Shown here piece after piece: positions 1-64,000 of a stretch of 64,000 bases of DNA. Positions within the stretch are counted from its first letter, which is position 1, and every line of letters starts with the position of its first letter. The translations under genes were made by a program, and so were the position numbers. The stretch is from Thaumarchaeota archaeon casp-thauma3 (lineage in GTDB: Archaea > Thermoproteota > Nitrososphaeria > Nitrososphaerales > Nitrosopumilaceae), in NCBI GenBank assembly GCA_001510275.1, contig LFEY01000017.1:1-64000 (forward strand), in the 5' to 3' direction. The notes below the pieces were generated by a model, which worked only from the letters and a program-made list of their open reading frames with translations, made no database searches and was not told the origin of the DNA.

Positions 1-1284
1 TAAGAATTGAATTCCTCCGACAAAGGAATCATCATCAATTAGTCCGTCTGCCCACCATCCTGCATTGTTTTTAATCCAATCAGGAATTTTTTGAGTGGGA
101 GTTGTATCGGAGGTTGAACTTTCTTTACCTGCAAATATTGGAACAGTAATTTCCAAATAGTCAGTAGCAGTTGATGGGACTATTCCGTCAGGAGCCAATC
201 CATAAATCCAGATTACATAGTTTGCAGTGCCAGGATCCTCTTTAACAATTATATCAAGAAGAGCCTGTCCTGATGGAGAATATAAAAATTTCCTACCCTC
301 TTCTTGTGCAATTGATCTTAGAGGAGTCAAGTTATCATCTACAACTAGCAAGTCATATTGAACTTGGTTCAAAAATGTAGTGTCGTCAAATCTGCTGATG
401 AATTTAATGAGCCATTGCATCTCACATCCTTGAATTGGGTCTTCTGGTCCGTAGAATACATGTACTTGGTAAGCAAAGTTGTGTGTTGGTTTCTTTATAC
501 TAACTTCTTTTTCAAAATTTGTATCACATCCTTGGCCTAAGAATTCATCTGCAGTTGAAACAATTCCTTCAAATGGACTTTGTTGGATATTTTCTTTATA
601 CTCTAATAATTTAAAGGTGTATTCAGGTGGAGGAATTCCTGATGAAACATGAGTATAAGTTGCAGCCTTTATCGGGAATGGAAAATCATCTACAATCCAA
701 ACTTTACTAATAGCACCACCAGTCTTCCACGAAACTAAAACTGTTTCCCAAGTTCCTGCAGGAACTGTAATTGTTTCAATTCCTGATGGCTTAACTTGTT
801 CACCACCAATGTTACCAATTTTACCCCATGATATTTGAGAAAATTCTTTTGGTCCTTTTCCACCAGCACTTCCATCAGAAGTTGCAAATGCAGATAACCA
901 AGCTATAGAAGACTTGAATGCTCCTCTGTAAATTCCTAATTCTGCACTACCACCAGTTGGCTCTGGTGCAACTTTTCCTAATTCCATGTTACCAACAATA
1001 ACTTTAGCGCCATCATAAACAACAACTTCTGCTAACCATTTGGTTTCTGTTCCAGCTTGAATATCTCCTTTAATCCACATATCCAAACCAAATTCAGTAC
1101 ATTCCTTGTAATCCACATGACACATTGAATATGAAAAAAAGTCTCCTTGTTTGAGACCTTCACCTGCATACCATGAACCTTCTTTATCAACGCCACCTCC
1201 TTGAAATTGTGCAAATGCTGAAGGTAGTAACAATGAACCTAAAAGTAAAGATGTGATAATTGGAAATGTAAATATTGTTTTCAT
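1..1284 (-). CDS. Secreted protein with W-rich C-terminal motif (partial)
   Basis: The frame opens with ATG at 1284 and runs off the left edge, so only the first 428 residues are visible. The N-terminus is a clear signal peptide: MKTIF, a hydrophobic core, then a PSAFA-Q cleavage-like site near residue 25. The mature part is beta-rich and Gly/Thr-rich with several Cys (around residues 54-62 and 260-290), as expected of an extracytoplasmic domain. The last visible residues contain IPDWIKNNAGWWADG followed by an Asp-rich stretch, a module I associate with many exported Nitrosopumilus proteins. I recognise no enzyme family. Function is unknown; a cell-surface role is inferred. It stands alone, divergent from the small gene at 1391. 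Confidence 0.75.
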   Translation of the reverse strand, partial: MKTIFTFPIITSLLLGSLLLPSAFAQFQGGGVDKEGSWYAGEGLKQGDFFSYSMCHVDYKECTEFGLDMWIKGDIQAGTETKWLAEVVVYDGAKVIVGNMELGKVAPEPTGGSAELGIYRGAFKSSIAWLSAFATSDGSAGGKGPKEFSQISWGKIGNIGGEQVKPSGIETITVPAGTWETVLVSWKTGGAISKVWIVDDFPFPIKAATYTHVSSGIPPPEYTFKLLEYKENIQQSPFEGIVSTADEFLGQGCDTNFEKEVSIKKPTHNFAYQVHVFYGPEDPIQGCEMQWLIKFISRFDDTTFLNQVQYDLLVVDDNLTPLRSIAQEEGRKFLYSPSGQALLDIIVKEDPGTANYVIWIYGLAPDGIVPSTATDYLEITVPIFAGKESSTSDTTPTQKIPDWIKNNAGWWADGLIDDDSFVGGIQFL

Positions 1285-1390
1285 ATCTGTAAAAAATGGT
1301 CAAAACAGATAGTTAAACGTTATTCAACAATAGTCAGCATGATGTTATTCAAATAAGCAAATATAGAGGAAAATTTACTAAAATTCAGAA

Positions 1391-1558
1391 ATGTGTGAAT
1401 GTTCAAAAGTTCACTTGTATGAAGTAGAATTCAAACTTGATGGGTTAACAGTAGTTCCAACGCACAAAAATTGCGGATTTGCACTAGATGAGAAACAAGC
1501 CGATAAGTTCCAAAAAGAATTAGTAAAATCATGGGGCTTAGAGGAAGAGGAAGATTAA
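1391..1558 (+). CDS. Small conserved-looking acidic protein, 55 aa
   Basis: This short frame starts ATG-TGT-GAA-TGT and ends TAA. The product has an N-terminal CxC pair (MCECSKVH), one more Cys near residue 28, and an acidic tail (EEEED). It lies 106 bases downstream of the divergent secreted-protein start, enough for its own promoter. No family is recognised. The paired cysteines suggest metal or thiol chemistry, but that is inference. The evidence for coding is the clean start, amino-acid-like composition and a plausible promoter gap; the size makes it only moderately certain. Confidence 0.5.
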   Translation: MCECSKVHLYEVEFKLDGLTVVPTHKNCGFALDEKQADKFQKELVKSWGLEEEED

Positions 1559-1592
1559 AAAATAAAAGAAAAGATTGTAATTAACTATCGAC

Positions 1593-1736
1593 TTACATTT
1601 GTCCGACAGCTTCTTTACAAACGTCAGTTTTACATTTGCAATCTGCGCTGCATATACAATGGCCTTGCATTGCACAATCACATGAGTAATCAGGATCGCC
1701 ACTATCTGCTTCGCAACCACATGCTTGATCTACCAT
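1593..1736 (-). CDS. Metallothionein-like Cys-rich mini protein, 47 aa
   Basis: Starts ATG at 1736 and stops TAA at 1593. The 47-residue product contains nine cysteines, mostly as CxC pairs: CGC near residue 6, CDC near 19, CIC near 28, CKC near 34 and a single Cys near 40. Asp and Glu are frequent and there is little hydrophobic core. That composition is typical of metallothionein-type metal-binding peptides, though it matches no named family I can be sure of. It converges on the 55-aa gene at 1391. A role in binding Cu or Zn, relevant in copper-dependent ammonia oxidisers, is inference. Confidence 0.6.
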   Translation of the reverse strand: MVDQACGCEADSGDPDYSCDCAMQGHCICSADCKCKTDVCKEAVGQM

Positions 1737-1789
1737 GACAAGTGAGTAATCTTACTTGTTTTAAAAGGTTAGTAAAAATGACTAGAAAA

Positions 1790-2674
1790 TTAGGCTCTTG
1801 AGACTGTTTCAAGTATCTCATTACATGATTTCTGGACAAGTTCTGCTTGTTGTAATAATAGATTATTATCAGCCTCAACATCAAAGGCGATCTTCAGAAT
1901 ATGTATAAGATCTGGTTCTCTGTTCAAAGTATCCTTAATTTTTATGAAAATTTCCTTGTTGATATAACCCAAATAAAAATAGCAATCAGAAAGCATAGAG
2001 TTTTTTACAAAGAAATCATGTTTTTTCTGAATAATTTGAGAATGATTATTTTTTTCAATTAAATCAGAAAACCCGATAGTTGATTTTAGCATACGTTCAA
2101 GTAAAATTGGAGTTGCCCTTTCAATTCCAATTGTTTGAGTAGCAACAGAGATGTGTTCATTGATTAAATTTTTTCCTAATTTTCTAAGAAAGTCTAGCAT
2201 ATGAGAAGGACTTGATCTTTGATGGTTTAAAGAAGATATAGCATCAGCTAAATAATAAGAAGCACATTTTTGCCAACATGGAGCAAATACATCAGATGAT
2301 TGAATTGCTTCTTTAGTTTTTTGACAACAAAACACAGACTCTATCAAACAGTTTTTTGCAAAATCAGTAAATAGTGAAGAACGCTTTTCATTAATTTTAG
2401 AAAGAAACATTCGCAAATCCCATGATTCATCATCAATTATCTGCAATTTGTCATATTGAAGAAGCTTTTTTGATATCTTTTCAGATAGGGATGCATGATG
2501 AATGACTACAAATTCATCTCCAGATTTGATAATTTTTTCTGGTTCTAATTTTCCATCAAAAACAACAACATTATACTCACATGAATCAAAATGAAAATCA
2601 GAAATTCTACAACCACCTAAACCAATTGGAAAGCCAGATAATCCTTGTTCCTTGACAAGTTTTTTCAAGTCCAT
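1790..2674 (-). CDS. Conserved-looking protein of unknown function, 294 aa
   Basis: A full-length frame with ATG at 2674 and TAA at 1790. The first ~80 residues look like a small alpha/beta domain with Gly-rich GFPIGLGGC near residue 15 and strand-like segments (NVVVFDG, EFVVIHH). Residues ~90-290 are almost entirely helical with scattered Cys. An N-terminal alpha/beta domain plus helical C-domain could suit a nucleotidyltransferase/HEPN-like pair, but I do not see the diagnostic catalytic motif, so no function is assigned. It lies upstream of tRNA-Glu in opposite orientation and appears monocistronic. Confidence 0.7.
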   Translation of the reverse strand: MDLKKLVKEQGLSGFPIGLGGCRISDFHFDSCEYNVVVFDGKLEPEKIIKSGDEFVVIHHASLSEKISKKLLQYDKLQIIDDESWDLRMFLSKINEKRSSLFTDFAKNCLIESVFCCQKTKEAIQSSDVFAPCWQKCASYYLADAISSLNHQRSSPSHMLDFLRKLGKNLINEHISVATQTIGIERATPILLERMLKSTIGFSDLIEKNNHSQIIQKKHDFFVKNSMLSDCYFYLGYINKEIFIKIKDTLNREPDLIHILKIAFDVEADNNLLLQQAELVQKSCNEILETVSRA

Positions 2675-2785
2675 ATGATTTGATAACTTTGGATTTTCTA
2701 TAAAGGAACTAACTCACAAAGTTTTACAAATTATGCAAAGTCAAAACATTTCCTTTAAATTGAGATTGAGTTTGTTTTTTATCAA

Positions 2786-2860
2786 GCTCCTATAGTGTAG
2801 TCCGGTTAAGCATTTTGGCTTCTCAAGCCAAAGACTCGGGTTCGAATCCCGATGGGAGCA
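2786..2860 (+). tRNA. tRNA-Glu (CTC)
   Basis: The 75-base gene folds as a cloverleaf. The acceptor GCTCCTA pairs with TGGGAGC (one T-G pair), the anticodon stem TTGGC/GCCAA (2815-2819/2827-2831) encloses loop TTCTCAA with anticodon CTC at 2822-2824, and the T arm is CGGG-TTCGAAT-CCCG. No intron and no encoded CCA. A TATA-like TTTAAATT lies ~25-30 bases upstream. The 3' end of this gene and its flank are imperfectly repeated at 4946-4979 (see repeat). Confidence 0.95.
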
Positions 2861-3000
2861 TTACACATTTGGTTTAAATCTCCCGTGACCCATTTTAGGT
2901 TCAATTTAATGACTAAAATTAATTGATATATTGAAAAATAGAATTTTGGATCAAGTAATTAACTCACAAACTACTTTAAATAAAAAATCCAATAAATTTT

Positions 3001-3684
3001 ATGAAGAAAGGAAATCCCAAAGATCTTGTTCCGATATTTTTTAACGATACTTCTAATTCGTATGATAGAATAGTAAATTATACTACTTTTGGAAAAGATA
3101 GTTTTTGGAAACATAAAATTCTAGAACAATTATCTACTGAAAAAACGGTATTAGATCTTGCTTGTGGTACTGGTATCCTTACAAAACAAATTGCAGAAAA
3201 GCTTCCCCATGCAGAAATTATAGGTGTCGATATTACCAAAAACTATCTTGAAAAGGCCAAAGAAAAATTAATCTCATTTCAAAAAATTTCTTTCGTAAAT
3301 CAAGATGCAGAAAAACTTAATCTAGGAAAAAAGTTTGATTGTATTACTGCGTCATACTTGCCAAAATACTGCATATCTGACGTTCTAGTCAAAAATTGTA
3401 TTGATCATCTTAATGAAGGCGGAAAAATAATTTTACATGATTTTACATATCCAAAAAATAAAATTATGCAAAAACTCTGGAATTTTTATTTTAAAGTGCT
3501 TTTTTTGGCAGGATTTTTTATTCCTAATTGGAAACAGGTCTTTGTTGATCTACCTAATCTAATAAGAACCACGAATTGGGTAAGAGAATACGAAGAAACT
3601 ATGAAAAAATATGGACTAAAAACACATACGCAAGATTTGACATGTGGCTCTTCAACTATTATTGTCGGAACCAAGATTACCTAG
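3001..3684 (+). CDS. Class I SAM methyltransferase, UbiE/MenG-like
   Basis: A 227-residue Rossmann-fold methyltransferase. Motif I VLDLACGTG is near residues 50-58, followed by the acidic end of strand 2 (IIGVDITKNYLEKAKEKL) and the motif QDAEKL near residue 100. The layout matches the UbiE/COQ5 family, which C-methylates quinone precursors, but small methyltransferases are hard to assign by substrate. TATA-like CTTTAAATAA sits ~25 bases upstream of the ATG, implying a leaderless mRNA. Its 3' end overlaps the convergent gene at 3652 by 33 bases. The neighbours resemble a chorismate lyase and a UbiA prenyltransferase, which raises the odds of a quinone role. The exact substrate is not visible. 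Confidence 0.8.
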   Translation: MKKGNPKDLVPIFFNDTSNSYDRIVNYTTFGKDSFWKHKILEQLSTEKTVLDLACGTGILTKQIAEKLPHAEIIGVDITKNYLEKAKEKLISFQKISFVNQDAEKLNLGKKFDCITASYLPKYCISDVLVKNCIDHLNEGGKIILHDFTYPKNKIMQKLWNFYFKVLFLAGFFIPNWKQVFVDLPNLIRTTNWVREYEETMKKYGLKTHTQDLTCGSSTIIVGTKIT

Positions 3685-4089
3685 TCTTATTTCTTCTATT
3701 ATAGTAAACCAAACGATTCCATTATGAATAATTTCATATTCTCTTATTACTTTATTCTCATCATGATTACGATTCAAGGAAATAATATTTCTAGTTGCAT
3801 TGATATTATTTGTATTAAGAATATCACCAACACCTTGTTTTTTCTTTAAAAGTTCAGCCATGATTACTTCAGGTAACACAGTAGAATCAAATTTTACGTT
3901 AGCTTTTATCACTGGAAGCCCCTGTGCCGTAATTGAGACTTTTCTCACAAATTGGTTAGGCACTATAGTGTTCTGTTCAATTACTTCAAGTTTGATATCG
4001 CAATCAAGGGTATCTCTAAGAACAGTAATTACCTTACCTACTGGGGCATCTAATATTCTATTTAACAAATCTTCAGAAAACCCACTCAT
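3652..4089 (-). CDS. Chorismate-lyase-like protein (DUF98 type)
   Basis: 145 residues. The order of motifs fits the DUF98 family of chorismate pyruvate-lyases, which make 4-hydroxybenzoate from chorismate: N-terminal LDAPVGKVITVLRD, a central block ending QFVRKVSITAQGLPVIKA, VGDILNTNNINATRNIISL near residues 87-105, and the C-terminal REYEIIHNGIVWFTIIEEI with its conserved Glu. Family assignment is by recalled pattern and could be wrong. 4-Hydroxybenzoate is used for quinone heads and for methanopterin-type cofactors. It sits tail-to-tail with the methyltransferase and 24 bases downstream of the UbiA-like gene on the same strand, consistent with co-transcription. Confidence 0.6.
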   Translation of the reverse strand: MSGFSEDLLNRILDAPVGKVITVLRDTLDCDIKLEVIEQNTIVPNQFVRKVSITAQGLPVIKANVKFDSTVLPEVIMAELLKKKQGVGDILNTNNINATRNIISLNRNHDENKVIREYEIIHNGIVWFTIIEEIRLGNLGSDNNS

Positions 4090-4113
4090 ACAATATTTTC
4101 CTGTTTTAATGAA

Positions 4114-4800
4114 TTAAAGGTACCTTAAAGCAATAAAGAAGATTGTGCTAAATATTACAACAGAACTTACAATCTTAAGAATTACTTCTTTTTTGTAATA
4201 TGTTTCATAATTAGCATTTTGTCGTTTTAGTTCTTTATATTTTCTAGATGTAACAATCAAAATATAACTTACAATACCGGCAATTGCAGAAAACATTATG
4301 GTTTCAACAGTTATGGAATTAGATTGAATTGCAGCTCCTGCAAAAACAGGTAAAATTCCCCAGGAGATTACAAATGATAAATTGTTGTGAAATTTACCAC
4401 GAAATAATTCAAGATTATATGCAAAAAGAAAAAACACTTCCATTATTCCTATTGGAAATAGTAACCAAGAATCTAAAAAAATGTAATACAATCCAACAGA
4501 AAAAGATATGATTAAGGAAATTATTGCTGCTGACCAAAGCTTTGAGTGTGATATGTCCCCCCAAGGCTTTTTCTTACTTCCTAATGCATCAAGACAATGT
4601 GCGGATATACCGATTGCAAAAAAATAGAGTAAACTAATGGATCCTATCCTATCAAGACTAAATTCTACTGAAAGAGAACCCCATATGGCAAAGGATACCA
4701 CCATTCCAGTGTATGGTAGAAATAAAATCCCCATTGATAATCTAAAATTTTGAGAACCAAATTTTGGGACAAACCATTCAGATAATCTGTCTTCTTGCAT
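4114..4800 (-). CDS. UbiA-superfamily-like integral membrane protein
   Basis: 228 residues with about seven hydrophobic segments. After the second segment comes HCLDALGSKKKPWGD (~residues 67-82), which sits where UbiA prenyltransferases carry their Asp-rich motif. Later there is NLELFRGKFHNN followed by a WGILPVFAGAA segment (~residues 125-160), which also resembles UbiA architecture. UbiA enzymes attach polyprenyl chains to aromatic acceptors. The canonical NDxxD is not intact, so this may be a divergent or non-catalytic relative. The gene probably heads an operon with the chorismate-lyase-like gene. The C-terminal half ends in a final membrane helix. Confidence 0.5.
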   Translation of the reverse strand: MQEDRLSEWFVPKFGSQNFRLSMGILFLPYTGMVVSFAIWGSLSVEFSLDRIGSISLLYFFAIGISAHCLDALGSKKKPWGDISHSKLWSAAIISLIISFSVGLYYIFLDSWLLFPIGIMEVFFLFAYNLELFRGKFHNNLSFVISWGILPVFAGAAIQSNSITVETIMFSAIAGIVSYILIVTSRKYKELKRQNANYETYYKKEVILKIVSSVVIFSTIFFIALRYL

Positions 4801-4945
4801 TATTTTTTAATAATAATATTACATTAAATGATTTAAACAAAAATTTTATTTTCACACCTATCTACGTCCATTTTTATCCCCGAAATTGTAGGTGATCCAC
4901 GTGGGTTTGAACCTAAAATTGAGGGTCTTGAACTGATCTGACAAA

Positions 4946-4979
4946 ACCCGATGGGAACATTACATATTAGATTCAAAAT
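4946..4979 (+). repeat. Imperfect copy of the tRNA-Glu 3' end and flank
   Basis: CCCGATGGGA at 4947-4956 repeats 2848-2857 exactly, and the match continues imperfectly (CATTACA, then A/T-rich) for about 33 bases with roughly 25 identities, passing beyond the tRNA into its flank. Close by, TTGAACCTAAAAT (4907-4919) is the exact reverse complement of 2892-2904, just downstream of the tRNA. The two together bracket the three genes at 3001-4800. It looks like a decayed attachment-site-type duplication or an old rearrangement. No integrase is nearby. Confidence 0.5.
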
Positions 4980-5012
4980 TGTTTCTTTAAATAATAAAAT
5001 CAAGGGGGATTA

Positions 5013-5672
5013 TTGTTGGGGCTAAGAGGAATTGAACTAAAAGAAGAATATCGTTCAGATGAAAACGACATTATGTCAGAATTTTTCTTTCCTTGCCTAA
5101 GTAATTGCATAGAATACGATAGATGTATTGATTTGTTGTCGATTCAAACACTAGCCACAATATCTATGGCATTTGATAATTTTGCTGGAGGTAAGGCAAA
5201 AATAAGAATAGTCACAGGTTATAGATTTAGAACAGCAGACCTTAATCTGTTTACAAAACTCTTTTCTGAAAAATACACAAAATCATTTAAAGGAAAACTA
5301 ATCAAAGATTCCAAAATTCAAAAACTCCAAAACATTGTTAATAATGGACAAATAGAACTAAAGGTCGCAATCCCAAATTCAGAAGAAGTAGCAGATTCAT
5401 TCTCAGAGAGAATTGGAATATTCAGAGATGAAGATGATCAGGTAGTTGCATTTACTGGAACTTCAAGCCAATCATTCTCCACTCAAACAAGAGATTTTGA
5501 ATCTGTAGATGTATTTACATCATGGAATGACAAATCAAGAGTTGAAAGAAAGATGAAAGATTTTGAAGAACTATGGAAGAACAAAACAAAATATGTAGAA
5601 GTTTATGATTTTATGTATGCAGAAAAAAATAATCTTTTAAAATATTCAACAGAGTGGATAATACAAGATTAG
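5013..5672 (+). CDS. Orphan PLD-like domain protein, catalytic His missing
   Basis: 219 residues, TTG start. CTTTAAATAAT lies ~25 bases upstream, so the message is probably leaderless; an internal ATG at 5070 is the alternative. The sequence resembles the phospholipase-D-like N-terminal domain found on large SNF2/DEAD helicases of defence and repair systems: an early CLSNCIEYDRCIDLLS block, IRIVTGYRFRTADLNLF, then IGIFRDEDDQVVAFTGTSS, FESVDVFTSW and an ELWKNKTKYVEVYDF end. In that family the HxK of the HKD motif precedes GIF; here the stretch reads FSERIGIF, so the His is absent. No helicase follows. It could be a remnant or a stand-alone nucleic-acid-binding module. Confidence 0.55.
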   Translation: MLGLRGIELKEEYRSDENDIMSEFFFPCLSNCIEYDRCIDLLSIQTLATISMAFDNFAGGKAKIRIVTGYRFRTADLNLFTKLFSEKYTKSFKGKLIKDSKIQKLQNIVNNGQIELKVAIPNSEEVADSFSERIGIFRDEDDQVVAFTGTSSQSFSTQTRDFESVDVFTSWNDKSRVERKMKDFEELWKNKTKYVEVYDFMYAEKNNLLKYSTEWIIQD

Positions 5673-6232
5673 AGATGAAATGACTCTTCTAATCTAGCTT
5701 TGTTTTCATAGAAATTCATTCTATTAATTTTATAGTAGATAATCTCACCACGGCGTTCAATAACTGCAATGATTGGTTCTTTTCCCATCTGAGTAATTTC
5801 TTCAATCTTTTTCTGTAGATTCCCCATTTTTTCTTGTTGCCCCTCATTAAGACCAAAGATTAGAAATTTTGCGCCCTTTACACCAAAGTCTCCTCTTTCA
5901 TAAACTCTAAAGTCAGAACCAAACCCAAATCCATCCTTTACAACATAGCCACGGTTTCGAAGATCACGATATATCAAAAATTGGGTGAGAATTTCAGGAT
6001 CTGTTTTTTGACAAAGACTCATGAAAGAATTAAAATCAATCTGCTTTTTGCCTTTCTTTAGAATTAATCTTTTAGCATATAACAAATAAAGAGTTTCAAA
6101 TTGTTTTAGGAATAATTTTTTCTTTTCAATTTCTCCATACCCCTTTTGTTCAAGTTCATGAATCATTTTTTTATCAGAGATGCAAGTTTGAGATGAAATT
6201 ATCTCACCTTTGACTAAAGGAGTGTCTTCCAT
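5669..6232 (-). CDS. endA: tRNA-splicing endonuclease subunit EndA
   Basis: 187 residues from ATG at 6232; an in-frame ATG at 6268 would add 12 hydrophobic residues and seems less likely. The C-terminal catalytic fold is clear: the RDLRNRGYVVKDGF strand-helix, then SDFRVYERG with the catalytic Tyr (~residue 121), and later KEPIIAVIERRGEIIYYKI carrying a Lys candidate. In characterised enzymes a His lies about seven residues after YERG; here the segment reads DFGVKGAKFL and has no His. The enzyme cuts introns out of pre-tRNA, and a candidate substrate is the intron-bearing tRNA-Ser at 39337. It may be the structural half of a heteromeric enzyme. Its 3' end overlaps the PLD-like gene by 4 bases; the 5' end is divergent from L10e. 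Confidence 0.85.
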   Translation of the reverse strand: MEDTPLVKGEIISSQTCISDKKMIHELEQKGYGEIEKKKLFLKQFETLYLLYAKRLILKKGKKQIDFNSFMSLCQKTDPEILTQFLIYRDLRNRGYVVKDGFGFGSDFRVYERGDFGVKGAKFLIFGLNEGQQEKMGNLQKKIEEITQMGKEPIIAVIERRGEIIYYKINRMNFYENKARLEESFHL

Positions 6233-6330
6233 GATGAAAAGAAAGCCAAAGAATTTCCATATAAGCATTAGAAAGTACTGCCAAATACTGGCTAACCGTT
6301 AAAATATGGGCATTTTAGTTTGAGATTATC

Positions 6331-6840
6331 ATGCATGGTGCTAATTACAGACTTGGACACGGACAAGTTTTCACTAGAAAAGAGTACATCAAAGGTAAAC
6401 CACAAATAAAAATTGCAAAATTTCAAGGTGGCAAAAGAGGAACATACCAATATTGTGTTCAACTAAGTCTCAATGAAAAACTTCAGATCAGACACATGGC
6501 AATAGAATCAGCTAGATTAGCAGCAAATAAAACATTAGAGAAAACAACTGGAGAAACAGGTTATTATTCCAGACTCAGAATTTATCCACATAATCTTCTA
6601 AGAGAAAATAAACAGATTGCAACTGCAGGTGCAGATAGAATTTCAGAAGGAATGAGAAGAGCATGGGGTAAAGCAACAAGTTTAGGTGCACGAGTCAAAC
6701 AAGGACAATGTATAATGGAACATTATGTTAATGGTGATGCTCATTTAGAAGCATCAAAAAAAGCACTCAAAGGAGCATGTGTAAAATTACCAGGTACCCC
6801 AACAATCAAAGTGCTTGAATGGAATAAAGAATCACCATAA
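6331..6840 (+). CDS. rpl10e: Large-subunit ribosomal protein L10e (uL16)
   Basis: 169 residues, typical of archaeal L10e/uL16. Recognisable blocks are YRLGHGQVFTRKEYI at the start, the basic central region with RLRIYPHNLLRENK and GADRISEGMRRAWGKA, and VKQGQCIMEHYVN toward the end. It binds 23S and 5S rRNA near the A-site and is needed for subunit joining. It is divergent from endA across ~100 bases holding both promoters (a TTAAAATATG-like box lies ~30 bases upstream of the ATG). The last 9 bases overlap the convergent small gene. Confidence 0.95.
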   Translation: MHGANYRLGHGQVFTRKEYIKGKPQIKIAKFQGGKRGTYQYCVQLSLNEKLQIRHMAIESARLAANKTLEKTTGETGYYSRLRIYPHNLLRENKQIATAGADRISEGMRRAWGKATSLGARVKQGQCIMEHYVNGDAHLEASKKALKGACVKLPGTPTIKVLEWNKESP

Positions 6841-7095
6841 ATTTTCTAAATTAGATTTCTTAGTTTTTACAAATTCTAAAAATTCTTCAAATTCTTCTGT
6901 AGTAGGTTCTCGATTAAGAATCCTTTTAGATTGATAGTAAAAAGCATTGTAAAGTCTGCCTACGACAATACCTAAAGCAAATGACTTTGAATCATCAATG
7001 TTTGAAAGTAGTTGAACTAATTGTTTAATTTCATTCTTGTTTGAAATTGTATCTTGAATTTTTTGCTCTATCTTCTGTAGAAGGATTTTATCCAT
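6832..7095 (-). CDS. Small helical protein of unknown function, 87 aa
   Basis: An 87-residue frame from ATG at 7095, predicted all-helical and charged (MDKILLQKIEQKI, a central SFALGIVVGRLYNAFYYQ helix, and an acidic EPTTEEFEEFLEFV helix). It overlaps the end of L10e by 9 bases on the other strand and is transcribed away from tRNA-Gly. The composition looks like a real protein, but I recognise no family and assign no function. Confidence 0.6.
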   Translation of the reverse strand: MDKILLQKIEQKIQDTISNKNEIKQLVQLLSNIDDSKSFALGIVVGRLYNAFYYQSKRILNREPTTEEFEEFLEFVKTKKSNLENLW

Positions 7096-7158
7096 AATGT
7101 ATCTTGTATGAAATAGTTAAAAACAGTTTAATATCCAAATTCAGCCTCTAGTATTGTT

Positions 7159-7235
7159 GCAGTTATAGTACAGTTTGGTTAATATTCTAGCTTGCCAAGT
7201 TAGTGACCCGGGTTCAAATCCCGGTAACTGCACCA
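7159..7235 (+). tRNA. tRNA-Gly (GCC), CCA encoded
   Basis: Acceptor GCAGTTA pairs with TAACTGC. The anticodon stem CTAGC/GTTAG encloses loop TTGCCAA with anticodon GCC, and the T arm is CCGGG-TTCAAAT-CCCGG. The discriminator A at 7232 is followed directly by CCA (7233-7235), so the 3' CCA is present in the DNA, unlike the other two tRNA genes here. No intron. Confidence 0.95.
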
Positions 7236-7236
7236 T

Positions 7237-7668
7237 CTATCTTTGATTTTTTGCCACCAACCCATGATGGATTATTTCTAGGGCATCACGAGCTTTTTCT
7301 GGACGAGGTAATTGAATCATAAACACATTATCTTTCCCATAATGAGAATGAGGAGAAGAAAGTGCAATCATTGATGTTTTTGCAAGAGATTCAAAAAATA
7401 ACAGATCAGTTTTTGCATTAACTAAAAATTTTTCAACAATATTTCCTTTTGAAAATATAAAAGCGATTTCAACAAAAACACTTCCTAGTCCATCTTGCAG
7501 AATATTTAGATCAGTGTTAATCGATAAAGGTTGTCCAGCGACTTTTGAGAGCATTTTATCGTATTTTTTCTCTTCAATTACAATACAGGGAGTTATTTTA
7601 CCATCAAAATCAAAAGTGGTAATGCCATCATGGACTTGGTCTAGTAATCTCTTTAATTCATCAGACAT
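7237..7668 (-). CDS. Conserved-looking protein of unknown function, 143 aa
   Basis: 143 residues starting MSDELKRLLDQVHDG, with alternating strands and helices and no membrane segment. It starts 8 bases inside the 3' end of the antiporter gene on the same strand, so the two are probably co-transcribed and perhaps translationally coupled. A regulatory or accessory role for the antiporter is an inference from position only. Its stop codon lies two bases from the end of tRNA-Gly, so transcription runs into the tRNA antisense. No domain family recognised. Confidence 0.65.
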   Translation of the reverse strand: MSDELKRLLDQVHDGITTFDFDGKITPCIVIEEKKYDKMLSKVAGQPLSINTDLNILQDGLGSVFVEIAFIFSKGNIVEKFLVNAKTDLLFFESLAKTSMIALSSPHSHYGKDNVFMIQLPRPEKARDALEIIHHGLVAKNQR

Positions 7669-8986
7669 TTTCTTTCTTTTCTACTGCAGGAATTATTTTA
7701 TCACCAGCTTTCATTAAAAATGGAGAAAGAAATGCAGTAACTATAGAAATTATTCCTATCAAAGGGAACAAGAAGGAACTGACCACACCCATATCTACTC
7801 CAACCTTTACAATTACAATTGAAAATTCACCTCTGGGTGCAGCTAAGGTAAATGCAGAACGAAGTGCTTTGCCACGTTTTTGTCTAAATATGAAATTACC
7901 AATAAGATTGCCTCCAAATTTCATGCCAGTGGCAACTGCAATCAAAGCAATAGCTACAAAGATGTAATTTTCAAGTTGAGAAACATCCATCAATGCACCA
8001 ACTGAGATGAAGAATATGGCTACAAACATGTCTTTTATTGGGCTTGAAAGGAGTTTTGCGACTTCGGCTGATTTGGATTCAGCTACAAGAACACCTGCCA
8101 GAAATGCCCCAATTGCTACAGACAATCCTACAATGTTTGCAAGTAAGGCATATCCAAAACAGACACCAAGCACACTTAGTAACAAAATTTCACGATGTTC
8201 TGCTGCTGCAACTCTATCAATTAATAGAGGGATCACACGAGTTCCAACAGTAAATGTTCCAACGATTAAAATAACTGCAACTGCGACAACTGCAATAATA
8301 GATTCTATAGATACAGTTCCAACTAAGGCAATTGACTGTAATGAAGAAATTAAAATAACTGCAATTACATCTTCAACAATTAAAATACCTAAAATAAGTA
8401 TAGAAGATTCCTTTCTGATTCTTCCCGTCTCTTCTAAAAGCTTAACAATAATTGCAGTACTCGATATTGATAATGCTGCTGCAATAAACAATGCATCCAT
8501 GAATTGCATTCCAAGCATACTAGCAGTGTAAAATATGACACCTAATGTTGAAAATAATCCTATAGTTCCAACTCCAATAGCCACACGACCAATACTTCTA
8601 ATTTTTGCATATGGGAATTCAATACCAATTACAAAAAGAAGTAAGATAACACCAATCTCAGCAAAAAGATTCAATGCCGAAATATCAGATAAAATTCCTA
8701 CAACTCCACCATCAGTAGAAGGACCTCCTTCAGGCAAAACCCATGCCCAAAATGGAGAGAGAGGACCAATTAACATTCCTGCAAATAGATAACCAATGAT
8801 CAAAGGTTGTTTTATTTTAAAAAATGCAAGTGTAACTACAGCACCAATTATCATGATAAAAGCTAAATCAGTAACAAAACTAGTATGAGGAAGCTCAGGA
8901 GTAATTTGTTCAATTAAACTAGTAACAGTATTGTTAAGAGTACTATGAATTCCACTTGAATCTAATTGAAGTGCAATGTTTTGCAT
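7661..8986 (-). CDS. CPA2-family cation:proton antiporter
   Basis: About 441 residues with 11-13 membrane helices. An upstream in-frame TTG at 9001 is possible; the ATG at 8986 is preferred. Family marks are QPLIIGYLFAGMLIGP, the LLLFVIGIEF helix, the ALSISSTAIIVKLL helix, EDVIAVILI with the Asp expected in the transport path, and the SVAIGAFLAGVLVAES and PRGEFSIVIV helices. CPA2 (KefB/NapA-type) proteins exchange Na+ or K+ for H+ across the cytoplasmic membrane. No C-terminal TrkA/RCK domain is fused; the 143-aa gene downstream overlaps it and might be a partner. Ion specificity cannot be read from the sequence. Confidence 0.9.
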   Translation of the reverse strand: MQNIALQLDSSGIHSTLNNTVTSLIEQITPELPHTSFVTDLAFIMIIGAVVTLAFFKIKQPLIIGYLFAGMLIGPLSPFWAWVLPEGGPSTDGGVVGILSDISALNLFAEIGVILLLFVIGIEFPYAKIRSIGRVAIGVGTIGLFSTLGVIFYTASMLGMQFMDALFIAAALSISSTAIIVKLLEETGRIRKESSILILGILIVEDVIAVILISSLQSIALVGTVSIESIIAVVAVAVILIVGTFTVGTRVIPLLIDRVAAAEHREILLLSVLGVCFGYALLANIVGLSVAIGAFLAGVLVAESKSAEVAKLLSSPIKDMFVAIFFISVGALMDVSQLENYIFVAIALIAVATGMKFGGNLIGNFIFRQKRGKALRSAFTLAAPRGEFSIVIVKVGVDMGVVSSFLFPLIGIISIVTAFLSPFLMKAGDKIIPAVEKKENV

Positions 8987-9112
8987 GTTATCAATTAACA
9001 AATTTGTTTAAAAATGATTGCGCATTAAAAAAAATTAGAAAGAAAGAAAAATTGAAAACAGGCTCAATGATAATGTTTAACCTCTTTATGCTCAGTTTAC
9101 CATAGTCCAAAT

Positions 9113-9176
9113 TGCAGAGTGATGATTAGGTCATCTGAACTAAATGTAGAGATATGACCTGGGGTATCTGACTGCA
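9113..9176 (+). ncRNA. Candidate C/D box sRNA
   Basis: In the 400-base gap between the antiporter and the coiled-coil gene, a consensus C box GTGATGA (9119-9125) and D box CTGA (9168-9171) lie 53 bases apart. They are flanked by a perfect 5-bp terminal stem TGCAG (9113-9117) / CTGCA (9172-9176). An internal D' CTGA (9135-9138) is followed after 5 bases by a C'-like ATGTAGA (9144-9150). This spacing fits archaeal 2'-O-methylation guide RNAs, except that the first guide is only 9 bases. AGGTCAT (9128-9134) and ATGACCT (9154-9160) are complementary, so the two guide regions could pair with each other; a different structured RNA is possible. A TATA-like stretch lies ~25-30 bases upstream. Confidence 0.45.
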
Positions 9177-9210
9177 TACTTGGTTACGTTGTAATTACCT
9201 GACTATTAAT

Positions 9211-9231
9211 AGTACGGTACCATACCGTACT
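9211..9231. promoter_or_regulatory. Perfect palindrome, candidate operator
   Basis: AGTACGGTA (9211-9219) and TACCGTACT (9223-9231) form a perfect 9-bp inverted repeat with a 3-base spacer, in an otherwise A/T-rich gap. It ends two bases before the ATG of the 35-aa zinc-finger ORF at 9234. The symmetry and position suit a dimeric DNA-binding repressor site controlling that ORF. It has no T-tract and a 3-base loop, so a terminator is unlikely. Confidence 0.45.
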
Positions 9232-9233
9232 AT

Positions 9234-9341
9234 ATGATTCAATGTGAATACTGCCCAAGAGGGTTTATTGAAACAGTAAATGGTTTGGCAGAAAAGACCT
9301 TTCATGAATTACTTCATGAGCCAAGAGTTGTAAACAAGTAA
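9234..9341 (+). CDS. 35-aa C2H2-like zinc-finger mini protein
   Basis: ATG at 9234, TAA at 9339-9341. The product begins MIQCEYCPRGF and ends HELLHEPRVVNK. It has Cys at 4 and 7 and His at 24 and 28: a C-x2-C-x16-H-x3-H pattern like a classical zinc finger with a slightly long middle. Almost the whole peptide is this one finger. The palindrome at 9211-9231 abuts its start, suggesting autoregulation. Coding status rests on the metal-ligand pattern and clean start and stop. No homologue family is named with confidence. Confidence 0.5.
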   Translation: MIQCEYCPRGFIETVNGLAEKTFHELLHEPRVVNK

Positions 9342-9402
9342 CTCTTTACATTTTTTATTTTAGACCCAACTTTTTTATCATCAAATTTTTAATTTAATTC
9401 AT

Positions 9403-10794
9403 ATGTCTAAAAAGACTGTAAGGAAAAAAATAGCTAAAGTAGCAAGTCAAACAAGAAAAACTACAAAAAGAGAGCCAAATCCAGCTATATTACTTAAAAA
9501 AGTGGCATCTGTTTCAGATTCTAACAAAGCTTTGCAAAAAGAGATCAAAGTAATGTCAAAAATTTTCGGTGAAAATCAAAAGGTTCTGATATCAATGAAA
9601 GGAATGATAGATGCACTAACATCAACATTAGAGTATATTCAAAAACAATCAAAACAAATCAATATCATAGAAGAAGATACACAAAAATTATTCTCTGGAT
9701 TAAATCAAGTAAGAACACAATCAAATCTAGTCAATAAGATAAATGATCAAACTGTAAAATTACAAGAGGAGATAAACAGAATTTCAAATGCATCAAAGTC
9801 TCAAGGATTATCTCAGCAAGTAGAAGACAGTGTAAATTCAATTAAAAATAATTCTGAAATGATTATCAAGATTGCCCAGAGAATAGATGAGGTAAGAGAT
9901 GATCTTAGAAAAGTTTCTGGAAAGACAGATTCATTTTTAGAAATTAGTTCTGAAATGGATAAACTAAAAAACAGTATAGAAGAGATTGCAGGAAAAACTG
10001 GAAAATTAGAGACAGGAACTCAAATTATTGAAAGTCTAAAACAAGAACTTGGAAAAATTGCTGAAGGAGTATCATCTACTTCAAATCTTGATGCTGAATT
10101 AGCAGCAATTAAGATCACAATTGATGCAATAGCATCTAAATCCTCAAAAATTGATTCACTAGGTGGTGTAATTGATGGTCTTAAACAACAATTTGACACT
10201 ATAGCATTAAAGACAAATTCTGTGGAGGGATTAAGCCTAGAATCTATTAAAGAATTTGAAGGTAAAATAAACAATATTGAACAAAAAATGGCTTCAGTTT
10301 CAGATATTGTAAAAAGACAAGATGTATCTACTATAGAATTTCATAAAAAATCTGAAAAATTATTTGAGGAGTTACAAGCAGTCAAAAATGTTACAAACAA
10401 GTCATCAACTGACTCATCAAAAGAAATGATGGCGTTGTTAAAGCTTTCAGAATATCAATCAAGCATCAGAATGAATGCAGAATCAAAGTATGGAGATGCA
10501 AAAGATCTTGAAAAGATGGCATCACAAACTGCACAAATTGTTAATCTATTTGATAGAATTTCAATAGAATTAGGTGAAAAGATTCCACTTCCTCATGAAG
10601 TAAGACAGTGGGCAATAAGTAAAATTTTTGATTGTGCAGACAAGTGGGAGATTCGATTTAGTGATGTCTATTCAGTTTTAACAAATGCGATTGGAAAAGA
10701 TATGTTCAAAGAGGCTGTAAGAATTCAACAAGTAAGAGACATTTATGGAATTAGAGCAGTAGATGAAATTAGAAAGGATCTAAATATTTCTTAA
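9403..10794 (+). CDS. Long coiled-coil protein of unknown function
   Basis: 463 residues. The first ~25 are strongly basic (KKTVRKKIAKVASQTRKTTKR). Residues ~40-350 are a nearly continuous coiled coil with recurring KLxxxIEEIAxK-type heptads, four or five of which look like internal repeats (IEEIAGKTGKLETG, LGKIAEGVSST, IDAIASKSSKIDSLGG, FDTIALKTNSVEG). The last ~100 residues are a compact helical domain (ASQTAQIVNLFDRISIELG, then an AISKIFDCADKWEIRF block). No membrane segment or signal peptide. Possible scaffold or DNA/cytoskeleton-associated protein by inference. Its end overlaps the convergent glycosyltransferase by 4 bases. Confidence 0.7.
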   Translation: MSKKTVRKKIAKVASQTRKTTKREPNPAILLKKVASVSDSNKALQKEIKVMSKIFGENQKVLISMKGMIDALTSTLEYIQKQSKQINIIEEDTQKLFSGLNQVRTQSNLVNKINDQTVKLQEEINRISNASKSQGLSQQVEDSVNSIKNNSEMIIKIAQRIDEVRDDLRKVSGKTDSFLEISSEMDKLKNSIEEIAGKTGKLETGTQIIESLKQELGKIAEGVSSTSNLDAELAAIKITIDAIASKSSKIDSLGGVIDGLKQQFDTIALKTNSVEGLSLESIKEFEGKINNIEQKMASVSDIVKRQDVSTIEFHKKSEKLFEELQAVKNVTNKSSTDSSKEMMALLKLSEYQSSIRMNAESKYGDAKDLEKMASQTAQIVNLFDRISIELGEKIPLPHEVRQWAISKIFDCADKWEIRFSDVYSVLTNAIGKDMFKEAVRIQQVRDIYGIRAVDEIRKDLNIS

Positions 10795-12857
10795 ACTCCG
10801 CTAATATCAGCTTCTTTAAATTGTTCTTTCTTTGTTTTTAATATAGCAAAGATTGCCAAGATTCCAGCAATCCAAATTGTACTAAACAGAACATTTGGAG
10901 CACTAACATATGCATATGGAGTTGCATCCATAACATTGATTCTCAACTGTAAAGCGCTATCATTCAAATCCATCATTCCTGTATGATATGCAGAACTGTC
11001 CTTTGGGATAACTGAAATTTTATCAATAGTTGCAATCATGGTCGTCACATCATTATGCATTCTAAGAAAATTTGTAGAGTCTGTTGGAAACATCCAAACA
11101 GGGTTTATGGAAATGATGTCGCCATTTTCATTTGTTATTTGGGGCATATTTTTCATTACTATATCCAAATCTGTCTGAATTGCTACTAAGTGGGCATGGA
11201 TTGCAATAGGATCAGAAGAGCCTATAATTCCATCATAATGTCCTCTCATTCTATCAAGAGGGTAAATGTCAGTATTGTAACCAGTAATTGCCATGAATCC
11301 CCCAAAAATAATAATTCCTACAATACCAATCATAGAAAGTTTGTAAACAATTTTTGCCATTTTCTCGTTCTTAGTAATTACATGATTATCACTTGATTTA
11401 TTTCTTTTAAATTGCGTATGAGACAGACTCATGTAAGCAATATAGAAAAATCCAACAGCCTGCAATCCAATGATTGGTACAAAAATAGGATTGTTTGAAA
11501 AAATTGCAATAAAAATACCTAATATTCCATATACGCCAAAAAATATCTCCAAAAGAGTAGTCTGAGAAAATGGTAAATTGTATGCCTTGTCTTTCCAATC
11601 ATCATCTTTTGTAATAAGTCCATACTTTGGAGTTCTAAGAAATTCATTTTTTTTACCAAATACTGCATCAAAGACTGCAACAGTATTATTTACTGACATC
11701 CCAGCATTGTAAACTAATAATGCTGGCAGGATCTTTGCTTTTGATTTCCATGACTTGTGATACATACTATGCATGATCACAACGTATGCACCTGGTCCCA
11801 TTGCAAGATATGTTGCAATTGTAATAGCAGGAAGAAAACTAACCACATAGAGGTTAACCTGTCCTGCTAACAAAATTGGCAATGCCAAAAATTGTATCAG
11901 CATTAAGGGATAAACTATATGACGAGTCAGTTGTATGAATGCTTGAACCTTTGCTTCAATTGCAACTTTACGTTTAACAGTAATATCAAAAAGTAGTTTT
12001 ATTGCACATTGAATAGAGCCCTTTGCCCAACGGAATTGTTGTCTTTTAGCTGCATTCATCTGAGCGGGAAGTTCTGCATTAACTACTATATCAGGTAAGA
12101 ATACACATTTCCATCCTTTCATTTGTGCTCTATAACTTAGATCAAGATCTTCAACTAGTGTAGCTGTATGCCAACCTCCAGCATCTTCAATACAATTACG
12201 TTTCCAAATTCCAGCAGTACCATTAAAATTCATAAATAGATGAGAATTGCTTTTGGCTTTTTGTTCGATGAGAAAATGAAAGTCAAGACTTAGTGCTTGT
12301 GCTTGAGTAATTACAGAATAATTTTCATTTACATGGCCCCAACGACATTGAACAAAACCAATGTTTGAGTTTGAAAAGTGAGGAATTGCACGTTTGAGAA
12401 ACCATGTAGGAGGAATAAAGTCAGCATCAAAGATAGCAACAAATTCAGTATTTGTTGTTTGCATAGCATGTTTTAGTGCGCCTGCTTTGTACCCTTTTCT
12501 TGTTCCACGTCTTACATGTTCAATTTGAAGTCCTTGTTTGCTGTAATCATCAACTATATTCCTAAGTAATTCAGTGGTATCATCATCAGAATCATCTAGT
12601 ACCATAATCCTCATTTTCTCTTTTGGGTAATCTAGATTACATACTGCATCGATTAGTCTCTTTGCAACATACTTTTCGTTGTATATTGGAAGTTGAATTG
12701 TAATTGACGGGGTTCCTAAATCAGCAGTAATCAAAACATCTTTTCTTTTTCGAGAAAGAAATGCCAAATAGTAAAAATTGCAAGTATATGCAGTAATTAT
12801 AATAGCTGATAAAATAAACAAATCAAATACAAACTGGGTAAAAGGATTAATTGCCAT
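10791..12857 (-). CDS. Processive GT2 glycosyltransferase, membrane-bound
   Basis: 688 residues. An N-terminal membrane helix is followed by a GT-A domain with all four marks of processive family-2 enzymes: VLDDSDDD (~86), FDADF (~143), EDLDLSYRAQ (~236) and QQFRW (~273). Four or five further helices surround ~300-480. A long extracytoplasmic segment of ~140 residues (~505-650) follows before a last helix near 660. The last part is not typical of cellulose synthase and may be an outward-facing domain. Such enzymes polymerise and export beta-linked glycans or mannans, so a surface or extracellular polysaccharide role is likely; the sugar is not predictable. It appears to be transcribed alone, with its start 53 bases upstream of the ferredoxin stop. 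Confidence 0.88.
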   Translation of the reverse strand: MAINPFTQFVFDLFILSAIIITAYTCNFYYLAFLSRKRKDVLITADLGTPSITIQLPIYNEKYVAKRLIDAVCNLDYPKEKMRIMVLDDSDDDTTELLRNIVDDYSKQGLQIEHVRRGTRKGYKAGALKHAMQTTNTEFVAIFDADFIPPTWFLKRAIPHFSNSNIGFVQCRWGHVNENYSVITQAQALSLDFHFLIEQKAKSNSHLFMNFNGTAGIWKRNCIEDAGGWHTATLVEDLDLSYRAQMKGWKCVFLPDIVVNAELPAQMNAAKRQQFRWAKGSIQCAIKLLFDITVKRKVAIEAKVQAFIQLTRHIVYPLMLIQFLALPILLAGQVNLYVVSFLPAITIATYLAMGPGAYVVIMHSMYHKSWKSKAKILPALLVYNAGMSVNNTVAVFDAVFGKKNEFLRTPKYGLITKDDDWKDKAYNLPFSQTTLLEIFFGVYGILGIFIAIFSNNPIFVPIIGLQAVGFFYIAYMSLSHTQFKRNKSSDNHVITKNEKMAKIVYKLSMIGIVGIIIFGGFMAITGYNTDIYPLDRMRGHYDGIIGSSDPIAIHAHLVAIQTDLDIVMKNMPQITNENGDIISINPVWMFPTDSTNFLRMHNDVTTMIATIDKISVIPKDSSAYHTGMMDLNDSALQLRINVMDATPYAYVSAPNVLFSTIWIAGILAIFAILKTKKEQFKEADISGV

Positions 12858-12909
12858 CCTTAATTTCTCAGAATTACGATTCGCTATTTATACTTGCAAG
12901 AAATTCTAA

Positions 12910-13857
12910 CTATTTTTGCTCATAAATCTTGATTGCTTTTGGTGGACAAACACCTTCACATGCAAGACAGAAAATACAATCAGGTTCTTTGGACATTAAT
13001 GGTTTCTGCTCTGATCCTGGATTTCCTGGACTATCAAACCACTCGTAAACATCTACTGGACATGCCTCAATACATCCACCATCTGCAATACAAATATCAT
13101 AATCTACTGAAACAAATTCTCCCCAAACTCCCATGATTCCATTGCTTGTACCTTTTCTTCCCCAAGTTTTGATTGTATATCCAGCCGCATCAAATGGTTT
13201 AGATTGTTTTAATTTTGATTTGTATTCAACATCAATTGGACCAGGTTTAGCACCATCTGGAATTTCAATTTCTCCATCATCGTCATCAGAATCTTCATCT
13301 AACACTTCAATGGCTTTAGCTTTTGCACCAAGGACAAGTTTTGCCAAAGGAGTAAGTTCTTCAAGTTTTTGAATAGCAGCAACCTCAGATATTTTTTCAG
13401 TTTTTGCATAGTGAGAAATCATCTTATCAGCTAAGATAGTGTTACGTAAAATAGTATCAATTACCATCTTTGCGAAATGGTCTGCTTTCTTTCTATAATC
13501 TTGAACCCAATTTGGATCACCAAATTTTTCAATTGGGAAAATTTGATAGATAATATCAACTACTTCTCCTGTAACAATTTCAACTGTAACAGATAAATCA
13601 ACTTGTTCGTATCCTTTTGCATCTGGATCTTTCATGTTTTGTTCTTGCCATCGATATGTTGCAAAAATTCTATCAGCATACATATCCATTTCAAATGTCT
13701 TTTTGAGACCATCATGAACTGATTTTATTTCTACAGGATCTTCGAGTTTAATTGGTAATCTGTAAAGTCCAATTTTGTATCCATGTAATGGATAAACACC
13801 ACGTTTTACAGTGGGGGCCTCCATTGACCAAACTCGATCTTTTAATAGTAATGACAT
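12910..13857 (-). CDS. Large two-cluster ferredoxin-domain protein
   Basis: 315 residues. The last ~70 form a dicluster ferredoxin: CIADGGCIEACPVDVYEW (~256) matches the Sulfolobus-type cluster I pattern with long first spacing, and CIFCLACEGVCPPKAIKIY (~293) is a full CxxCxxCxxxCP. The first ~235 residues have no known redox motif; they include an acidic linker rich in DSDDDDGE (~190). The protein is cytoplasmic (no signal, no helices). It probably carries electrons, as ferredoxin reduced by the 2-oxoacid oxidoreductase or as a dedicated partner, but the large N-terminal domain points to a more specific task that I cannot name. It stands alone with TATA-like AATTTATTTAAAAAG sequence around its 5' side. 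Confidence 0.8.
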   Translation of the reverse strand: MSLLLKDRVWSMEAPTVKRGVYPLHGYKIGLYRLPIKLEDPVEIKSVHDGLKKTFEMDMYADRIFATYRWQEQNMKDPDAKGYEQVDLSVTVEIVTGEVVDIIYQIFPIEKFGDPNWVQDYRKKADHFAKMVIDTILRNTILADKMISHYAKTEKISEVAAIQKLEELTPLAKLVLGAKAKAIEVLDEDSDDDDGEIEIPDGAKPGPIDVEYKSKLKQSKPFDAAGYTIKTWGRKGTSNGIMGVWGEFVSVDYDICIADGGCIEACPVDVYEWFDSPGNPGSEQKPLMSKEPDCIFCLACEGVCPPKAIKIYEQK

Positions 13858-13893
13858 TCGATTTCTGTATCTCTAATTTATTTAAAAAGGTTA

Positions 13894-14202
13894 TCAGTCA
13901 TCATCTGGACACGTAAGCTCTCTAAGCTCGATGTATTTTTTTTCCATGGCTTCAGCATGTACAACTACCTGTGATAAATCATAAGAATTCTTGGGAAAAT
14001 ACCATCTAATTGGAACCCAATGTCCAATTCCATCTATGTCGTGTATCATTCCTTTATCAGCTTTAACGTTTAGTTTTTCATCAATAGATGTCTCTTTTAC
14101 AGTAAGGCCTCGCTTGGTATTATCTTCCATGATAAGATTTGTGTCACCATCTTTGATAAAATAGAAAGTGCCTTTCTTTAGAACAGGAAGATCTAGAAGC
14201 AA
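13894..14202 (-). CDS. Small protein of unknown function, 102 aa
   Basis: 102 residues, ATG at 14202, directly abutting the rhodanese stop codon at 14204 on the same strand, so the two are surely co-transcribed. It has strand-rich composition, a conspicuous GHWVPIRWYFP segment (~60-72) and an acidic CPDDD end with a single Cys. A partner or target of the upstream sulfurtransferase is inferred from position alone. No family is recognised. Confidence 0.65.
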   Translation of the reverse strand: MLLDLPVLKKGTFYFIKDGDTNLIMEDNTKRGLTVKETSIDEKLNVKADKGMIHDIDGIGHWVPIRWYFPKNSYDLSQVVVHAEAMEKKYIELRELTCPDDD

Positions 14203-14203
14203 T

Positions 14204-15049
14204 TTATTTTTCTACAGGATTTCCGATCATGTTACCCCATTCAGTCCAAGAGCCATCATAGTTTCGAACTTTAGAATATCCTAAGAGATATTTTAGAACA
14301 AACCAACTATGAGATGATCTTTCTCCAATTCTACAATAGCATATTACATCTTTGTCTGGAGTAACACCTTTTGGTTCATAATTTTGTTGTAGTTCTTCAA
14401 CTGCTTTGAATGTTCCATCAGCATCATTAACTGCAGTTGCCCATGGAATATTATTTGCACTAGGAATATGTCCACCTCTTTGTGCATGTTCCATTGGATA
14501 TTCTGGAGGAGCAGTAATTTCACCAGTGAATTCAGCAGGGGATCTTACATCAACCATCACAGTATCTTCTCTTCCTAATGCTCTACTAACATCAAACAGA
14601 TAAGCACGTAATCCCTCATCTGGAGGCTGTGCATTGTATGTTGTTGATGTCATTTGGGGTTCATCAGTAGTGTAATCTTTGTTTTCTAATTCCCACTTTT
14701 TTCTTCCACCATTCATAATCTTTAGATTTTCATGTCCATAGTATTTAAAAACCCAGAAAACAAATGCTGCAAACCAATTGTTAAAATCACCATAAAGAAT
14801 TACTTCAGTATCTGAACTGATTCCATTTTTTGACATTAATGCTTCAAATTGTTTTTTGCTAATGATATCTCTTCTAAGTGGATCATTAATGTCACGTTTC
14901 CACCAAATAAGGCTGGCACCATTAATGTGACCTTTCTGATATCCATTTACAGGATCATAATCAACTTCTACTAATTTTCTATTTTCATTAGGGGGATTTT
15001 GGGATACCCAATCTGTATCTACTAAAACTTCAGGATGTGCGTAATTCAT
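14204..15049 (-). CDS. sseA: Thiosulfate/3-mercaptopyruvate sulfurtransferase (rhodanese)
   Basis: 281 residues with two rhodanese domains, the usual size for this family. The N-terminal inactive domain contains LVEVDYDPVNGYQKGHINGA and a GDFNNWFAAFVFW helix. The C-terminal catalytic one has VMVDVRSPAEFTGE, a RGGHIPSANNIPWA block, and the persulfide-carrying Cys in CYCRIGERSS (~238). The loop after that Cys (RIGERSS) is typical of thiosulfate:cyanide sulfurtransferases. It transfers sulfane sulfur to cyanide or cellular acceptors in the cytosol. It heads a two-gene unit with the 102-aa protein and is divergent from NAD kinase, with ~90 bases between. Confidence 0.92.
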   Translation of the reverse strand: MNYAHPEVLVDTDWVSQNPPNENRKLVEVDYDPVNGYQKGHINGASLIWWKRDINDPLRRDIISKKQFEALMSKNGISSDTEVILYGDFNNWFAAFVFWVFKYYGHENLKIMNGGRKKWELENKDYTTDEPQMTSTTYNAQPPDEGLRAYLFDVSRALGREDTVMVDVRSPAEFTGEITAPPEYPMEHAQRGGHIPSANNIPWATAVNDADGTFKAVEELQQNYEPKGVTPDKDVICYCRIGERSSHSWFVLKYLLGYSKVRNYDGSWTEWGNMIGNPVEK

Positions 15050-15137
15050 AATTTGTACGCATTTGTTTGCATACTTATTTGTTTTTCCAATACATCAAAA
15101 ATATCATTTTTATGTAAATAGAATTCAGAAGAACTGC

Positions 15138-15953
15138 TTGAAACTTCAAAAAATTGCAGTAGTAAGTAAGGTAGGCTCAAAAGATTCAGAGAAAGCTGCA
15201 AAAGATATTGTGAAAAAGCTTTTGGCAAAAAAAATAACAGTCTATACAGTTTCATCAATTGAAGTAGAAGGGGCAAAAAAAATTGAAACCCTAGAGGAAT
15301 TAAAAAAAATAGAACTAGACCTTGTCATCACTCTTGGAGGAGATGGAACAACACTTCGAGTTTTCAGACATCTAGAAAATGAAGTACCAATTCTAACAAT
15401 TAATGTAGGAGGTAATAGAGGAATTTTATCAGAAATAACAATTGAAGAATTAGATGAAGCAATTAATCAAATTTCAAAAGGTGAATTTTTCTTAGATAAA
15501 AGAACAAGAGTAGTTGCATCTTGTGGAGGAAAAGAATTTCCACCAGCATTAAATGAGATATACATTAGTAGAACAAACTTGACTAAAACTGCAGAAATTG
15601 AAATAAAATTTCAAAATGATACTATAAAACAAAAAATGGATGGAGTGATTATTGCAACTCCTAGTGGATCTACGGGTCACTCGTTTTCATTAGGAGGTCC
15701 AATTTTACATGAAAGTTTAGATGTTCTAATAATTACCCCTGTTGCACCAGTATACCGATTAGCATCAATTGTAGTTCCAGATGAAAAAATTGAAATTATA
15801 TCTTCTCATGGTTGCAATATTGTGATGGATGCTCAAGTGATTAAAACTGCAGGTTATGAAGAACCAATAACTATTAAGAAATACAAAAAACCAGCGGTCT
15901 TTGTAAGATTAAAAAAACGGGGACTGAGACAATTGAGTAAACTTGGATTTTAA
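15138..15953 (+). CDS. nadK: NAD kinase
   Basis: ATP-dependent NAD+ kinase supplying NADP+. Family marks are the TLGGDGTTLRV diacylglycerol-kinase-type motif, NVGGNRGILSEI (normally GNLGFL), and the ATPSGSTGHSFSLGGP motif followed by ITPVAP. The frame is open from a TTG at 15063, but the conserved fold starts at LQKIAVVSK, so the in-frame TTG at 15138 is chosen (271 residues). A TATA-like TTTTTATGTAAAT lies ~25-30 bases before it, consistent with a leaderless start. Overlaps nob1 by 11 bases and is probably co-transcribed with it. Confidence 0.9.
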   Translation: MKLQKIAVVSKVGSKDSEKAAKDIVKKLLAKKITVYTVSSIEVEGAKKIETLEELKKIELDLVITLGGDGTTLRVFRHLENEVPILTINVGGNRGILSEITIEELDEAINQISKGEFFLDKRTRVVASCGGKEFPPALNEIYISRTNLTKTAEIEIKFQNDTIKQKMDGVIIATPSGSTGHSFSLGGPILHESLDVLIITPVAPVYRLASIVVPDEKIEIISSHGCNIVMDAQVIKTAGYEEPITIKKYKKPAVFVRLKKRGLRQLSKLGF

Positions 15954-16422
15954 AATTTTAGATGCTAGTGCATTTTATGCAGGAGTTCCATTTGGATCAT
16001 CTAATGATTTCTATACAACACCTCTAGTTTATGATGAAATCAAACATATAAAGAAAAATCATGATGCTCTTGGAATTTTACTTGATGCTAACAGACTAAA
16101 AATTAGAGAATCGGATCAAGCATCAAAAGAGGCTGCAATAATAGCCGCAAAAGACACTGGAGATTTTCCACAGTTATCAAAGCAAGACATTTCAATCATT
16201 GCATTATGCATTGAAACAAATGGTGAAATAATTAGTGATGATTTTGCAATTTCAAATGTAGCAAAGAATCTAGGTTTGAAAATATCGCCAATTATGACTC
16301 AAGGGATAAAAGATGTAGGAAAATGGATTCATTATTGCCCAGGATGTAAAACTAATCATACTAATGGAAAAGAGTGTCCAATGTGTGGAACTCCTCTAAA
16401 AAGAAAATTACTCAAAGAGTAA
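15943..16422 (+). CDS. nob1: rRNA maturation endonuclease Nob1
   Basis: 159 residues, TTG start within the end of nadK. The first ~115 residues are a PIN nuclease: ILDASAFYAG with the first catalytic Asp, PLVYDEIKHI, LSKQDISIIALCIE and IISDDFAI supplying further acidic residues. The C-terminal part is a zinc ribbon, CPGCKTNHTNGKECPMCG. That combination is specific for Nob1, which makes the mature 3' end of small-subunit rRNA in late pre-30S particles. Stop abuts the convergent XPF-type nuclease gene. Confidence 0.93.
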   Translation: MDFKILDASAFYAGVPFGSSNDFYTTPLVYDEIKHIKKNHDALGILLDANRLKIRESDQASKEAAIIAAKDTGDFPQLSKQDISIIALCIETNGEIISDDFAISNVAKNLGLKISPIMTQGIKDVGKWIHYCPGCKTNHTNGKECPMCGTPLKRKLLKE

Positions 16423-17109
16423 TCATGCATCATGCAAAGTTTTTTGGTTTGATTTTTTAAGAAATTTACTTTTAGTTTCTAACATGTTTTTAATTTTCTT
16501 TGCTCGTGCTTCACCTAGTCCTTCAATTTTTGCAAGATCAGATGCTGTAGCAGTGAAAGCTTTAAAAGGAGTTCCAAATTTTTCAAGCATTCTAACTGCA
16601 AATTTTTCTCCTATCCCTGGTAAACTACAAAGAACTGAAAGTTGTTGTTTTTCTAAATTAGAGGATTTTTTAATTTTCTTCAAGTAAGGCCCTTTTGGAG
16701 CATCTTTTCTAGAACATAATGATACCAATAGTTTTGCAGTATGAGCTGCACTAGGAGTAGGAATTACTGGAATTTTAAAATCAAGAACAACAGTAGAAAG
16801 GGCGCCATAAAATATCAAAGGATTCTCAGTAATTTCTTCAATTTCATCAACATTACCCTCGATTAGAATAATAGGATGTTCAAAATGTTCTTTGAGTCTG
16901 GAGCATTGATCAAAAAGTCTTCCATCAAAAACAGAAGCCATTAGATCACGAATACTTTTTCTTTCTACAACAGTTTCAGGTGCAACAATATAATCACCTA
17001 CTGGAAGTGTCTTCATCTCTAGATTCAAGCCAACTGATTTTAGAAGTTCAGGAATTCCACTTTTTCGTTCTCGTTCATCTACAATAATTCGAAGATTTTC
17101 TAATTTCAT
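16423..17109 (-). CDS. XPF/ERCC4-type structure-specific nuclease
   Basis: 228 residues. N-terminal nuclease domain with IIVDERERKSGIPELL, LPVGDYIVAPETVVERKSIRDLMAS (the GDx(n)ERKxxxD signature, ~37-57) and IILIEGN. C-terminal helix-hairpin-helix pair LPGIGEKFAVRMLEKFG and IEGLGEARAKKI. This is the short crenarchaeal/thaumarchaeal form lacking a helicase, acting as a homodimer on branched or flap DNA and, in other archaea, with PCNA. The last residues are basic with no clear PIP box. Convergent with nob1. Confidence 0.92.
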   Translation of the reverse strand: MKLENLRIIVDERERKSGIPELLKSVGLNLEMKTLPVGDYIVAPETVVERKSIRDLMASVFDGRLFDQCSRLKEHFEHPIILIEGNVDEIEEITENPLIFYGALSTVVLDFKIPVIPTPSAAHTAKLLVSLCSRKDAPKGPYLKKIKKSSNLEKQQLSVLCSLPGIGEKFAVRMLEKFGTPFKAFTATASDLAKIEGLGEARAKKIKNMLETKSKFLKKSNQKTLHDA

Positions 17110-17160
17110 CTATAATGCTTGTAGAGATTTGTTAATATCTTATTTGAAGTCTGGATTAGA

Positions 17161-17553
17161 TTACTTTCTAGGATTATCTTCTACTGGAGGAGGAGGACTT
17201 GTAGAACCACTTTTCATCATTTCAGTAATTTTTGTTTCTTGTTCTTTGAGGGATTCTTTGACACGAATTTCTTGCTTTTCAAGAACTGTTACACGTGTTT
17301 TTGCCATCACTTGTTTTTCTTCTAATTCATCAACTAATTCTTGTTTTGTAGATTTAATCAAGACAGTACCAACATGCTTGAATACTACTTCACTATCTGC
17401 TGCTTTCTTTAATTCCTCAAGAGCTTTTTCTGTTTCACCTTTTTCCATTTCAAGATGTTGTTTTTGAGTCATAATTGATTGTAAGTTTTGTTGAGATTGT
17501 TGTAATTTCATTATTTGTTCTTGAAGCCATGGAGGCATTTGTCCAGCAGACAT
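17161..17553 (-). CDS. pfdB: Prefoldin beta subunit
   Basis: 130 residues, two long helices joined by a beta hairpin (SEVVFKHVGTVLIKSTKQEL in the middle), which is the prefoldin beta plan. An N-terminal MPPWLQEQIMKLQQSQQNL helix starts the coiled coil and the tail is Pro-rich. With prefoldin alpha (48473-48898) it forms the hexameric chaperone that hands unfolded chains to the thermosome. It follows pcc1 in the exosome superoperon, a conserved archaeal order. Confidence 0.92.
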   Translation of the reverse strand: MSAGQMPPWLQEQIMKLQQSQQNLQSIMTQKQHLEMEKGETEKALEELKKAADSEVVFKHVGTVLIKSTKQELVDELEEKQVMAKTRVTVLEKQEIRVKESLKEQETKITEMMKSGSTSPPPPVEDNPRK

Positions 17554-17576
17554 GTATAACCAAAAATTTTATTTCA

Positions 17577-17822
17577 TTATATCTTTACCGATTCAATTGA
17601 ATCATGGCTAGCTTGAATCAGTCTAAGTGTAGAATTAAGATTTGCTCTCAAATGTGGTAAATGTTCAGATTCAACTGAAATGATTATCTTTTCATCAAAT
17701 TTTATCTCAGTTTTTACAGGATTTTCAGGATAAAATTCATTATCAGTATTTACAGAATCATAAATTGCCTTTGTTTTGTCTTTTGCATCAACTGTAATTT
17801 TTGCACTATAATTTAATGTCAT
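17577..17822 (-). CDS. pcc1: KEOPS complex subunit Pcc1
   Basis: 81 residues, the normal size for Pcc1, with a beta-beta-alpha pattern ending in the characteristic HLPHLRANLNSTLRLIQAS helix. Pcc1 dimers bridge KEOPS assemblies, which add t6A to tRNA position 37. Its start overlaps the end of L37Ae by 17 bases, so it is translationally coupled. The overlap and gene order (rrp42, L37Ae, pcc1, prefoldin beta) match the archaeal exosome superoperon. Confidence 0.88.
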   Translation of the reverse strand: MTLNYSAKITVDAKDKTKAIYDSVNTDNEFYPENPVKTEIKFDEKIIISVESEHLPHLRANLNSTLRLIQASHDSIESVKI

Positions 17823-18018
17823 ATGCAGTTCCAGCTACTTTATAGCTGCATTTTTTACAAGACCAAATTCCCACAGCATCTCTACTAAATGTTTTTGAAC
17901 CACACTCAGGACAAGTTCTTTTTTCTTTTAATTGAAAATGGATTTTTGTGTACTGTTTTCTAATCTTAATTCCATATCGTGCACCTAGTCCTTTAAGAGA
18001 TTTTTTTGCTTTTGCCAT
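17806..18018 (-). CDS. rpl37ae: Large-subunit ribosomal protein L37Ae (eL43)
   Basis: 70 residues with the L37Ae zinc ribbon CPECGSKTFSRDAVGIWSC-x2-C and basic N-terminus SLKGLGARYGIKIRKQ. It starts 1 base after the rrp42 stop and overlaps pcc1. Typical length and position for the archaeal gene. Confidence 0.95.
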   Translation of the reverse strand: MAKAKKSLKGLGARYGIKIRKQYTKIHFQLKEKRTCPECGSKTFSRDAVGIWSCKKCSYKVAGTAYDIKL

Positions 18019-18019
18019 T

Positions 18020-18838
18020 TTATTGACCTCCTTGTTGAACTGCTTTTAATTTTTCTCTAATTTTTGCACCTACTCTAACAGAGGTTTCTCCACACTGAAT
18101 AATTTCGTCTTGTGTGAATCCATCAAAACCACCTTTTTGCAAGGCACAAATATTTCCATCAGAATCAGTAGTAATTGTAACTCGTGCATCCATGATATCC
18201 CATTCATCACCATTTGGATCAACAACAATATGATTTCCAATCTTGCCCATAGTTACAGATACAGGAATTGTTGAAATTGGTAATTGTGAATCCTCGCCTT
18301 CAACAAGAGTTGGTTTATCATCCACCCAATCCCATTTTGGGGTTTTTGATGTAAGTAATGCTGCAGTGGCAGCATAAGAACACGCATCAAAGAGATTTCC
18401 ATCATAATCTACAACTACATTATCTGCAAATACACCAATAACTGATTTGTCTTTTTTAATAACTAATTGAGAAACATCAATCATGTGACTTTCTCTAATT
18501 CCTCTATCTACAACTCTTGCCAATTCAATAACATGAGGTTGTGGAGGTCCAGTTTCAACAGTAGGGTGTGAAAGAGGTAATAATTCAGCAGTACAAATGA
18601 AAAGACCTTTGTCGCCAGTATCTGGGAAAGGTCTGTCGGGTTGGATTTTTACACCACAAATAACTTCGGTATCACCGATGTGAACTCTTGCAGATCCATT
18701 TGCTTTAGGAATTGCATTTGTTTCAATAGTTATCTCTCTTGGCTCATCTAGTGCTCGTCCGTCTACTCTTTTTCCTTGTTCTAGTAATTCAAGTATTTGT
18801 GTTCTTTTTAATTCATCAATAACAGTATGAGATGCCAT
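18020..18838 (-). CDS. rrp42: Exosome ring subunit Rrp42
   Basis: 272 residues, RNase PH fold: KRVDGRALDEPREI at the start, GSARVHIGDTEVICGV, the ELARVVDRGIRES helix and the VVVDYDGNLFDACSYAATAAL helix. It lacks the phosphate-binding catalytic residues of Rrp41, as Rrp42 does, and builds the hexameric ring with it while contributing to RNA binding. Starts 2 bases after the rrp41 stop. Confidence 0.95.
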   Translation of the reverse strand: MASHTVIDELKRTQILELLEQGKRVDGRALDEPREITIETNAIPKANGSARVHIGDTEVICGVKIQPDRPFPDTGDKGLFICTAELLPLSHPTVETGPPQPHVIELARVVDRGIRESHMIDVSQLVIKKDKSVIGVFADNVVVDYDGNLFDACSYAATAALLTSKTPKWDWVDDKPTLVEGEDSQLPISTIPVSVTMGKIGNHIVVDPNGDEWDIMDARVTITTDSDGNICALQKGGFDGFTQDEIIQCGETSVRVGAKIREKLKAVQQGGQ

Positions 18839-18840
18839 TT

Positions 18841-19575
18841 CTAATCGTCTCTGTTTCCAAAGTATTTGTTATGGAGTGCTTTCTTTTGCAACTCATAAAC
18901 AATTTTACAACCTTCAACTCCAACTGATACACATTTCTTGTATTCTTCTGGAGTTAGAATACCATCTAATTGTAATAGTGTAATTTTTTTAAGACTTGGC
19001 ATGTAACCAATTGGCATATCTGCTTGACCTGCTTGGTCTTCTTCATTATTAACATCAAGAACTATAGTATCTGCTACTTTACCTGCAGCAATAGCTGCTA
19101 CCATATCTCTCATTGGAATTCCGGCATCTGCTAATGCAACAGAAGCTGCTGTAAGGGCAGCACAACGAGTTCCACCATCTGCTTGTAAGACTTCGATAAA
19201 TACATCAACTGCAGTTCTTGGGAATTTTTCTAACATAACTGCAGGCTCTAATGCCTCTTTGATTACTTTGGAAATTTCAATTTCTCTTCTTGAAGGTGCT
19301 GGATTTTTTCTTTCAGTAACTGAGAATGGCTCCATATGATATCTAACTCGTAAAATTCCGGTATCTGTATTTGACATGTGTTTTGGATGAACATCTCTTG
19401 GACCAAATACACCAACTAGTATTTTATTATCACCAAATTCAATGTAAGCTGAGCCATCTGCGTTTTTTAGTCCACCAGCTTTAATCATAATTCGTCTTGG
19501 TTCGTCTATTTTTCTTCCATCACAACGAATTCCATTTTCGTCCAATAGGACCATGGTTGCATCTCTTCCACCCAT
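18841..19575 (-). CDS. rrp41: Exosome catalytic subunit Rrp41
   Basis: 244 residues, RNase PH fold with the catalytic signature EVLQADGGTRCAALTAASVAL (Asp/Gly-Thr-Arg phosphate site) and GIRCDGRKIDEPRRI at the N-terminus. It is the phosphorolytic 3'-5' exonuclease of the exosome. The ATG overlaps the rrp4 stop by one base (TAATG), so the two are translationally coupled. An internal ATG eight codons in (MVLLDENG) is another possible start. Confidence 0.95.
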   Translation of the reverse strand: MGGRDATMVLLDENGIRCDGRKIDEPRRIMIKAGGLKNADGSAYIEFGDNKILVGVFGPRDVHPKHMSNTDTGILRVRYHMEPFSVTERKNPAPSRREIEISKVIKEALEPAVMLEKFPRTAVDVFIEVLQADGGTRCAALTAASVALADAGIPMRDMVAAIAAGKVADTIVLDVNNEEDQAGQADMPIGYMPSLKKITLLQLDGILTPEEYKKCVSVGVEGCKIVYELQKKALHNKYFGNRDD

Positions 19576-20255
19576 TATGATTCACCTTTTGATTCTAACA
19601 TTTCTTTCACTTGATCAGTCAAATTAGCAACATGTGCTTTTTCATTTACCATTTGAATGGCTTTTTTAGCCTTTAATAATCCCTCTGGGGATTCACATGA
19701 AACTACTACCCAGCCATTTTGTCCAATTGTAATTGCAGCATTAGTAGCCATCTCTATAGTCTGAATCATTGTACCTCTTTTTCCAATTAGGCGTGGAACC
19801 TTACTTGGGGAGATTTTAACTAGTGCTCCAGAGTCTATTTTGCCTAAATCTCTATCAGAAATTGTTACAAGTGGATCTCTTGTTCTATCAAAATTAGCAA
19901 TTCTTGCAGCAACAAGATCTCCTACTTTAAGTTTGGAGGTAAGTTCATCAGCATGAGCAGAAAAGTCTCTTCCAAAGACATCTTGTGCAGGTAAGAAACC
20001 AACATAACAAGAATTGATATCTAATTCCCAAGATAATGACGTATGAGAGATGACTTTGCCAATTACCAAGTCATCAATTTTTGGAAGATATTTTCCAGTT
20101 AATGGTATTACTTTAACAGAATCATCATAAATTTCAGAAATTCCTATAGTAGTAGAAATTATTTTATTTCCTTCAAGAATTACATTTTGTTCGGGTCTAA
20201 AAGGTCCGGTAGTTACTAAATCTCCTGGAATAACGTATTTTCGCTTATTATCCAT
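19575..20255 (-). CDS. rrp4: Exosome RNA-binding subunit Rrp4
   Basis: 226 residues: an N-terminal domain with VIPGDLVTTGPFRPEQNV, an S1 domain (IGKVISHTSLSWELDIN ... VGDLVAARIANFDRTRDP) and a KH domain (KVPRLIGKRGTMIQTIE). Rrp4 trimers cap the exosome ring and recruit RNA. Overlaps both neighbours by one base. Confidence 0.95.
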   Translation of the reverse strand: MDNKRKYVIPGDLVTTGPFRPEQNVILEGNKIISTTIGISEIYDDSVKVIPLTGKYLPKIDDLVIGKVISHTSLSWELDINSCYVGFLPAQDVFGRDFSAHADELTSKLKVGDLVAARIANFDRTRDPLVTISDRDLGKIDSGALVKISPSKVPRLIGKRGTMIQTIEMATNAAITIGQNGWVVVSCESPEGLLKAKKAIQMVNEKAHVANLTDQVKEMLESKGES

Positions 20256-20941
20256 TAGTGAATTACCTCAACTGAAGCAGAGCCTTTGGTTATAGAGCCT
20301 AATCTGTCTATCACGTTTGGCCTTGCTGCAGCAGGTATTTCAAGTATTGCTTTTAAAGAACCATTATTTTGCCATTCTTCTGTTTGTAGAGAACCTACAG
20401 ATTTGAGAACAGAATATGATTGAGATGCATATTGTGCAGGAATTATAATTTCTAATTTCAAATTTTCAGATTTCAAAGCAATGATTGAACGCAGTTTCTC
20501 AACAATATCTTTTACTTGCTCATCTACACTTTTTTGAGGATCAATTGAAACTCTGGCATCTATCATAGCTTGCTCAATTCTTAATGGAGGATGAGGCAAG
20601 TGAGATTTAGGATCAACGTATGTCTTTGCAATAAAGACTACAATCTGTTTTCTCTTGTTTTCAATCATTTTTCGTCTTTGATCAGTTGTAAGATTTAGTT
20701 CCCCTTTCTGAAACATTATCTGAGCAATTTCAGTAGGGTCTTCAGTTTTGAAAGCTTTGAGTAGTTTTTCAGTTGAGGGCTTTATGCCTTTTCCTGAATC
20801 AGTGTAAATTTCATCTGAAACTAAAACTTCAGAAATATCCTTTCTCTTTCCTAGCTTGTACTCTAGTGCAAGATCAGGCTTTACCAAAATCTCAAATTTT
20901 TCCCCTTCAAAGGAATATCGTACTACAGTAGTATCGGCCAT
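20255..20941 (-). CDS. sbds: Ribosome maturation protein SBDS (Sdo1)
   Basis: 228 residues with the SBDS three-domain plan: N-terminal FEILVKPDLALEYKLGKRKDISEVLVSDEIYTDSGKG, helical middle with DQRRKMIENKRKQIVVFIAKTY, and a ferredoxin-like C-domain. SBDS releases the anti-association factor aIF6 from 50S. It heads the exosome superoperon. The promoter lies in the ~90 bases shared with the divergent rpo3 gene. Confidence 0.95.
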   Translation of the reverse strand: MADTTVVRYSFEGEKFEILVKPDLALEYKLGKRKDISEVLVSDEIYTDSGKGIKPSTEKLLKAFKTEDPTEIAQIMFQKGELNLTTDQRRKMIENKRKQIVVFIAKTYVDPKSHLPHPPLRIEQAMIDARVSIDPQKSVDEQVKDIVEKLRSIIALKSENLKLEIIIPAQYASQSYSVLKSVGSLQTEEWQNNGSLKAILEIPAAARPNVIDRLGSITKGSASVEVIH

Positions 20942-21031
20942 TTCTAAAATATGTATGATAATTCGGTATTTATCTCCTCATCACAATATCTTTGTTGTTC
21001 CTATTCATGCACAAAAATAGTAGATATTTAT

Positions 21032-21694
21032 GTGGAATTTGAAGATTTTCTTCAAGATTTGTCTCTAGAAGTAATTAACAAAAATGATAAAAAAATATCT
21101 GTAAAGCTAAAAGGTGTTCCATTACAGTATGCAAATACACTTAGACGTATTTGTCTAAATGGCGTTCCAATCTTTGCAATTGATACTGTAGATATTATAG
21201 AAAATTCTTCTGTACTACCAGATGAAGGCTTAGCACAAAGACTAGGACTAATTCCATTAAAGACTGACTTGACTAGATTTAATGAACCATCAAAATGTGA
21301 TTGTCAAAGTGAAACTGGTTGTTCAAACTGTAGAGTTATGCTAGTTTTAGACACTGGAGAATCAGATACTACAAGAACTGTTCTTTCAAATGAGTTATCC
21401 TCTGAAGATGATTCAATAAAGCCAACTTCAGATAAAATCGCAATTATTGTACTAACACCAGGTCAAAGAATCAAAGTCGAATGTTACGCAAGACTAGGAC
21501 GTGGAACAGAACATGCCAAATGGAATTCTGCAAACATTTCAACTCTTACTGACACTGACAAAAAAGATGAAAGTACTCTCACTGTAGAATCAACTGGATC
21601 TTTAACTCCAGAGCAAATTATTCTTGCAGGTGTAGATGAAGTAAGTAATCGATTAGGCGAATTCAAAGAATTGATTAATCAAATTGAAGTATAA
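21032..21694 (+). CDS. rpoD: RNA polymerase subunit Rpo3 (RpoD)
   Basis: 220 residues from GTG at 21032. The frame is open further upstream to 20951, but that extension is Ser/Cys-rich and outside the family. The alpha-like fold starts with LEVINKNDKKISVKLKGVPLQYANTLRRICLNGVPIFAIDTV, followed by EGLAQRLGLIPLKTD. A loop CDC-x6-C-x2-C (~residues 88-98) resembles the zinc loop of eukaryotic Rpb3. The cubane-binding Cys-rich domain of some archaeal Rpo3 proteins is not visible. It heads an operon with L18e, L13 and S9. Confidence 0.92.
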   Translation: MEFEDFLQDLSLEVINKNDKKISVKLKGVPLQYANTLRRICLNGVPIFAIDTVDIIENSSVLPDEGLAQRLGLIPLKTDLTRFNEPSKCDCQSETGCSNCRVMLVLDTGESDTTRTVLSNELSSEDDSIKPTSDKIAIIVLTPGQRIKVECYARLGRGTEHAKWNSANISTLTDTDKKDESTLTVESTGSLTPEQIILAGVDEVSNRLGEFKELINQIEV

Positions 21695-21739
21695 TCTAAG
21701 CATACACATTATATTTGGGTTTCAAACCGCATTATTCAC

Positions 21740-22087
21740 ATGACTAATCAAGTAGTTATACGCATGACCAACGATCTAAAAAAAGCATCAGTCAAAAATG
21801 ATGCTCCAATTTGGGCAAAGTTAGCAGAATATGCACAAAAACCATCTATTGCAAGAAGAGATATCAACTTGAATGGAATTGACAAGTTAACAAAAGAAAA
21901 CGATACAGTAGTCTTTCCAGGTAAAGTTCTTGGAACAGGTAACATTTCTCACAAAATTACACTATGCTCATTTTCAATTTCAAATTCTGCTGCTGATAAA
22001 ATTATCAGTAGTGGTGGAAAAATAATTAGTCATTCAGATTTAATTGAGCAAAATCCTACTGGAAAAGGGGTAGTACTACTTGGCTAG
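21740..22087 (+). CDS. rpl18e: Large-subunit ribosomal protein L18e (eL18)
   Basis: 115 residues with RDINLNGIDKLTKENDTVVFPGKVLGTGNISHKIT and the GKGVVLLG end, matching archaeal L18e. An in-frame second ATG (MTNDLKKAS) is possible. The 3' end overlaps the L13 TTG start by 8 bases, implying coupling. Confidence 0.95.
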   Translation: MTNQVVIRMTNDLKKASVKNDAPIWAKLAEYAQKPSIARRDINLNGIDKLTKENDTVVFPGKVLGTGNISHKITLCSFSISNSAADKIISSGGKIISHSDLIEQNPTGKGVVLLG

Positions 22088-22535
22088 TCAAGAAACAGCG
22101 GTTAGAACTGATAGACCAATAATAGTAGATACAACTGATCATATTGCTGGTAGATTATCATCACATGTTGCAAAATTATTACTCAAAGGAAATAGAGTTT
22201 CACTTGTAAATTGCGAGAAAATCATGATGAGTGGAACTAGAGATAATATTATCAAAGAGTATAGAGAATTTTTAGAAATTAACAGTATTATTAATCCAAA
22301 ACACGGACCAGTCCATTATAGAAGACCAGATACAATTATCGCAAAAATGATTCGTGGAATGCTACCATTTGGGAGAAAACCATCAGGTATTTCAGCACAT
22401 AAAAGACTTCGAACATACATTGGTGCTCCAAGAGAATTAAAATCACTTGAAAGAATTCAATTCGAAAAAGCAAAAATTAGAAAATCTTCATCAAACTATA
22501 CTACAATGGGAGAATTATGCAGAATAATAGGATGA
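22080..22535 (+). CDS. rpl13: Large-subunit ribosomal protein L13 (uL13)
   Basis: 151 residues, TTG start inside the L18e end. IIVDTTDHIAGRLSSHVAKLLLKGNRVSLVNCE and the PDTIIAKMIRGMLPFGRKPSG block identify archaeal L13. Followed 4 bases later by S9. Confidence 0.95.
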   Translation: MASQETAVRTDRPIIVDTTDHIAGRLSSHVAKLLLKGNRVSLVNCEKIMMSGTRDNIIKEYREFLEINSIINPKHGPVHYRRPDTIIAKMIRGMLPFGRKPSGISAHKRLRTYIGAPRELKSLERIQFEKAKIRKSSSNYTTMGELCRIIG

Positions 22536-22539
22536 CTGA

Positions 22540-22989
22540 ATGACAACCCCAAAAACTGAAATTTATTTTGCAACTAGGAAAAGATCTAGCGCACATGTTT
22601 ACATTACAAAAGGAAAAGGAAAAGTTAGAATTAACAATGTTCCAGTTGAAATGATTCCACAAGAAGCTGCTCGTGAAGTAATTTTGGCACCATTAGAAAT
22701 CACAGGTGATTTGAGAGACAAAATAGATATTTCTGTTAGAGTAAGAGGAGGAGGTTTTATGGGACAAGCAAATGCTATTGCAACTGGAATTTCAAGAGCC
22801 CTAATAGGATGGACAAAATCCAAAAAAGAACCAAAGGAGCATCCATTCCCAAAATCTACTAGAGAAGACCTTAGAACCCGAATCACAGAATTTGATAAAT
22901 ATCTAATCAGTGGAGATGCCAGACAAAAAGAACCAAAGAAATTTGGCGGCCCTGGTGCAAGAAGAAGAAGGCAAAAATCATACCGTTAG
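22540..22989 (+). CDS. rps9: Small-subunit ribosomal protein S9 (uS9)
   Basis: 149 residues. ATRKRSSAHVYITKGKGKVRINN, GGGFMGQANAIATGISRAL and the GPGARRRRQKSYR tail that reaches the P-site tRNA are diagnostic. In many archaea rpoN and rpoK follow here; in this window a nucleotidyltransferase follows after 3 bases. Confidence 0.96.
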   Translation: MTTPKTEIYFATRKRSSAHVYITKGKGKVRINNVPVEMIPQEAAREVILAPLEITGDLRDKIDISVRVRGGGFMGQANAIATGISRALIGWTKSKKEPKEHPFPKSTREDLRTRITEFDKYLISGDARQKEPKKFGGPGARRRRQKSYR

Positions 22990-22992
22990 GCT

Positions 22993-23712
22993 GTGAAAGC
23001 TGTAATTTTAGCAGGCGGCAAAGGAACTAGAGGCAAACCATACACTGAATATTTTCCAAAAGCAATGATCCCCATTAATGGCAAGCCATTAATTGATTAT
23101 GTCATAAAATACCTAAAATCATTTAGTTTTGTAAAAGAGATTATCATAGTTTCAGATTTTAATGGATTAGGTGGACAAATCAAAAATTATTACGGTAACC
23201 AAAAAGATATCACCTTTGTTCAGGATTCACAAAATGGTACAGGAGGAGACCTTTTACACATTGAGAAAAAGCTCAAAGATGAATCAGAATTTTTGTTATG
23301 GTTTGTAGATAACTTGTGTGCAATAGATCTAAAACAGATGAGAGAATTTTTCAAAGAAAAAAATAGTTCTGCATGTATTGCAACTAGAACAAAAAGAAGA
23401 GAAGAAACAGGATTTGCAGTTGTAAAAGACGGAATCATAAAAGAATTCAAAGAAAAACCAGTTATGAAATTACAGTTATCTGAATGTTTAGGCATTTACA
23501 TACTTGGGAAAGATATCATAAAACGAATTAAGGCAAAACAAAAGCAAAAAAAGATCAATCTTTCATATGACATTTTACAGCAGCTATCAAAAGAAGGAAA
23601 AATTAGCGCTTTTGACATTGGAGATAAAGAATGGGTTGATGCAGAGTCACCCATGGTTTTAGAAAGAAATGAAAAAATAGTAAATAAGATCATAAAACAG
23701 ATGGGATTTTAG
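22993..23712 (+). CDS. Sugar-phosphate nucleotidyltransferase family protein
   Basis: 239 residues, GTG start 3 bases after S9. The Rossmann-like NTP-transferase begins VKAVILAGGKGTRGKPYTEYFPKAM, with the GxGTR nucleotide-binding loop and the KAM(K) Lys. Later WFVDNLCAIDL gives the metal-binding Asp, and KEWVDAESP near the end corresponds to the second acidic motif. It probably activates a sugar phosphate with UTP, dTTP or GTP for glycan synthesis; the sugar is not predictable. It lacks a left-handed beta-helix C-domain. The 3' end overlaps leuD by 23 bases, convergently. Confidence 0.85.
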   Translation: MKAVILAGGKGTRGKPYTEYFPKAMIPINGKPLIDYVIKYLKSFSFVKEIIIVSDFNGLGGQIKNYYGNQKDITFVQDSQNGTGGDLLHIEKKLKDESEFLLWFVDNLCAIDLKQMREFFKEKNSSACIATRTKRREETGFAVVKDGIIKEFKEKPVMKLQLSECLGIYILGKDIIKRIKAKQKQKKINLSYDILQQLSKEGKISAFDIGDKEWVDAESPMVLERNEKIVNKIIKQMGF

Positions 23713-24274
23713 ACTTTTTTTCAAATTCAGATATTTTGTCTTCGAATTGTAAAGTTTGCGCAATATCATCCAAGCCTTCTAAGAGAATTTTTTTCTTGTA
23801 AGGATCCATCTCAAAAGATATCTCTTCAGAAGAAGTTTTGATAATTTGTTTTTCTAGGTCTATACTAATGGCGCCTAATTCTTGTTGTAGTTTCTCAACT
23901 ATTTTTTGATCTAATGAAATTGGTAAAAGCCCATTTTTGAAGCAGTTACTAAAGAAAATATCTGCAAAAGAAGGAGCAATTACTACAGAAAAACCATAGT
24001 CTAAGAGTGCCCAAACTGCATGTTCCCTACTAGAACCACACCCAAAATTATCTCCAGTTACTAGAATTTTAGAATCATCATATTTGGAATCATTTAAGAT
24101 AAAATCAGATTTGATGTTCTCTTTTTCATCATATCGCCAATTATAGAATAAAAATTTGCCAAATCCAGATTTTTGAACTAATTTCAAGAATTGTTTTGGA
24201 ACAATTTGATCAGTATCCACATTTACTTCATCAAGTGGAGTGATGATACTAGTTACGTTTTTGAAAGATTCCAT
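23690..24274 (-). CDS. leuD: Isopropylmalate dehydratase small subunit, bacterial-type
   Basis: 194 residues, close to the bacterial LeuD size. DEVNVDTDQIVPKQFLK near the start, [44 protein letters not shown] in the middle, and a variable C-terminus. With LeuC it isomerises 2- to 3-isopropylmalate in leucine synthesis. It lies 1 base downstream of leuC, in a four-gene run with a second, archaeal-type pair. Which pair serves leucine cannot be told from sequence alone. Confidence 0.9.
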   Translation of the reverse strand: MESFKNVTSIITPLDEVNVDTDQIVPKQFLKLVQKSGFGKFLFYNWRYDEKENIKSDFILNDSKYDDSKILVTGDNFGCGSSREHAVWALLDYGFSVVIAPSFADIFFSNCFKNGLLPISLDQKIVEKLQQELGAISIDLEKQIIKTSSEEISFEMDPYKKKILLEGLDDIAQTLQFEDKISEFEKKSKIPSVL

Positions 24275-24275
24275 T

Positions 24276-25691
24276 TTATTTCAAATCCAATTCCCTAACA
24301 TCTACAAAGTGTCCTTTAATTGCAGCAGCAGCCGCCATCACAGGACTAACTAAATGAGTTCTTCCACCAGTTCCCTGTCTTCCTTCAAAATTCCTGTTTG
24401 ATGTACTAGCACATCTTTCACCAGGGGATAAGATGTCAGGATTCATTCCAAGACACATACTACATCCAGATTCTCTCCATTCAAAATTAGCATTAATGAA
24501 AATTTTATCAAGACCCATTTCTTCAGCTTGTTTTTTCACCATCTGAGAACCTGGAACAACCATAGCTCGGACGTTTGTTGAGATTTTTTGTTCTTTGATT
24601 ACTTTGGATGCTTCAATAAGATCTTCTAATCTTGCATTTGTACATGAACCAATAAACACTCTATCAATTTTGATGTCGGTGATTGGAGTTCCTGGTTTAA
24701 GATCCATATAGTCAAGGGCTTTTTCAGCACCTTTCTTTTGATTAGGATCACCTTTAGAAAATTCATCAGGGGATGGAACTGATTCAGTTACATCACAAGT
24801 CATTCCAGGGTTTGTACCCCAACTTACTTGAGGTGCAATGTTATCTATATGCAAAGTATATTGTTTTTCAAATTTTGCATCATTATCTGTTTTTAGGGAT
24901 TCTTTCCAATAATCTACAAGAGATTCATAGTTTTTTGGGGTGTATTGTCTACCTCTAAGATAATCAAAAGTCTGTTCATCAGGGGCAATCAAGCCTGCAC
25001 GTGCACCAGCCTCAATGGACATGTTACAAATAGTCATTCTTTGCTCCATAGAAAGATCAGTGATACCTTGACCACGGTATTCAATTATAGTGCCAGTTCC
25101 TCCTCCAGTTCCAATATTTTTGATAATTGATAGCACTATATCCTTGGCAGTAACTGCATGAGGATTCTTTCTTTTTCCTTCTATTCTAATTTCAAATGGT
25201 TTTGGTTTTTCTAGCCATAAAGTTTGGGAGGCCAAAACATGTTCAACATCACTAGTTCCAATTCCAAAAGCTAATGCTCCAAAAGCTCCATGAGTTGATG
25301 TATGACTATCGCCACAAACAATTGTAGAACCAGGTAGAGTGATTCCTAATTGAGGGCCAATTACATGGACAATTCCTTGATTAGGACTATTAATATCAAA
25401 TAATTTAATTCCAAAGTCTTTACAGTTTTTTTCCAAAGTTCGGATTTGTACTGCTGAGGTTTGATCTAGTATTGGAAGAGCCCTGTTATTTGTTGGAACA
25501 TTATGATCCATTGTAGCAATAGTAAGATCAGTTCTTCTAACTTTTCTTTTATTCACACGTAATCCATCAAATGCTTGAGGAGATGTTACTTCATGTACAA
25601 GATGTCTATCAACATAGATTAGAGAAGGACCATTTTGTTTTTCAACAACAACATGAGAATCCCATATTTTTTCAAAAAGAGTTTTTCCCAT
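24276..25691 (-). CDS. leuC: Isopropylmalate dehydratase large subunit, bacterial-type
   Basis: 471 residues from ATG at 25691 ([15 protein letters not shown]); upstream in-frame codons overlap the previous gene and are rejected. It has the [4Fe-4S] ligands in the SCTN and [10 protein letters not shown] regions ([10 protein letters not shown] near 405), [28 protein letters not shown], and the [16 protein letters not shown] end. It is an aconitase-superfamily enzyme acting with LeuD. Size and motifs match the bacterial LeuC form rather than the shorter archaeal form encoded next to it. Confidence 0.92.
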
Positions 25692-25692
25692 T

Positions 25693-26184
25693 TTAATCCT
25701 GGTCTGGTTTGTACTTGAAGAGACCACCTGCAGCAATTATCTTTCCAATAATTTCTGAAAAGGGTTTCATTTTGTATGTTTGATTTTTTGTAATGTTTTT
25801 AATTTCATTAGTAGATAAAATAATTTCAATTTCATCACCTTCAGAAATTCCATCATATGCATCTTTGTCAATTTCAATTGGTAGCAAAAACGCACCATCA
25901 ACTGCATTTCGATAAAAGATTCTTGCAAAAGATAATGCAAGTATAGCCTTTATTCCAGAATGAGACAAAGCGATAGGAGCATGTTCACGAGATGAGCCAC
26001 AGCCAAAATTTTTGCCAGCTAAAATAAAATCACCTTCTTTTACCTTAGAGTGAAAATCAGGATCTAATCCCTCCATAGCATGAGTGGCAAGTTCAGCATA
26101 ATCATGTACTTTTAGATATTGACCGGGAATAATTACGTCAGTATCAATATTGTCTTGTGCGTATTTTATGATGTTACCTTTCAT
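25693..26184 (-). CDS. Aconitase-superfamily small subunit, archaeal LeuD/HacB type
   Basis: 163 residues, the compact archaeal small-subunit form. [33 protein letters not shown] followed by [38 protein letters not shown]. These proteins determine substrate choice among isopropylmalate, homoaconitate and citraconate/methylmalate. The specificity loop after the first DxDxIIP motif reads [11 protein letters not shown], close to the YLRTxD form usually seen in isopropylmalate-type enzymes, but I cannot fix the substrate. It starts 1 base from the stop of its large subunit. Confidence 0.85.
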
Positions 26185-27452
26185 TACAAATCCCTCGGAT
26201 CAGTAATTTTTCCAGTGACTGCTGAAGCTGCTGCTACTAGAGGAGATGAAAGATATGTTTGTGATTCAATATGACCCATTCTTCCTGGGAAGTTTCGATT
26301 TGTAGTACTGATACAGATTTCATCTTTTGCCAAGACACCCATATGAGCACCACAACATGCTCCACAGGTAGGAGGTCCTACTGTTGCACCAGCATCTAAG
26401 AAAATTTTCAACAGTCCATTTTCCATGGCACGTTGATAAATTGAAATTGCTGCAGGTAAAATTTCAGTTCGAATCTTTACTTTTCTTCCTTTAAGAATTC
26501 TGGCTACAGCTTCCAAATCTTCGTATTTTGCACCAGTACAAGAACCAATGTATGATTTATCTAATTCAACAGAAGGAGCTTCTCTTACAATTGAAATATT
26601 TTCAGGAGAAAATGGTTTTGCAACAATAGGTTCCATCTCTGAACTTTCATATTCAAAAACTTTGGCGTATTCTGCATCATCATCACCATTTACTAAATTA
26701 ACATTTGTAGCGCCTCTACTAGTAAGATAATCAATTATTTTTTGATCTGGTTCAACTATTCCATTCTTTGCACCTGCTTCAGTAGTCATATTACATAACG
26801 TTAGTCTGCTTTCTACAGACATTTCATCAACTCCACTTCCACCAAACTGCATAGTTCTATATGTACCACCATCAGTTCCAATATCTCCAATTATTTTTAG
26901 AATCATGTCTTTGGCCATTACGTGGTCTGGTAATTTTCCATTTATCTTAAAGTAGTAAGTTTCTGGAACCTTAAACCAAATTTTTCCATTCAATAAGACA
27001 TAAGCAATATCAGTATGCCCTAAACCACAAGCAAATGCACCCAAAGCACCAGTTGTGTTAGTGTGAGAATCGCCACCAACATAAACATCACCTGGCATTA
27101 CCAATGCTTCTTCATGAGACAAGGTATGGCAAATTCCATATTGTCCCATACCATATTTGAAGTGTTTTTCAATTCCATAATTTTTTGTAAAGTTTGATAG
27201 TTTTACAATATTTTCTGCTGAGACTTTGTCTGCTGAAGGAACAAAGTGATCTTCAGCTACCCAAACTTTGGTAGGATCCCATAATTTATCAACAGAAATT
27301 CCTTGATTCTTTAATTTATCAAAAACCTTGATGACGCCTGGTCCTGATACATCATGCATCATGACCTTATCGACATTAGCAAAAATTACATCATCTGGAG
27401 ATACCTGAGGTTTTCCAGATGCACGCGCAAGAATCTTCTCAACAATATTCAT
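26184..27452 (-). CDS. Aconitase-superfamily large subunit, archaeal LeuC/HacA type
   Basis: 422 residues from ATG at 27452; a TTG two codons earlier is possible. Motifs are MNIVEKILARASGKPQVSPDDVIFANVD, a GGDSHTNTTGALGAFACGLGHTDIAYVL block, the cluster ligands in SCTGAKYEDLE and PPTCGACCGAHMG, and NRNFPGRMGH. It is the short archaeal form of the isopropylmalate/homoaconitate dehydratase family. Possible substrates include 3-isopropylmalate, (R)-citramalate-derived acids or homoaconitate. It heads the four-gene run and is divergent from cofE, with ~70 bases of promoter between. Confidence 0.88.
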   Translation of the reverse strand: MNIVEKILARASGKPQVSPDDVIFANVDKVMMHDVSGPGVIKVFDKLKNQGISVDKLWDPTKVWVAEDHFVPSADKVSAENIVKLSNFTKNYGIEKHFKYGMGQYGICHTLSHEEALVMPGDVYVGGDSHTNTTGALGAFACGLGHTDIAYVLLNGKIWFKVPETYYFKINGKLPDHVMAKDMILKIIGDIGTDGGTYRTMQFGGSGVDEMSVESRLTLCNMTTEAGAKNGIVEPDQKIIDYLTSRGATNVNLVNGDDDAEYAKVFEYESSEMEPIVAKPFSPENISIVREAPSVELDKSYIGSCTGAKYEDLEAVARILKGRKVKIRTEILPAAISIYQRAMENGLLKIFLDAGATVGPPTCGACCGAHMGVLAKDEICISTTNRNFPGRMGHIESQTYLSSPLVAAASAVTGKITDPRDL

Positions 27453-27525
27453 AAACAAAAAAGCTTGTTTAACAGATTAAAAGCTTTTCAGAACAATAAA
27501 AAAGAAAAGGAGTGCTCAGAATATT

Positions 27526-28311
27526 ATGCAATTAACCGTTTTACCACTTTTGGCAGATAGAAGAGAAGAGGAATTTGATGTTTTTGAGGTCTTAGTAGAA
27601 ACATTAGAAAAAAACAATACAAAACTGCAAGATGGAGATGTTTTAGTAATTTCAACAAAATATATCTCAAATTCTCAGGGAAGAATAATTGAACTACAAA
27701 AAGTTAGAGCATCAGATGAAGGTACAGAAATTTCAAAAAAGTTTCAGTTAAAACCCGAAATTGCTGAAATAATCATTAGAGAGTCTGATAAAATTTTTGG
27801 AGGTATTGGAGGATTTGTAATTACATCATCAGATAACATAATGGCACCAAATGCAGGAATTGACAAATCTAATGCAAAAAAAGGAAGAGTGATTCTATAC
27901 CCAACAAATCCATATCTCATTGCAGAACAGATTCACAGAAAAATTTTCTTAAAATTACTCATTCATGTTGGAATAATTTTAGCAGATAGTAGATTAATGC
28001 CAGCAAGAATTGGAACGTCAGGAGTTGCAATAGCATGTGCAGGAATTGAACCAGTTTTAGATATGCGAGCAAAAAAAGATCTTGATGGTAATCCATTAAA
28101 AGTAACATTTCAGGCAGTAGTTGATAATCTTGCAACAATTGCAAATCATAAAATGGGTGAAGGTGCAGAATCAAACCCATTTGCCATAGTTAGAAATTCA
28201 GGTGCAAAACTTACTGATAGAAAAATCAATCCTTCAGAGATGGCAATATCACCGGATCAATGTGTTTACGTAAGAGGATTATCAAATTCTGCTGATTTTA
28301 GTTCTAGTTAG
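27526..28311 (+). CDS. cofE: Coenzyme F420-0:L-glutamate ligase CofE
   Basis: 261 residues. GDVLVISTKYISNSQGRIIEL near residue 45, a RESDKIFGGIGGFVITSSDNIMAPNAGIDKSN block and ADSRLMPARIGTSGVAIACAG are hallmarks of CofE, which adds gamma-linked glutamates to F420-0 using GTP. Its presence implies that the host makes F420. It is divergent from the dehydratase operon and is followed by a probably separate 183-aa gene. Confidence 0.92.
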   Translation: MQLTVLPLLADRREEEFDVFEVLVETLEKNNTKLQDGDVLVISTKYISNSQGRIIELQKVRASDEGTEISKKFQLKPEIAEIIIRESDKIFGGIGGFVITSSDNIMAPNAGIDKSNAKKGRVILYPTNPYLIAEQIHRKIFLKLLIHVGIILADSRLMPARIGTSGVAIACAGIEPVLDMRAKKDLDGNPLKVTFQAVVDNLATIANHKMGEGAESNPFAIVRNSGAKLTDRKINPSEMAISPDQCVYVRGLSNSADFSSS

Positions 28312-28347
28312 TTCTGCTTTAAATAGAGGTATTTTGGGGGGAAAACA

Positions 28348-28899
28348 ATGGAATATCTTACTACATATCCTAAGACAGTTTCATTTCTTGATGGATTAAA
28401 ACACAAAATTGGTGTTGACAGTAAAGAAGGAGTTGAACAACTTCACATTGTAGTAAAGAAGAGTTTTGAAGAATTGATGAAAATTTTTACAGAAGAAGGA
28501 TTTACCAAAGTAAAATTCGAGCATAAACAGCCTGGACAAATTGGAAATGGACTTAATCTAAAGTTAAAAAAACCATGGGAGATGCACATTAGAATGGTTG
28601 ATCTAAAAAAAGGATTAATTGGAATTCATGCAGAAGTTGAGGTTTCAAGAGATTATCTTCAACATCTTTTCTCTCAGAGAACTCCAGTTGTATATGAAGT
28701 GGAAGAGATTCTAAAAAAATATCAAGTAGAGTACAATATTTGGCATAACAAAATCAAGAAAAATGTTAATGCAATTATAGATAACTATAAAGTTAAACTT
28801 GCAACTCCAAGTATTCCAGTATTTGCATGGAAGCCAATGTTATTTGTAATTGGAACAATTGCTGCTTTTTATGGTTGGAAATATTTCAACACAATCTGA
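28348..28899 (+). CDS. Tail-anchored protein of unknown function, 183 aa
   Basis: 183 residues. The first ~155 are soluble alpha/beta, with a KPWEMHIRMVDLKKGLIGIHAEVEVS strand pair in the middle and a helix-rich C-half. The last ~22 residues form one hydrophobic helix (PMLFVIGTIAAFYGWKY), so it is probably anchored in the membrane by its tail with the domain in the cytoplasm. A GGGG-rich sequence (TTTTGGGGGG) precedes the ATG by ~10 bases and may serve as ribosome-binding site. Unknown family. Confidence 0.65.
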   Translation: MEYLTTYPKTVSFLDGLKHKIGVDSKEGVEQLHIVVKKSFEELMKIFTEEGFTKVKFEHKQPGQIGNGLNLKLKKPWEMHIRMVDLKKGLIGIHAEVEVSRDYLQHLFSQRTPVVYEVEEILKKYQVEYNIWHNKIKKNVNAIIDNYKVKLATPSIPVFAWKPMLFVIGTIAAFYGWKYFNTI

Positions 28900-28903
28900 T
28901 AGT

Positions 28904-29227
28904 TTAAACACCTAAAGTTTCAGCTTTAGTTAATTCTAAAAATACCTTATCTCCAACTCCAAGACCCATGTCTTTGTATTCATGCATTTCAAGTTTCAAT
29001 TGAGTGATACCACTTTGCATTCCCATGCCACCACCAGCAAACATTTTGTTTAGATCCTTCATCATATCATTCATGTTTGAAAATCCCATGACCTTCGGAC
29101 TTCCAAAAGGAGTTGGTTGGTTTTGAGTTCCTTCTTTAAGATCTTTAAGTGAGGATAATGAAACTAACACATATGGTGCCCCATCAGGTGCAGAATCAAT
29201 ACTTTTTACTACAAATTCTTTCTTCAT
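28904..29227 (-). CDS. Small protein of unknown function, 107 aa
   Basis: 107 residues from ATG at 29227; 21 further upstream codons are open but look non-coding. N-terminal strands (EFVVKSIDSAPDGAPYVLVSL), a Met- and Gly-rich middle (MMKDLNKMFAGGGMGMQSG, ~60-80) and a C-terminal strand region GDKVFLELTKAE. The Met/Gly-rich loop is unusual and could be a flexible interaction element. Convergent with the tail-anchored gene, with only 4 bases between. No family assigned. Confidence 0.6.
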   Translation of the reverse strand: MKKEFVVKSIDSAPDGAPYVLVSLSSLKDLKEGTQNQPTPFGSPKVMGFSNMNDMMKDLNKMFAGGGMGMQSGITQLKLEMHEYKDMGLGVGDKVFLELTKAETLGV

Positions 29228-29332
29228 GTCTGAATTAACTATCTCTTGCCATATAATTTTAATTTTAAGGTGAATTTGACCCAATATCACTAGGTTTGAA
29301 GCTTTAATTACAATTTTTGGGATTTCAAATCA

Positions 29333-29866
29333 TTGTCTGAAAATCTAAAGACTACATTACAGTACTATGGAATTTCACCATGGGAAATTGAAGTATTATA
29401 TGGATTTCTAAATTCTCATTTTACTGTCATTCAAGATGAAATTGAGCAAAATGATGAGGATTTTGTAAGTTCCTTAGATATAGAAATTCCTCTTCCATTT
29501 AATGAATCATTTTTCCAATGGTTTGATTTTAAACGTTGGGAAAAAGTCAAAGCAATCTTCAAAGAGATGAAACGAAGAAGAGGTAGTGGTAATGCTTTAA
29601 AAATTAAAATTACTTTTTCTGGAAATCCAAGAATTATTTTTACTGTTGATACTGTAGACAGGCAATGGTTTGATAATGCTGTAGAAAAAATTGATTCTGT
29701 TTTAGAATTATTGCAATATCATCTAGATCCTAACAAACTACCATCAGACATTTCAGAAATTATATACAAATTTGATCCAGAATCAATTAGATGGCGTCTT
29801 AACACAGCATCAACTGAAAATAAGAAGTATACTTTCAGTGAAGATTCATGGAAAGAAATTACTTGA
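29333..29866 (+). CDS. Protein of unknown function, 177 aa
   Basis: 177 residues, TTG start. Acidic and aromatic-rich, with an FNESFFQWFDFKRWEKVKAIFKEM helix pair near the middle and a LKIKITFSGNPRIIFTVD strand pair. The TTG is in a weak context, and no ATG lies near the N-terminus. The C-terminal 8 bases overlap the convergent 146-aa gene. No domain recognised. Confidence 0.6.
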   Translation: MSENLKTTLQYYGISPWEIEVLYGFLNSHFTVIQDEIEQNDEDFVSSLDIEIPLPFNESFFQWFDFKRWEKVKAIFKEMKRRRGSGNALKIKITFSGNPRIIFTVDTVDRQWFDNAVEKIDSVLELLQYHLDPNKLPSDISEIIYKFDPESIRWRLNTASTENKKYTFSEDSWKEIT

Positions 29867-30299
29867 GATCTTTTTGTAAGGGTTCTAATAATTTATGTAG
29901 TTCTTTGTATTTTGATTCAAGAAATTCTAAGGCATTATCTAATCTCTTTGATTTTCCATACTTGTAACGAATAAGTTCACGATGATGCCAATATGTTTTG
30001 TCTTCATCAACTGAGATAGTTGTAAAATAATCTGTTCCTATCAAATTATCAGAAAGTTTTACATCATGAGGAAATAACATATCTACAATAAACCACTCAT
30101 CTCCATCAGGATAATCAGAACCAGTCTCAATATCAAAAAATATGTGTAGTAAATCAGATTGCATTAGACCATCATCATTGATGGAAGGATGTTTTACAGA
30201 TGATTTCTTAAAATCTAGATTAATTAGTTGGGGTTCAAAAAAACCCTTGATAATTGATTTTCTAAATATTTCGTTTGCCTCATTAATATTCAAATGCAA
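29859..30299 (-). CDS. Protein of unknown function, 146 aa
   Basis: 146 residues from ATG at 30299. N-terminal helix (MHLNINEANEIFRKSI), a central Asp-rich strand region (DGDEWFIVDMLFPHDVKLSDN) and a C-terminal coiled-coil-like helix (ALEFLESKYKELHKLLEPLQKDL). Cytoplasmic. It overlaps the 177-aa gene on the opposite strand by 8 bases. No family recognised. Confidence 0.6.
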   Translation of the reverse strand: MHLNINEANEIFRKSIIKGFFEPQLINLDFKKSSVKHPSINDDGLMQSDLLHIFFDIETGSDYPDGDEWFIVDMLFPHDVKLSDNLIGTDYFTTISVDEDKTYWHHRELIRYKYGKSKRLDNALEFLESKYKELHKLLEPLQKDLK

Positions 30300-30349
30300 A
30301 ATATTATTCTACAAAACTTGCCTATAACTTATTAGGTTAAAATTGGGAA

Positions 30350-31312
30350 TTATACTTGCAGAGAATCTAAAATTTTTGAAATATCAGTATTAGAGTAACC
30401 ATTTTTGGAGATATTTTGTTTTGCAGGGGGATTTTCCAAATAATTTGGAATCTTGTCTTGTAATCGTACAGTGTAAGGAGTGGTAATTTCATTTTTGTAA
30501 AACACCCCAATTGGTATTTTGTTTCCCCACTCTAGGGATTTAATTAATGCCTGAGATAGTTTTTCATTTACTTCAACTTCTGAGTCATAATGAACTACTG
30601 GTTCAAATTCCTGTTCTTCTAGTTTGTAAATTCTAGAATGTCTTTTTTGTGCTTCATCCATCAAATCAACTCCTGCATACCAATCCCTAGTATTGATATC
30701 ATTATATGTAGGACATGGTTGTAAAACATCCAAAAATGACAATCCTTTGTGATTAATTGCCTGAGCTATCAAATCTTTGAGATGTTTAACATCATAAGAA
30801 TAACCACGTGCGACAAATGTAAAACCACTTGCAATTGCCAATCCAATTGGATTTACATTAGAATTAGTATTTGGAGATGGAAGTGATTTAGTTTTTTCTC
30901 CTAGTTTCAAAGTTGGAGATGCTTGCCCCTTTGTTAAACCATAAACGCCATTATCAAAAATTATGTAAGTCATATCCACATTTCGTCTACCTGCTGCAAC
31001 AAAATGACCAGCACCAATTCCTAAACCATCACCATCACCACCTACTGCAACAACTGTCATCTCAGGATTTGCAATCTTTGCGCCTTGTGCAAATGTCAAA
31101 ACTCTTCCATGTAATGTATGGATACCATACGTGTTGATGAAGTGAGATGTCTTTCCAGAACAACCAATTCCAGAAAAGATTGTAGTTTTGTCTCTTTGCA
31201 CACCCATATCAGCCAAAGCCATTTGGATTGCATTGACTATTCCAAAATCTCCACATCCAGGACACCAATCATTATGAACATCAGTTTTGAATTCAGCAGG
31301 ATTAAGCGCCAT
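30350..31312 (-). CDS. 2-oxoacid:ferredoxin oxidoreductase beta subunit
   Basis: 320 residues. [11 protein letters not shown] near the N-terminus and [20 protein letters not shown] plus [18 protein letters not shown] build the thiamine-diphosphate site. It binds TPP and a [4Fe-4S] cluster and works with the fused gamma-alpha subunit encoded directly upstream (11-base overlap). The enzyme oxidatively decarboxylates pyruvate or 2-oxoglutarate, or runs reductively for CO2 fixation, with ferredoxin as carrier. Substrate is not resolved by motif. Confidence 0.92.
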
Positions 31313-33212
31313 GCATTAAAATCTCCCGTTTGTCTGCTTTATTTTCAACAATTCTCTTAAGTGAATCATAAATTTCCGTACTAGTCATTGCACGTCCGGT
31401 ATATTTTAAGATAAAATAATCAATATCACGTCCAACATTTTGTTTGAATAGTTTTCCTAGTTGACCAGAGTGATTTGCTTCAATATCAATTATGGTCTTG
31501 ACATCTTTTAGTAATGAAGCAACATAATCACCTGGGAAGGGATGCATTAATTTTAATTGAATTAATCCAATTGAGATTCCTTCTTTTTTTAGCATATCTA
31601 TTGCATCAAGAACTGGACCAATAGTTGAACCCCATGAAATTATTGTAAAATCTTCTACTCCAAAAGACAATACTTGTTGTGACTTTGGAATTCTTTCACG
31701 AATCAAATCAAGTCTTGACATTCGCTTATCCATCATCTTTGCACGTAAAACTGGATCTTCTGATATATGACCAGTTTCATCAGACTCATCACCAGTATTC
31801 CAAAATATTCCATTATCCATTCCTAGCCTAGAACGAGGAGATATCCCATCATCAGTAAATTCAAATCTTTTATAACCATCTTCTACTTTTTCTAATAATT
31901 TACCTCTGTTAATTGAAATTTTTTTGGTATCAAATCTTTTACAAGTAATAACAGAGCTTGCATGAAATTTATCCATCATGTGGATTACTGGAACCTGAAA
32001 AGTATCAGCGTAATTAAAACAATTTCCAGTATCATAGAAACTCTCTTCGATTTCACCAGACGCATAAACAATTTTTGGAAAATCTCCGTGTCCTGCAAAT
32101 ACTGCAAAGAGAAGATCATCCTGACCATGTCTTGTTGGAAGACCAGTGGACGGTCCACTTCTTTGATAATTTGTAATTACTATAGGTACTTCATTAATTC
32201 CAGCCCAGCCTAACATTTCAGTCATTAATGCAAATCCAGGCCCAGATGTACATGTGGCAGAGCGTGTTCCAGTTAATGCACTGCCAATAGTCATTCCCAT
32301 TGCACAAATTTCATCTTCTGTTTGGATAACTGCGATAGAGCCAGGTCTATCCTCAATTATTTCTAAAATTTCATTTGTTTCTAAATATACGGATTCATCA
32401 GAAGCTGGAGTAATTGGATAGTATGGTTGAAATCTGCAACCAGATGCCATTTTTCCTAATGCAGTTCCTTGGAATCCTTGAACCAAAAGAGTTCCAGGTT
32501 CTTTTTCTGTTCCAGTTAATTCATAATCAAAGTTTTCAAATTTTGCAGCTGCATAATTATATGAATAAGTTGCAGTTTGTTGGTTAATTTTTGCAATTTC
32601 TGGTTTTTTTGAAAAAATTGTTTCTATTGTTTTTTGTAAAGAATCAGTAGGCATCTTAACTAATCCCAATGATAATGACACTCCAATAACATTGAACATT
32701 CTAACTAATCCTTTTAGACGTGGATTTTCAGTTTCTTCAGATAAGGTTTCAAGAATAGATTTGAAAGATACTGGAAATAACAAAACTCCTTTCTCTTTTA
32801 CAATCTCTAAAACTCCTGCAATTGTAAATGGTTTATTTTTTGATTCTAACTCTTTGTGCAATCTTTCTTTGAATGGAGCATCAAGGGTATGAACAGCATC
32901 TGTTTTTATTTCAATCATATCTGAATCATAAATTATGCCACCACCTGGAATTATTTCATCATAATGACGGAAAATTGTTTCAGCATCAAATGACGCCATG
33001 AGATTAACATCATTTACATTTGAATGAATTTTTTTATCAGCGATTCTTACTGTAAAGTAACTGTGTTCACCTTTGATGTTTGAGTAAAATTCTCTTTTTC
33101 CAAATACTTGATATCCCATCTCGGCACATACACGAGAGAATATGTTAGCACCAGATTCAACACCACTTCCCTGAGGACCGCCAATTAGCCATGTAAAATC
33201 AACGGAACCCAC
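31302..33212 (-). CDS. 2-oxoacid:ferredoxin oxidoreductase, fused gamma-alpha subunit
   Basis: 636 residues. Residues ~1-190 are the gamma domain ([38 protein letters not shown]), and ~230-636 the alpha pyrimidine-binding part with [14 protein letters not shown] and [17 protein letters not shown]. The gamma-alpha fusion is the two-subunit archaeal type of OFOR. It is probably a broad 2-oxoacid or 2-oxoglutarate/pyruvate enzyme feeding the ferredoxin pool. It heads the operon with the beta subunit. Confidence 0.93.
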
Positions 33213-33260
33213 AACAAGTCACCTCGAATTGAATAATAATAATCTGTCTTGTCAATATGT

Positions 33261-33413
33261 TTAACCCCCAGTTGCTGCATCAAACAATGCACATTTGCAT
33301 TTGTCTCGCTCTCCACAATAAGGGCAGACACAAACACATTTTTCAATAGAATTTCCACATTCTACACAAATTGCAAATTCTTCTTCCTCTTCAATTTCAG
33401 TTTCAGAAGACAT
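33261..33413 (-). CDS. Small double-zinc-ribbon-like protein, 50 aa
   Basis: ATG at 33413, TAA at 33261. Acidic N-terminus (ETEIEEEEEF) then CVECGNSIEKCVCVCPYCGERDKCKC: nine cysteines with CxxC knuckles spaced to bind one or two Zn. It is transcribed toward the oxidoreductase operon on the same strand, ~50 bases upstream of the alpha-subunit start. No named family. The Cys pattern and clean frame support coding. Confidence 0.65.
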   Translation of the reverse strand: MSSETEIEEEEEFAICVECGNSIEKCVCVCPYCGERDKCKCALFDAATGG

Positions 33414-33468
33414 CTGAATTATTTAAAAATGAAATCGTATAAATGGTTTGAGATGATTCTTAGAAATA

Positions 33469-34440
33469 ATGGAAAAAAAAAGAGTATTTCTTACAAGAAG
33501 ACTGCATGATTTTGCACTAAAAGAATTAAAAAAAAAGTATCAAATTGAAATTCATTCAGGTAAAATTCCGATTCCCAAAAATATATTGAAAAATAAAATC
33601 AAAACAGTTGATGGTTTGATATGTTTTCCATATGACAAAATTGACAGTAAAATGATGGATTTGGCTCCAAATCTCAAAGTGATTAGTACCTATAGTGTAG
33701 GTTTTGATCATATTAACATTGATCATGCAAAAAAAAGAAAGATTCGTGTAGGATATACACCAGAAGTTTTAACTGATGCAACTGCAGATTTGGCATTTGC
33801 TTTAATGATAGATGTGATACGGAGAGTTTCAGAAGGAGACAGAATTATTCGAGATGGGAAATGGAGGATAATCTACGGAGCATATGATTATGTAGGACTA
33901 GATCTTCAGGGTAAAACTCTCGGTATTTTAGGTCTAGGTAGAATTGGAAAAACTCTTGCCAAAAGAGCAAATGCATTTGATATGAAATTAGTATATCACA
34001 ACAGGAAACGTGTTTCTAAGACCAAAGAAAAAACACTAGGAGTAAAATATGTCTCATTTGAAAAACTAGTCACACAAAGCGACATCATTTCAATTCATGT
34101 TCCGCATACAAATGAAACAGATCAGATGTTTGACATGAAGGTTTTTAAAAAAATGAAAAAAACTGCATTTTTGATAAACACATCAAGAGGAAAAATAGTT
34201 AACGAAAAAGATCTTGTAACAGCATTAAAGAAAAAAATTATTGCGGGTGCAGGATTAGATGTCTTTGAATCAGAGCCGATTAATAAAAAACACCCATTAG
34301 TAAAATTACAAAATGTTGTGCTAGCACCACATATAGGAAGTTCGACAAAAGAGACCAGAGCCAAAATGGCAGAAATTACTGTGAAAAATCTGAATCTTGG
34401 AATGAATGGAAAAAAACCAATTTACTCAGTAGGGTATTGA
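33469..34440 (+). CDS. D-isomer-specific 2-hydroxyacid dehydrogenase
   Basis: 323 residues. NAD-binding domain LGILGLGRIGKTLAKRANAF (~150) and the catalytic Arg/Glu/His set: INTSRGKIVNEKDLV, GAGLDVFESEP and the APHIGSST His. The family includes glyoxylate/hydroxypyruvate reductases and phosphoglycerate dehydrogenase. There is no ACT or other regulatory domain at the C-terminus, so a glyoxylate/hydroxypyruvate-reductase-like role is favoured over SerA. It is divergent from the 50-aa zinc-ribbon gene and appears monocistronic. Confidence 0.88.
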   Translation: MEKKRVFLTRRLHDFALKELKKKYQIEIHSGKIPIPKNILKNKIKTVDGLICFPYDKIDSKMMDLAPNLKVISTYSVGFDHINIDHAKKRKIRVGYTPEVLTDATADLAFALMIDVIRRVSEGDRIIRDGKWRIIYGAYDYVGLDLQGKTLGILGLGRIGKTLAKRANAFDMKLVYHNRKRVSKTKEKTLGVKYVSFEKLVTQSDIISIHVPHTNETDQMFDMKVFKKMKKTAFLINTSRGKIVNEKDLVTALKKKIIAGAGLDVFESEPINKKHPLVKLQNVVLAPHIGSSTKETRAKMAEITVKNLNLGMNGKKPIYSVGY

Positions 34441-34508
34441 TTTTCACGCATGAGTTACGATCAAAAAAATGTTCAGTTTTTATATCTAAATCTTAAACTA
34501 CTATCAGA

Positions 34509-34598
34509 TTGAAAAAATTCAAACATACAAACGAAGAATTAGAATTAGCTAAATTACAATCTGAAAAAGAGAAGAAGAGAAAAGAATCTGAAGAATAA
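34509..34598 (+). CDS. Highly charged 29-aa peptide
   Basis: TTG at 34509, TAA at 34596-34598. The product (MKKFKHTNEELELAKLQ, then a Lys/Glu tail) is a single charged helix. Support for coding: TATA-like TTTTTATATCTAAA (~34476-34489) about 25 bases upstream fits a leaderless transcript, and a strong hairpin-plus-T-tract terminator begins 11 bases after the stop. The unit looks like a self-contained transcription cassette. It could equally be a small RNA. Confidence 0.45.
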   Translation: MKKFKHTNEELELAKLQSEKEKKRKESEE

Positions 34599-34608
34599 TA
34601 TTTTTTCT

Positions 34609-34638
34609 CCTTGTCTTTTTCAGACAAGGTTTTTTTTT
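34609..34638 (+). terminator. Hairpin plus T-tract terminator
   Basis: CCTTGTCT (34609-34616), a 5-base loop and AGACAAGG (34622-34629) form a perfect 8-bp stem followed by nine T residues. It ends the short cassette at 34509 and lies against the stop codon of the convergent gene at 34637. It looks like a bacterial intrinsic terminator; archaea more often use T-tracts alone. Confidence 0.65.
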
Positions 34639-35011
34639 AAAATTTAATTTTAGAAGGATATTTTTGATTTAATTCGTCATATACTTTTTTTCTTTCAGAA
34701 ATTAGTGTTTTAGACTCGTCGTACATTTTTGTAAAAAATGCTGCTAAAATACGATCACCATTTTTATCAAAAAATCTTACACTAAAACTAGTACGCTCAG
34801 GCTTTTCTTCCTGTACAAACTCTGCTGATTTTATTAATTCTGAATCAATATGCATGTGTGCAGGACCATCATTATCACCAATAGTAATCCATTTTTCTTT
34901 TTGTCTAATACTAAGGGAATTACTTCTAACTTCACTAATGGCTCCATCATTTCTTATGATAATCAAAATATCATCAATTTTGACTAAATCAGATAACAAC
35001 TCTAAAAGCAT
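34637..35011 (-). CDS. HemS/ChuX-like heme-utilisation protein (tentative)
   Basis: 124 residues from ATG at 35011. The block KEKWITIGDNDGPAHMHIDSELIKSAEFVQEE followed by RTSFSVRFFDKNGDRILAAFFTK resembles a half-domain of HemS/ChuX/HutX heme-trafficking proteins, where a His in the HxH region contacts heme. The match is by pattern only and the protein is short. The role is unproven: heme binding or a general small-ligand fold. It stands alone, its 3' end facing the terminator hairpin. Confidence 0.45.
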   Translation of the reverse strand: MLLELLSDLVKIDDILIIIRNDGAISEVRSNSLSIRQKEKWITIGDNDGPAHMHIDSELIKSAEFVQEEKPERTSFSVRFFDKNGDRILAAFFTKMYDESKTLISERKKVYDELNQKYPSKIKF

Positions 35012-35050
35012 CAAGTATTCTTAAAATTAAAATTATTTCAATTTTTAGAG

Positions 35051-35320
35051 CTATTTCATATCAATTTGAACAAAATCATCTGGATCTCCATGAATGCAAT
35101 CAGTTCCAACTGCTTTAAGAGCTGAAAAATTGATTTTTCCATCATGAATTTTTCCTTCGTTTTGAAGAATTCCAATTTTTCCAGATACAATTTGTTTGTG
35201 TTTTTCACAGGTCACTCCAACCATGTATTCATCTGTATTGGCAATAATTGATACAACAAATTCTGGAGGATTGACACATTGTTTTCCTTTTTCTGTTACT
35301 GAACACCTATCAGGAAGCAT
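35051..35320 (-). CDS. Small zinc-binding-like protein, 89 aa
   Basis: 89 residues from ATG at 35320: MLPDRCSVTEKGKQC at the start, TCEKHKQIV in the middle and DCIHGDPDDF at the end, a Cys/His set that could bind Zn. Transcribed in the same direction as the HemS-like gene with ~40 bases between. No family assigned. Confidence 0.6.
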   Translation of the reverse strand: MLPDRCSVTEKGKQCVNPPEFVVSIIANTDEYMVGVTCEKHKQIVSGKIGILQNEGKIHDGKINFSALKAVGTDCIHGDPDDFVQIDMK

Positions 35321-35427
35321 AATCGAATTTCAATTGTCATAAGATATTAAGCTTGATTAGGAGAGATTCAGATTTGAAAATTGTAACTCATTTTATTTAT
35401 TATATATGCCATAATTAATGTAGAAGT

Positions 35428-36252
35428 ATGAGTACGATTCCAATATCTGATCTTTCACTTGAATCATTATTTGGAGATTCTTTAACAGCATCACTTTGTG
35501 TTAATATTGAAAAAGGTACTAAGACGTGGGTTGCAACAGGAATGCTAGTACAACAATTAGAATCATTTACAGATTCAGTAGTTGTACGTGAAAATGACAA
35601 ACCAATAGGAATTGTGGGAGGAAAGGACATCATAGTTCCTCTTGTAGATAATCCAAACTCAAGTTTGTTCTATGATACTAAAGTAGAAGATGTGATGGAA
35701 AAAAGATTTCTAACTGTTACTGAAAAATCCAAACTTAAAGAATTAATCAGTTATTGGAAGCAAACTAGAAGAGCATTTGCTGCAGTACCCAACGAGTTTT
35801 CAGATTATTCTTCATTGTCAGCAAAAAAAATGCTTGAAGTTGGAATGAAAGTTAAAACTGAAATTTCTATTTCTCAGCTACCCAAAAAGAAGATCATTAC
35901 ATTTGATGAAAAAGATACCATAGGTGATGTTCTTAATTCCATGTTGAAGATCAATTCCAGAAGGTTGTTTCTTGCAGATTCAAACAAATTTATCAATGAC
36001 AGAATAATTCTTCAAAAAATTACAGATGAGTTAAAGTGCCTTAAGGAAACAGAAGATTTTATGGACTTGCCAACAAGTGAGTTTAATCTAGAAGAAGCAA
36101 AGAGCATTACAAATGATTTAATAATTCAAGAAATTTCAGAAATCATGTATAAAATGGAGCATCCAAGTGTATTGTTTCAGGATCAAATTATCACACCTTG
36201 GGATATTTGTCTAATTTTACTATCAGATAACATTACAGAATATGAAAATTAG
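35428..36252 (+). CDS. CBS-domain protein of unknown target
   Basis: 274 residues. A CBS pair lies at ~40-190: VATGMLVQQLESFTDSVVVRENDKPIGIVGGKDIIV, VMEKRFLTVTEKSKLKELISYW and KIITFDEKDTIGDVLNSMLKINSRRLFL. The last ~80 residues are helical (ITNDLIIQEISEIMYKMEHP). CBS pairs usually sense adenine nucleotides. No effector domain is recognisable, so it may regulate a partner. Overlaps the convergent FAD oxidoreductase by 4 bases. Confidence 0.75.
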   Translation: MSTIPISDLSLESLFGDSLTASLCVNIEKGTKTWVATGMLVQQLESFTDSVVVRENDKPIGIVGGKDIIVPLVDNPNSSLFYDTKVEDVMEKRFLTVTEKSKLKELISYWKQTRRAFAAVPNEFSDYSSLSAKKMLEVGMKVKTEISISQLPKKKIITFDEKDTIGDVLNSMLKINSRRLFLADSNKFINDRIILQKITDELKCLKETEDFMDLPTSEFNLEEAKSITNDLIIQEISEIMYKMEHPSVLFQDQIITPWDICLILLSDNITEYEN

Positions 36253-37547
36253 AAAAGATCAATAATTTCTTCAAAATTCCAAAAAGATTCTTTTGGTTTT
36301 TGAGTGTAATCTAAGAACCCTTTGTCTTGTAATTTTTTTATAATAAATGCAGAATATGCTGGGGCACCAGTGGCTCCTGGGGAATTGTAATTTACAATGT
36401 GAAATGAGTTTTTACCGTCAAGTTCCAAAATATCTTTAACAAATTCGCCCTTGGGTGAAATAACAGGTGTTCGTATTCCAGCTGTGCCATGCTTGGTGAA
36501 ATATTCAGGTTGAACTTTTGGAATAAATTGTTGCACTTGATGAACCATTGCGGTTTTTGAAACAGAACTAAGAAATTCTTTAGAAAGCATAGATAAGAAA
36601 CTACGGTTTGTAAGAAGACGTCTAACATTTCCTCCAAATATTTCACGGATTTTAGAAACTGCAGCAGTTAATTCACCTGCATATCCTTCATAAGTTTCAG
36701 GAGTTGCTACAGGTACTGCATTTGGTCCAATCTCAGTTGTTCCATTAGATCTTTTAATCCAATGAGGATCTAAAAATGGAAATTCAGAAAATCTTGCTAC
36801 AGTGTAAATATTTGTCTTAACTAAATCTGCATATGATTGATCAGAAACCCAATATTCTCCTCGAAAATGAAGATCATCATATTCTTTTGCAAGATTACAT
36901 TTTTTAGCAATATCTAACGAGTTGCCACCAGAACAATTTATCATAAATTTTGCAGTTAAAGTAGAATTATCAGAGAAAATAATTTGGGCCTCTGAGTCAT
37001 CATTAGTATCTATTACTTCTTTGTTAAACAAAAAGTCTGTTCCATGTTTTTCAGATTCTTTTTGTAACTCTTTAGTAAAAATTCCATAATCTGTTGAAAC
37101 GTCTCTTGAACAGTGAAGACCAGAATAAGCATGTAAATTTGGTTCTTTTTTTAAGAGATCTTTTGAATCAAGTAACTCAACTTGTTTTTCAGGAATTCCA
37201 TTTTGTGCAGACCACTTCATGTATTTCTCCAAAGTTTTATGTTGTTCTTCATCTGATGCTACTTCAATTGTTCCCACTTCAGACCATGGCAGATCTTTCT
37301 TCTTTGCAAAAATTTCCCATAAATCATGAGAAATTAAAGATGAAACTGCAGACGTTTTTCGTTTTATTGGATCTAGATAAAAGGGGGAATGAACAACTCC
37401 TGTATTTCTACTACTAGTGTGCTTTGCGACTTCATTTTCTTTTTCAATTACGCAGACATTAAGATCATAAAGTGTAGATAACCAATACGAAATCGTTGTA
37501 CCTAAAATTCCTGCACCAATAATGGCAACATCATATTTCTTCAACAA
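36249..37547 (-). CDS. lhgO: FAD-dependent oxidoreductase, L-2-hydroxyglutarate oxidase-like
   Basis: 432 residues. N-terminal Rossmann fold VAIIGAGILGTTISYWLS (~8), VCVIEKENEVAKHTSSRNTGVVHSPFYLDP with the family's RN(S/T)G-VxH motif, and a C-terminal FAD contact in GAPAYSAFIIKKL. These match LhgO-type enzymes, which oxidise L-2-hydroxyglutarate to 2-oxoglutarate and pass electrons to quinone, but glycerol-3-phosphate or malate relatives are possible. No membrane helix. Its start lies only ~8 bases from a duplicated 38-bp repeat. Confidence 0.8.
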   Translation of the reverse strand: MLKKYDVAIIGAGILGTTISYWLSTLYDLNVCVIEKENEVAKHTSSRNTGVVHSPFYLDPIKRKTSAVSSLISHDLWEIFAKKKDLPWSEVGTIEVASDEEQHKTLEKYMKWSAQNGIPEKQVELLDSKDLLKKEPNLHAYSGLHCSRDVSTDYGIFTKELQKESEKHGTDFLFNKEVIDTNDDSEAQIIFSDNSTLTAKFMINCSGGNSLDIAKKCNLAKEYDDLHFRGEYWVSDQSYADLVKTNIYTVARFSEFPFLDPHWIKRSNGTTEIGPNAVPVATPETYEGYAGELTAAVSKIREIFGGNVRRLLTNRSFLSMLSKEFLSSVSKTAMVHQVQQFIPKVQPEYFTKHGTAGIRTPVISPKGEFVKDILELDGKNSFHIVNYNSPGATGAPAYSAFIIKKLQDKGFLDYTQKPKESFWNFEEIIDLF

Positions 37548-37554
37548 TGAAAGG

Positions 37555-37663
37555 AGGCATTTCTACTCATTAATTGATTATGAATGATATCGTCTTCTAC
37601 TGACTTTGATTCCACAGCAGGGACAAGGCATTTCTACTCATTAATTGATTATGAATGATATCG
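37555..37663. repeat. Two perfect 38-bp direct repeats, 71-bp period
   Basis: The 38-base unit at 37555-37592 recurs exactly at 37626-37663, separated by 33 unique bases. The unit begins AGGCATTTCTACTCATTAAT. On the minus strand the unit plus spacer contains a short ORF (37578-37631) reading MPCPCCGIKVSRRRYHS, a zinc-knuckle-like peptide. A tandem duplication of 71 bases is the simplest explanation. Only two copies, so not a CRISPR. The rest of the ~240-base gap before TFB holds its promoter and nothing else I can name. Confidence 0.85.
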
Positions 37664-37789
37664 GGAAGGATATTTGCCAGAATTATGCATAGAATGTTAA
37701 AAAGTATCAGATTTTGAGCATCATTACAAAAAATCAGAAAATGTGTTGCTTATTATAGGAAGAAAAGGAATTCATTATAGGTCATATTT

Positions 37790-38704
37790 TTGGTTTTAGA
37801 AATTCTAAATGCAGATGCAATATGCAGACGTTGTGGAAAAAAATCCATGTTAACAGATAATGTAACAGGGGAAAGATTTTGTGGAAAATGTGGTTATGTT
37901 ATTTCTGAGTCATTACAAGATTCTGGACCTGAATGGAGATCATTTTCAAAAGAAGGGGGTGTAGATCCAACTAGAACAGGAGCTCCAACAACACTTGCAA
38001 TACATGACAGAGGACTTGCCACCATCATTAGTCCGATGAATAAAGACTCATCTGGAAAACCACTCACATCTGCTATGAAAAGCACTATTGAAAGACTAAG
38101 AACTTGGGATAGTAGAAGTAAAGTACATGCATCTTCAGATAAAAACCTCAGACAAGCATTAAGTGAATTATCAACACTAAAAGACAAACTTGCACTTTCT
38201 GATTCTGTAATTGAAAAAGCATCATACATTTACAGAAAAGCATTAGAGAAGGGTCTTGTTAGGGGTCGTTCTATTTCAGCTTTGATTGCAGCCGCACTTT
38301 ACGCGGCATGCAGAGATACAGAAACTCCTAGAACCCTAAAAGATGTTGCCGATGCAGGTAATATTAAGAAAAAAGATATTTCAAGATGTTATCGAATATT
38401 ACATAAAGAATTAGAGCTAAAAATGCCAGTAGTTAATCCAGTTCAATGTGTTGCAAGAATTGCAAGTAAGATTGGAATTTCAGAAAGAACAAAACGCTAT
38501 GCAGCTAAAGTACTCAAAGTGGCCCAAGAACATGAAGAATCAGCAGGTAAGGACCCAATGGGACTTGCAGCTGCTGCACTATACCTAGCATGTGTAAAAA
38601 ATGGGGAAGATAAAACTCAACGCGATATTGCCGAAGCTGCAAATGTTACTGAAGTTACAATAAGAAATAGATACAAGGGATTAAGATTAGATCAAGATAC
38701 ATGA
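37790..38704 (+). CDS. tfb: Transcription initiation factor IIB (TFB)
   Basis: 304 residues, TTG start. Zinc ribbon CRRCGKKSMLTDNVTGERFCGKCG at ~11-34, B-finger region with PEWRSFSKE, then two cyclin repeats (~110-200 and ~205-300) with AALYAACRDTETPRTLKDVADA and AALYLACVKNGEDKTQRDIAEAANVTEVTIRNRYK carrying the BRE-reading helix. TFB recruits RNA polymerase to TBP-bound promoters. TBP follows after 19 bases, so the two are probably co-transcribed. Confidence 0.96.
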   Translation: MVLEILNADAICRRCGKKSMLTDNVTGERFCGKCGYVISESLQDSGPEWRSFSKEGGVDPTRTGAPTTLAIHDRGLATIISPMNKDSSGKPLTSAMKSTIERLRTWDSRSKVHASSDKNLRQALSELSTLKDKLALSDSVIEKASYIYRKALEKGLVRGRSISALIAAALYAACRDTETPRTLKDVADAGNIKKKDISRCYRILHKELELKMPVVNPVQCVARIASKIGISERTKRYAAKVLKVAQEHEESAGKDPMGLAAAALYLACVKNGEDKTQRDIAEAANVTEVTIRNRYKGLRLDQDT

Positions 38705-38723
38705 CTGTAGGTAAAAATAAGAT

Positions 38724-39284
38724 ATGGCACAAACTAAACCTGTAATTGCAATAGTCAATGTAGTAGCTTCTGCAACAATAGAGCAAAGATTAGATCTTAT
38801 AGATATAACAAAAAAATTCCCAGGTGTAGAGTATCATCCAGAACAATTTCCAGGTGCAGTTTTCAGACTCAAAGTACCAAGAACTGCCACATTACTTTTT
38901 GGTTCAGGAAAGATGGTATGTACTGGAGCTAAATCTGAAGATATGGCAATCAAAGCTGTAAACACAGTTGTTCAAAAACTAAGAAAAGGTAAAATCAAAA
39001 TTAAAAACGACGCAATAGTAACAGTACAAAACATCGTCTCATCAATTAATCTTGGAGGCAGAGTTAACTTGGAACAAGCAGCAAGGACATTACCTAGAAG
39101 CATGTATGAACCAGAACAATTTCCAGGATTGATTCATAGAATGCTTGATCCTAAAACTGTAATTCTAATTTTTGCATCAGGTAAACTAGTCTGCGTTGGT
39201 GCCAAACTTGAAGAAGAGATACATCGCTCTGTCAATCAGATACACAGTTTGCTTGAAGAAAAAGATTTAATGATTTATGATTAG
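38724..39284 (+). CDS. tbp: TATA-box binding protein (TBP)
   Basis: 186 residues made of two ~90-residue saddle repeats: VEYHPEQFPGAVFRLKVPRTATLLFGSGKMVCTGAKSED and the second YEPEQFPGLIHRMLDPKTVILIFASGKLVCVGAKLEEE. No long acidic tail. It is encoded directly behind TFB, an economical arrangement for the two core initiation factors. Confidence 0.96.
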   Translation: MAQTKPVIAIVNVVASATIEQRLDLIDITKKFPGVEYHPEQFPGAVFRLKVPRTATLLFGSGKMVCTGAKSEDMAIKAVNTVVQKLRKGKIKIKNDAIVTVQNIVSSINLGGRVNLEQAARTLPRSMYEPEQFPGLIHRMLDPKTVILIFASGKLVCVGAKLEEEIHRSVNQIHSLLEEKDLMIYD

Positions 39285-39336
39285 TATTGTAAATTCATTC
39301 TTGAATGGGATTTATAATAATTAAATATTAAAAAAG

Positions 39337-39434
39337 CGCCGGGAGGGAGATTTGAACTCCCGTTCCCTTGCGAGAACGCGCTTTATGGTTAATTATTTCC
39401 AGGCGCGCGCCCTACCAGGCTAGGCGACCCCGGC
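39337..39434 (-). tRNA. tRNA-Ser (GGA) with 14-base intron
   Basis: Reading the minus strand, acceptor GCCGGGG pairs with TCCCGGC (one G-T pair) and discriminator G follows. The anticodon stem CGCGC/GCGCG encloses a 21-base loop, giving anticodon GGA plus a 14-base intron at the canonical position after base 37. The long variable arm (15 bases, GTTC...GAAC pairing) marks a class II tRNA, as expected for Ser. T arm GGGAG-TTCAAAT-CTCCC. No encoded CCA. The length with intron is 98 bases. Confidence 0.92.
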
Positions 39435-39501
39435 ACAAGTCTTGCGACAAAATTATTCGGTAAGATTTGATTATATATTGTGTTATTTACGAATTGAAAA
39501 A

Positions 39502-39948
39502 CTATTTCCAAATTGTAATAGTAGTTGATTTCTCTACTTGATTTCCTTGTTTATCCATTCCTTTTGTAGATATTTTGTAAAGACCCTCCAAAGATACATC
39601 ATCATCATTTTTTATTTGATCCCATGAAAATTCAATCTCATCACCAGGGTCTAGTTGAGAAATTACTTGTGCGGCAACAGGCGAATACATCAATATTCCA
39701 GATAACCCAGTAATTCTAAGACCGTATGAAGAGTCAGAAAAAATCAATGGAATAGTTCCAGAATTCACAATTTTAATTTTTATCTCTTCTCCTTGCTTAA
39801 AATCAAATTTTTCAGTTACTATAGAAATTGAAAGCCCCTCAACAAAAACTAGTTGGCTTGTATTTTTTACATCAAGCAAATAAACACCAAATGTAAGTCC
39901 AGAAATCAAACCAATGCCAATAAAGATTACGAGACTTTTTGCTAACAC
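39502..39948 (-). CDS. Membrane-anchored extracytoplasmic protein, unknown function
   Basis: The frame is open up to 40080, but the part above ~39977 overlaps the conserved C-terminus of cbf5 (IMAPNTYPKKW in the other frame), so a GTG at 39948 is chosen (148 residues). ATGs at 40062 and 40080 are alternatives that would add a basic N-terminus. A membrane helix (LVIFIGIGLISGLTFGVYLL) is followed by an Ig-like beta domain with IKIVNSGTIPLIFSDSSYG and a DPGDEIEFSWD segment. Probably anchored and facing outward. Unknown role. Confidence 0.55.
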   Translation of the reverse strand: MLAKSLVIFIGIGLISGLTFGVYLLDVKNTSQLVFVEGLSISIVTEKFDFKQGEEIKIKIVNSGTIPLIFSDSSYGLRITGLSGILMYSPVAAQVISQLDPGDEIEFSWDQIKNDDDVSLEGLYKISTKGMDKQGNQVEKSTTITIWK

Positions 39949-39976
39949 AATTCTTCTAAAATAATTTTCTAATTTT

Positions 39977-40978
39977 TTAATCCTTCGGAGGAGTGGATTT
40001 TGTTCTCCACTTTTTTGGATAGGTATTTGGCGCCATAATGATTCTATTTGTTTCAAATGCATACCCCTTAGTAGCATCACGAATCTCTTCTTCAGACATT
40101 GTTGCTTCAGCTAAAGCAACCGCCTCTCCTTTTTGTGTATAAATTCCAACAATATCTCCTTTTTTCAGATTTGGAGAAATTTTCAAAATGCCAGGGATTG
40201 CAAGTTGGGCACCATGACACATAGCATCCACTGCAGAATCACGAATTATTACTGACTTTAACTCACTAAGTGCATATTCAACAGGCTTGATCATTTTCAT
40301 TAATCTACTATCATCTTTTTTCTCCTCCCATAATGCAAAGGCATTTGCAAGTTCATGAAGAGTCACTAAACCATCTGTTTCACGAAATTGATCTACTCTG
40401 GTTCGTCTAAGCTCTATCATTGTAGCGCCAGCCCCAAGAATTTCTCCTAAATCATAATATAATTTTCTAATATAGGTTCCAGATTCACACAAAATTCTAG
40501 TTAAGAGTAATCGTTCTTTTTGTTCTAATACTTCAAATTCATAGATAGTTCTTGTTCTTGTTTGTCTTACAACAGCTGAGCGTTGAGGAGGTTTTTGGAA
40601 AATTTCTCCCCTAAACAAATCAATTGTTTCATCAAGTTTTTCTTTAGAGGGAAGAGAGTGAACTCGTCCTAATGCATGATATTCTTTTGGGCCATAAAGT
40701 AAAACACCTAATGCTTTAGTGGCTTCTCCCAGCCCTAAAGGTAAAACTCCTGAAACCTGAGGATCTAGTGTTCCACTGTGACCAATCTTTGAAAGTTTCA
40801 AAATGCGTTTTGTCCAAGCTACAGTTTCATGACTTGTAGGACCTGGTGGTTTGTCCAATAAAATAATTCCATAATTTAGTAATTGTTCAATTGTTCTTTT
40901 ATCATAATATGTTCCAAAAGCATCATCTGTAATGTCTTGATCAATTTCAACAAGGTTTTCGAGTTGTTTAAGAGTCAT
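39977..40978 (-). CDS. cbf5: H/ACA pseudouridine synthase Cbf5
   Basis: 333 residues. The TruB-type core has GILLLDKPPGPTSHETVAW-like sequence (LLDKPPGPTSHE), catalytic Asp in KIGHSGTLDPQVSGVLPLGLG, and CESGTYIRKLYYDLGE. A C-terminal PUA domain begins ~residue 245 (RDSAVDAMCHGAQLAIPGI) and ends with YPKKW. Cbf5 is the H/ACA sRNP pseudouridylase and can also modify tRNA U55. Overlaps cmk by 4 bases in the SecY-L18 operon run. Confidence 0.95.
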   Translation of the reverse strand: MTLKQLENLVEIDQDITDDAFGTYYDKRTIEQLLNYGIILLDKPPGPTSHETVAWTKRILKLSKIGHSGTLDPQVSGVLPLGLGEATKALGVLLYGPKEYHALGRVHSLPSKEKLDETIDLFRGEIFQKPPQRSAVVRQTRTRTIYEFEVLEQKERLLLTRILCESGTYIRKLYYDLGEILGAGATMIELRRTRVDQFRETDGLVTLHELANAFALWEEKKDDSRLMKMIKPVEYALSELKSVIIRDSAVDAMCHGAQLAIPGILKISPNLKKGDIVGIYTQKGEAVALAEATMSEEEIRDATKGYAFETNRIIMAPNTYPKKWRTKSTPPKD

Positions 40979-41535
40979 AGTAGTTTTCTCACAGTTTCTT
41001 TTGTTACATCTATTACTTGTTGCGCTGTAAGATTATCTGTATTAATTATTAAATCAAACACAGATTTATCATCACCAAAATCAAAGTTGTATAATTTTTT
41101 GTACAATGCTTTATTCTTATCAAATCGCTCTTTTGTAATTTTATAAGCTTCATCAGGAGTCATGTTATCTCTGGATTGCATTCTCTTAGTACTACTCGTA
41201 TGAGAGCCCTCTAACCAAATTTTGATGCCATCTTTGATTAGCCATGGTAAAGTGTAACTGGTAATTACCATTCCACCATGATTGAATAGCCCAGTTAATT
41301 TCTTATCTAATTTTTTATCAAATTCAGAATTTTCTTCACGTTGATTGAGAAACTTCATTCCATCTTTTGTATCCCACCAATCATCACCATCAGAATCAAA
41401 ACCTTGTTCTTTTGCCATTTCTTTTAGTACATCTCCTCCACTAAGATATTGTAATTGAAATTCTTCTGCTAATCCTTTAGCAACAGTTGTTTTACCTACT
41501 GCAGGAGGTCCAGAGATAACAATGGATTTTGTCAA
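40975..41535 (-). CDS. cmk: Cytidylate kinase (archaeal)
   Basis: 186 residues with the P-loop VISGPPAVGKTTVAKGLAEEF at ~5, GGDVLKEMAKEQGFD, and the LID-region SRDNMTPDEAYKITKERFDKN. It phosphorylates CMP/dCMP. Four-base overlaps at both ends (ATGA-type) place it in a tightly coupled unit with cbf5 and the EMC3-like gene. Confidence 0.9.
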   Translation of the reverse strand: MTKSIVISGPPAVGKTTVAKGLAEEFQLQYLSGGDVLKEMAKEQGFDSDGDDWWDTKDGMKFLNQREENSEFDKKLDKKLTGLFNHGGMVITSYTLPWLIKDGIKIWLEGSHTSSTKRMQSRDNMTPDEAYKITKERFDKNKALYKKLYNFDFGDDKSVFDLIINTDNLTAQQVIDVTKETVRKLL

Positions 41536-42158
41536 GTGCCCATTGTTGTTTTTGTTAGCTTCATAATCATTCCGCTAAAGGCAATAGAGGAAAGAAAATA
41601 CCATGCCCAAAGATATAATGCATTTTCACTAGTACAAACATCTTCTGGATCTGCAGCTTGTGCAGCTGTACATGTTAATTGGAAGAAATCCCCGGGAATT
41701 ACATTTAGTGGAATTGGAGATAAAGCTACAGTAAAAGAAAATAGTTGTGGCAACACAAGATAAAATATCAAGATTAAAGGTACAAAAGTAATCATCATAG
41801 GTCTCATATTCATCTGCATCATTTCCATTGACATTTTGTTCATGTATGAAGACTTTTTGTTTAGTTCAGCTGTTTTTGCTTGATCTTTAGCTCTCATGGC
41901 AGCCATTCTTTCTTTTTGATATGCACGTGTTTCTTTCATAATGCGTTGTAGTTTTGTTTGATCAATCATCTTTCTTCTAATCATAGCATTAAACAAATTA
42001 AGCATAATACCAAATCCAGATACTACAAACATTGAAAGAATTAATCCTTTGATTATCGGATCATCACTTCCTAAAACCATTCTACCGCCTTCACCTCCAA
42101 AGAAATCAAATTGTAGAGGGATTAAGTCGATGAAAAGTAGAATAAAGTTAAAATCCAT
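41532..42158 (-). CDS. EMC3/TMCO1-family membrane insertase (DUF106)
   Basis: 208 residues, three membrane helices (around 35-58, 115-140 and 175-200) with a positively charged coiled region after the first (RRKMIDQTKLQRIMKETRAYQKERMAAM), the hallmark of archaeal DUF106/EMC3-like proteins. They belong to the YidC/Oxa1 superfamily and help insert membrane proteins. Position between adk and cmk in the secY operon is typical for archaea. Confidence 0.88.
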   Translation of the reverse strand: MDFNFILLFIDLIPLQFDFFGGEGGRMVLGSDDPIIKGLILSMFVVSGFGIMLNLFNAMIRRKMIDQTKLQRIMKETRAYQKERMAAMRAKDQAKTAELNKKSSYMNKMSMEMMQMNMRPMMITFVPLILIFYLVLPQLFSFTVALSPIPLNVIPGDFFQLTCTAAQAADPEDVCTSENALYLWAWYFLSSIAFSGMIMKLTKTTMGT

Positions 42159-42161
42159 TTT

Positions 42162-42740
42162 TTACAGTCCCATTGCCTTTACTATTTTCTCTGCTGCTTT
42201 ATCAATCTCTCCTTCACGATTAAGAATGAGTTTAACAGGGGAACCAGTAAGTACCGTACAGGCTGAAAGTATTCCTGATTGAGCATCTAATTCTTTTTTA
42301 ATGTTAGTAATTGTAATTTTGTCTCTATTTCTGGTAGTATCTGCCATTCTTCTATTGTAGATTTCTTCTGGTTTTGCAGAAACAGAAACAAAGTTTGTTG
42401 GTTTGATAATTTTTAAAACATGTTCTGGCAAGCCAGGATAATAGCCCTCTGAAGAATTGATAAATGTATGAGTATCAATAATTATGATTTGTTCAGTGTA
42501 TGCAGCAATTTTTTCTGCAGCAAGTTTTTGAAGATTTTGTTGCTCAGATACTGGTAATTTTCTAAGTTCATCTCTATCTTTAAGACCATTTTCCTTGGCA
42601 ACATCAAACATTAAAGTTCCAAAACTGATCACATTAACAGTTTTATCATGAGTTTTTATGATTTCAACTACTTTAGATAACAGAGTAGATTTTCCAACAC
42701 CTGGTATTCCTACCATTATGATTTTCTTATTTTCTGCCAA
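42162..42740 (-). CDS. adkA: Archaeal adenylate kinase AdkA
   Basis: 192 residues from a TTG at 42740 (upstream ATG at 42749 also possible; both overlap the secY end). KIIMVGIPGVGKSTLLSKVVEII is the P-loop, IIIDTHTFINSSEGYYPGLP the core Asp region, and NRRMADTTRNRDK the Arg-rich AMP/LID part. Archaeal AdkA lacks the zinc LID of bacterial enzymes, as here. Follows SecY, the usual archaeal order. Confidence 0.88.
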   Translation of the reverse strand: MAENKKIIMVGIPGVGKSTLLSKVVEIIKTHDKTVNVISFGTLMFDVAKENGLKDRDELRKLPVSEQQNLQKLAAEKIAAYTEQIIIIDTHTFINSSEGYYPGLPEHVLKIIKPTNFVSVSAKPEEIYNRRMADTTRNRDKITITNIKKELDAQSGILSACTVLTGSPVKLILNREGEIDKAAEKIVKAMGL

Positions 42741-44157
42741 GCAAAGCACCCAAACGTGGCATAACTACTTCGACTTGTTCTCGAACTAATTGCGTATAAT
42801 AGTTTATGAGAATATCAACCATAAGTAAAATTCCGATTCCAGAACCAAACACACCAAGAACATCAGATACACCTGCCAAGAGACCCAAAATTGCAGAACC
42901 AATGATGGTAACTGATGGAATATACTTGTTTAGTAATGCTTCAACTGGTTTGTTTGATCTTCTAAATCCAGGAATTTGAACATCAGCATCAAGTAAATTC
43001 TGAGCTGCACTTTTTGGGGATAAACCACCAAGCTCTACCCATAATCTACCAAATACAATTACAATTCCAATCATAAACAGAACATAACCTACTGCACGCA
43101 TAGGATCTAAAACTGCAACATCCAAACCTCGTGGAGGAGTGACGTAATAGATGAGACCACCTATTGGAGAATTAGGACTTGTCGGATCAAATTGTGCTAT
43201 GAAATTCATAAAGAAATTATTGTTCCGCGGGTTAAAATTTGCCCACAGCATTTGGAAGATAAAAATAGCATTTGCAGTTAGTGCAGATGCTAAAATTACA
43301 GGAATGTTAGAGACATACATCAATTTGATAGGATAAACAGCAGAGAACCCTCTGTATTTTGTAGAGACAATAGGAATCTCAATTTTCATTCCCTGTGTAA
43401 ATACGAGTATCAATAATATTCCAGCAGTCAGACACAGTCCAAAGATACTTGGAAGTTGGTTTGCACGGAATAAGATGTGTGAAACATCACCATTTATGAT
43501 AGATTCCCCTATGTACGGAATGATACCAATCATTCCTCCATCACCTGCAGGTAGCGGACTAAACAGACTCCAAAGAATCTGTTGAGCAACACCGGCCATA
43601 ATGAATAAACTAATTCCACTGCCAAGACCCCATCCTTTCTGGATTGTTTCGTCTAAGAACATGATAATTATCGACGCTGCCATCAGCTGGCCAACCATTA
43701 CATACAAAATAGACGGATCAGAAACTCCAGGACCATACACTGCTACACCATATACAATAGATTCAACTACAATTACAATGTAGGTTACCATCTTGGTAGC
43801 TGTCTGAAATATTCCTCGCTCTTCAGGTTTTTTGAAATCAAATTTGAGAATTTCTGAACCTCTCAATAATTGCATCAAAAGTCCAGCTGTAACTATCGGC
43901 CCTATACCTAATTCAACTAGTGTACCTTGTTGTGATGCAAAAATAACTCTAGCAAAGGCTAGAAAATCAAATTCTGGGGCTGTTGCACCAAATAATGGTG
44001 TTTGACCCATTACCATGTAGATTAATAATATTACACCACACCATAACAATCGAGTTGGAAGAGGAATCTTCTTTTTTGGTTTTGGTACTTGAGGAATATA
44101 TGGTTCTACTTTAAAAACAACTTTTCTAATAATTGTGGTTAAACTACCTTCAGCCAT
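42727..44157 (-). CDS. secY: Protein translocase subunit SecY
   Basis: 476 residues from ATG at 44157 (MAEGSLTT). Ten membrane helices. The opening PYIPQVPKPKKKIPLPTRLLW, GPIVTAGLLMQLL (the lateral-gate helix TM2b) and the cytoplasmic loop with a RGFSAVYPIKLMYVSNIPVIL block are clear SecY features. The pore-forming subunit pairs with SecE (55408). Overlaps L15 by 8 bases. Confidence 0.96.
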   Translation of the reverse strand: MAEGSLTTIIRKVVFKVEPYIPQVPKPKKKIPLPTRLLWCGVILLIYMVMGQTPLFGATAPEFDFLAFARVIFASQQGTLVELGIGPIVTAGLLMQLLRGSEILKFDFKKPEERGIFQTATKMVTYIVIVVESIVYGVAVYGPGVSDPSILYVMVGQLMAASIIIMFLDETIQKGWGLGSGISLFIMAGVAQQILWSLFSPLPAGDGGMIGIIPYIGESIINGDVSHILFRANQLPSIFGLCLTAGILLILVFTQGMKIEIPIVSTKYRGFSAVYPIKLMYVSNIPVILASALTANAIFIFQMLWANFNPRNNNFFMNFIAQFDPTSPNSPIGGLIYYVTPPRGLDVAVLDPMRAVGYVLFMIGIVIVFGRLWVELGGLSPKSAAQNLLDADVQIPGFRRSNKPVEALLNKYIPSVTIIGSAILGLLAGVSDVLGVFGSGIGILLMVDILINYYTQLVREQVEVVMPRLGALLGRK

Positions 44158-44575
44158 TAACAGATAACACCTCTCCCCCAATTGCTTTTAATTTCTCTTC
44201 TGCTGATGCTGTAAATTGTTGTACTTTGACGGAATAAGCGTTAGTTAGTTTTCCGCCGCCAAGGAGTTTTTTGTATCCTGCACTTTTGAGGTCTACGATT
44301 TTCTTTCCTCCTTCTTCTTTACCGAACTTTGTGAACAGGTCATCTAGATCTCTGAGACTTGCCCATTTTTTTATAATATTTGGGTGAGGTGTTTTAGGAA
44401 TATCATGGCCATAATGATCTGGGTCTTCTTTTATCATAGTACTTCTATGATGTTTCTTCATACCAGTAACTCCAAGACCACCTTTGTGACCACTTGCACG
44501 GTGTTGACCTACCTGCCCCCATCCCATGTGTCGTCCGCCTCTAAGTCGTCTAGTCTTTCGTAATCTTGTTGCCAT
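44150..44575 (-). CDS. rpl15: Large-subunit ribosomal protein L15 (uL15)
   Basis: 141 residues with RKTRRLRGGRHMGWGQVGQHRASGHKGGLG at the basic N-terminus, the standard archaeal L15 signature, and a C-terminal ferredoxin-like part. The 3' end overlaps the SecY start. Confidence 0.96.
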   Translation of the reverse strand: MATRLRKTRRLRGGRHMGWGQVGQHRASGHKGGLGVTGMKKHHRSTMIKEDPDHYGHDIPKTPHPNIIKKWASLRDLDDLFTKFGKEEGGKKIVDLKSAGYKKLLGGGKLTNAYSVKVQQFTASAEEKLKAIGGEVLSVNG

Positions 44576-44576
44576 G

Positions 44577-45044
44577 TTAAATCATTCTCCTTACAATAGT
44601 ATCAAGTTCTTTATTTTGTCCAAGAATACCTTTCTGTCCATATAGTTTCTTTGTGCTTCTTTTGAATCCGTGTACTGGTGGTGCCAAAGCAAACCAAGGT
44701 TTTAGTGGTTTTAATTTTGATAAAGTTGCTTTGCCTTCAGCCAAAGCTGTAGCCAGTTCATCAGTACTTGCAAACCCGAGTTCTTTTAGATCCTCTGCAG
44801 TTATTTTTTGATAGCCAGATTTTCTTGCTTTTTTCTCAATCAATTCTTTTGCCAAAGAAGCATCTAGTTCAATCCAAGATACATAATGTTGCACTTTTCT
44901 TAACATTCCCAAAGTATTATCTTTAGCAGGTAAAATTGTTGCACGATACTTTTTATCTAATTTTAACAAAGTCATAGTAGTTGTTGCCCAATATGGACAA
45001 TCAGCTTGACCTTTTATTCTAACAACAAGATATGCATTTACCAT
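44577..45044 (-). CDS. rpl30: Large-subunit ribosomal protein L30 (uL30)
   Basis: 155 residues, long archaeal/eukaryotic L30 form. LVVRIKGQADCPYWATTTMTLLKLDKKYRATILPA and PPVHGFKRSTKKLYGQKGILGQN identify it. It sits 1 base from L15. Confidence 0.95.
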   Translation of the reverse strand: MVNAYLVVRIKGQADCPYWATTTMTLLKLDKKYRATILPAKDNTLGMLRKVQHYVSWIELDASLAKELIEKKARKSGYQKITAEDLKELGFASTDELATALAEGKATLSKLKPLKPWFALAPPVHGFKRSTKKLYGQKGILGQNKELDTIVRRMI

Positions 45045-45050
45045 TTTTCA

Positions 45051-45782
45051 TCAACCCTGACTGAATGTCTGTCTAAGACAATCCAATACTGCTTTTGAAG
45101 TTGAATTCATTGTAGGAGTAGAGCCTTTTGCAGTAGTCCATGCATCTTTAAGACCTGCCAATTGCAATAATCGTTTAATTTTACCACCAGCAACCAAACC
45201 TAATCCACGAGGTGCTGGAATAATTTCAATTGTAACACTTCCACCCTTTCCTCTAACCTTGAATGGAACAGAATGTTTTTTATCACATCTACATTCCCAA
45301 CTACCACATCCGAATTTGATTGGACTAACATTTAGAAAAGCTTGACTTGTTGCTTTCTCAATAGCAATTCTCATTTGTTTTGATTTTCCTTGACCAATTC
45401 CCAAGTAACCATTTTCATTTCCAGCTGCAACCATTGCTTTGAATCTAGTTGATTGACCATTTGAAGTCATTTTTTGAATAATCCCTACATCTACAACTTC
45501 ACTTGTTAAATCTGGTAATAATTTTTTAATAATTCCTGCTTCTTGAATTCTTAATCCTGATTCAATTATTTCTTCAATAGACGTAATTTCTCCTGAATTA
45601 ACTTTTTTTCCTAAGGAAGTTTTTGGAACCCAAACCTCTTCTACTGGTTCTCTTCTGGGTCTTCTAGGACGGTCACTACCTTTAACTCCACCAGGTGGAC
45701 CTCGTCCATATACAGGTGCACCTCGTCCTCGTGGACCGCCTGGTTTTCCTTGTGGAGTTTTAGATTGTGCTGCTTGACTCAT
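45051..45782 (-). CDS. rps5: Small-subunit ribosomal protein S5 (uS5)
   Basis: 243 residues. VGIIQKMTSNGQSTRFKAMVAAGNENGYLGIGQGKSKQ and PAPRGLGLVAGGKIKRLLQLAGLKDAWT are typical. The first ~50 residues are a Gly/Pro/Arg-rich extension (GKPGGPRGRGAPVYGRGPPGG), longer than in many archaea and probably disordered. Confidence 0.96.
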   Translation of the reverse strand: MSQAAQSKTPQGKPGGPRGRGAPVYGRGPPGGVKGSDRPRRPRREPVEEVWVPKTSLGKKVNSGEITSIEEIIESGLRIQEAGIIKKLLPDLTSEVVDVGIIQKMTSNGQSTRFKAMVAAGNENGYLGIGQGKSKQMRIAIEKATSQAFLNVSPIKFGCGSWECRCDKKHSVPFKVRGKGGSVTIEIIPAPRGLGLVAGGKIKRLLQLAGLKDAWTTAKGSTPTMNSTSKAVLDCLRQTFSQG

Positions 45783-45784
45783 TT

Positions 45785-46267
45785 CTATTTAACCTCAGTA
45801 TCAATTGTAGATTTTATTTTTGAAACTTCATTTTTAACAGTAAGATGTTCTCCATTTATTCTATCATCAGATGGAAATATGTCTTCACTAGCTGGTACTA
45901 TAAGACCAGCATCAATAACTCCTTTTAGAGCTGCGGCCATTCTTTGTGTGAATCTTCTAGTTCCAGTATAAAGAATAGCATCCTTTGCACCTTTACCAAG
46001 TGCTTTCTTACCTGCCAAGTATCCTGTAAGATACGCTGCAGGTACACTCTTTCTAGAACCCTTCCATCCTTTTTCAAGAAGATATCTAGAATGTGCAGAT
46101 GCAATAACAGTATCACCAGTCATACCAGGCTTTAGAATTTGGACTAGTGTATTTTCATTAGTAATATTTACAGTAATAAAATCATGTTTACCCGTCAACA
46201 TGGTTCCACGCTTTTTATAATTGGTCTTTTCCTCTCTAAGTCTTCTCAATATTTTTGAATATGGCAT
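45785..46267 (-). CDS. rpl18: Large-subunit ribosomal protein L18 (uL18)
   Basis: 160 residues: RRLREEKTNYKKRGTMLTGK, the AYLTGYLAGKKALGKGAKDAILYTG helix-strand and the RMAAALKGVIDAGLIVP segment. It binds 5S rRNA. It is the first gene of this ribosomal run; the L32e and L19e genes that usually precede it in archaea are instead at 53456-54299. Confidence 0.95.
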   Translation of the reverse strand: MPYSKILRRLREEKTNYKKRGTMLTGKHDFITVNITNENTLVQILKPGMTGDTVIASAHSRYLLEKGWKGSRKSVPAAYLTGYLAGKKALGKGAKDAILYTGTRRFTQRMAAALKGVIDAGLIVPASEDIFPSDDRINGEHLTVKNEVSKIKSTIDTEVK

Positions 46268-46303
46268 CTATAGAAACCGAGTTTGAATCTTCTCTTATAT
46301 ACG

Positions 46304-47218
46304 TTAAGCGCGAATGAGCGCAACAAGTAATGCCTTTTGAGTATGAAGACGATTTTCTGCCTCATCCCAAACAACTGACTGAGAACTATCAATTACTGAT
46401 GATGTTACTTCTTGATTCCTTTTGGCAGGAAGACAATGCATGAAGATCGCATTTTTCTTTGCAGTATTCATCAATTTAGAATTGACTTGATATTTCGGAA
46501 GGAATTTTTTGATTCGTTTTGAATCATTATTATGAATAGAAAAATAAGTATCAGTAACAACTACATCAGCATTTTTAGTTGCAACTAATGGATCTGTAGT
46601 TAATTCAATGTTAGTTGATTTCTTTGATTCTTTAACAACGGTTTTGTCAGGTTCAAATCCTTTAGGAGTTGCAATTGACATGTTAACTCCAGATAATGCA
46701 GCACCATAAATCATAGAATTACATACATTATTTCCATCTCCTATCCAAGCAATTTTTAATCCTTTGAGTTTTCCTTTCTTCTCTTTAATTGTCATAAAAT
46801 CTGCCAAAGTTTGACAAGGATGAAAAGAATCAGATAATCCATTTATGACAGGTACACTTGCATGTTCAGATAGTTTGTCTAGTAATTTATGCTCATAAAC
46901 ACGCGCCATTATACAATCAGTGTATCGTGATAGGGTTTTTGCCGTATCCTCGATAGATTCACCTCGTGACAATTGCATATCATTTGATGATAAATTAATT
47001 GCATATCCACCTAATTGATACATTCCAATTTCAAAACTTACACGCGTTCGAGTTGATGGTTTTTGAAAAATCATTGTTAATGTTTTATTTTTCAAAATAG
47101 GTTTGTTTCCACCTTTTTTGAGTTCTTTTTTTAGTTTGATTGAATGATCAATTAATCCTACAAATTCCTTTGGGGTTAATTCCGCTAAAGTGAGTAAATC
47201 TTTTGTTTTGAGTTTCAT
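46304..47218 (-). CDS. argF: Ornithine carbamoyltransferase
   Basis: 304 residues. Carbamoyl-phosphate motif [11 protein letters not shown] (~54), [14 protein letters not shown] with the conserved His/Gln, ornithine loop absent of the aspartate-type signature, and [11 protein letters not shown] (~263) with the Cys typical of OTCase. It condenses carbamoyl phosphate and ornithine to citrulline in arginine synthesis. No neighbouring arginine gene in the window; it is followed on the same strand by the L18-SecY run after ~36 bases and preceded by FtsY. Confidence 0.94.
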
Positions 47219-47298
47219 TTCCTTTAATGTCCAAACATACCTCGTTTCTTTTTAGATTTTTCCTCTTTATCTTGTTTTTGTATTTTTTCTTCAACAGT

Positions 47299-48468
47299 TT
47301 ATTGACCAGATTCAGGTCGACCACGTTTTATCCATTCACGAATCTTATGTCCTAGTTTGATAGCTTCGTTATCAGTTTCAGGCGGAGGAACTTCAAATTT
47401 TTCTGAATAAGTTGTAATGTCTTCATCACTAATTCCTTCAAACGGATCATCAGAAGATTCTGGTGTTGATTCTGGTTCTGGTTCTTGTTCAGGTGTTGGT
47501 TCAGGTGTTGGTTCAGGTGTTGGTTCAGGTGTTGATTCTATTTTATTTACATCAACATCATCTAATGAGCCAAAAACTGTTTTTAGAAAAGTTTCCTTAT
47601 CAAATGGTTTTAGATCAGCATATTCTTGTCCAACTCCAACATAAAGAACGGGTGTAGAAGTAACTTTCACAATTGATAAAGCAGCACCACCTTTTGCGTC
47701 TGCATCACTTTTTGTCAAAATAGAAGCATCGAATTTTACACGTTCAAAGAATTCACGTGCTTGGTTAACTGTATCATTTCCAGCTAAAGAATCACCCACA
47801 AAAATAGTCATATCAGGATTTACAACTTTAGTAATTTTACCAATTTGTTCCATCAAGTTTAGGCTTGTTTGCATTCTTCCTGCAGTATCAATTAATACAC
47901 AATCTGTTTTGTGAGATTTGGCATACAATACTGCATCTCTAGCAACAGCAGCTGGATCTGAACCATAATTTTGTGCAACAAGTTTTAGATTAAGACGATT
48001 AGTGTGTTCTCGTAATTGTTCAATTGCACCAGCTCTAAAAGTATCTGCTGCTGCAACAACAACAGAATATTTTGCTTGTTGTAACATATATGCAATTTTA
48101 GCTAATGAAGTAGTTTTTCCAGTTCCATTAATTCCAACAAATAAAATCAAAAAAGGTTGTGAATTATTCTTTTTTTCATTAATTTTTTCAAATAGATCAA
48201 TTTTTCCTGCAGCATCAAATAATGCAGAGATATTTGAAATCAAACTATCTTTAACAAATTTTTCAATTTGATGTTTATCAATTTTTGAACCAATTAGTTT
48301 TTCTTTCAAGTCAGATTTGATTTCATCAATTACTTCAATAGCTACATCTGATTCTAAAAGAGAAATTTCTAATTCAGAAAGTATACCTTCAATATCTTTT
48401 TCATGGAGTTCCTTTTCACCAAGACTTTTCGCTGCATTAGAAAATGCATTACGAAGATTATCAAACAT
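47299..48468 (-). CDS. ftsY: Signal recognition particle receptor FtsY
   Basis: 389 residues. The NG GTPase covers ~1-295: a helical N domain (DIEGILSELEISLLESDVAIEVI), P-loop VGINGTGKTTSLAKIAYML, DTFRAGAIEQL, LIDTAGRMQ, TKSDADAKGGAALSI and VGVGQEYADLKPFD. No acidic A domain precedes it. A C-terminal extension follows instead: four TPEP repeats (~303-320), an acidic stretch and a basic KLGHKIREWIKRGRP. The stop TAA (47299) is followed in frame by 24 more coding-like codons ending RGMFGH (stop 47224), perhaps part of the ancestral protein. Docks SRP-ribosomes on the translocon; its gene is 4 bases from pfdA. Confidence 0.94.
   Translation of the reverse strand: MFDNLRNAFSNAAKSLGEKELHEKDIEGILSELEISLLESDVAIEVIDEIKSDLKEKLIGSKIDKHQIEKFVKDSLISNISALFDAAGKIDLFEKINEKKNNSQPFLILFVGINGTGKTTSLAKIAYMLQQAKYSVVVAAADTFRAGAIEQLREHTNRLNLKLVAQNYGSDPAAVARDAVLYAKSHKTDCVLIDTAGRMQTSLNLMEQIGKITKVVNPDMTIFVGDSLAGNDTVNQAREFFERVKFDASILTKSDADAKGGAALSIVKVTSTPVLYVGVGQEYADLKPFDKETFLKTVFGSLDDVDVNKIESTPEPTPEPTPEPTPEQEPEPESTPESSDDPFEGISDEDITTYSEKFEVPPPETDNEAIKLGHKIREWIKRGRPESGQ
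47489..47536. repeat. Four 12-bp tandem repeats inside ftsY
   Basis: TCAGGTGTTGGT is repeated four times (last unit ends GAT), encoding the PTPE/EPTP repeats in the FtsY C-terminal extension. It is a coding microsatellite prone to length change by slippage, in phase (12 bp = 4 codons). Confidence 0.85.
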
Positions 48469-48472
48469 GTTT

Positions 48473-48898
48473 TTATCCTGAATTTGGTTGTGGTTCTGCT
48501 TGCATTAATTGATTAATTTGGTCTCTTCCTTGCTCTAATCGTGCTGCTGCATCTTGTTTTTTTGCAGAGGTATCTTGTAAAGCAATCTCAATATCTTTAA
48601 TCCGTGCTTCAAGATAGTTTATAGCTGAAGTGAAATCTTTTTCCACAGCAATTCCTGCTCCAATATTCAAAATAATCTTGTTATTGGGTGAAATTTTTGT
48701 TGGGACATATGTTCCCATTCCAATTGGGACAAGAGTTTCTGATTCAGGTTTTTCATTAAGAGATTTAATGGATTCGACTGCAGCAATTGCCTCTCTTAAA
48801 ACATTTAGAAATGTTCCTTCTCTTTGAGATAAATCAGAAAAATATGTTTCAAGCATTTGTATTTGCTGCATTAATTGCTGTGCCTGTTCTTCACTCAT
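48473..48898 (-). CDS. pfdA: Prefoldin alpha subunit
   Basis: 141 residues: N- and C-terminal coiled-coil helices (MSEEQAQQLMQQIQMLETYF ... SAINYLEARIKDIEIALQ) with two beta hairpins in between (LVPIGMGTYVPTKI and IILNIGAGIAVEKDF), the prefoldin alpha plan. Two copies combine with four beta subunits (17161). Stop lies 4 bases from the ftsY start; both probably share a transcript. Confidence 0.9.
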   Translation of the reverse strand: MSEEQAQQLMQQIQMLETYFSDLSQREGTFLNVLREAIAAVESIKSLNEKPESETLVPIGMGTYVPTKISPNNKIILNIGAGIAVEKDFTSAINYLEARIKDIEIALQDTSAKKQDAAARLEQGRDQINQLMQAEPQPNSG

Positions 48899-48984
48899 TT
48901 ACAACAAACCTTGCTCAGATGGTTATAAATTCATTCATAGGATATAGCTAATAATTGATAAATAAAAAAATAAAGATAAGAATT

Positions 48985-49605
48985 TTATTTTGCTTTTGAG
49001 AATCTATCTTCTACTTCATCCCAGTTAACTACATTCCACCATGCTGCAATATAGTCTGGTCTTTTGTTTTGATAGTTGAGATAGTATGCATGTTCCCAAA
49101 CATCACAGCCCAATAATGGTACTAATCCTTCAGTTCTTGGACTAGTTTGATTTGGCATTGATTTGTATTCAACTTTAGATGATGAAGGATTGTATACTAA
49201 CCATCCCCAACCACTACCTTGAATCACTGCTGTAGTAGATGAAAATTTCTCTTTAAAGTCAGAGAAGCCTCCAAAAGAATCGTTAATTGCATCAGCAATA
49301 GATCCTCCAGGTTCTCCACCTCCATTTGATTTCATGTTATTCCAAAATAACCTGTGATTATCATAACCACCACCATTAAAATTAACTGCGCCTCTTTTGT
49401 CTTCTGGGACTGAGTTGATATCAGATAAGATATCGATGATATCTTTTTTTTGAATTTCAGCTGGACATGTTTCAAGAGCTGCATTTAGTTTGTCAGTGTA
49501 TGCTTGATGATGTTTTGTGTGATGAATCTCCATTGTTTTTGCATCAATGTGAGGTTCCAATGCATCATAAGCATATGGCATTTCAGGAAGTGTGTATTTT
49601 CCCAT
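48985..49605 (-). CDS. sod: Fe/Mn superoxide dismutase
   Basis: 206 residues. Metal ligands: His in EIHHTKHHQAY (~28), His in GGGYDNHRLFW (~83), and Asp/His in LGCDVWEHAYYLNY (~168-172). GGSIADAINDSFGGF and GSGWGWLVYN are family regions. It detoxifies superoxide in the cytosol. Fe or Mn preference cannot be read reliably. Divergent from the subtilase with ~80 bases between. Confidence 0.95.
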   Translation of the reverse strand: MGKYTLPEMPYAYDALEPHIDAKTMEIHHTKHHQAYTDKLNAALETCPAEIQKKDIIDILSDINSVPEDKRGAVNFNGGGYDNHRLFWNNMKSNGGGEPGGSIADAINDSFGGFSDFKEKFSSTTAVIQGSGWGWLVYNPSSSKVEYKSMPNQTSPRTEGLVPLLGCDVWEHAYYLNYQNKRPDYIAAWWNVVNWDEVEDRFSKAK

Positions 49606-49683
49606 GGTTAGCTTTGAATTTTTATTCCATTTATTGGTTTACTAAACAATTCATTTTTACTTGTTAAAATAATTAGAAAATTT

Positions 49684-51708
49684 GTGAAATTCTTAGTTTT
49701 TTCTTTAATGGTAGTATTTTTGATGGGTTTTATTTTGTCTCAATCTCTGCTATCTGAAAATGAAATTCAGACATATTTAGAGAGAAGTGTCCCATTTATT
49801 GGAACAGAAATTCTAAGAATTGATGGAATTGATGGAACTGGAATTATAGTTGCAGTGATTGATACAGGAGTTGACTTTAATCATCCAGATCTATTTGGAT
49901 GGGGACCTGATGGAAAAGTAGTTGGAGGATACAACTTCATACAAGAAAATGAGCTGCCTATGGATACAAATGGTCATGGTACTCAGGTTGCTGGAGTAAT
50001 TGCAGCTGATGGTAAAGCAGTTGGAGTAGCACCTAAGGCAAAAATTCTTGCATACAAAGTTTCAGAAGATGGAGAAGGAGTATCATCAGAATTAATCATT
50101 AGAGCCATTGAAAAGGCAATTGAAGATGGAGCAGATATCATCAATATCAGTTTAGGAGTAAACAAAACAAATAGCAAAATTGACCGTGCAGTAAATCTTG
50201 CATTAGAAAAAGAAATTTTTGTAGTAACTGCTGCTGGAAATGACGGTCCTGGATTCAAAACAATTGGTAGTCCAGGTAGAAATTTTGGATCTGTTACAGT
50301 AGGTGCAACATACAATAATCTTACATCAAGTTTAGTTGCAACATTAGAAGTAGATGAAAAACCATATACGGTAATTCCAATGGTAGGTTCTACAAAACTA
50401 GATGAGCCAATTATAGGAAAAATAATTTTTGGAGGTTATGGGAAAATTGAAGACCTAAAAGAAATTGATGTAAAAAATGCAATATTAATTGTTGAAAGAG
50501 GAAGTGATGTAGAAGGAGAATTATTTTATTTTTCTATAAAGGAAAAAAATGCTGCTAATGCAGGAGCAAAAGCAATGATTGTGTACAATAATGAACCAGG
50601 AATTTTTTTGGGTGAATTAATTCATGAATTTGTAGAACTCGGATACAAACCACAAATTCCAGTTGTATCCATTGATAGAAAAGAAGGCCTTGAAATCAAA
50701 GAATCAATAAAAAATGGTAATGTAGCAAATATGCATTTATTTTACAATCCAGATTTTGTAACACATTTTAGTTCTAGAGGGCCAGTATCTCCATTTTACA
50801 TAAAACCAGAAATTGTAGCACCTGGTGCATACATCAATTCCACACAAAACAATGCAGGATACAATTTTACAAGTGGAACAAGTTATGCCGCACCACACGT
50901 TGCTGGAGCAGCAGCATTATTACTTCAAAAAAATCCAGAGATACACCATCATGAAATAAAATCGCTATTACTAACTACAGTTGAGCCTGTTTCAGATGCC
51001 TATGGACAAGAATTTTCAGTACATGAATCAGGTTCTGGAAGATTAGACATTGGAAATGCTTATGTGGCAAAATTAATCATCATGCCACCAAATTTTGTAG
51101 TTAGTATATCATCAGATGATCTAATTGCTGAAAAACAATTTGAATTAAAATTGATGGAAGGTACATTAGATAATTTGGAGGTTAAATTTGAAGGACAAGA
51201 ATTCATAAAATTTACACATATTCTTGAAGGCAATAATTTACAAATTAAAATGAATATGACTGAAGAAAACTTTGGGGATCATGAAGGAAAAATGATTGTC
51301 AACCACGATGATACTCGATATGTAATTCCATTTTTAGTACATTATACACCAGGTTCAATTTCTGTAAATCAACAAGATCAAAAACTTTTCTTTGAGATTT
51401 ATCATCCAGAAGAATGGGAATTTGCAAAAATTTCAGTGACAAATAGTAAAGATGGTAAAACAGACACTACAACTGCAATACCAAACAAAAAGGCATCAAT
51501 AGAAATCTATGAAAATGCAGAATACTGGATTGATGCAAAAATTAGAGTTAATGGAAATACAACAAATGCATTTAACACAATTGAAATTAGTTCACTGTCA
51601 GAAAATTCTCATAAATTAGAAATCATGGACATTCCAGAAAAACAGATTGGAATAATTGCAGCAATTGTATTAGTAATAGGTATTTTTGGACTAGTTAAAA
51701 GAAAATAA
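49684..51708 (+). CDS. Secreted, membrane-anchored subtilisin-like protease (S8)
   Basis: 674 residues, GTG start. Signal peptide at ~1-20, then the catalytic Asp in VAVIDTG (60), His in NGHGTQVAGVI (98) and Ser in FTSGTSYAAPHVAGAAALL (400). A PA-like insertion (~290-350, NAGAKAMIVYNN) separates His and Ser. Residues ~460-640 are beta-sandwich modules, and a final helix (IGIIAAIVLVIGIFGLV) with basic KRK end anchors it to the membrane, domain outward. It probably degrades extracellular protein or processes surface proteins. Appears monocistronic, with its stop abutting the convergent pckA stop. Confidence 0.93.
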   Translation: MKFLVFSLMVVFLMGFILSQSLLSENEIQTYLERSVPFIGTEILRIDGIDGTGIIVAVIDTGVDFNHPDLFGWGPDGKVVGGYNFIQENELPMDTNGHGTQVAGVIAADGKAVGVAPKAKILAYKVSEDGEGVSSELIIRAIEKAIEDGADIINISLGVNKTNSKIDRAVNLALEKEIFVVTAAGNDGPGFKTIGSPGRNFGSVTVGATYNNLTSSLVATLEVDEKPYTVIPMVGSTKLDEPIIGKIIFGGYGKIEDLKEIDVKNAILIVERGSDVEGELFYFSIKEKNAANAGAKAMIVYNNEPGIFLGELIHEFVELGYKPQIPVVSIDRKEGLEIKESIKNGNVANMHLFYNPDFVTHFSSRGPVSPFYIKPEIVAPGAYINSTQNNAGYNFTSGTSYAAPHVAGAAALLLQKNPEIHHHEIKSLLLTTVEPVSDAYGQEFSVHESGSGRLDIGNAYVAKLIIMPPNFVVSISSDDLIAEKQFELKLMEGTLDNLEVKFEGQEFIKFTHILEGNNLQIKMNMTEENFGDHEGKMIVNHDDTRYVIPFLVHYTPGSISVNQQDQKLFFEIYHPEEWEFAKISVTNSKDGKTDTTTAIPNKKASIEIYENAEYWIDAKIRVNGNTTNAFNTIEISSLSENSHKLEIMDIPEKQIGIIAAIVLVIGIFGLVKRK

Positions 51709-51709
51709 T

Positions 51710-53200
51710 CTATTGAGGACCTGCATCAATTATATCAGATGAGACATTTTCAAATTTCTTAAAGTTTTCAACAAACATCTGAGATAATTTTTTTGCAGAA
51801 AGATTATACGAATCTTTGTCAATCCAAGTATTTTTTGGATCTAAAATTTCAGAAGGAACATCATCTACTTCAGTTGGGATATCTAAATTGAATACATCAT
51901 CATGTCTGTATTTTACAATATCAAGTGCACCTGAAAGGGCAGCAGTAATCATAGCACGGCTATATTTGATCTTAATTCTTTTTCCAACTCCATATGGACC
52001 ACCAGACCAACCAGTGTTAACAAGATAAACTATAGTATTATGTTGATTGATTTTTTCTTCTAGTAGTTTTGCATAAACTAATGCTGGTCTAGGCATAAAT
52101 GGAGCCCCAAAGCACTCAGAAAATACAGATTTTGGTTCTTTGATTCCTCTTTCAGTTCCTGCTAATTTACTAGTATAACCGGACATAAAGTGATACATGG
52201 CTCCTTCTTTTGTCAACCTAGAAACTGGTGGTAAAACTCCTAATGCATCAGCAGTCAAAAATACAATCACCCCAGGGTTTCCACCAACACTTGGAATCAC
52301 TGCACCTGGAATGTAATCCAAAGGATATGCAACACGAGTATTTTCTGTTAAATTGTTATCATCATAATCTGGTACATTATCATCAAGTACTACATTTTCT
52401 AAAACGGCACCTGGTTTGATTGCATTCCAAATTTCGGGTTCTGATTCTTGACTAAGATTGATACATTTTGCATAGCATCCACCTTCAAAATTAAATGTGC
52501 CATTATCAGACCAACCATGTTCATCATCACCAATTAGTTTTCTATTAGGATCTGCAGAAAGAGTTGTTTTACCAGTACCAGATAATCCAAAGAACAGTAC
52601 AGTATCACCTTTTTCTCCAATATTTGCAGAACAGTGCATTGGGAAAATACCACGTTCTGGTAAAAGGAAGTTCATTACAGAAAACATTGACTTTTTCATT
52701 TCTCCTGCATACTGAGTACCACCAATCAAAACAATTTTTCTAGTCAAATCAACTAGGATAAGGACATCAGTTCTAGTTCCGTCAATTTCTGGAACAGCTA
52801 CAAAGTCATTGATACATAATATAGTGAATTCTGGTTCATGATTTTCCAACTCTTCATTTGTTGGTCGAATAAACAAATTTCTTCCAAACAGATTTTGCCA
52901 AACATGATCATTAATCACCCTAATTGGCAACTGATTTTTTGGATCAGCACCTACAAAACCATCAAAAACAAAAAGTTCCTTATTATCAACAAAGTTTTTC
53001 ATTTTTTCAAGGAGTTTCTCAAATTTACTACTTTGGAAGGGATGATTAATTTTTCCCCAATCAATTGTATCATGAGTTTTATCATCATCCACAATAAAGC
53101 GATCATCAGGAGATCGTCCAGTATATTTTCCAGTATTCACAGAAAGAGAGCCTGTTGAGTTTACTACACCTTCCTTTCTTTCAACTGCAAGATTCACCAT
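51710..53200 (-). CDS. pckA: Phosphoenolpyruvate carboxykinase (ATP type)
   Basis: 496 residues from ATG at 53200. Motifs are TGKYTGRSPDDRFIV near the start, YAGEMKKSMFSVMNFLLP, the P-loop GLSGTGKTTLS (~205), DDEHGWSDNGTFNFEGGCYAK and a LGVLPPVSRLTKEGAMYHF block. It interconverts oxaloacetate and PEP in gluconeogenesis. The reading frame stays open to 53332 and the extra residues (LTVFGINPSKVHRNLSVDEM just before this ATG) look like the PEPCK N-terminus, yet there is no ATG, GTG or TTG. The real start may be CTG at 53305 (see finding). Confidence 0.94.
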   Translation of the reverse strand: MVNLAVERKEGVVNSTGSLSVNTGKYTGRSPDDRFIVDDDKTHDTIDWGKINHPFQSSKFEKLLEKMKNFVDNKELFVFDGFVGADPKNQLPIRVINDHVWQNLFGRNLFIRPTNEELENHEPEFTILCINDFVAVPEIDGTRTDVLILVDLTRKIVLIGGTQYAGEMKKSMFSVMNFLLPERGIFPMHCSANIGEKGDTVLFFGLSGTGKTTLSADPNRKLIGDDEHGWSDNGTFNFEGGCYAKCINLSQESEPEIWNAIKPGAVLENVVLDDNVPDYDDNNLTENTRVAYPLDYIPGAVIPSVGGNPGVIVFLTADALGVLPPVSRLTKEGAMYHFMSGYTSKLAGTERGIKEPKSVFSECFGAPFMPRPALVYAKLLEEKINQHNTIVYLVNTGWSGGPYGVGKRIKIKYSRAMITAALSGALDIVKYRHDDVFNLDIPTEVDDVPSEILDPKNTWIDKDSYNLSAKKLSQMFVENFKKFENVSSDIIDAGPQ

Positions 53201-53455
53201 TTCATCTACGCTGAGATTTCTGTGTACTTTAGAAGGATTGATTCCAAATACGGTTAATTGTGATGAAAACTTGTCAGTTACAGCAGTACCTACGACTTGC
53301 GTCAGGAGATTATGCCTCCAAAAATTATTATATCAATCTCAGATTTGTTCATGAGATATTTCGAATCGCCTTGAATTTCCTTATTATCTCTTTGTTATCT
53401 GAAATTTTTTTCAGTTCTAGGAACGTATTTATTTCAAAATTCAAGAGTCACTCTA

Positions 53456-53860
53456 ATGACGATCAATAAAGAATTACTTGCAAAGAGAGAGGAAATAAAA
53501 GGACATAATCCTGATTTTATTAGACCAGAAAGTTGGCGTTATGTTAGACTTCAGACTAACTGGAGAAAACCAAAAGGTATTGATCATCATCAAAGAAAAC
53601 AAAAGAGTAGAGGTCGCCCAGGTCTCGTCAAAGTTGGATATGGTGGACCTAAAGAAGCAAGAGGATTACATCCTTCAGGATTTACAGATAATTTAGTTTA
53701 CAATTTAAACGATTTAGCAAAATTAGACCCAAAAAAAGATGGGGTTAGATTTGGACATAGTGTTGGAACTAGAAAGAGAAAAGAAATTGTGATAAAAGCA
53801 ATTGAAAGCAAATTCAAAATTTTCAATGCGAGAGTGAGTGTAAGTGGTAGTAAATCTTAA
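53456..53860 (+). CDS. rpl32e: Large-subunit ribosomal protein L32e (eL32)
   Basis: 134 residues with SWRYVRLQTNWRKPKGIDHH, RGRPGLVKVGYGGPKEARGLHPSG and GTRKRKEIVIKAIESKF, the archaeal L32e pattern. TATA-like CGTATTTATTTCAAA lies ~25-30 bases before the ATG. Overlaps L19e by 17 bases. Confidence 0.95.
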   Translation: MTINKELLAKREEIKGHNPDFIRPESWRYVRLQTNWRKPKGIDHHQRKQKSRGRPGLVKVGYGGPKEARGLHPSGFTDNLVYNLNDLAKLDPKKDGVRFGHSVGTRKRKEIVIKAIESKFKIFNARVSVSGSKS

Positions 53861-54299
53861 AGCTAAGAAAAGACTAGCATCTAGAGTTACAGGTGTTGGA
53901 ATTCATAGAATAAAGTTTGATACTGATCATTTAGATGATATTGCAGATGCAATTACAAGAGAAAATATTCGTAGTCTCATTACAGCAAATACAATCAGAA
54001 TTAAATCAATTACAGGTACATCTAGAGGAAGAGCACAAACAAAGAGAGATCAGAAACACAAAAGAGGTACAACTCAAGGTTCAAAACAAGGTAAGAAAGG
54101 AGCACGAATAGGTAAAAAACAAGTATACGTTGCTAAAGTTCGTGCATTGAGACGATTGTTAAAGATTGCAAAAGATAGAAAAGATTTGACTAATCCAGAA
54201 TTTTGGGTACTTTACAAAAAAGTTGGTGGAAATACAGTTAGAAACAAAGCACATCTTAGAACTTTGATGGAAGAAATTAAAGTAGATAGAAAGAACTAG
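53844..54299 (+). CDS. rpl19e: Large-subunit ribosomal protein L19e (eL19)
   Basis: 151 residues, GTG start inside the L32e end. LKAKKRLASRVTGVGIHRIKFD, the ITRENIRSLITANTIRI region, and a basic KRGTTQGSKQGKKGARIGKK stretch identify L19e. Convergent with the MGMT gene, overlapping by 4 bases. Confidence 0.95.
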   Translation: MVVNLKAKKRLASRVTGVGIHRIKFDTDHLDDIADAITRENIRSLITANTIRIKSITGTSRGRAQTKRDQKHKRGTTQGSKQGKKGARIGKKQVYVAKVRALRRLLKIAKDRKDLTNPEFWVLYKKVGGNTVRNKAHLRTLMEEIKVDRKN

Positions 54300-54595
54300 A
54301 ATCGATATACGTTATTTTCCAAATCCAGAATTTTGCCATCTGTAGTTTGAATACCTTCATCATTTAGCAATTTTGTTTTGATGTGTTCTCCATATGCATA
54401 ACCGCCAATTTTTCCAGTAGACATTACAACTCTGTGACATGGAATGATCACAGGATAAGGATTTTTGTTCATTATTTTTCCAACAACTCTCTGTCCATTT
54501 TTCAACCCAACAGCTTTTGCTAATTCACCATAAGTTGTGATTTTACCTTTTGGAACCTCGAGTAATTTTTTGTAAATCTTTTGTTCAAGATTCAA
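54296..54595 (-). CDS. ogt: Methylated-DNA-protein cysteine methyltransferase
   Basis: 99 residues, only the C-terminal catalytic domain of O6-alkylguanine transferases. It has GKITTYGELAKAVG, the NPYPVIIPCHRVV active site with nucleophile Cys (~52), and GGYAYGEHIKTKLL. The N-terminal alpha/beta domain of full-length Ogt is missing, as in other short archaeal and ATL-like forms, but Cys is intact, so direct repair is plausible. Overlaps dtdA by 4 bases on the same strand. Confidence 0.9.
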   Translation of the reverse strand: MNLEQKIYKKLLEVPKGKITTYGELAKAVGLKNGQRVVGKIMNKNPYPVIIPCHRVVMSTGKIGGYAYGEHIKTKLLNDEGIQTTDGKILDLENNVYRF

Positions 54596-55368
54596 AGTTT
54601 GATAACCTCAAGTTCTGTTGATTCAAGAAAATCAAGTACTTTCTGTTTATTGGGACCTAATCCACCCCAATCTAAAAGAGCAATTTCTGCCATATTATTT
54701 TGTGCAAGAATATGAGAAAACAATTTTTCATCAAGATCATCTAATGCATGTTTTGGAATTACTGTTCCAAGAGCATATTTTCCTTCAAGTAATTCATTAG
54801 TAAATTTTGAAGGATAATGAGTGCCTCCAAAACAGATTGCAACAGGATTTTCTTGAATTGGTTGTGTCATTACTTGGTGAACCAGAGTTGCTACTGAATT
54901 ACACAAAGATACATCATTCCACTGTTTTTCAGATGTACCTATTTCGATGAAAATAGATGGTTTAGTTAGTGCAGTAGGTCCATGATGTGTTGCCTCAATA
55001 GTGATTTGGAATTCTGAAAACTGGGCCTGATTTTTCTTCAAAGTTTGAAGATATGCTTTTTGAAGATGTGGATGAGGGACTGCTATTTGTCTATCATTTC
55101 CGCCAAATTTTGCTTCAGAAAAATTTCCAGTGCAATGACAAGTTAAAGCCAGCACTCCAGATTCTGCAGCATGTTTTGAGAGAAATACAAATCCATCATA
55201 ATCATATTTTTCTTCTAACCAATCAGCAGAAATTGCAGGTGTAGAAATTATTATCAAGTCATAATATTTTCCACGAAAAATATCACCTTCTTGAATCATT
55301 TCTTTTGAAAGAAATTTTGCCATATTGTTACCTGCAGGGTCATCTTGATACGCAACTAGCAACTCCAT
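54592..55368 (-). CDS. dtdA: D-aminoacyl-tRNA deacylase DtdA (GEK1 type)
   Basis: 258 residues from ATG at 55368 (MELLVAYQDDPAGNNMAKFL); upstream open codons overlap secE's divergent region and are rejected. GFVFLSKHAAESGVLALTCHCTGN, the TIEATHHGPTALTKPSIFIEIGTSE block with its His pair, CFGGTHYPSKFT and GLGPNK are DtdA signatures. It hydrolyses D-amino acids from tRNA, using Zn. Probably in an operon with the MGMT gene. Confidence 0.93.
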   Translation of the reverse strand: MELLVAYQDDPAGNNMAKFLSKEMIQEGDIFRGKYYDLIIISTPAISADWLEEKYDYDGFVFLSKHAAESGVLALTCHCTGNFSEAKFGGNDRQIAVPHPHLQKAYLQTLKKNQAQFSEFQITIEATHHGPTALTKPSIFIEIGTSEKQWNDVSLCNSVATLVHQVMTQPIQENPVAICFGGTHYPSKFTNELLEGKYALGTVIPKHALDDLDEKLFSHILAQNNMAEIALLDWGGLGPNKQKVLDFLESTELEVIKL

Positions 55369-55407
55369 GAGATAAGGAATATAAGGACACCTTATTAATT
55401 TCCAGCA

Positions 55408-55581
55408 ATGAACCCTAAGCAGACTTTGAGAAACATGGCCAATACCATGAAAATGGCTAAAAAACCAGACAGAGATGAGTATCAACAGCATCTTAGATTG
55501 GTATTATTGGGAATAATGGGAGTCGGCGCAATTGGATTTATAATTCAATTTGTCTTTTCGGTAATTACATTTGGTAGATAA
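55408..55581 (+). CDS. secE: Protein translocase subunit SecE (Sec61 gamma)
   Basis: 57 residues, ATG at 55408. A basic amphipathic helix (LRNMANTMKMAKKPDRDEYQ) followed by one membrane helix (VLLGIMGVGAIGFIIQFVF). Size, layout and position directly upstream of spt5 are those of archaeal SecE. The stop lies 2 bases before the spt5 TTG start. Confidence 0.9.
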   Translation: MNPKQTLRNMANTMKMAKKPDRDEYQQHLRLVLLGIMGVGAIGFIIQFVFSVITFGR

Positions 55582-55583
55582 AA

Positions 55584-56042
55584 TTGTCAGAGGAAGTAAA
55601 ATCACATTTATTTGCAATTAGGACCACTGGCGGACAAGAAAAAGTGGTAATGAGATTATTAGAAGCTAAATCAAATGCAAATAAAATTAACATTCAATCT
55701 GTATTTTGGGTAAGTGATCTAAAGGGATATGTCGTAATTGAGGCAATCAATCCCAGCGATGCATACATGGCAGTCGAAGGTGTAAGACATATTCGAGGTC
55801 AATTAAGAGGAGAATTAGAATTCAAAGATATCGAAGGATACCTTATCAAGAAATCAACAGTTTCACAATTAGCAATAGATGACATAGTAGAAATTACAGG
55901 TGGTCCATTCAAAGGAATGAAATCAACAATTACCAGAATTGACGTTGATAAAGAAGAGGCAACAGTAGTTTTGTTGGATGCGTCTTATCAATTACCAGTA
56001 ACAGTAGACGCAAACTATCTAAAACTGTCGAGTGGGGCTTAG
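55584..56042 (+). CDS. spt5: Transcription elongation factor Spt5 (NusG)
   Basis: 152 residues, TTG start. NGN domain (~1-85) with LFAIRTTGGQEKVVMRLLEAK and GYVVIEAINPSDAYMAVEGVRHIRGQ, then a KOW motif (AIDDIVEITGGPFKGMKSTI) at ~95-115. It binds RNA polymerase clamp to aid processivity. Archaeal order secE-spt5-L11 is conserved. Confidence 0.93.
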   Translation: MSEEVKSHLFAIRTTGGQEKVVMRLLEAKSNANKINIQSVFWVSDLKGYVVIEAINPSDAYMAVEGVRHIRGQLRGELEFKDIEGYLIKKSTVSQLAIDDIVEITGGPFKGMKSTITRIDVDKEEATVVLLDASYQLPVTVDANYLKLSSGA

Positions 56043-56077
56043 TAAGGATTAAATTTTTCATATAGAGAGAATAAGAT

Positions 56078-56557
56078 ATGGGAGAACAAAAAGTATCAGC
56101 ACTTGTAACTGGAGGGGCAGCATCTGCAGGTCCACCATTAGGTCCAGCACTAGGTCCTCTAGGAGTCAATATCATGGAAATTATCAAAACAATCAATGAT
56201 AAAACAAAAGACTTTGAGGGAATGAAAGTTCCAGTAACTGTTGTTGTGAATAGTGATACAAAAAAGTATGAAATTGAAATTGGAATTCCTTCAGCTGCGG
56301 CACTAATCATGAAAGAGGCAGGAATCCAAAAAGGATCAGGAGCATCAGGTACTGAATGGGCAGGCGATGTTACAATGGATGGAATCATCAAAATAGCAAA
56401 TACAAAACTAGAGAAATCTTATGCTTCTTCGTTAAAATCTGTTACAAAAACAATCATTGGCACATGTGTGGCATTAGGAGTCAAAGTAGAAGGAAAGACT
56501 CCAAAAGAAATTACTGCCGAAGTCAATGAAGGCAAATGGGATAAAAAATTCCAATAA
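56078..56557 (+). CDS. rpl11: Large-subunit ribosomal protein L11 (uL11)
   Basis: 159 residues: GGAASAGPPLGPALGPLGVNIMEIIKTIND at the start and GDVTMDGIIKIANTKLEKSYASSLKSVTKTIIGTC later. Part of the GTPase-associated centre. The Lrp/AsnC gene lies immediately after it on the other strand, between L11 and L1. Confidence 0.96.
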   Translation: MGEQKVSALVTGGAASAGPPLGPALGPLGVNIMEIIKTINDKTKDFEGMKVPVTVVVNSDTKKYEIEIGIPSAAALIMKEAGIQKGSGASGTEWAGDVTMDGIIKIANTKLEKSYASSLKSVTKTIIGTCVALGVKVEGKTPKEITAEVNEGKWDKKFQ

Positions 56558-57013
56558 TTATTCGATAAGATAAACAGGATCTTTATCGGTTTTTTGTAAT
56601 TCTACAAAGGTTTCTGTATTTTGAATACCGTCTATTTTTCCAATTTTTTCAATTACCACAGAATGAAGTGCTTCAAGGTTCTTGGCATAAACGTGAATCA
56701 TGATATCAAATCTACCAGTAATTTCAGATATTGAGACAACTTCTGATATATCCATGAATGCTTTATGAATTTCATCCTTGAGTTTGGGATCTCGATTTAT
56801 TCCAACAGAAGCTTTTACACCTATACCTAAAAGAGAATCATCTATCACTACAGTGAATTTTTTGATTAGTTTTTTCTTTATCAACCTCTTGATTCTACTA
56901 TACAGCACAGAAGCATTAATCCCAAGTTTTTTAGATAAAATAGGAACCGAAATAGATCCGTCTTTGGTTAATTCAAAAAGCAATTTCATATCAAGTTCAT
57001 CAAATCTGTGCAT
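56558..57013 (-). CDS. Lrp/AsnC-family transcriptional regulator
   Basis: 151 residues. N-terminal winged helix (FDELDMKLLFELTKDGSISVPILSKKLGINASVLYSRIKRLIKKKLIK, ~3-50) and a C-terminal RAM ligand-binding fold (GVKASVGINRDPKL ... EITGRFDIMIHVYAKNLEALHSVVIEKIGKIDGIQNTETFV). It binds DNA as a dimer or octamer and usually responds to amino acids. Position between L11 and L1 in reverse orientation is odd. Target genes are unknown. Confidence 0.93.
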   Translation of the reverse strand: MHRFDELDMKLLFELTKDGSISVPILSKKLGINASVLYSRIKRLIKKKLIKKFTVVIDDSLLGIGVKASVGINRDPKLKDEIHKAFMDISEVVSISEITGRFDIMIHVYAKNLEALHSVVIEKIGKIDGIQNTETFVELQKTDKDPVYLIE

Positions 57014-57171
57014 TGTATTACCAAATTCTGATTGTGATTTAATATATGTAGGTTTTGAGATTAATTTCCTTTAGAATTGCAATTATTTTATAGAAAAAGT
57101 GTAATTTTTTTAAAATAAAGAATAATCAGGAATATCAATCTCTAAACGATTTTAAGTAGGCTTTCTCGAAA

Positions 57172-57843
57172 ATGTTCATAATGATTACAGAGAAACAGTT
57201 TACTGAATTGATTAACACAGTAAAGACTGAAGCTAAACAGAGAAAGTTTAAACAATCAATAGAATTAATCGTTAATTTCAAAGATGTTGATGTAAAGAAA
57301 GGATTTGCCCTCAATGAAGTAGTTCAGCTCCCAAAGACTAGTTCCCCAGCAACTGTTTGTATTATAGCTACAGGAGAGATGGGTCAAAAAGCAAAAGCAG
57401 CAAATGCCGATATAGTTATTGGAACAGCAGAATTAGATAAATTTGCAACAAACAAAAGAGAATCTCGAAAATTCATTAACAAGTATGATTTCTTTTTGGC
57501 AGACACTCAAATCATGCCAGTTGTCGGAAAAACTTTGGGTCAACTATTAGGTCCTAGAGGAAAAATGCCAACACCAGTTCCATTTGATGCAGATATTGTT
57601 GCATTTTTAGCAAGATTTAGATCATCAATTAAAGTTAGAACAAGAGCATCTTTATCCATATCATGTAAAATTGGAGATGAATCTATGGAAGCTGCAGATT
57701 TGGCAATTAATGCACATGCTGTTCTTAGTGCAATTGAAAAGAAATTACCAAACGGAGAAAAGAACATCAAAAAAATTATGATAAAAACTTCAATGGGTAA
57801 ACCAATAAAACAAGTACAAGAGGTTAAGAAGAAACATGCATGA
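57172..57843 (+). CDS. rpl1: Large-subunit ribosomal protein L1 (uL1)
   Basis: 223 residues; an ATG at 57181 is equally likely given a TATA-like GATTTTAAG ~25 bases ahead. QSIELIVNFKDVDVKKG, a LLGPRGKMPTPVPFDADI block and the second-domain helix. L1 forms the mobile stalk and often represses its own mRNA. Overlaps L10 by 8 bases. Confidence 0.95.
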   Translation: MFIMITEKQFTELINTVKTEAKQRKFKQSIELIVNFKDVDVKKGFALNEVVQLPKTSSPATVCIIATGEMGQKAKAANADIVIGTAELDKFATNKRESRKFINKYDFFLADTQIMPVVGKTLGQLLGPRGKMPTPVPFDADIVAFLARFRSSIKVRTRASLSISCKIGDESMEAADLAINAHAVLSAIEKKLPNGEKNIKKIMIKTSMGKPIKQVQEVKKKHA

Positions 57844-58702
57844 GAATAGAACATCTTATCCTAAAAGAAAAGCCCAAATGTATCAACAATTACTAGAGTT
57901 GCCAAAAAAATACAAAGTTCTAGCTATAATCAAAATGTCCAAAGTTCGTTCTTCACAAATATTGCCATTAAGAAAAACTCTCAAAGGTGATGTAGAATTT
58001 GTAAGTATCAAAGACAAAGTTGCTCAAAAAGCACTAGAGCAATTAGATGTGCCAGGAATCAAAGACATGATTGGAGAACTTGAAGGACAATGTATGTTCC
58101 TATTCACTAACATGTCACCATTCAAGCTAAATGTCCTTCTTGCCAAAAATAAAATTATGATGGCTGCAAGAGGAGGAGATATTGCAAGTGTCGATATTGT
58201 AGTACCTGCAAAAAATACAGGAATTGCACCAGGTCCAATGCTTACAGAATTCAAAAACGCAGGAATTCCAACTAGAATTGATCAAGGAACAATTTGGATT
58301 GCAAAAGATAGTACACCTGTACTAAAAGGAGAGACAATCAATGAAAAATTAGCAGTAGTTTTAGGAAAATTAGATATCAAGCCAGTAGAGGCAGGAATTT
58401 CACTTTATGCAGCACTAGAAGAGGGGCTAAAGTATGCCGAAGCAGAGATGATAATTGATGTTGAGAAGATTAGAGGGCAATTCTCACAAGCACATCAAGA
58501 AGCAGTTTCACTATCTATTGAGGCAGCATACATCACAGCAGATAATATTTCACAAATACTCAGCAAAGCATCTCAATCTGCACGTTCTGTATCTATTGAG
58601 TCAGGCTTTATGACTGATGAGACAAAGGAACAAATTTTGCAAAAAGCAGATGCCCAAGCAAAAGCAGTTGCCAGACAAGCAAAAGATTACACACCAGCAT
58701 AA
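57836..58702 (+). CDS. rpl10: Large-subunit ribosomal protein L10 (uL10/P0)
   Basis: 288 residues. N-terminal rRNA-binding domain (YQQLLELPKKYKVLAIIKMSKVRSSQILPLRKTL), a P0 insertion (KNTGIAPGPMLTEFKNAGIPTRIDQGTIWIAKD) and a long C-terminal helical spine with repeated EAAYITADNISQILSKASQSARS motifs that anchors L12 dimers. The usual following L12 gene is not present here; the lipA gene comes next on the other strand. Confidence 0.94.
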   Translation: MHENRTSYPKRKAQMYQQLLELPKKYKVLAIIKMSKVRSSQILPLRKTLKGDVEFVSIKDKVAQKALEQLDVPGIKDMIGELEGQCMFLFTNMSPFKLNVLLAKNKIMMAARGGDIASVDIVVPAKNTGIAPGPMLTEFKNAGIPTRIDQGTIWIAKDSTPVLKGETINEKLAVVLGKLDIKPVEAGISLYAALEEGLKYAEAEMIIDVEKIRGQFSQAHQEAVSLSIEAAYITADNISQILSKASQSARSVSIESGFMTDETKEQILQKADAQAKAVARQAKDYTPA

Positions 58703-58737
58703 ATTAAAATATAGAACTAGAAAAATTATTAACTCAA

Positions 58738-59631
58738 TTACTCTTTACCTGAATTTTTTGTAATAAGATCAATAACATCTGATGCTCTAAATGAACTTCT
58801 AACAAATGGGCCAGACTCTACATGTAAGAATCCTAATTTTTTTAAATCAATCTTTAATTGATAAAATTTTTCTGGTGTTACAAACTCTTTTACAGGAAGA
58901 TGTGATTGAGATGGTTGCAAGTATTGACCAAGAGTTATCATATCAACATTAACATCTCTAAGTTCTTGTGCAGTTTGTAGAATTTCTTCTTCTGATTCAC
59001 CTAATCCCAACATCAAAGATGATTTTGTAAAAATGCCAGAGTCTAATTCTTTTACATATTTCAAAACATTCAGCGATTGTTTGTAATTTGCTCGAGGATC
59101 TCTAACATGTGGACTCAATCTTTTGACAGTTTCAACATTATGACCTATTACATTGGGTTTTGCTTTTACTATTGTTTCAATAAATTTTTCATTTCCACTA
59201 AAATCAGGAATTAACGACTCAACTACAATATTTGGGCATTCAGATTTTATGCATTGTATGGTTCTGGCAAAATGCTCAGAGCCCTCATCGAGAAGATCAT
59301 CCCTACAAACAGATGTAATTACGACATAACGAAGATTCCAGTCTTTGATTGCTTGTGCTACATTTTTAGGCTCCTCAGAGTCTAATTCAAAAGGTTTTCC
59401 AGTCTCAACATTACAGAATTTACATCCACGTGAACACACATCACCCATGATCATAATTGTTGCAGTTCCCACACCCCAACACTCTGCAACATTAGGACAA
59501 GATGCCTCTTCACAAACAGTATGTAGATTATATTTTTGTATAGTCTTTCTTACTTTGACATAGTTATCACCTGAAGGAATTTTCATTTTTAACCAGCTAG
59601 GCCGGATTAAGCTCATCGATTCAATGAACAT
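58738..59631 (-). CDS. lipA: Lipoyl synthase LipA
   Basis: 297 residues; an ATG at 59616 is an alternative start. N-terminal auxiliary cluster ligands in VCEEASCPNVAECW, the radical-SAM CxxxCxxC in CSRGCKFCNV, and LGLGESEEEILQTAQELRDV. It inserts two sulfurs into octanoyl groups on lipoyl proteins such as GcvH. It is divergent from gcvT across only ~27 bases, so the promoters overlap. With GcvH and the LplB-like protein it makes a lipoate cluster. Confidence 0.95.
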   Translation of the reverse strand: MFIESMSLIRPSWLKMKIPSGDNYVKVRKTIQKYNLHTVCEEASCPNVAECWGVGTATIMIMGDVCSRGCKFCNVETGKPFELDSEEPKNVAQAIKDWNLRYVVITSVCRDDLLDEGSEHFARTIQCIKSECPNIVVESLIPDFSGNEKFIETIVKAKPNVIGHNVETVKRLSPHVRDPRANYKQSLNVLKYVKELDSGIFTKSSLMLGLGESEEEILQTAQELRDVNVDMITLGQYLQPSQSHLPVKEFVTPEKFYQLKIDLKKLGFLHVESGPFVRSSFRASDVIDLITKNSGKE

Positions 59632-59658
59632 ATAACGAATAATAACATTTTACATTTC

Positions 59659-60714
59659 ATGCGATCGCCATTTTTTAAAAAACATTTAGAATCAAAAGCA
59701 AAGATGGTTGACTTTCATGGATGGGAGATGCCATTACAGTATTCTGGAATTATTGATGAGCACAAAAATGTTAGAGAAAACGTTGGATTGTTTGATGTTT
59801 CTCACATGGGCAGATTTAAAATCAAAGGAGACGCAGAATCACAAATACAACATTTGATAACAAATGATATTTCAAAAATTGGAGACAATCAAGTGATCTA
59901 TTCTCCAATGTGTAATGAAAGAGGTGGAATAATAGATGATGTGATAGTTATTAGAATTAATTCAAATGAATTTATGATTGTTGTCAATTCATCAAACATC
60001 AAAAAAGATCTTGATTGGATCACAGAAAATGTAAAATCATGTGAAATTCAAAACGTCACAGATGATTATGCATTACTGGCACTACAAGGTCCAAAAGCTG
60101 AAAATGTGCTAAAGGATGCAGGAGTTGAGCAAATAGAAAATCTCAAACCATTTCATTTGATTGAAACAAAACTATACGATGTTGATTGTATTATTTCAAG
60201 AACGGGTTATACTGGTGAAGATGGATTTGAATTATTTTTTGATTCAAAACAGGTGCAAGTTTGGGAAAAATTATTGGAGACAGGTGCAAAATATGGAATA
60301 AAGCCCATTGGCTTGGGTGCACGAGACATACTAAGACTAGAGGCAGGATTGATGCTTTATGGGAACGATATTGATGAAACAATTACTCCGCTTGAGGCAC
60401 CACTAAAATGGACCGTCAAATTTGAGACTGAATTTATTGGAAAAGCAGCACTAGAGCAGAAAAAAGTGGAAAGAAAAATGAGTGGTTTTGAAATTATCGA
60501 AACAAAAAGAGTTGCTAGAAAAGATAACAAAGTTTACGATGAAAAAAAAGAGATCGGAATTGTAACATCAGGTAGTTTCTCTCCCACATTAGGTAAACCA
60601 ATTGGGTATTGTTTTGTACCTGTAGAGTATCCTTTGGAGAGAAAAATTAAGATCGATATTGGTGGTAAATTTTATGACAGCAAATTAGCATCCACTAGAT
60701 TTTACAAAAGATAA
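59659..60714 (+). CDS. gcvT: Aminomethyltransferase GcvT (glycine cleavage T protein)
   Basis: 351 residues. MVDFHGWEMPLQYSGIIDEHKNVRENVGLFDVSHMGRFKIKG, an RTGYTGEDGFELFF block and the GLGARDILRLEAGLMLYG segment. It transfers the aminomethyl group from GcvH to tetrahydrofolate, or a methanopterin equivalent. Starts the gcvTHPAPB run. Confidence 0.95.
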   Translation: MRSPFFKKHLESKAKMVDFHGWEMPLQYSGIIDEHKNVRENVGLFDVSHMGRFKIKGDAESQIQHLITNDISKIGDNQVIYSPMCNERGGIIDDVIVIRINSNEFMIVVNSSNIKKDLDWITENVKSCEIQNVTDDYALLALQGPKAENVLKDAGVEQIENLKPFHLIETKLYDVDCIISRTGYTGEDGFELFFDSKQVQVWEKLLETGAKYGIKPIGLGARDILRLEAGLMLYGNDIDETITPLEAPLKWTVKFETEFIGKAALEQKKVERKMSGFEIIETKRVARKDNKVYDEKKEIGIVTSGSFSPTLGKPIGYCFVPVEYPLERKIKIDIGGKFYDSKLASTRFYKR

Positions 60715-60751
60715 AACAACTTTTTTTAAAGAGATTATTTCAGAGTTTTCC

Positions 60752-61132
60752 GTGGTGGAGAGAAAATTTACTAAAGAACACGAATGGGTTGAAAAAAGCG
60801 ATCAAATTGTAATTGTTGGAATAACAGAATTTGCACAAGATCAGCTTGGAGATGTAGTATCAATTGAATTACCTCAAGTTTCAAGTTCATTCAAACAAAA
60901 TGATGTTATGGTAATAATAGATTCTGTTAAAGCATCATCTGACATCTACTGTCCAATAGATGGAGAAATTATTGAAATTAACGAAAAACTATCAGAGCAG
61001 CCTGAATTGATTAATCAATCACCCTATGAAGAAGGATGGATTGTAAAAATAAAACCAAGCAGTCCTGAGCAAATAGATTCTTTGCTTTCTAAAGAACAAT
61101 ATGATGAACTAGTAGGCCAAAGTAAGGAGTAA
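60752..61132 (+). CDS. gcvH: Glycine cleavage H protein
   Basis: 126 residues, GTG start (a second GTG follows). KEHEWVEKSDQIVIVGITEFAQDQLGDVVSIELPQ and the lipoyl-Lys in MVIIDSVKASSDIY (~63) are diagnostic. It carries the aminomethyl intermediate and needs lipoylation, fitting the nearby lipA and LplB-like genes. Three bases before gcvPA. Confidence 0.95.
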   Translation: MVERKFTKEHEWVEKSDQIVIVGITEFAQDQLGDVVSIELPQVSSSFKQNDVMVIIDSVKASSDIYCPIDGEIIEINEKLSEQPELINQSPYEEGWIVKIKPSSPEQIDSLLSKEQYDELVGQSKE

Positions 61133-61135
61133 TCA

Positions 61136-62389
61136 ATGAATTTTATTCCACATACAAAAGAAGACATTTCTAAAATGCTTTCAGTTGTTGGTTGCTCAAC
61201 ATTAGATGAGTTAGTTTCGGAATTCAAACCAAGACTTTCTGAATTGAAGTTAGATAGTCCATTAAGTGAGATGGAATTAGTTTCCTACATGACATCTTTG
61301 TCAGAAAAAAATTCTCCAATGAAATACTTTGCTGGTGGCGGTTCTTATGATCACTACATACCATCAGTGATCAATCATCTTGTCTCAAGAGGAGAATTTC
61401 TTACATCATACACACCGTACCAGCCAGAGGCTAGCCAAGGAGTTTTGCAAGTTTTATACGAATTTCAGTCATTTGTATGCCTACTTACAGGCATGGACGT
61501 CTCAAATGCATCTCTTTATGATGGTGCATCAGCCTTGGCAGAAGCTGCACTGTTATCTAGTGCACATACAAAACGAAAGGGCGTTTTTGTAGACGATGGA
61601 CTTAATCCAGCATATCTAAAAGTTCTTCAAACATATTGTGATGGAACAGAGCTTACCATTACAAACACAATTGATGAAAATACGGCATGTGTGATTTCTC
61701 AGACTCCAGACTTTTATGGCAATATAAAAAACCCGCAAGGCTTGATTGAAAAAACTCATCAAAACAATGCACTCTTCATAAACTGTATTTCTGATCCTAC
61801 TTCTTTGGCAATACTCAAGACACCTGGAGAGTTTGGAGCAGACATTGTTGTAGGAGAAGGTCAAGCTTTTGGAATACCAAAAAGTTTTGGCGGTCCATAT
61901 CTTGGATTCATTGCAGTAAAAGAATTTTTGACAAAAAAATTGCCAGGAAGAATAGTAGGAATGACTACAGATGATCAAGGCAATGAGGGTTTTGTTTTGA
62001 CATTACAAGCAAGAGAGCAATTCATTAGAAGAGAACGTGCCACAAGTAACATTACTACAAATCAGACACTTTTGGCATTAACTGCAACAATTTACTTGGC
62101 ATTACTAGGAAAGTCAGGACTACAAAATGTAGCAAGATCATCATATCACAAAGCACATATTCTGCAAGAAAAGCTAAGGAAAAACGGTTTTGATGCCATC
62201 AATACAAATCCATTTTACAATGAATTTTTAGTAAAATCACCAAAACCATCTGAAAAAATAATTGCAGATTTGTTGGAATGTAATATTTTTGGTGGGATAG
62301 ATGTTGGAGACAACAAACTACTGATTTGTTGTACTGAAAAAAATTCACTTCAAGACATTGATTCATATATTTCGGCGGTGAGCAAATGA
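61136..62389 (+). CDS. gcvPA: Glycine dehydrogenase subunit 1 GcvPA
   Basis: 417 residues, the N-terminal half of the two-subunit archaeal P protein: YFAGGGSYDHYIPSVINHL, SYTPYQPEASQGVLQVLYEFQ and GEGQAFGIPKSFGGPYLGF. It forms a heterotetramer with GcvPB. Overlaps it by 4 bases. Confidence 0.95.
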   Translation: MNFIPHTKEDISKMLSVVGCSTLDELVSEFKPRLSELKLDSPLSEMELVSYMTSLSEKNSPMKYFAGGGSYDHYIPSVINHLVSRGEFLTSYTPYQPEASQGVLQVLYEFQSFVCLLTGMDVSNASLYDGASALAEAALLSSAHTKRKGVFVDDGLNPAYLKVLQTYCDGTELTITNTIDENTACVISQTPDFYGNIKNPQGLIEKTHQNNALFINCISDPTSLAILKTPGEFGADIVVGEGQAFGIPKSFGGPYLGFIAVKEFLTKKLPGRIVGMTTDDQGNEGFVLTLQAREQFIRRERATSNITTNQTLLALTATIYLALLGKSGLQNVARSSYHKAHILQEKLRKNGFDAINTNPFYNEFLVKSPKPSEKIIADLLECNIFGGIDVGDNKLLICCTEKNSLQDIDSYISAVSK

Positions 62390-63798
62390 AATTAATTTTT
62401 AATTATAACCAATCAAATACTAAACACACTCCATCACAAGAAAAGGATGTAGATTTACCTGAAGAGCTAAAAAGAAGTTCTCTTCCATTGTGTGATGTCA
62501 ATGAGATTCAAATCATTAGGCACTACACTGAGCTATCAAGGAAAAATTATGGAATTGATACCAATTTCTATCCTCTAGGCTCATGTACCATGAAATACAA
62601 TCCCAGAGTCAATGAGGATATTGCCAAATTGCCAGGATTCTCAAATCTGCACCCACACACACCTACTAGTCATGCACAAGGAGCACTAGAAGTCATTTGG
62701 GAATTAGAGGAAATCCTAAAGGAAATCACTGGTATGGATGCATTTTCGCTTCAGCTAGCTGCTGGATCACAATGTGAATTACTTGGAGTAATGATTGCCA
62801 AAAAATATTTTGCAGAAAAAAATGAAAACAGAACCAAAATAATAATTCCAGATTCTGCTCATGGAACAAATCCTGCAACTGCAGCCATGTGTAAATTCCA
62901 AACAGTTACGATTCCAACAGATGATCGTGGTAACATGGACATTGATGAATTCAAAAAAGTAATAGGAAAAGATGTAGCAGTTGTAATGATTACAAATCCA
63001 AATACCTTGGGATTATATGAAGAGAGTCTATCGGAGATCAAAGATCTTGCAAAAGAAAATGGAGCATTGATGTATTGTGATGGTGCAAACATGAATGCAC
63101 TTTTGGGAATTAGCAAACCTGCAGATCAAGGATTTGATATGATGCATCTTAACTTACACAAGACATTTTCTACACCACATGGTGGCGGTGGACCTGGTGG
63201 CGGTGCATTAGGAGTTAGATCATTTCTTGAAGATTATTTACCAGTACCAAGAATTAAAAAAGAAAATGAACAATTCGTTTTTGATTACAACAAAGAAAAG
63301 AGTGTAGGTAAGCTGCATTCATTTTATGGAAACTTTGGAATACTTGTTCGTGCGTTATCATACATAAGATCCTGGGGTTCAGACATTCAGAAAATTTCGC
63401 TTATGGCAGTTTTAAATGCAAATTATCTTTTGAGTTTGCTAAAAGAAGACTTTGATGTACCATATGATAGGAGGTGTGCTCACGAATTTGTCATATCTGC
63501 AAAAAACTTTGGTGAGAAAAGTACTCTAAACATTGCAAAAAGAATTACAGATTATGGTTTTCATGCGCCTACAATTTACTTTCCATTAATAGTAAAAGAG
63601 GCCATGATGATAGAGCCTACAGAGACAGAAAGTAAAGATACACTAGATGAGTTTGCCAAGGTCTTGAAGACCATCATCAAAGAACTAAAAGAAGACCCAG
63701 AATTAGTCAAAAATGCGCCTCATACCACACCTGGAAGATTAGATGAGGTAAAGGCAGCACGTCAGCTAAATCTACGATGGTCACCTAAGGAATCATAA
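62386..63798 (+). CDS. gcvPB: Glycine dehydrogenase subunit 2 GcvPB
   Basis: 470 residues, the PLP-binding half: NFYPLGSCTMKYNPRVNED, AHGTNPATAAMCKF, and the Schiff-base Lys in LNLHKTFSTPHGGGGPGGGALG. Together with GcvPA it decarboxylates glycine. Ends 1 base before the next frame. Confidence 0.95.
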   Translation: MKLIFNYNQSNTKHTPSQEKDVDLPEELKRSSLPLCDVNEIQIIRHYTELSRKNYGIDTNFYPLGSCTMKYNPRVNEDIAKLPGFSNLHPHTPTSHAQGALEVIWELEEILKEITGMDAFSLQLAAGSQCELLGVMIAKKYFAEKNENRTKIIIPDSAHGTNPATAAMCKFQTVTIPTDDRGNMDIDEFKKVIGKDVAVVMITNPNTLGLYEESLSEIKDLAKENGALMYCDGANMNALLGISKPADQGFDMMHLNLHKTFSTPHGGGGPGGGALGVRSFLEDYLPVPRIKKENEQFVFDYNKEKSVGKLHSFYGNFGILVRALSYIRSWGSDIQKISLMAVLNANYLLSLLKEDFDVPYDRRCAHEFVISAKNFGEKSTLNIAKRITDYGFHAPTIYFPLIVKEAMMIEPTETESKDTLDEFAKVLKTIIKELKEDPELVKNAPHTTPGRLDEVKAARQLNLRWSPKES

Positions 63799-63799
63799 A

Positions 63800-64000
63800 T
63801 TGAATTCCAGCCAAGATGAAATTATCACTACAACAAGCACAACAAAACTAGGTAAGATTGTAAAAATCAAGATTGCATACAAGCAAGAATCAGAATTGAT
63901 TCATTCAATTAAGATAACAGGAGATTTTTTTGTCCATCCAGAAGAAGTAATTGAGCAACTAGAGCAAGAACTTTGTGGAGTCAAATTAGAAAAGGAAGAT
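63800..64000 (+). CDS. lplB: LplB-like lipoate-protein ligase C-domain (partial)
   Basis: TTG start 1 base after the gcvPB stop; runs off the right edge with 67 codons visible. The visible sequence KIVKIKIAYKQESELIHSIKITGDFFVHPEEVIEQLEQEL resembles the separate small subunit (LplB, the lipoate-protein ligase C-terminal domain) of archaeal two-part ligases, especially GDFFxxPEE. It would help activate and attach lipoate to GcvH. Position in the gcv run supports this. LplA, if present, is beyond the window. Confidence 0.7.
   Translation, partial: MNSSQDEIITTTSTTKLGKIVKIKIAYKQESELIHSIKITGDFFVHPEEVIEQLEQELCGVKLEKED

Follow-up and report, generated by a model that had tools for sequence, protein, structure and literature searches.

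Studies have shown that UbiA enzymes bind Mg and pyrophosphate through an Asn/Asp-rich motif 1, a Tyr-Lys motif 2 and an Asp-rich motif 3 (MjDGGGPS; review PMC9385802). In E. coli, UbiC, UbiA and UbiE bring together a chorismate lyase fold, a UbiA fold and a UbiE-type methyltransferase, as does the locus described here, and ubiC and ubiA are adjacent, as are our chorismate-lyase-like (CL) and UbiA-like genes. For ammonia-oxidising archaea (AOA), ICE-2 of Ca. Nitrosocaldus cavascurensis has been listed with UbiC, UbiA, UbiE, GGPS and CHLP as cargo, and no function is proposed for UbiC/UbiA/UbiE in the part of the paper that describes this cargo (PMC5797428). According to that list, the arrangement is already annotated in Nitrosocaldus.

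In this study, the window was a stretch of 64,000 nucleotides from the ammonia oxidiser Thaumarchaeota archaeon casp-thauma3, a close relative of Nitrosopumilus (contig LFEY01000017.1). The first-pass annotation had described a chorismate-lyase-like gene, a UbiA-like gene and a UbiE-like methyltransferase (MT) gene packed together at positions 3001-4800, and the ORF check found three intact ORFs in these places (Table 1). The UbiA-like and CL genes form a two-gene minus-strand operon with the UbiA-like gene first and a gap of 24 bp, and MT is convergent with CL, overlapping it by 33 bp. The dN/dS values against relatives were 0.13-0.30 for the three genes (0.13 for MT), which indicates purifying selection on all of them. 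Profiles, folds and alignments upheld the three family assignments. We tentatively believe, with confidence somewhat short of even, that these genes are an accessory module of the order Nitrososphaerales, apart from the menaquinone route, for a methylated and probably 4-hydroxybenzoate-derived membrane compound.

Table 1. Features in and around the module of the window.
Feature	Positions	Strand	Product or size	Evidence or remark
tRNA-Glu(CTC)	2786..2860	+		ARAGORN; adjoins module
Imperfect direct repeat D2, left copy	2845..2878	+		tRNA-Glu 3' end plus flank
MT, UbiE/COQ5-like SAM methyltransferase	3001..3684	+	227 aa	Pfam, NCBIfam, linkage, dN/dS
CL, chorismate-lyase-like (Rv2949c-like/DUF98/UbiC fold)	3652..4089	-	145 aa	profiles, AlphaFold/Foldseek
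UbiA-like, UbiA-fold membrane protein	4114..4800	-	228 aa, 7 predicted helices	profiles, model
Imperfect direct repeat D2, right copy	4944..4977	+		module's other side

The single CL sequence scored E 0.062 against PF01947, short of the Pfam cut-off, and 23 of 26 CL orthologues matched this family, the best at 5.5e-8. The profile of the CL family matched PDB 2nwi (DUF98, AF1396) at 3.4e-14. The AlphaFold model (pLDDT 91.5) found 2nwi at 1e-8 and the E. coli chorismate lyase at approximately 4e-5 in Foldseek, so the predicted fold is of the UbiC type, as the first-pass annotation had suggested from the letters. R49, G88 and E132 were invariant across the 26 CL sequences and correspond to the catalytic residues Arg76, Gly115 and Glu155 of UbiC. 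R49 was paired with UbiC R76 by hhalign, and the pairing of E132 with E155 came from the 2nwi alignment and motif inspection by eye. Both the catalytic Arg and the catalytic Glu are thus kept in CL. The Foldseek results also showed that this fold is common to UTRA ligand-binding domains, and CL could therefore be a sensor.

The MT protein matched the Pfam family Ubie_methyltran (PF01209) at 5.5e-21 and 75 bits, with the motif I LDLACGTGIL and a UbiE-like N-terminal YDRIVNYTTFGKDSFWK. It fell under every NCBIfam equivalog cut-off for UbiE/MenG quinone C-methyltransferases, with 103.7 bits for TIGR01934 (cut-off 158.35) and 108.7 bits for NF001244 (cut-off 216), and it scored 62.9 bits with the MpqE model (cut-off 335). 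Judging from these scores, its likeness to UbiE is at the family level only.

The UbiA-like protein of the window scored 3.2e-7 alone against PF01040, short of the cut-off, and 16 of its 25 orthologues matched this family (best 6.8e-10). Its AlphaFold model had a pLDDT of 91.2 and 7 helices instead of 9. The top PDB matches in Foldseek were UBIAD1, A. fulgidus UbiA, A. pernix UbiA and DGGGP synthase, and the ten best were all UbiA-family structures with a probability of 1.00; the best E was 1.5e-3 and TMq was 0.48-0.60, so that none reached E 0.001. In the profile-profile comparison (hhalign), the UbiA-like profile aligned to archaeal (AOA) MenA with E 1.3e-6 and a probability of 91%. The A1 profile matched no solved structure by sequence. 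We believe that the protein has the fold of the UbiA superfamily, and this is supported although the Foldseek matches are weak.

The first-pass annotation had also remarked that the UbiA Asp motif was degenerate, and this proved to be true of the whole family. The site was read from an alignment of 25 close and 15 distant UbiA-like relatives, down to approximately 26% identity. The canonical motif 1, N-x3-D-x3-D, is changed to A-H-x2-D-x3-[SGNPT]: the Asn position is A, G or S in 40/40 proteins, the first Asp is retained in 39 of 40, and the second Asp is found in 0/40. In the alignment, Glu131 stands at the Lys position of motif 2, and SRKYKELK (family form SRxYKxLK) occupies the place of the third Asp motif. 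Judged by its sequence, none of the 40 relatives carries the motifs of an active UbiA prenyltransferase. Distant homologues restoring the Asp motifs were looked for in this alignment and were ruled out. The Asn, Asp, Lys and Asp residues for prenyl diphosphate and Mg are missing, and this lowers the claim that the UbiA-like protein works as a UbiA prenyltransferase. On the other hand, H68 (which adjoins motif 1), Y128, H138 and W147 are invariant in 40/40 proteins, and the family likewise shows no variation at W9, G148 and P151. The family is thus more than a decayed one and has another conserved site.

We surveyed 151 genomes of the order Nitrososphaerales for the three genes. The UbiA-like gene was present in 87 genomes, of which 80 were strict matches and 7 were weak matches beside MT. 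MT was present in 74 genomes, and the two occurred together in 72; these MT counts are lower bounds, because G127 and G088 were scored negative and yet have MT adjoining UbiA-like. A few UbiA-like loci were without a detected MT. The two genes adjoined in 67 of the 72 genomes, with the remaining five on different contigs, and the adjacent pairs had three orientations (MT upstream on the same strand in 43, divergent in 14, convergent in 10). Fisher's test gave p = 3e-25 for UbiA-like with MT, which is not a calibrated probability since the genomes are related. CL adjoined UbiA-like in 33 genomes, where it was always the next gene downstream and on the strand of UbiA-like (33/33). The linkage of the module genes is far beyond chance, and the clustering is conserved both in AOA and in further families of Nitrososphaerales. 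The structural match and the co-occurrence on which the first-pass annotation had staked its proposal were thus both found.

CL has a more uneven distribution. Many genomes of the order have no CL, and it is absent from part of the families that have UbiA-like and MT (for example, genus g16 of family f8); it lies approximately 56-58 kb away in two genomes, and it occurs without UbiA-like in 9 of the 151. As CL is missing or distant in some genomes, the substrate may not be 4-hydroxybenzoate in every case. In a survey of the phylum, 26 of 300 genomes had UbiA-like matches, with only one outside the order, so the gene is nearly restricted to it. Broken extra UbiA-like copies with several stop codons were seen at G049:C1:1196315-1196853 and G063:C6:50792-51178. 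UbiA-like genes were also present on contigs labelled Planctomycetaceae (L072), which looks like archaeal contamination, and Manganitrophaceae (L146), where the neighbouring genes look bacterial and a transfer could be the origin.

The frequent neighbours among 80 named loci and the window were MT (69), CL (50), a cupin (29) and an O-methyltransferase (16), and no locus in this set had both CL and the cupin. The cupin was found in 7 genomes of family f1, each time adjoining UbiA-like, with one weak match elsewhere. Two of the cupin genomes (G058 and G080) also carry a distant CL, so the exclusion holds at the locus level only. For some members of one family, the cupin stands where CL would be. 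A cupin of 130 aa, divergent from UbiA-like, was seen in L042, L043-L046 and L095-L132 (many Nitrosopumilaceae-type loci), and the O-methyltransferase (PF01596) is often near the cupin-type loci.

The Nitrosocaldus copies (L133-L135) adjoin conjugation-type ATPase genes, which were identified by eye, and a FlK-like thioesterase lies beside the module in L134 and L135. In the window, the two copies of the D2 repeat are 34 nt long and 82% identical, and from their sequence the pair is a possible old attachment site or integration scar. No tRNA-end repeat pair was seen around the modules of the other loci near tRNAs, so integration at the window is a suggestion only. We also considered tRNA-linked integration as a general feature and rejected it, the repeat being confined to the window copy among the tRNA-near loci.

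N. maritimus is reported to contain menaquinones (PMC8674956), and Thaumarchaeota are reported to have the futalosine pathway (PMC3914697). The first-pass annotation had raised the module as the route of AOA to menaquinone, and our results speak against this. The window genome has a futalosine-pathway PF02621 protein, a MenA-like UbiA (L179) and a second UbiE-like methyltransferase on contig C26, which we infer to be MenG and to which MT is only 20% identical. Many complete Nitrosopumilus genomes are without MT, CL and UbiA-like, which shows that the module is dispensable, and the three of them that were checked (G114, G138 and G150) have the same set: a PF02621 protein, a UbiA of the MenA-like kind and another methylase resembling UbiE. 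The module is not present in all menaquinone-making AOA. Because a separate set exists in the window genome and also in the module-less Nitrosopumilus, the module is not the menaquinone route.

The window genome has three canonical UbiA proteins, as do the module-less genomes. Two of them, at C21:34566-35372 (L178) and C3:2892-3650 (L177), are typed as heme o synthase by their scores. DGGGP synthase is the best-scoring type for none of the UbiA proteins in the genome, though archaea need this enzyme. The same three-protein set is also seen in module-less complete Nitrosopumilus, and one of the two "CtaB" proteins (L177/L178) may be a mis-typed DGGGP synthase.

We tentatively propose how the module could work. 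CL would convert chorismate to pyruvate and 4-hydroxybenzoate; the UbiA-like protein, with its invariant His/Asp/Glu/Tyr/Trp set in place of the prenyl-diphosphate/Mg site, would hold or modify this aromatic compound or a lipid conjugate of it at the membrane, through a chemistry with no need of the usual Mg-pyrophosphate ionisation; and MT would methylate the resulting compound with SAM. The product would then be a membrane lipid or an antioxidant-like compound, methylated and probably derived from 4-hydroxybenzoate. The activity of CL, the chemistry of UbiA-like, the substrate of methylation and the product are what we infer from residues, folds and gene context. Given the altered site, the three genes probably serve to make or modify a membrane compound other than the known respiratory quinone of the cell. 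In a bolder form, the UbiA-like protein would be a re-tooled enzyme of the UbiA superfamily with a reaction new for the fold, which together with CL and MT gives AOA a methylated aromatic membrane lipid not described so far; we regard this as rather improbable.

The first-pass annotation had proposed a 4-hydroxybenzoate-based quinone pathway, and the families, the clustering and the catalytic residues of CL agree with it, whereas classical prenylation is not supported, since the prenyl-diphosphate/Mg residues are missing. In its strict form, 4-hydroxybenzoate would be prenylated by UbiA-like and methylated by MT to give an extra ubiquinone- or plastoquinone-type benzoquinone besides menaquinone. 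In favour of this, the three enzyme families are those of the pathway, arranged by its logic and translationally close, with a UbiA fold and a kept CL active site. GGPS and a geranylgeranyl reductase also argue for it, which the cargo list of ICE-2 places with UbiC, UbiA and UbiE (PMC5797428) and which lie within 1.3-2.3 kb in L135. However, the Mg/pyrophosphate motifs are lost family-wide, MT is far under the MpqE and UbiE cut-offs, and no decarboxylase or hydroxylase for the path from 4-hydroxybenzoate to a quinone recurs in the cluster among the 80 named loci and the window. The geranylgeranyl reductase was tried as a module member, because it adjoins in four loci, and was rejected: with 136/151 genomes carrying it, it belongs to the core genes of the order, so its nearness is incidental. 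We therefore consider the extra benzoquinone unlikely. The loss of the canonical catalytic residues also fits a reading in which UbiA-like, as a non-catalytic lipid-binding membrane partner, would offer MT a prenylated quinone or lipid, and CL or the cupin would be a small-molecule sensor or regulator of the two. MT and UbiA-like are indeed the core pair while CL and the cupin alternate between loci, the UTRA sensor domains share the fold of CL, and the top fold match, UBIAD1, is a UbiA protein with HMG-CoA reductase as a further binding partner. Nevertheless, the four residues H68, Y128, H138 and W147 stay invariant in very distant homologues, which resembles a constrained site and not a dead enzyme, and CL retains both catalytic residues, so we give a partner of this kind a rather low probability.

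Archaeal DUF98 proteins are candidates for the supply of 4-hydroxybenzoate to methanopterin-type cofactor synthesis, and CL might serve this purpose beside unrelated neighbours, as the first-pass annotation had allowed. The next enzyme, beta-RFAP synthase, was over the cut-off in 0/12 AOA genomes and in 4/4 archaeal controls; moreover, many genomes of the order do without CL, CL is tied to UbiA-like, and we consider this supply highly improbable. Chance neighbourhood, or mobile cargo with no joint function, would fit the patchy distribution, the changing surroundings, the occasional pseudogene copies and the tRNA-end repeat around the window copy, as well as the conjugation genes beside the Nitrosocaldus copies (seen in our loci; see also PMC5797428). 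It is hard to reconcile with genes that stay together in three orientations and many families under purifying selection on each, and we hold it to be very unlikely.

As nitrifiers, AOA are very abundant, and work on biomarkers and bioenergetics makes use of their quinone and lipid chemistry. If the accessory module that we favor is real, AOA would have, in addition to menaquinone synthesis, another aromatic route from chorismate that leads to an uncharacterised membrane product, and the UbiA-like protein would be a naturally redesigned UbiA fold that can probe the capacity of this fold without Mg-pyrophosphate chemistry. The automated annotation of UbiA-like as "4-hydroxybenzoate prenyltransferase" would mislead.

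Compared with the ubiquinone steps of E. coli, the UbiA-like protein is without the N/D/K/D site, MT is far under the UbiE cut-offs, and the cluster is without the later pathway genes. Archaeal MenA is the canonical UbiA family to which the UbiA-like profile aligns, but MenA keeps both Asp motifs, and AOA have it as a separate gene. CL resembles the Rv2949c-like/DUF98 chorismate pyruvate-lyases (AF1396, 2nwi) in profile, fold and catalytic Arg/Glu; it is shorter and has diverged in the lineage of the window, and its lyase activity is putative. The methyl-plastoquinone pathway of Nitrospirota (MpqE) shares a UbiE-type methyltransferase and the nitrifier context, although MT, at its score, is not a member of MpqE. 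The ICE-2 set of Ca. N. cavascurensis is probably the same module, with orthologues in L133-L135, and in the part of that paper describing it the set is annotated only, with no active-site analysis or wider distribution (PMC5797428). Against the open-access literature searched, the new points are that the linkage extends across the order, that the active site is altered, that a cupin variant exists and that the module is separate from menaquinone synthesis.
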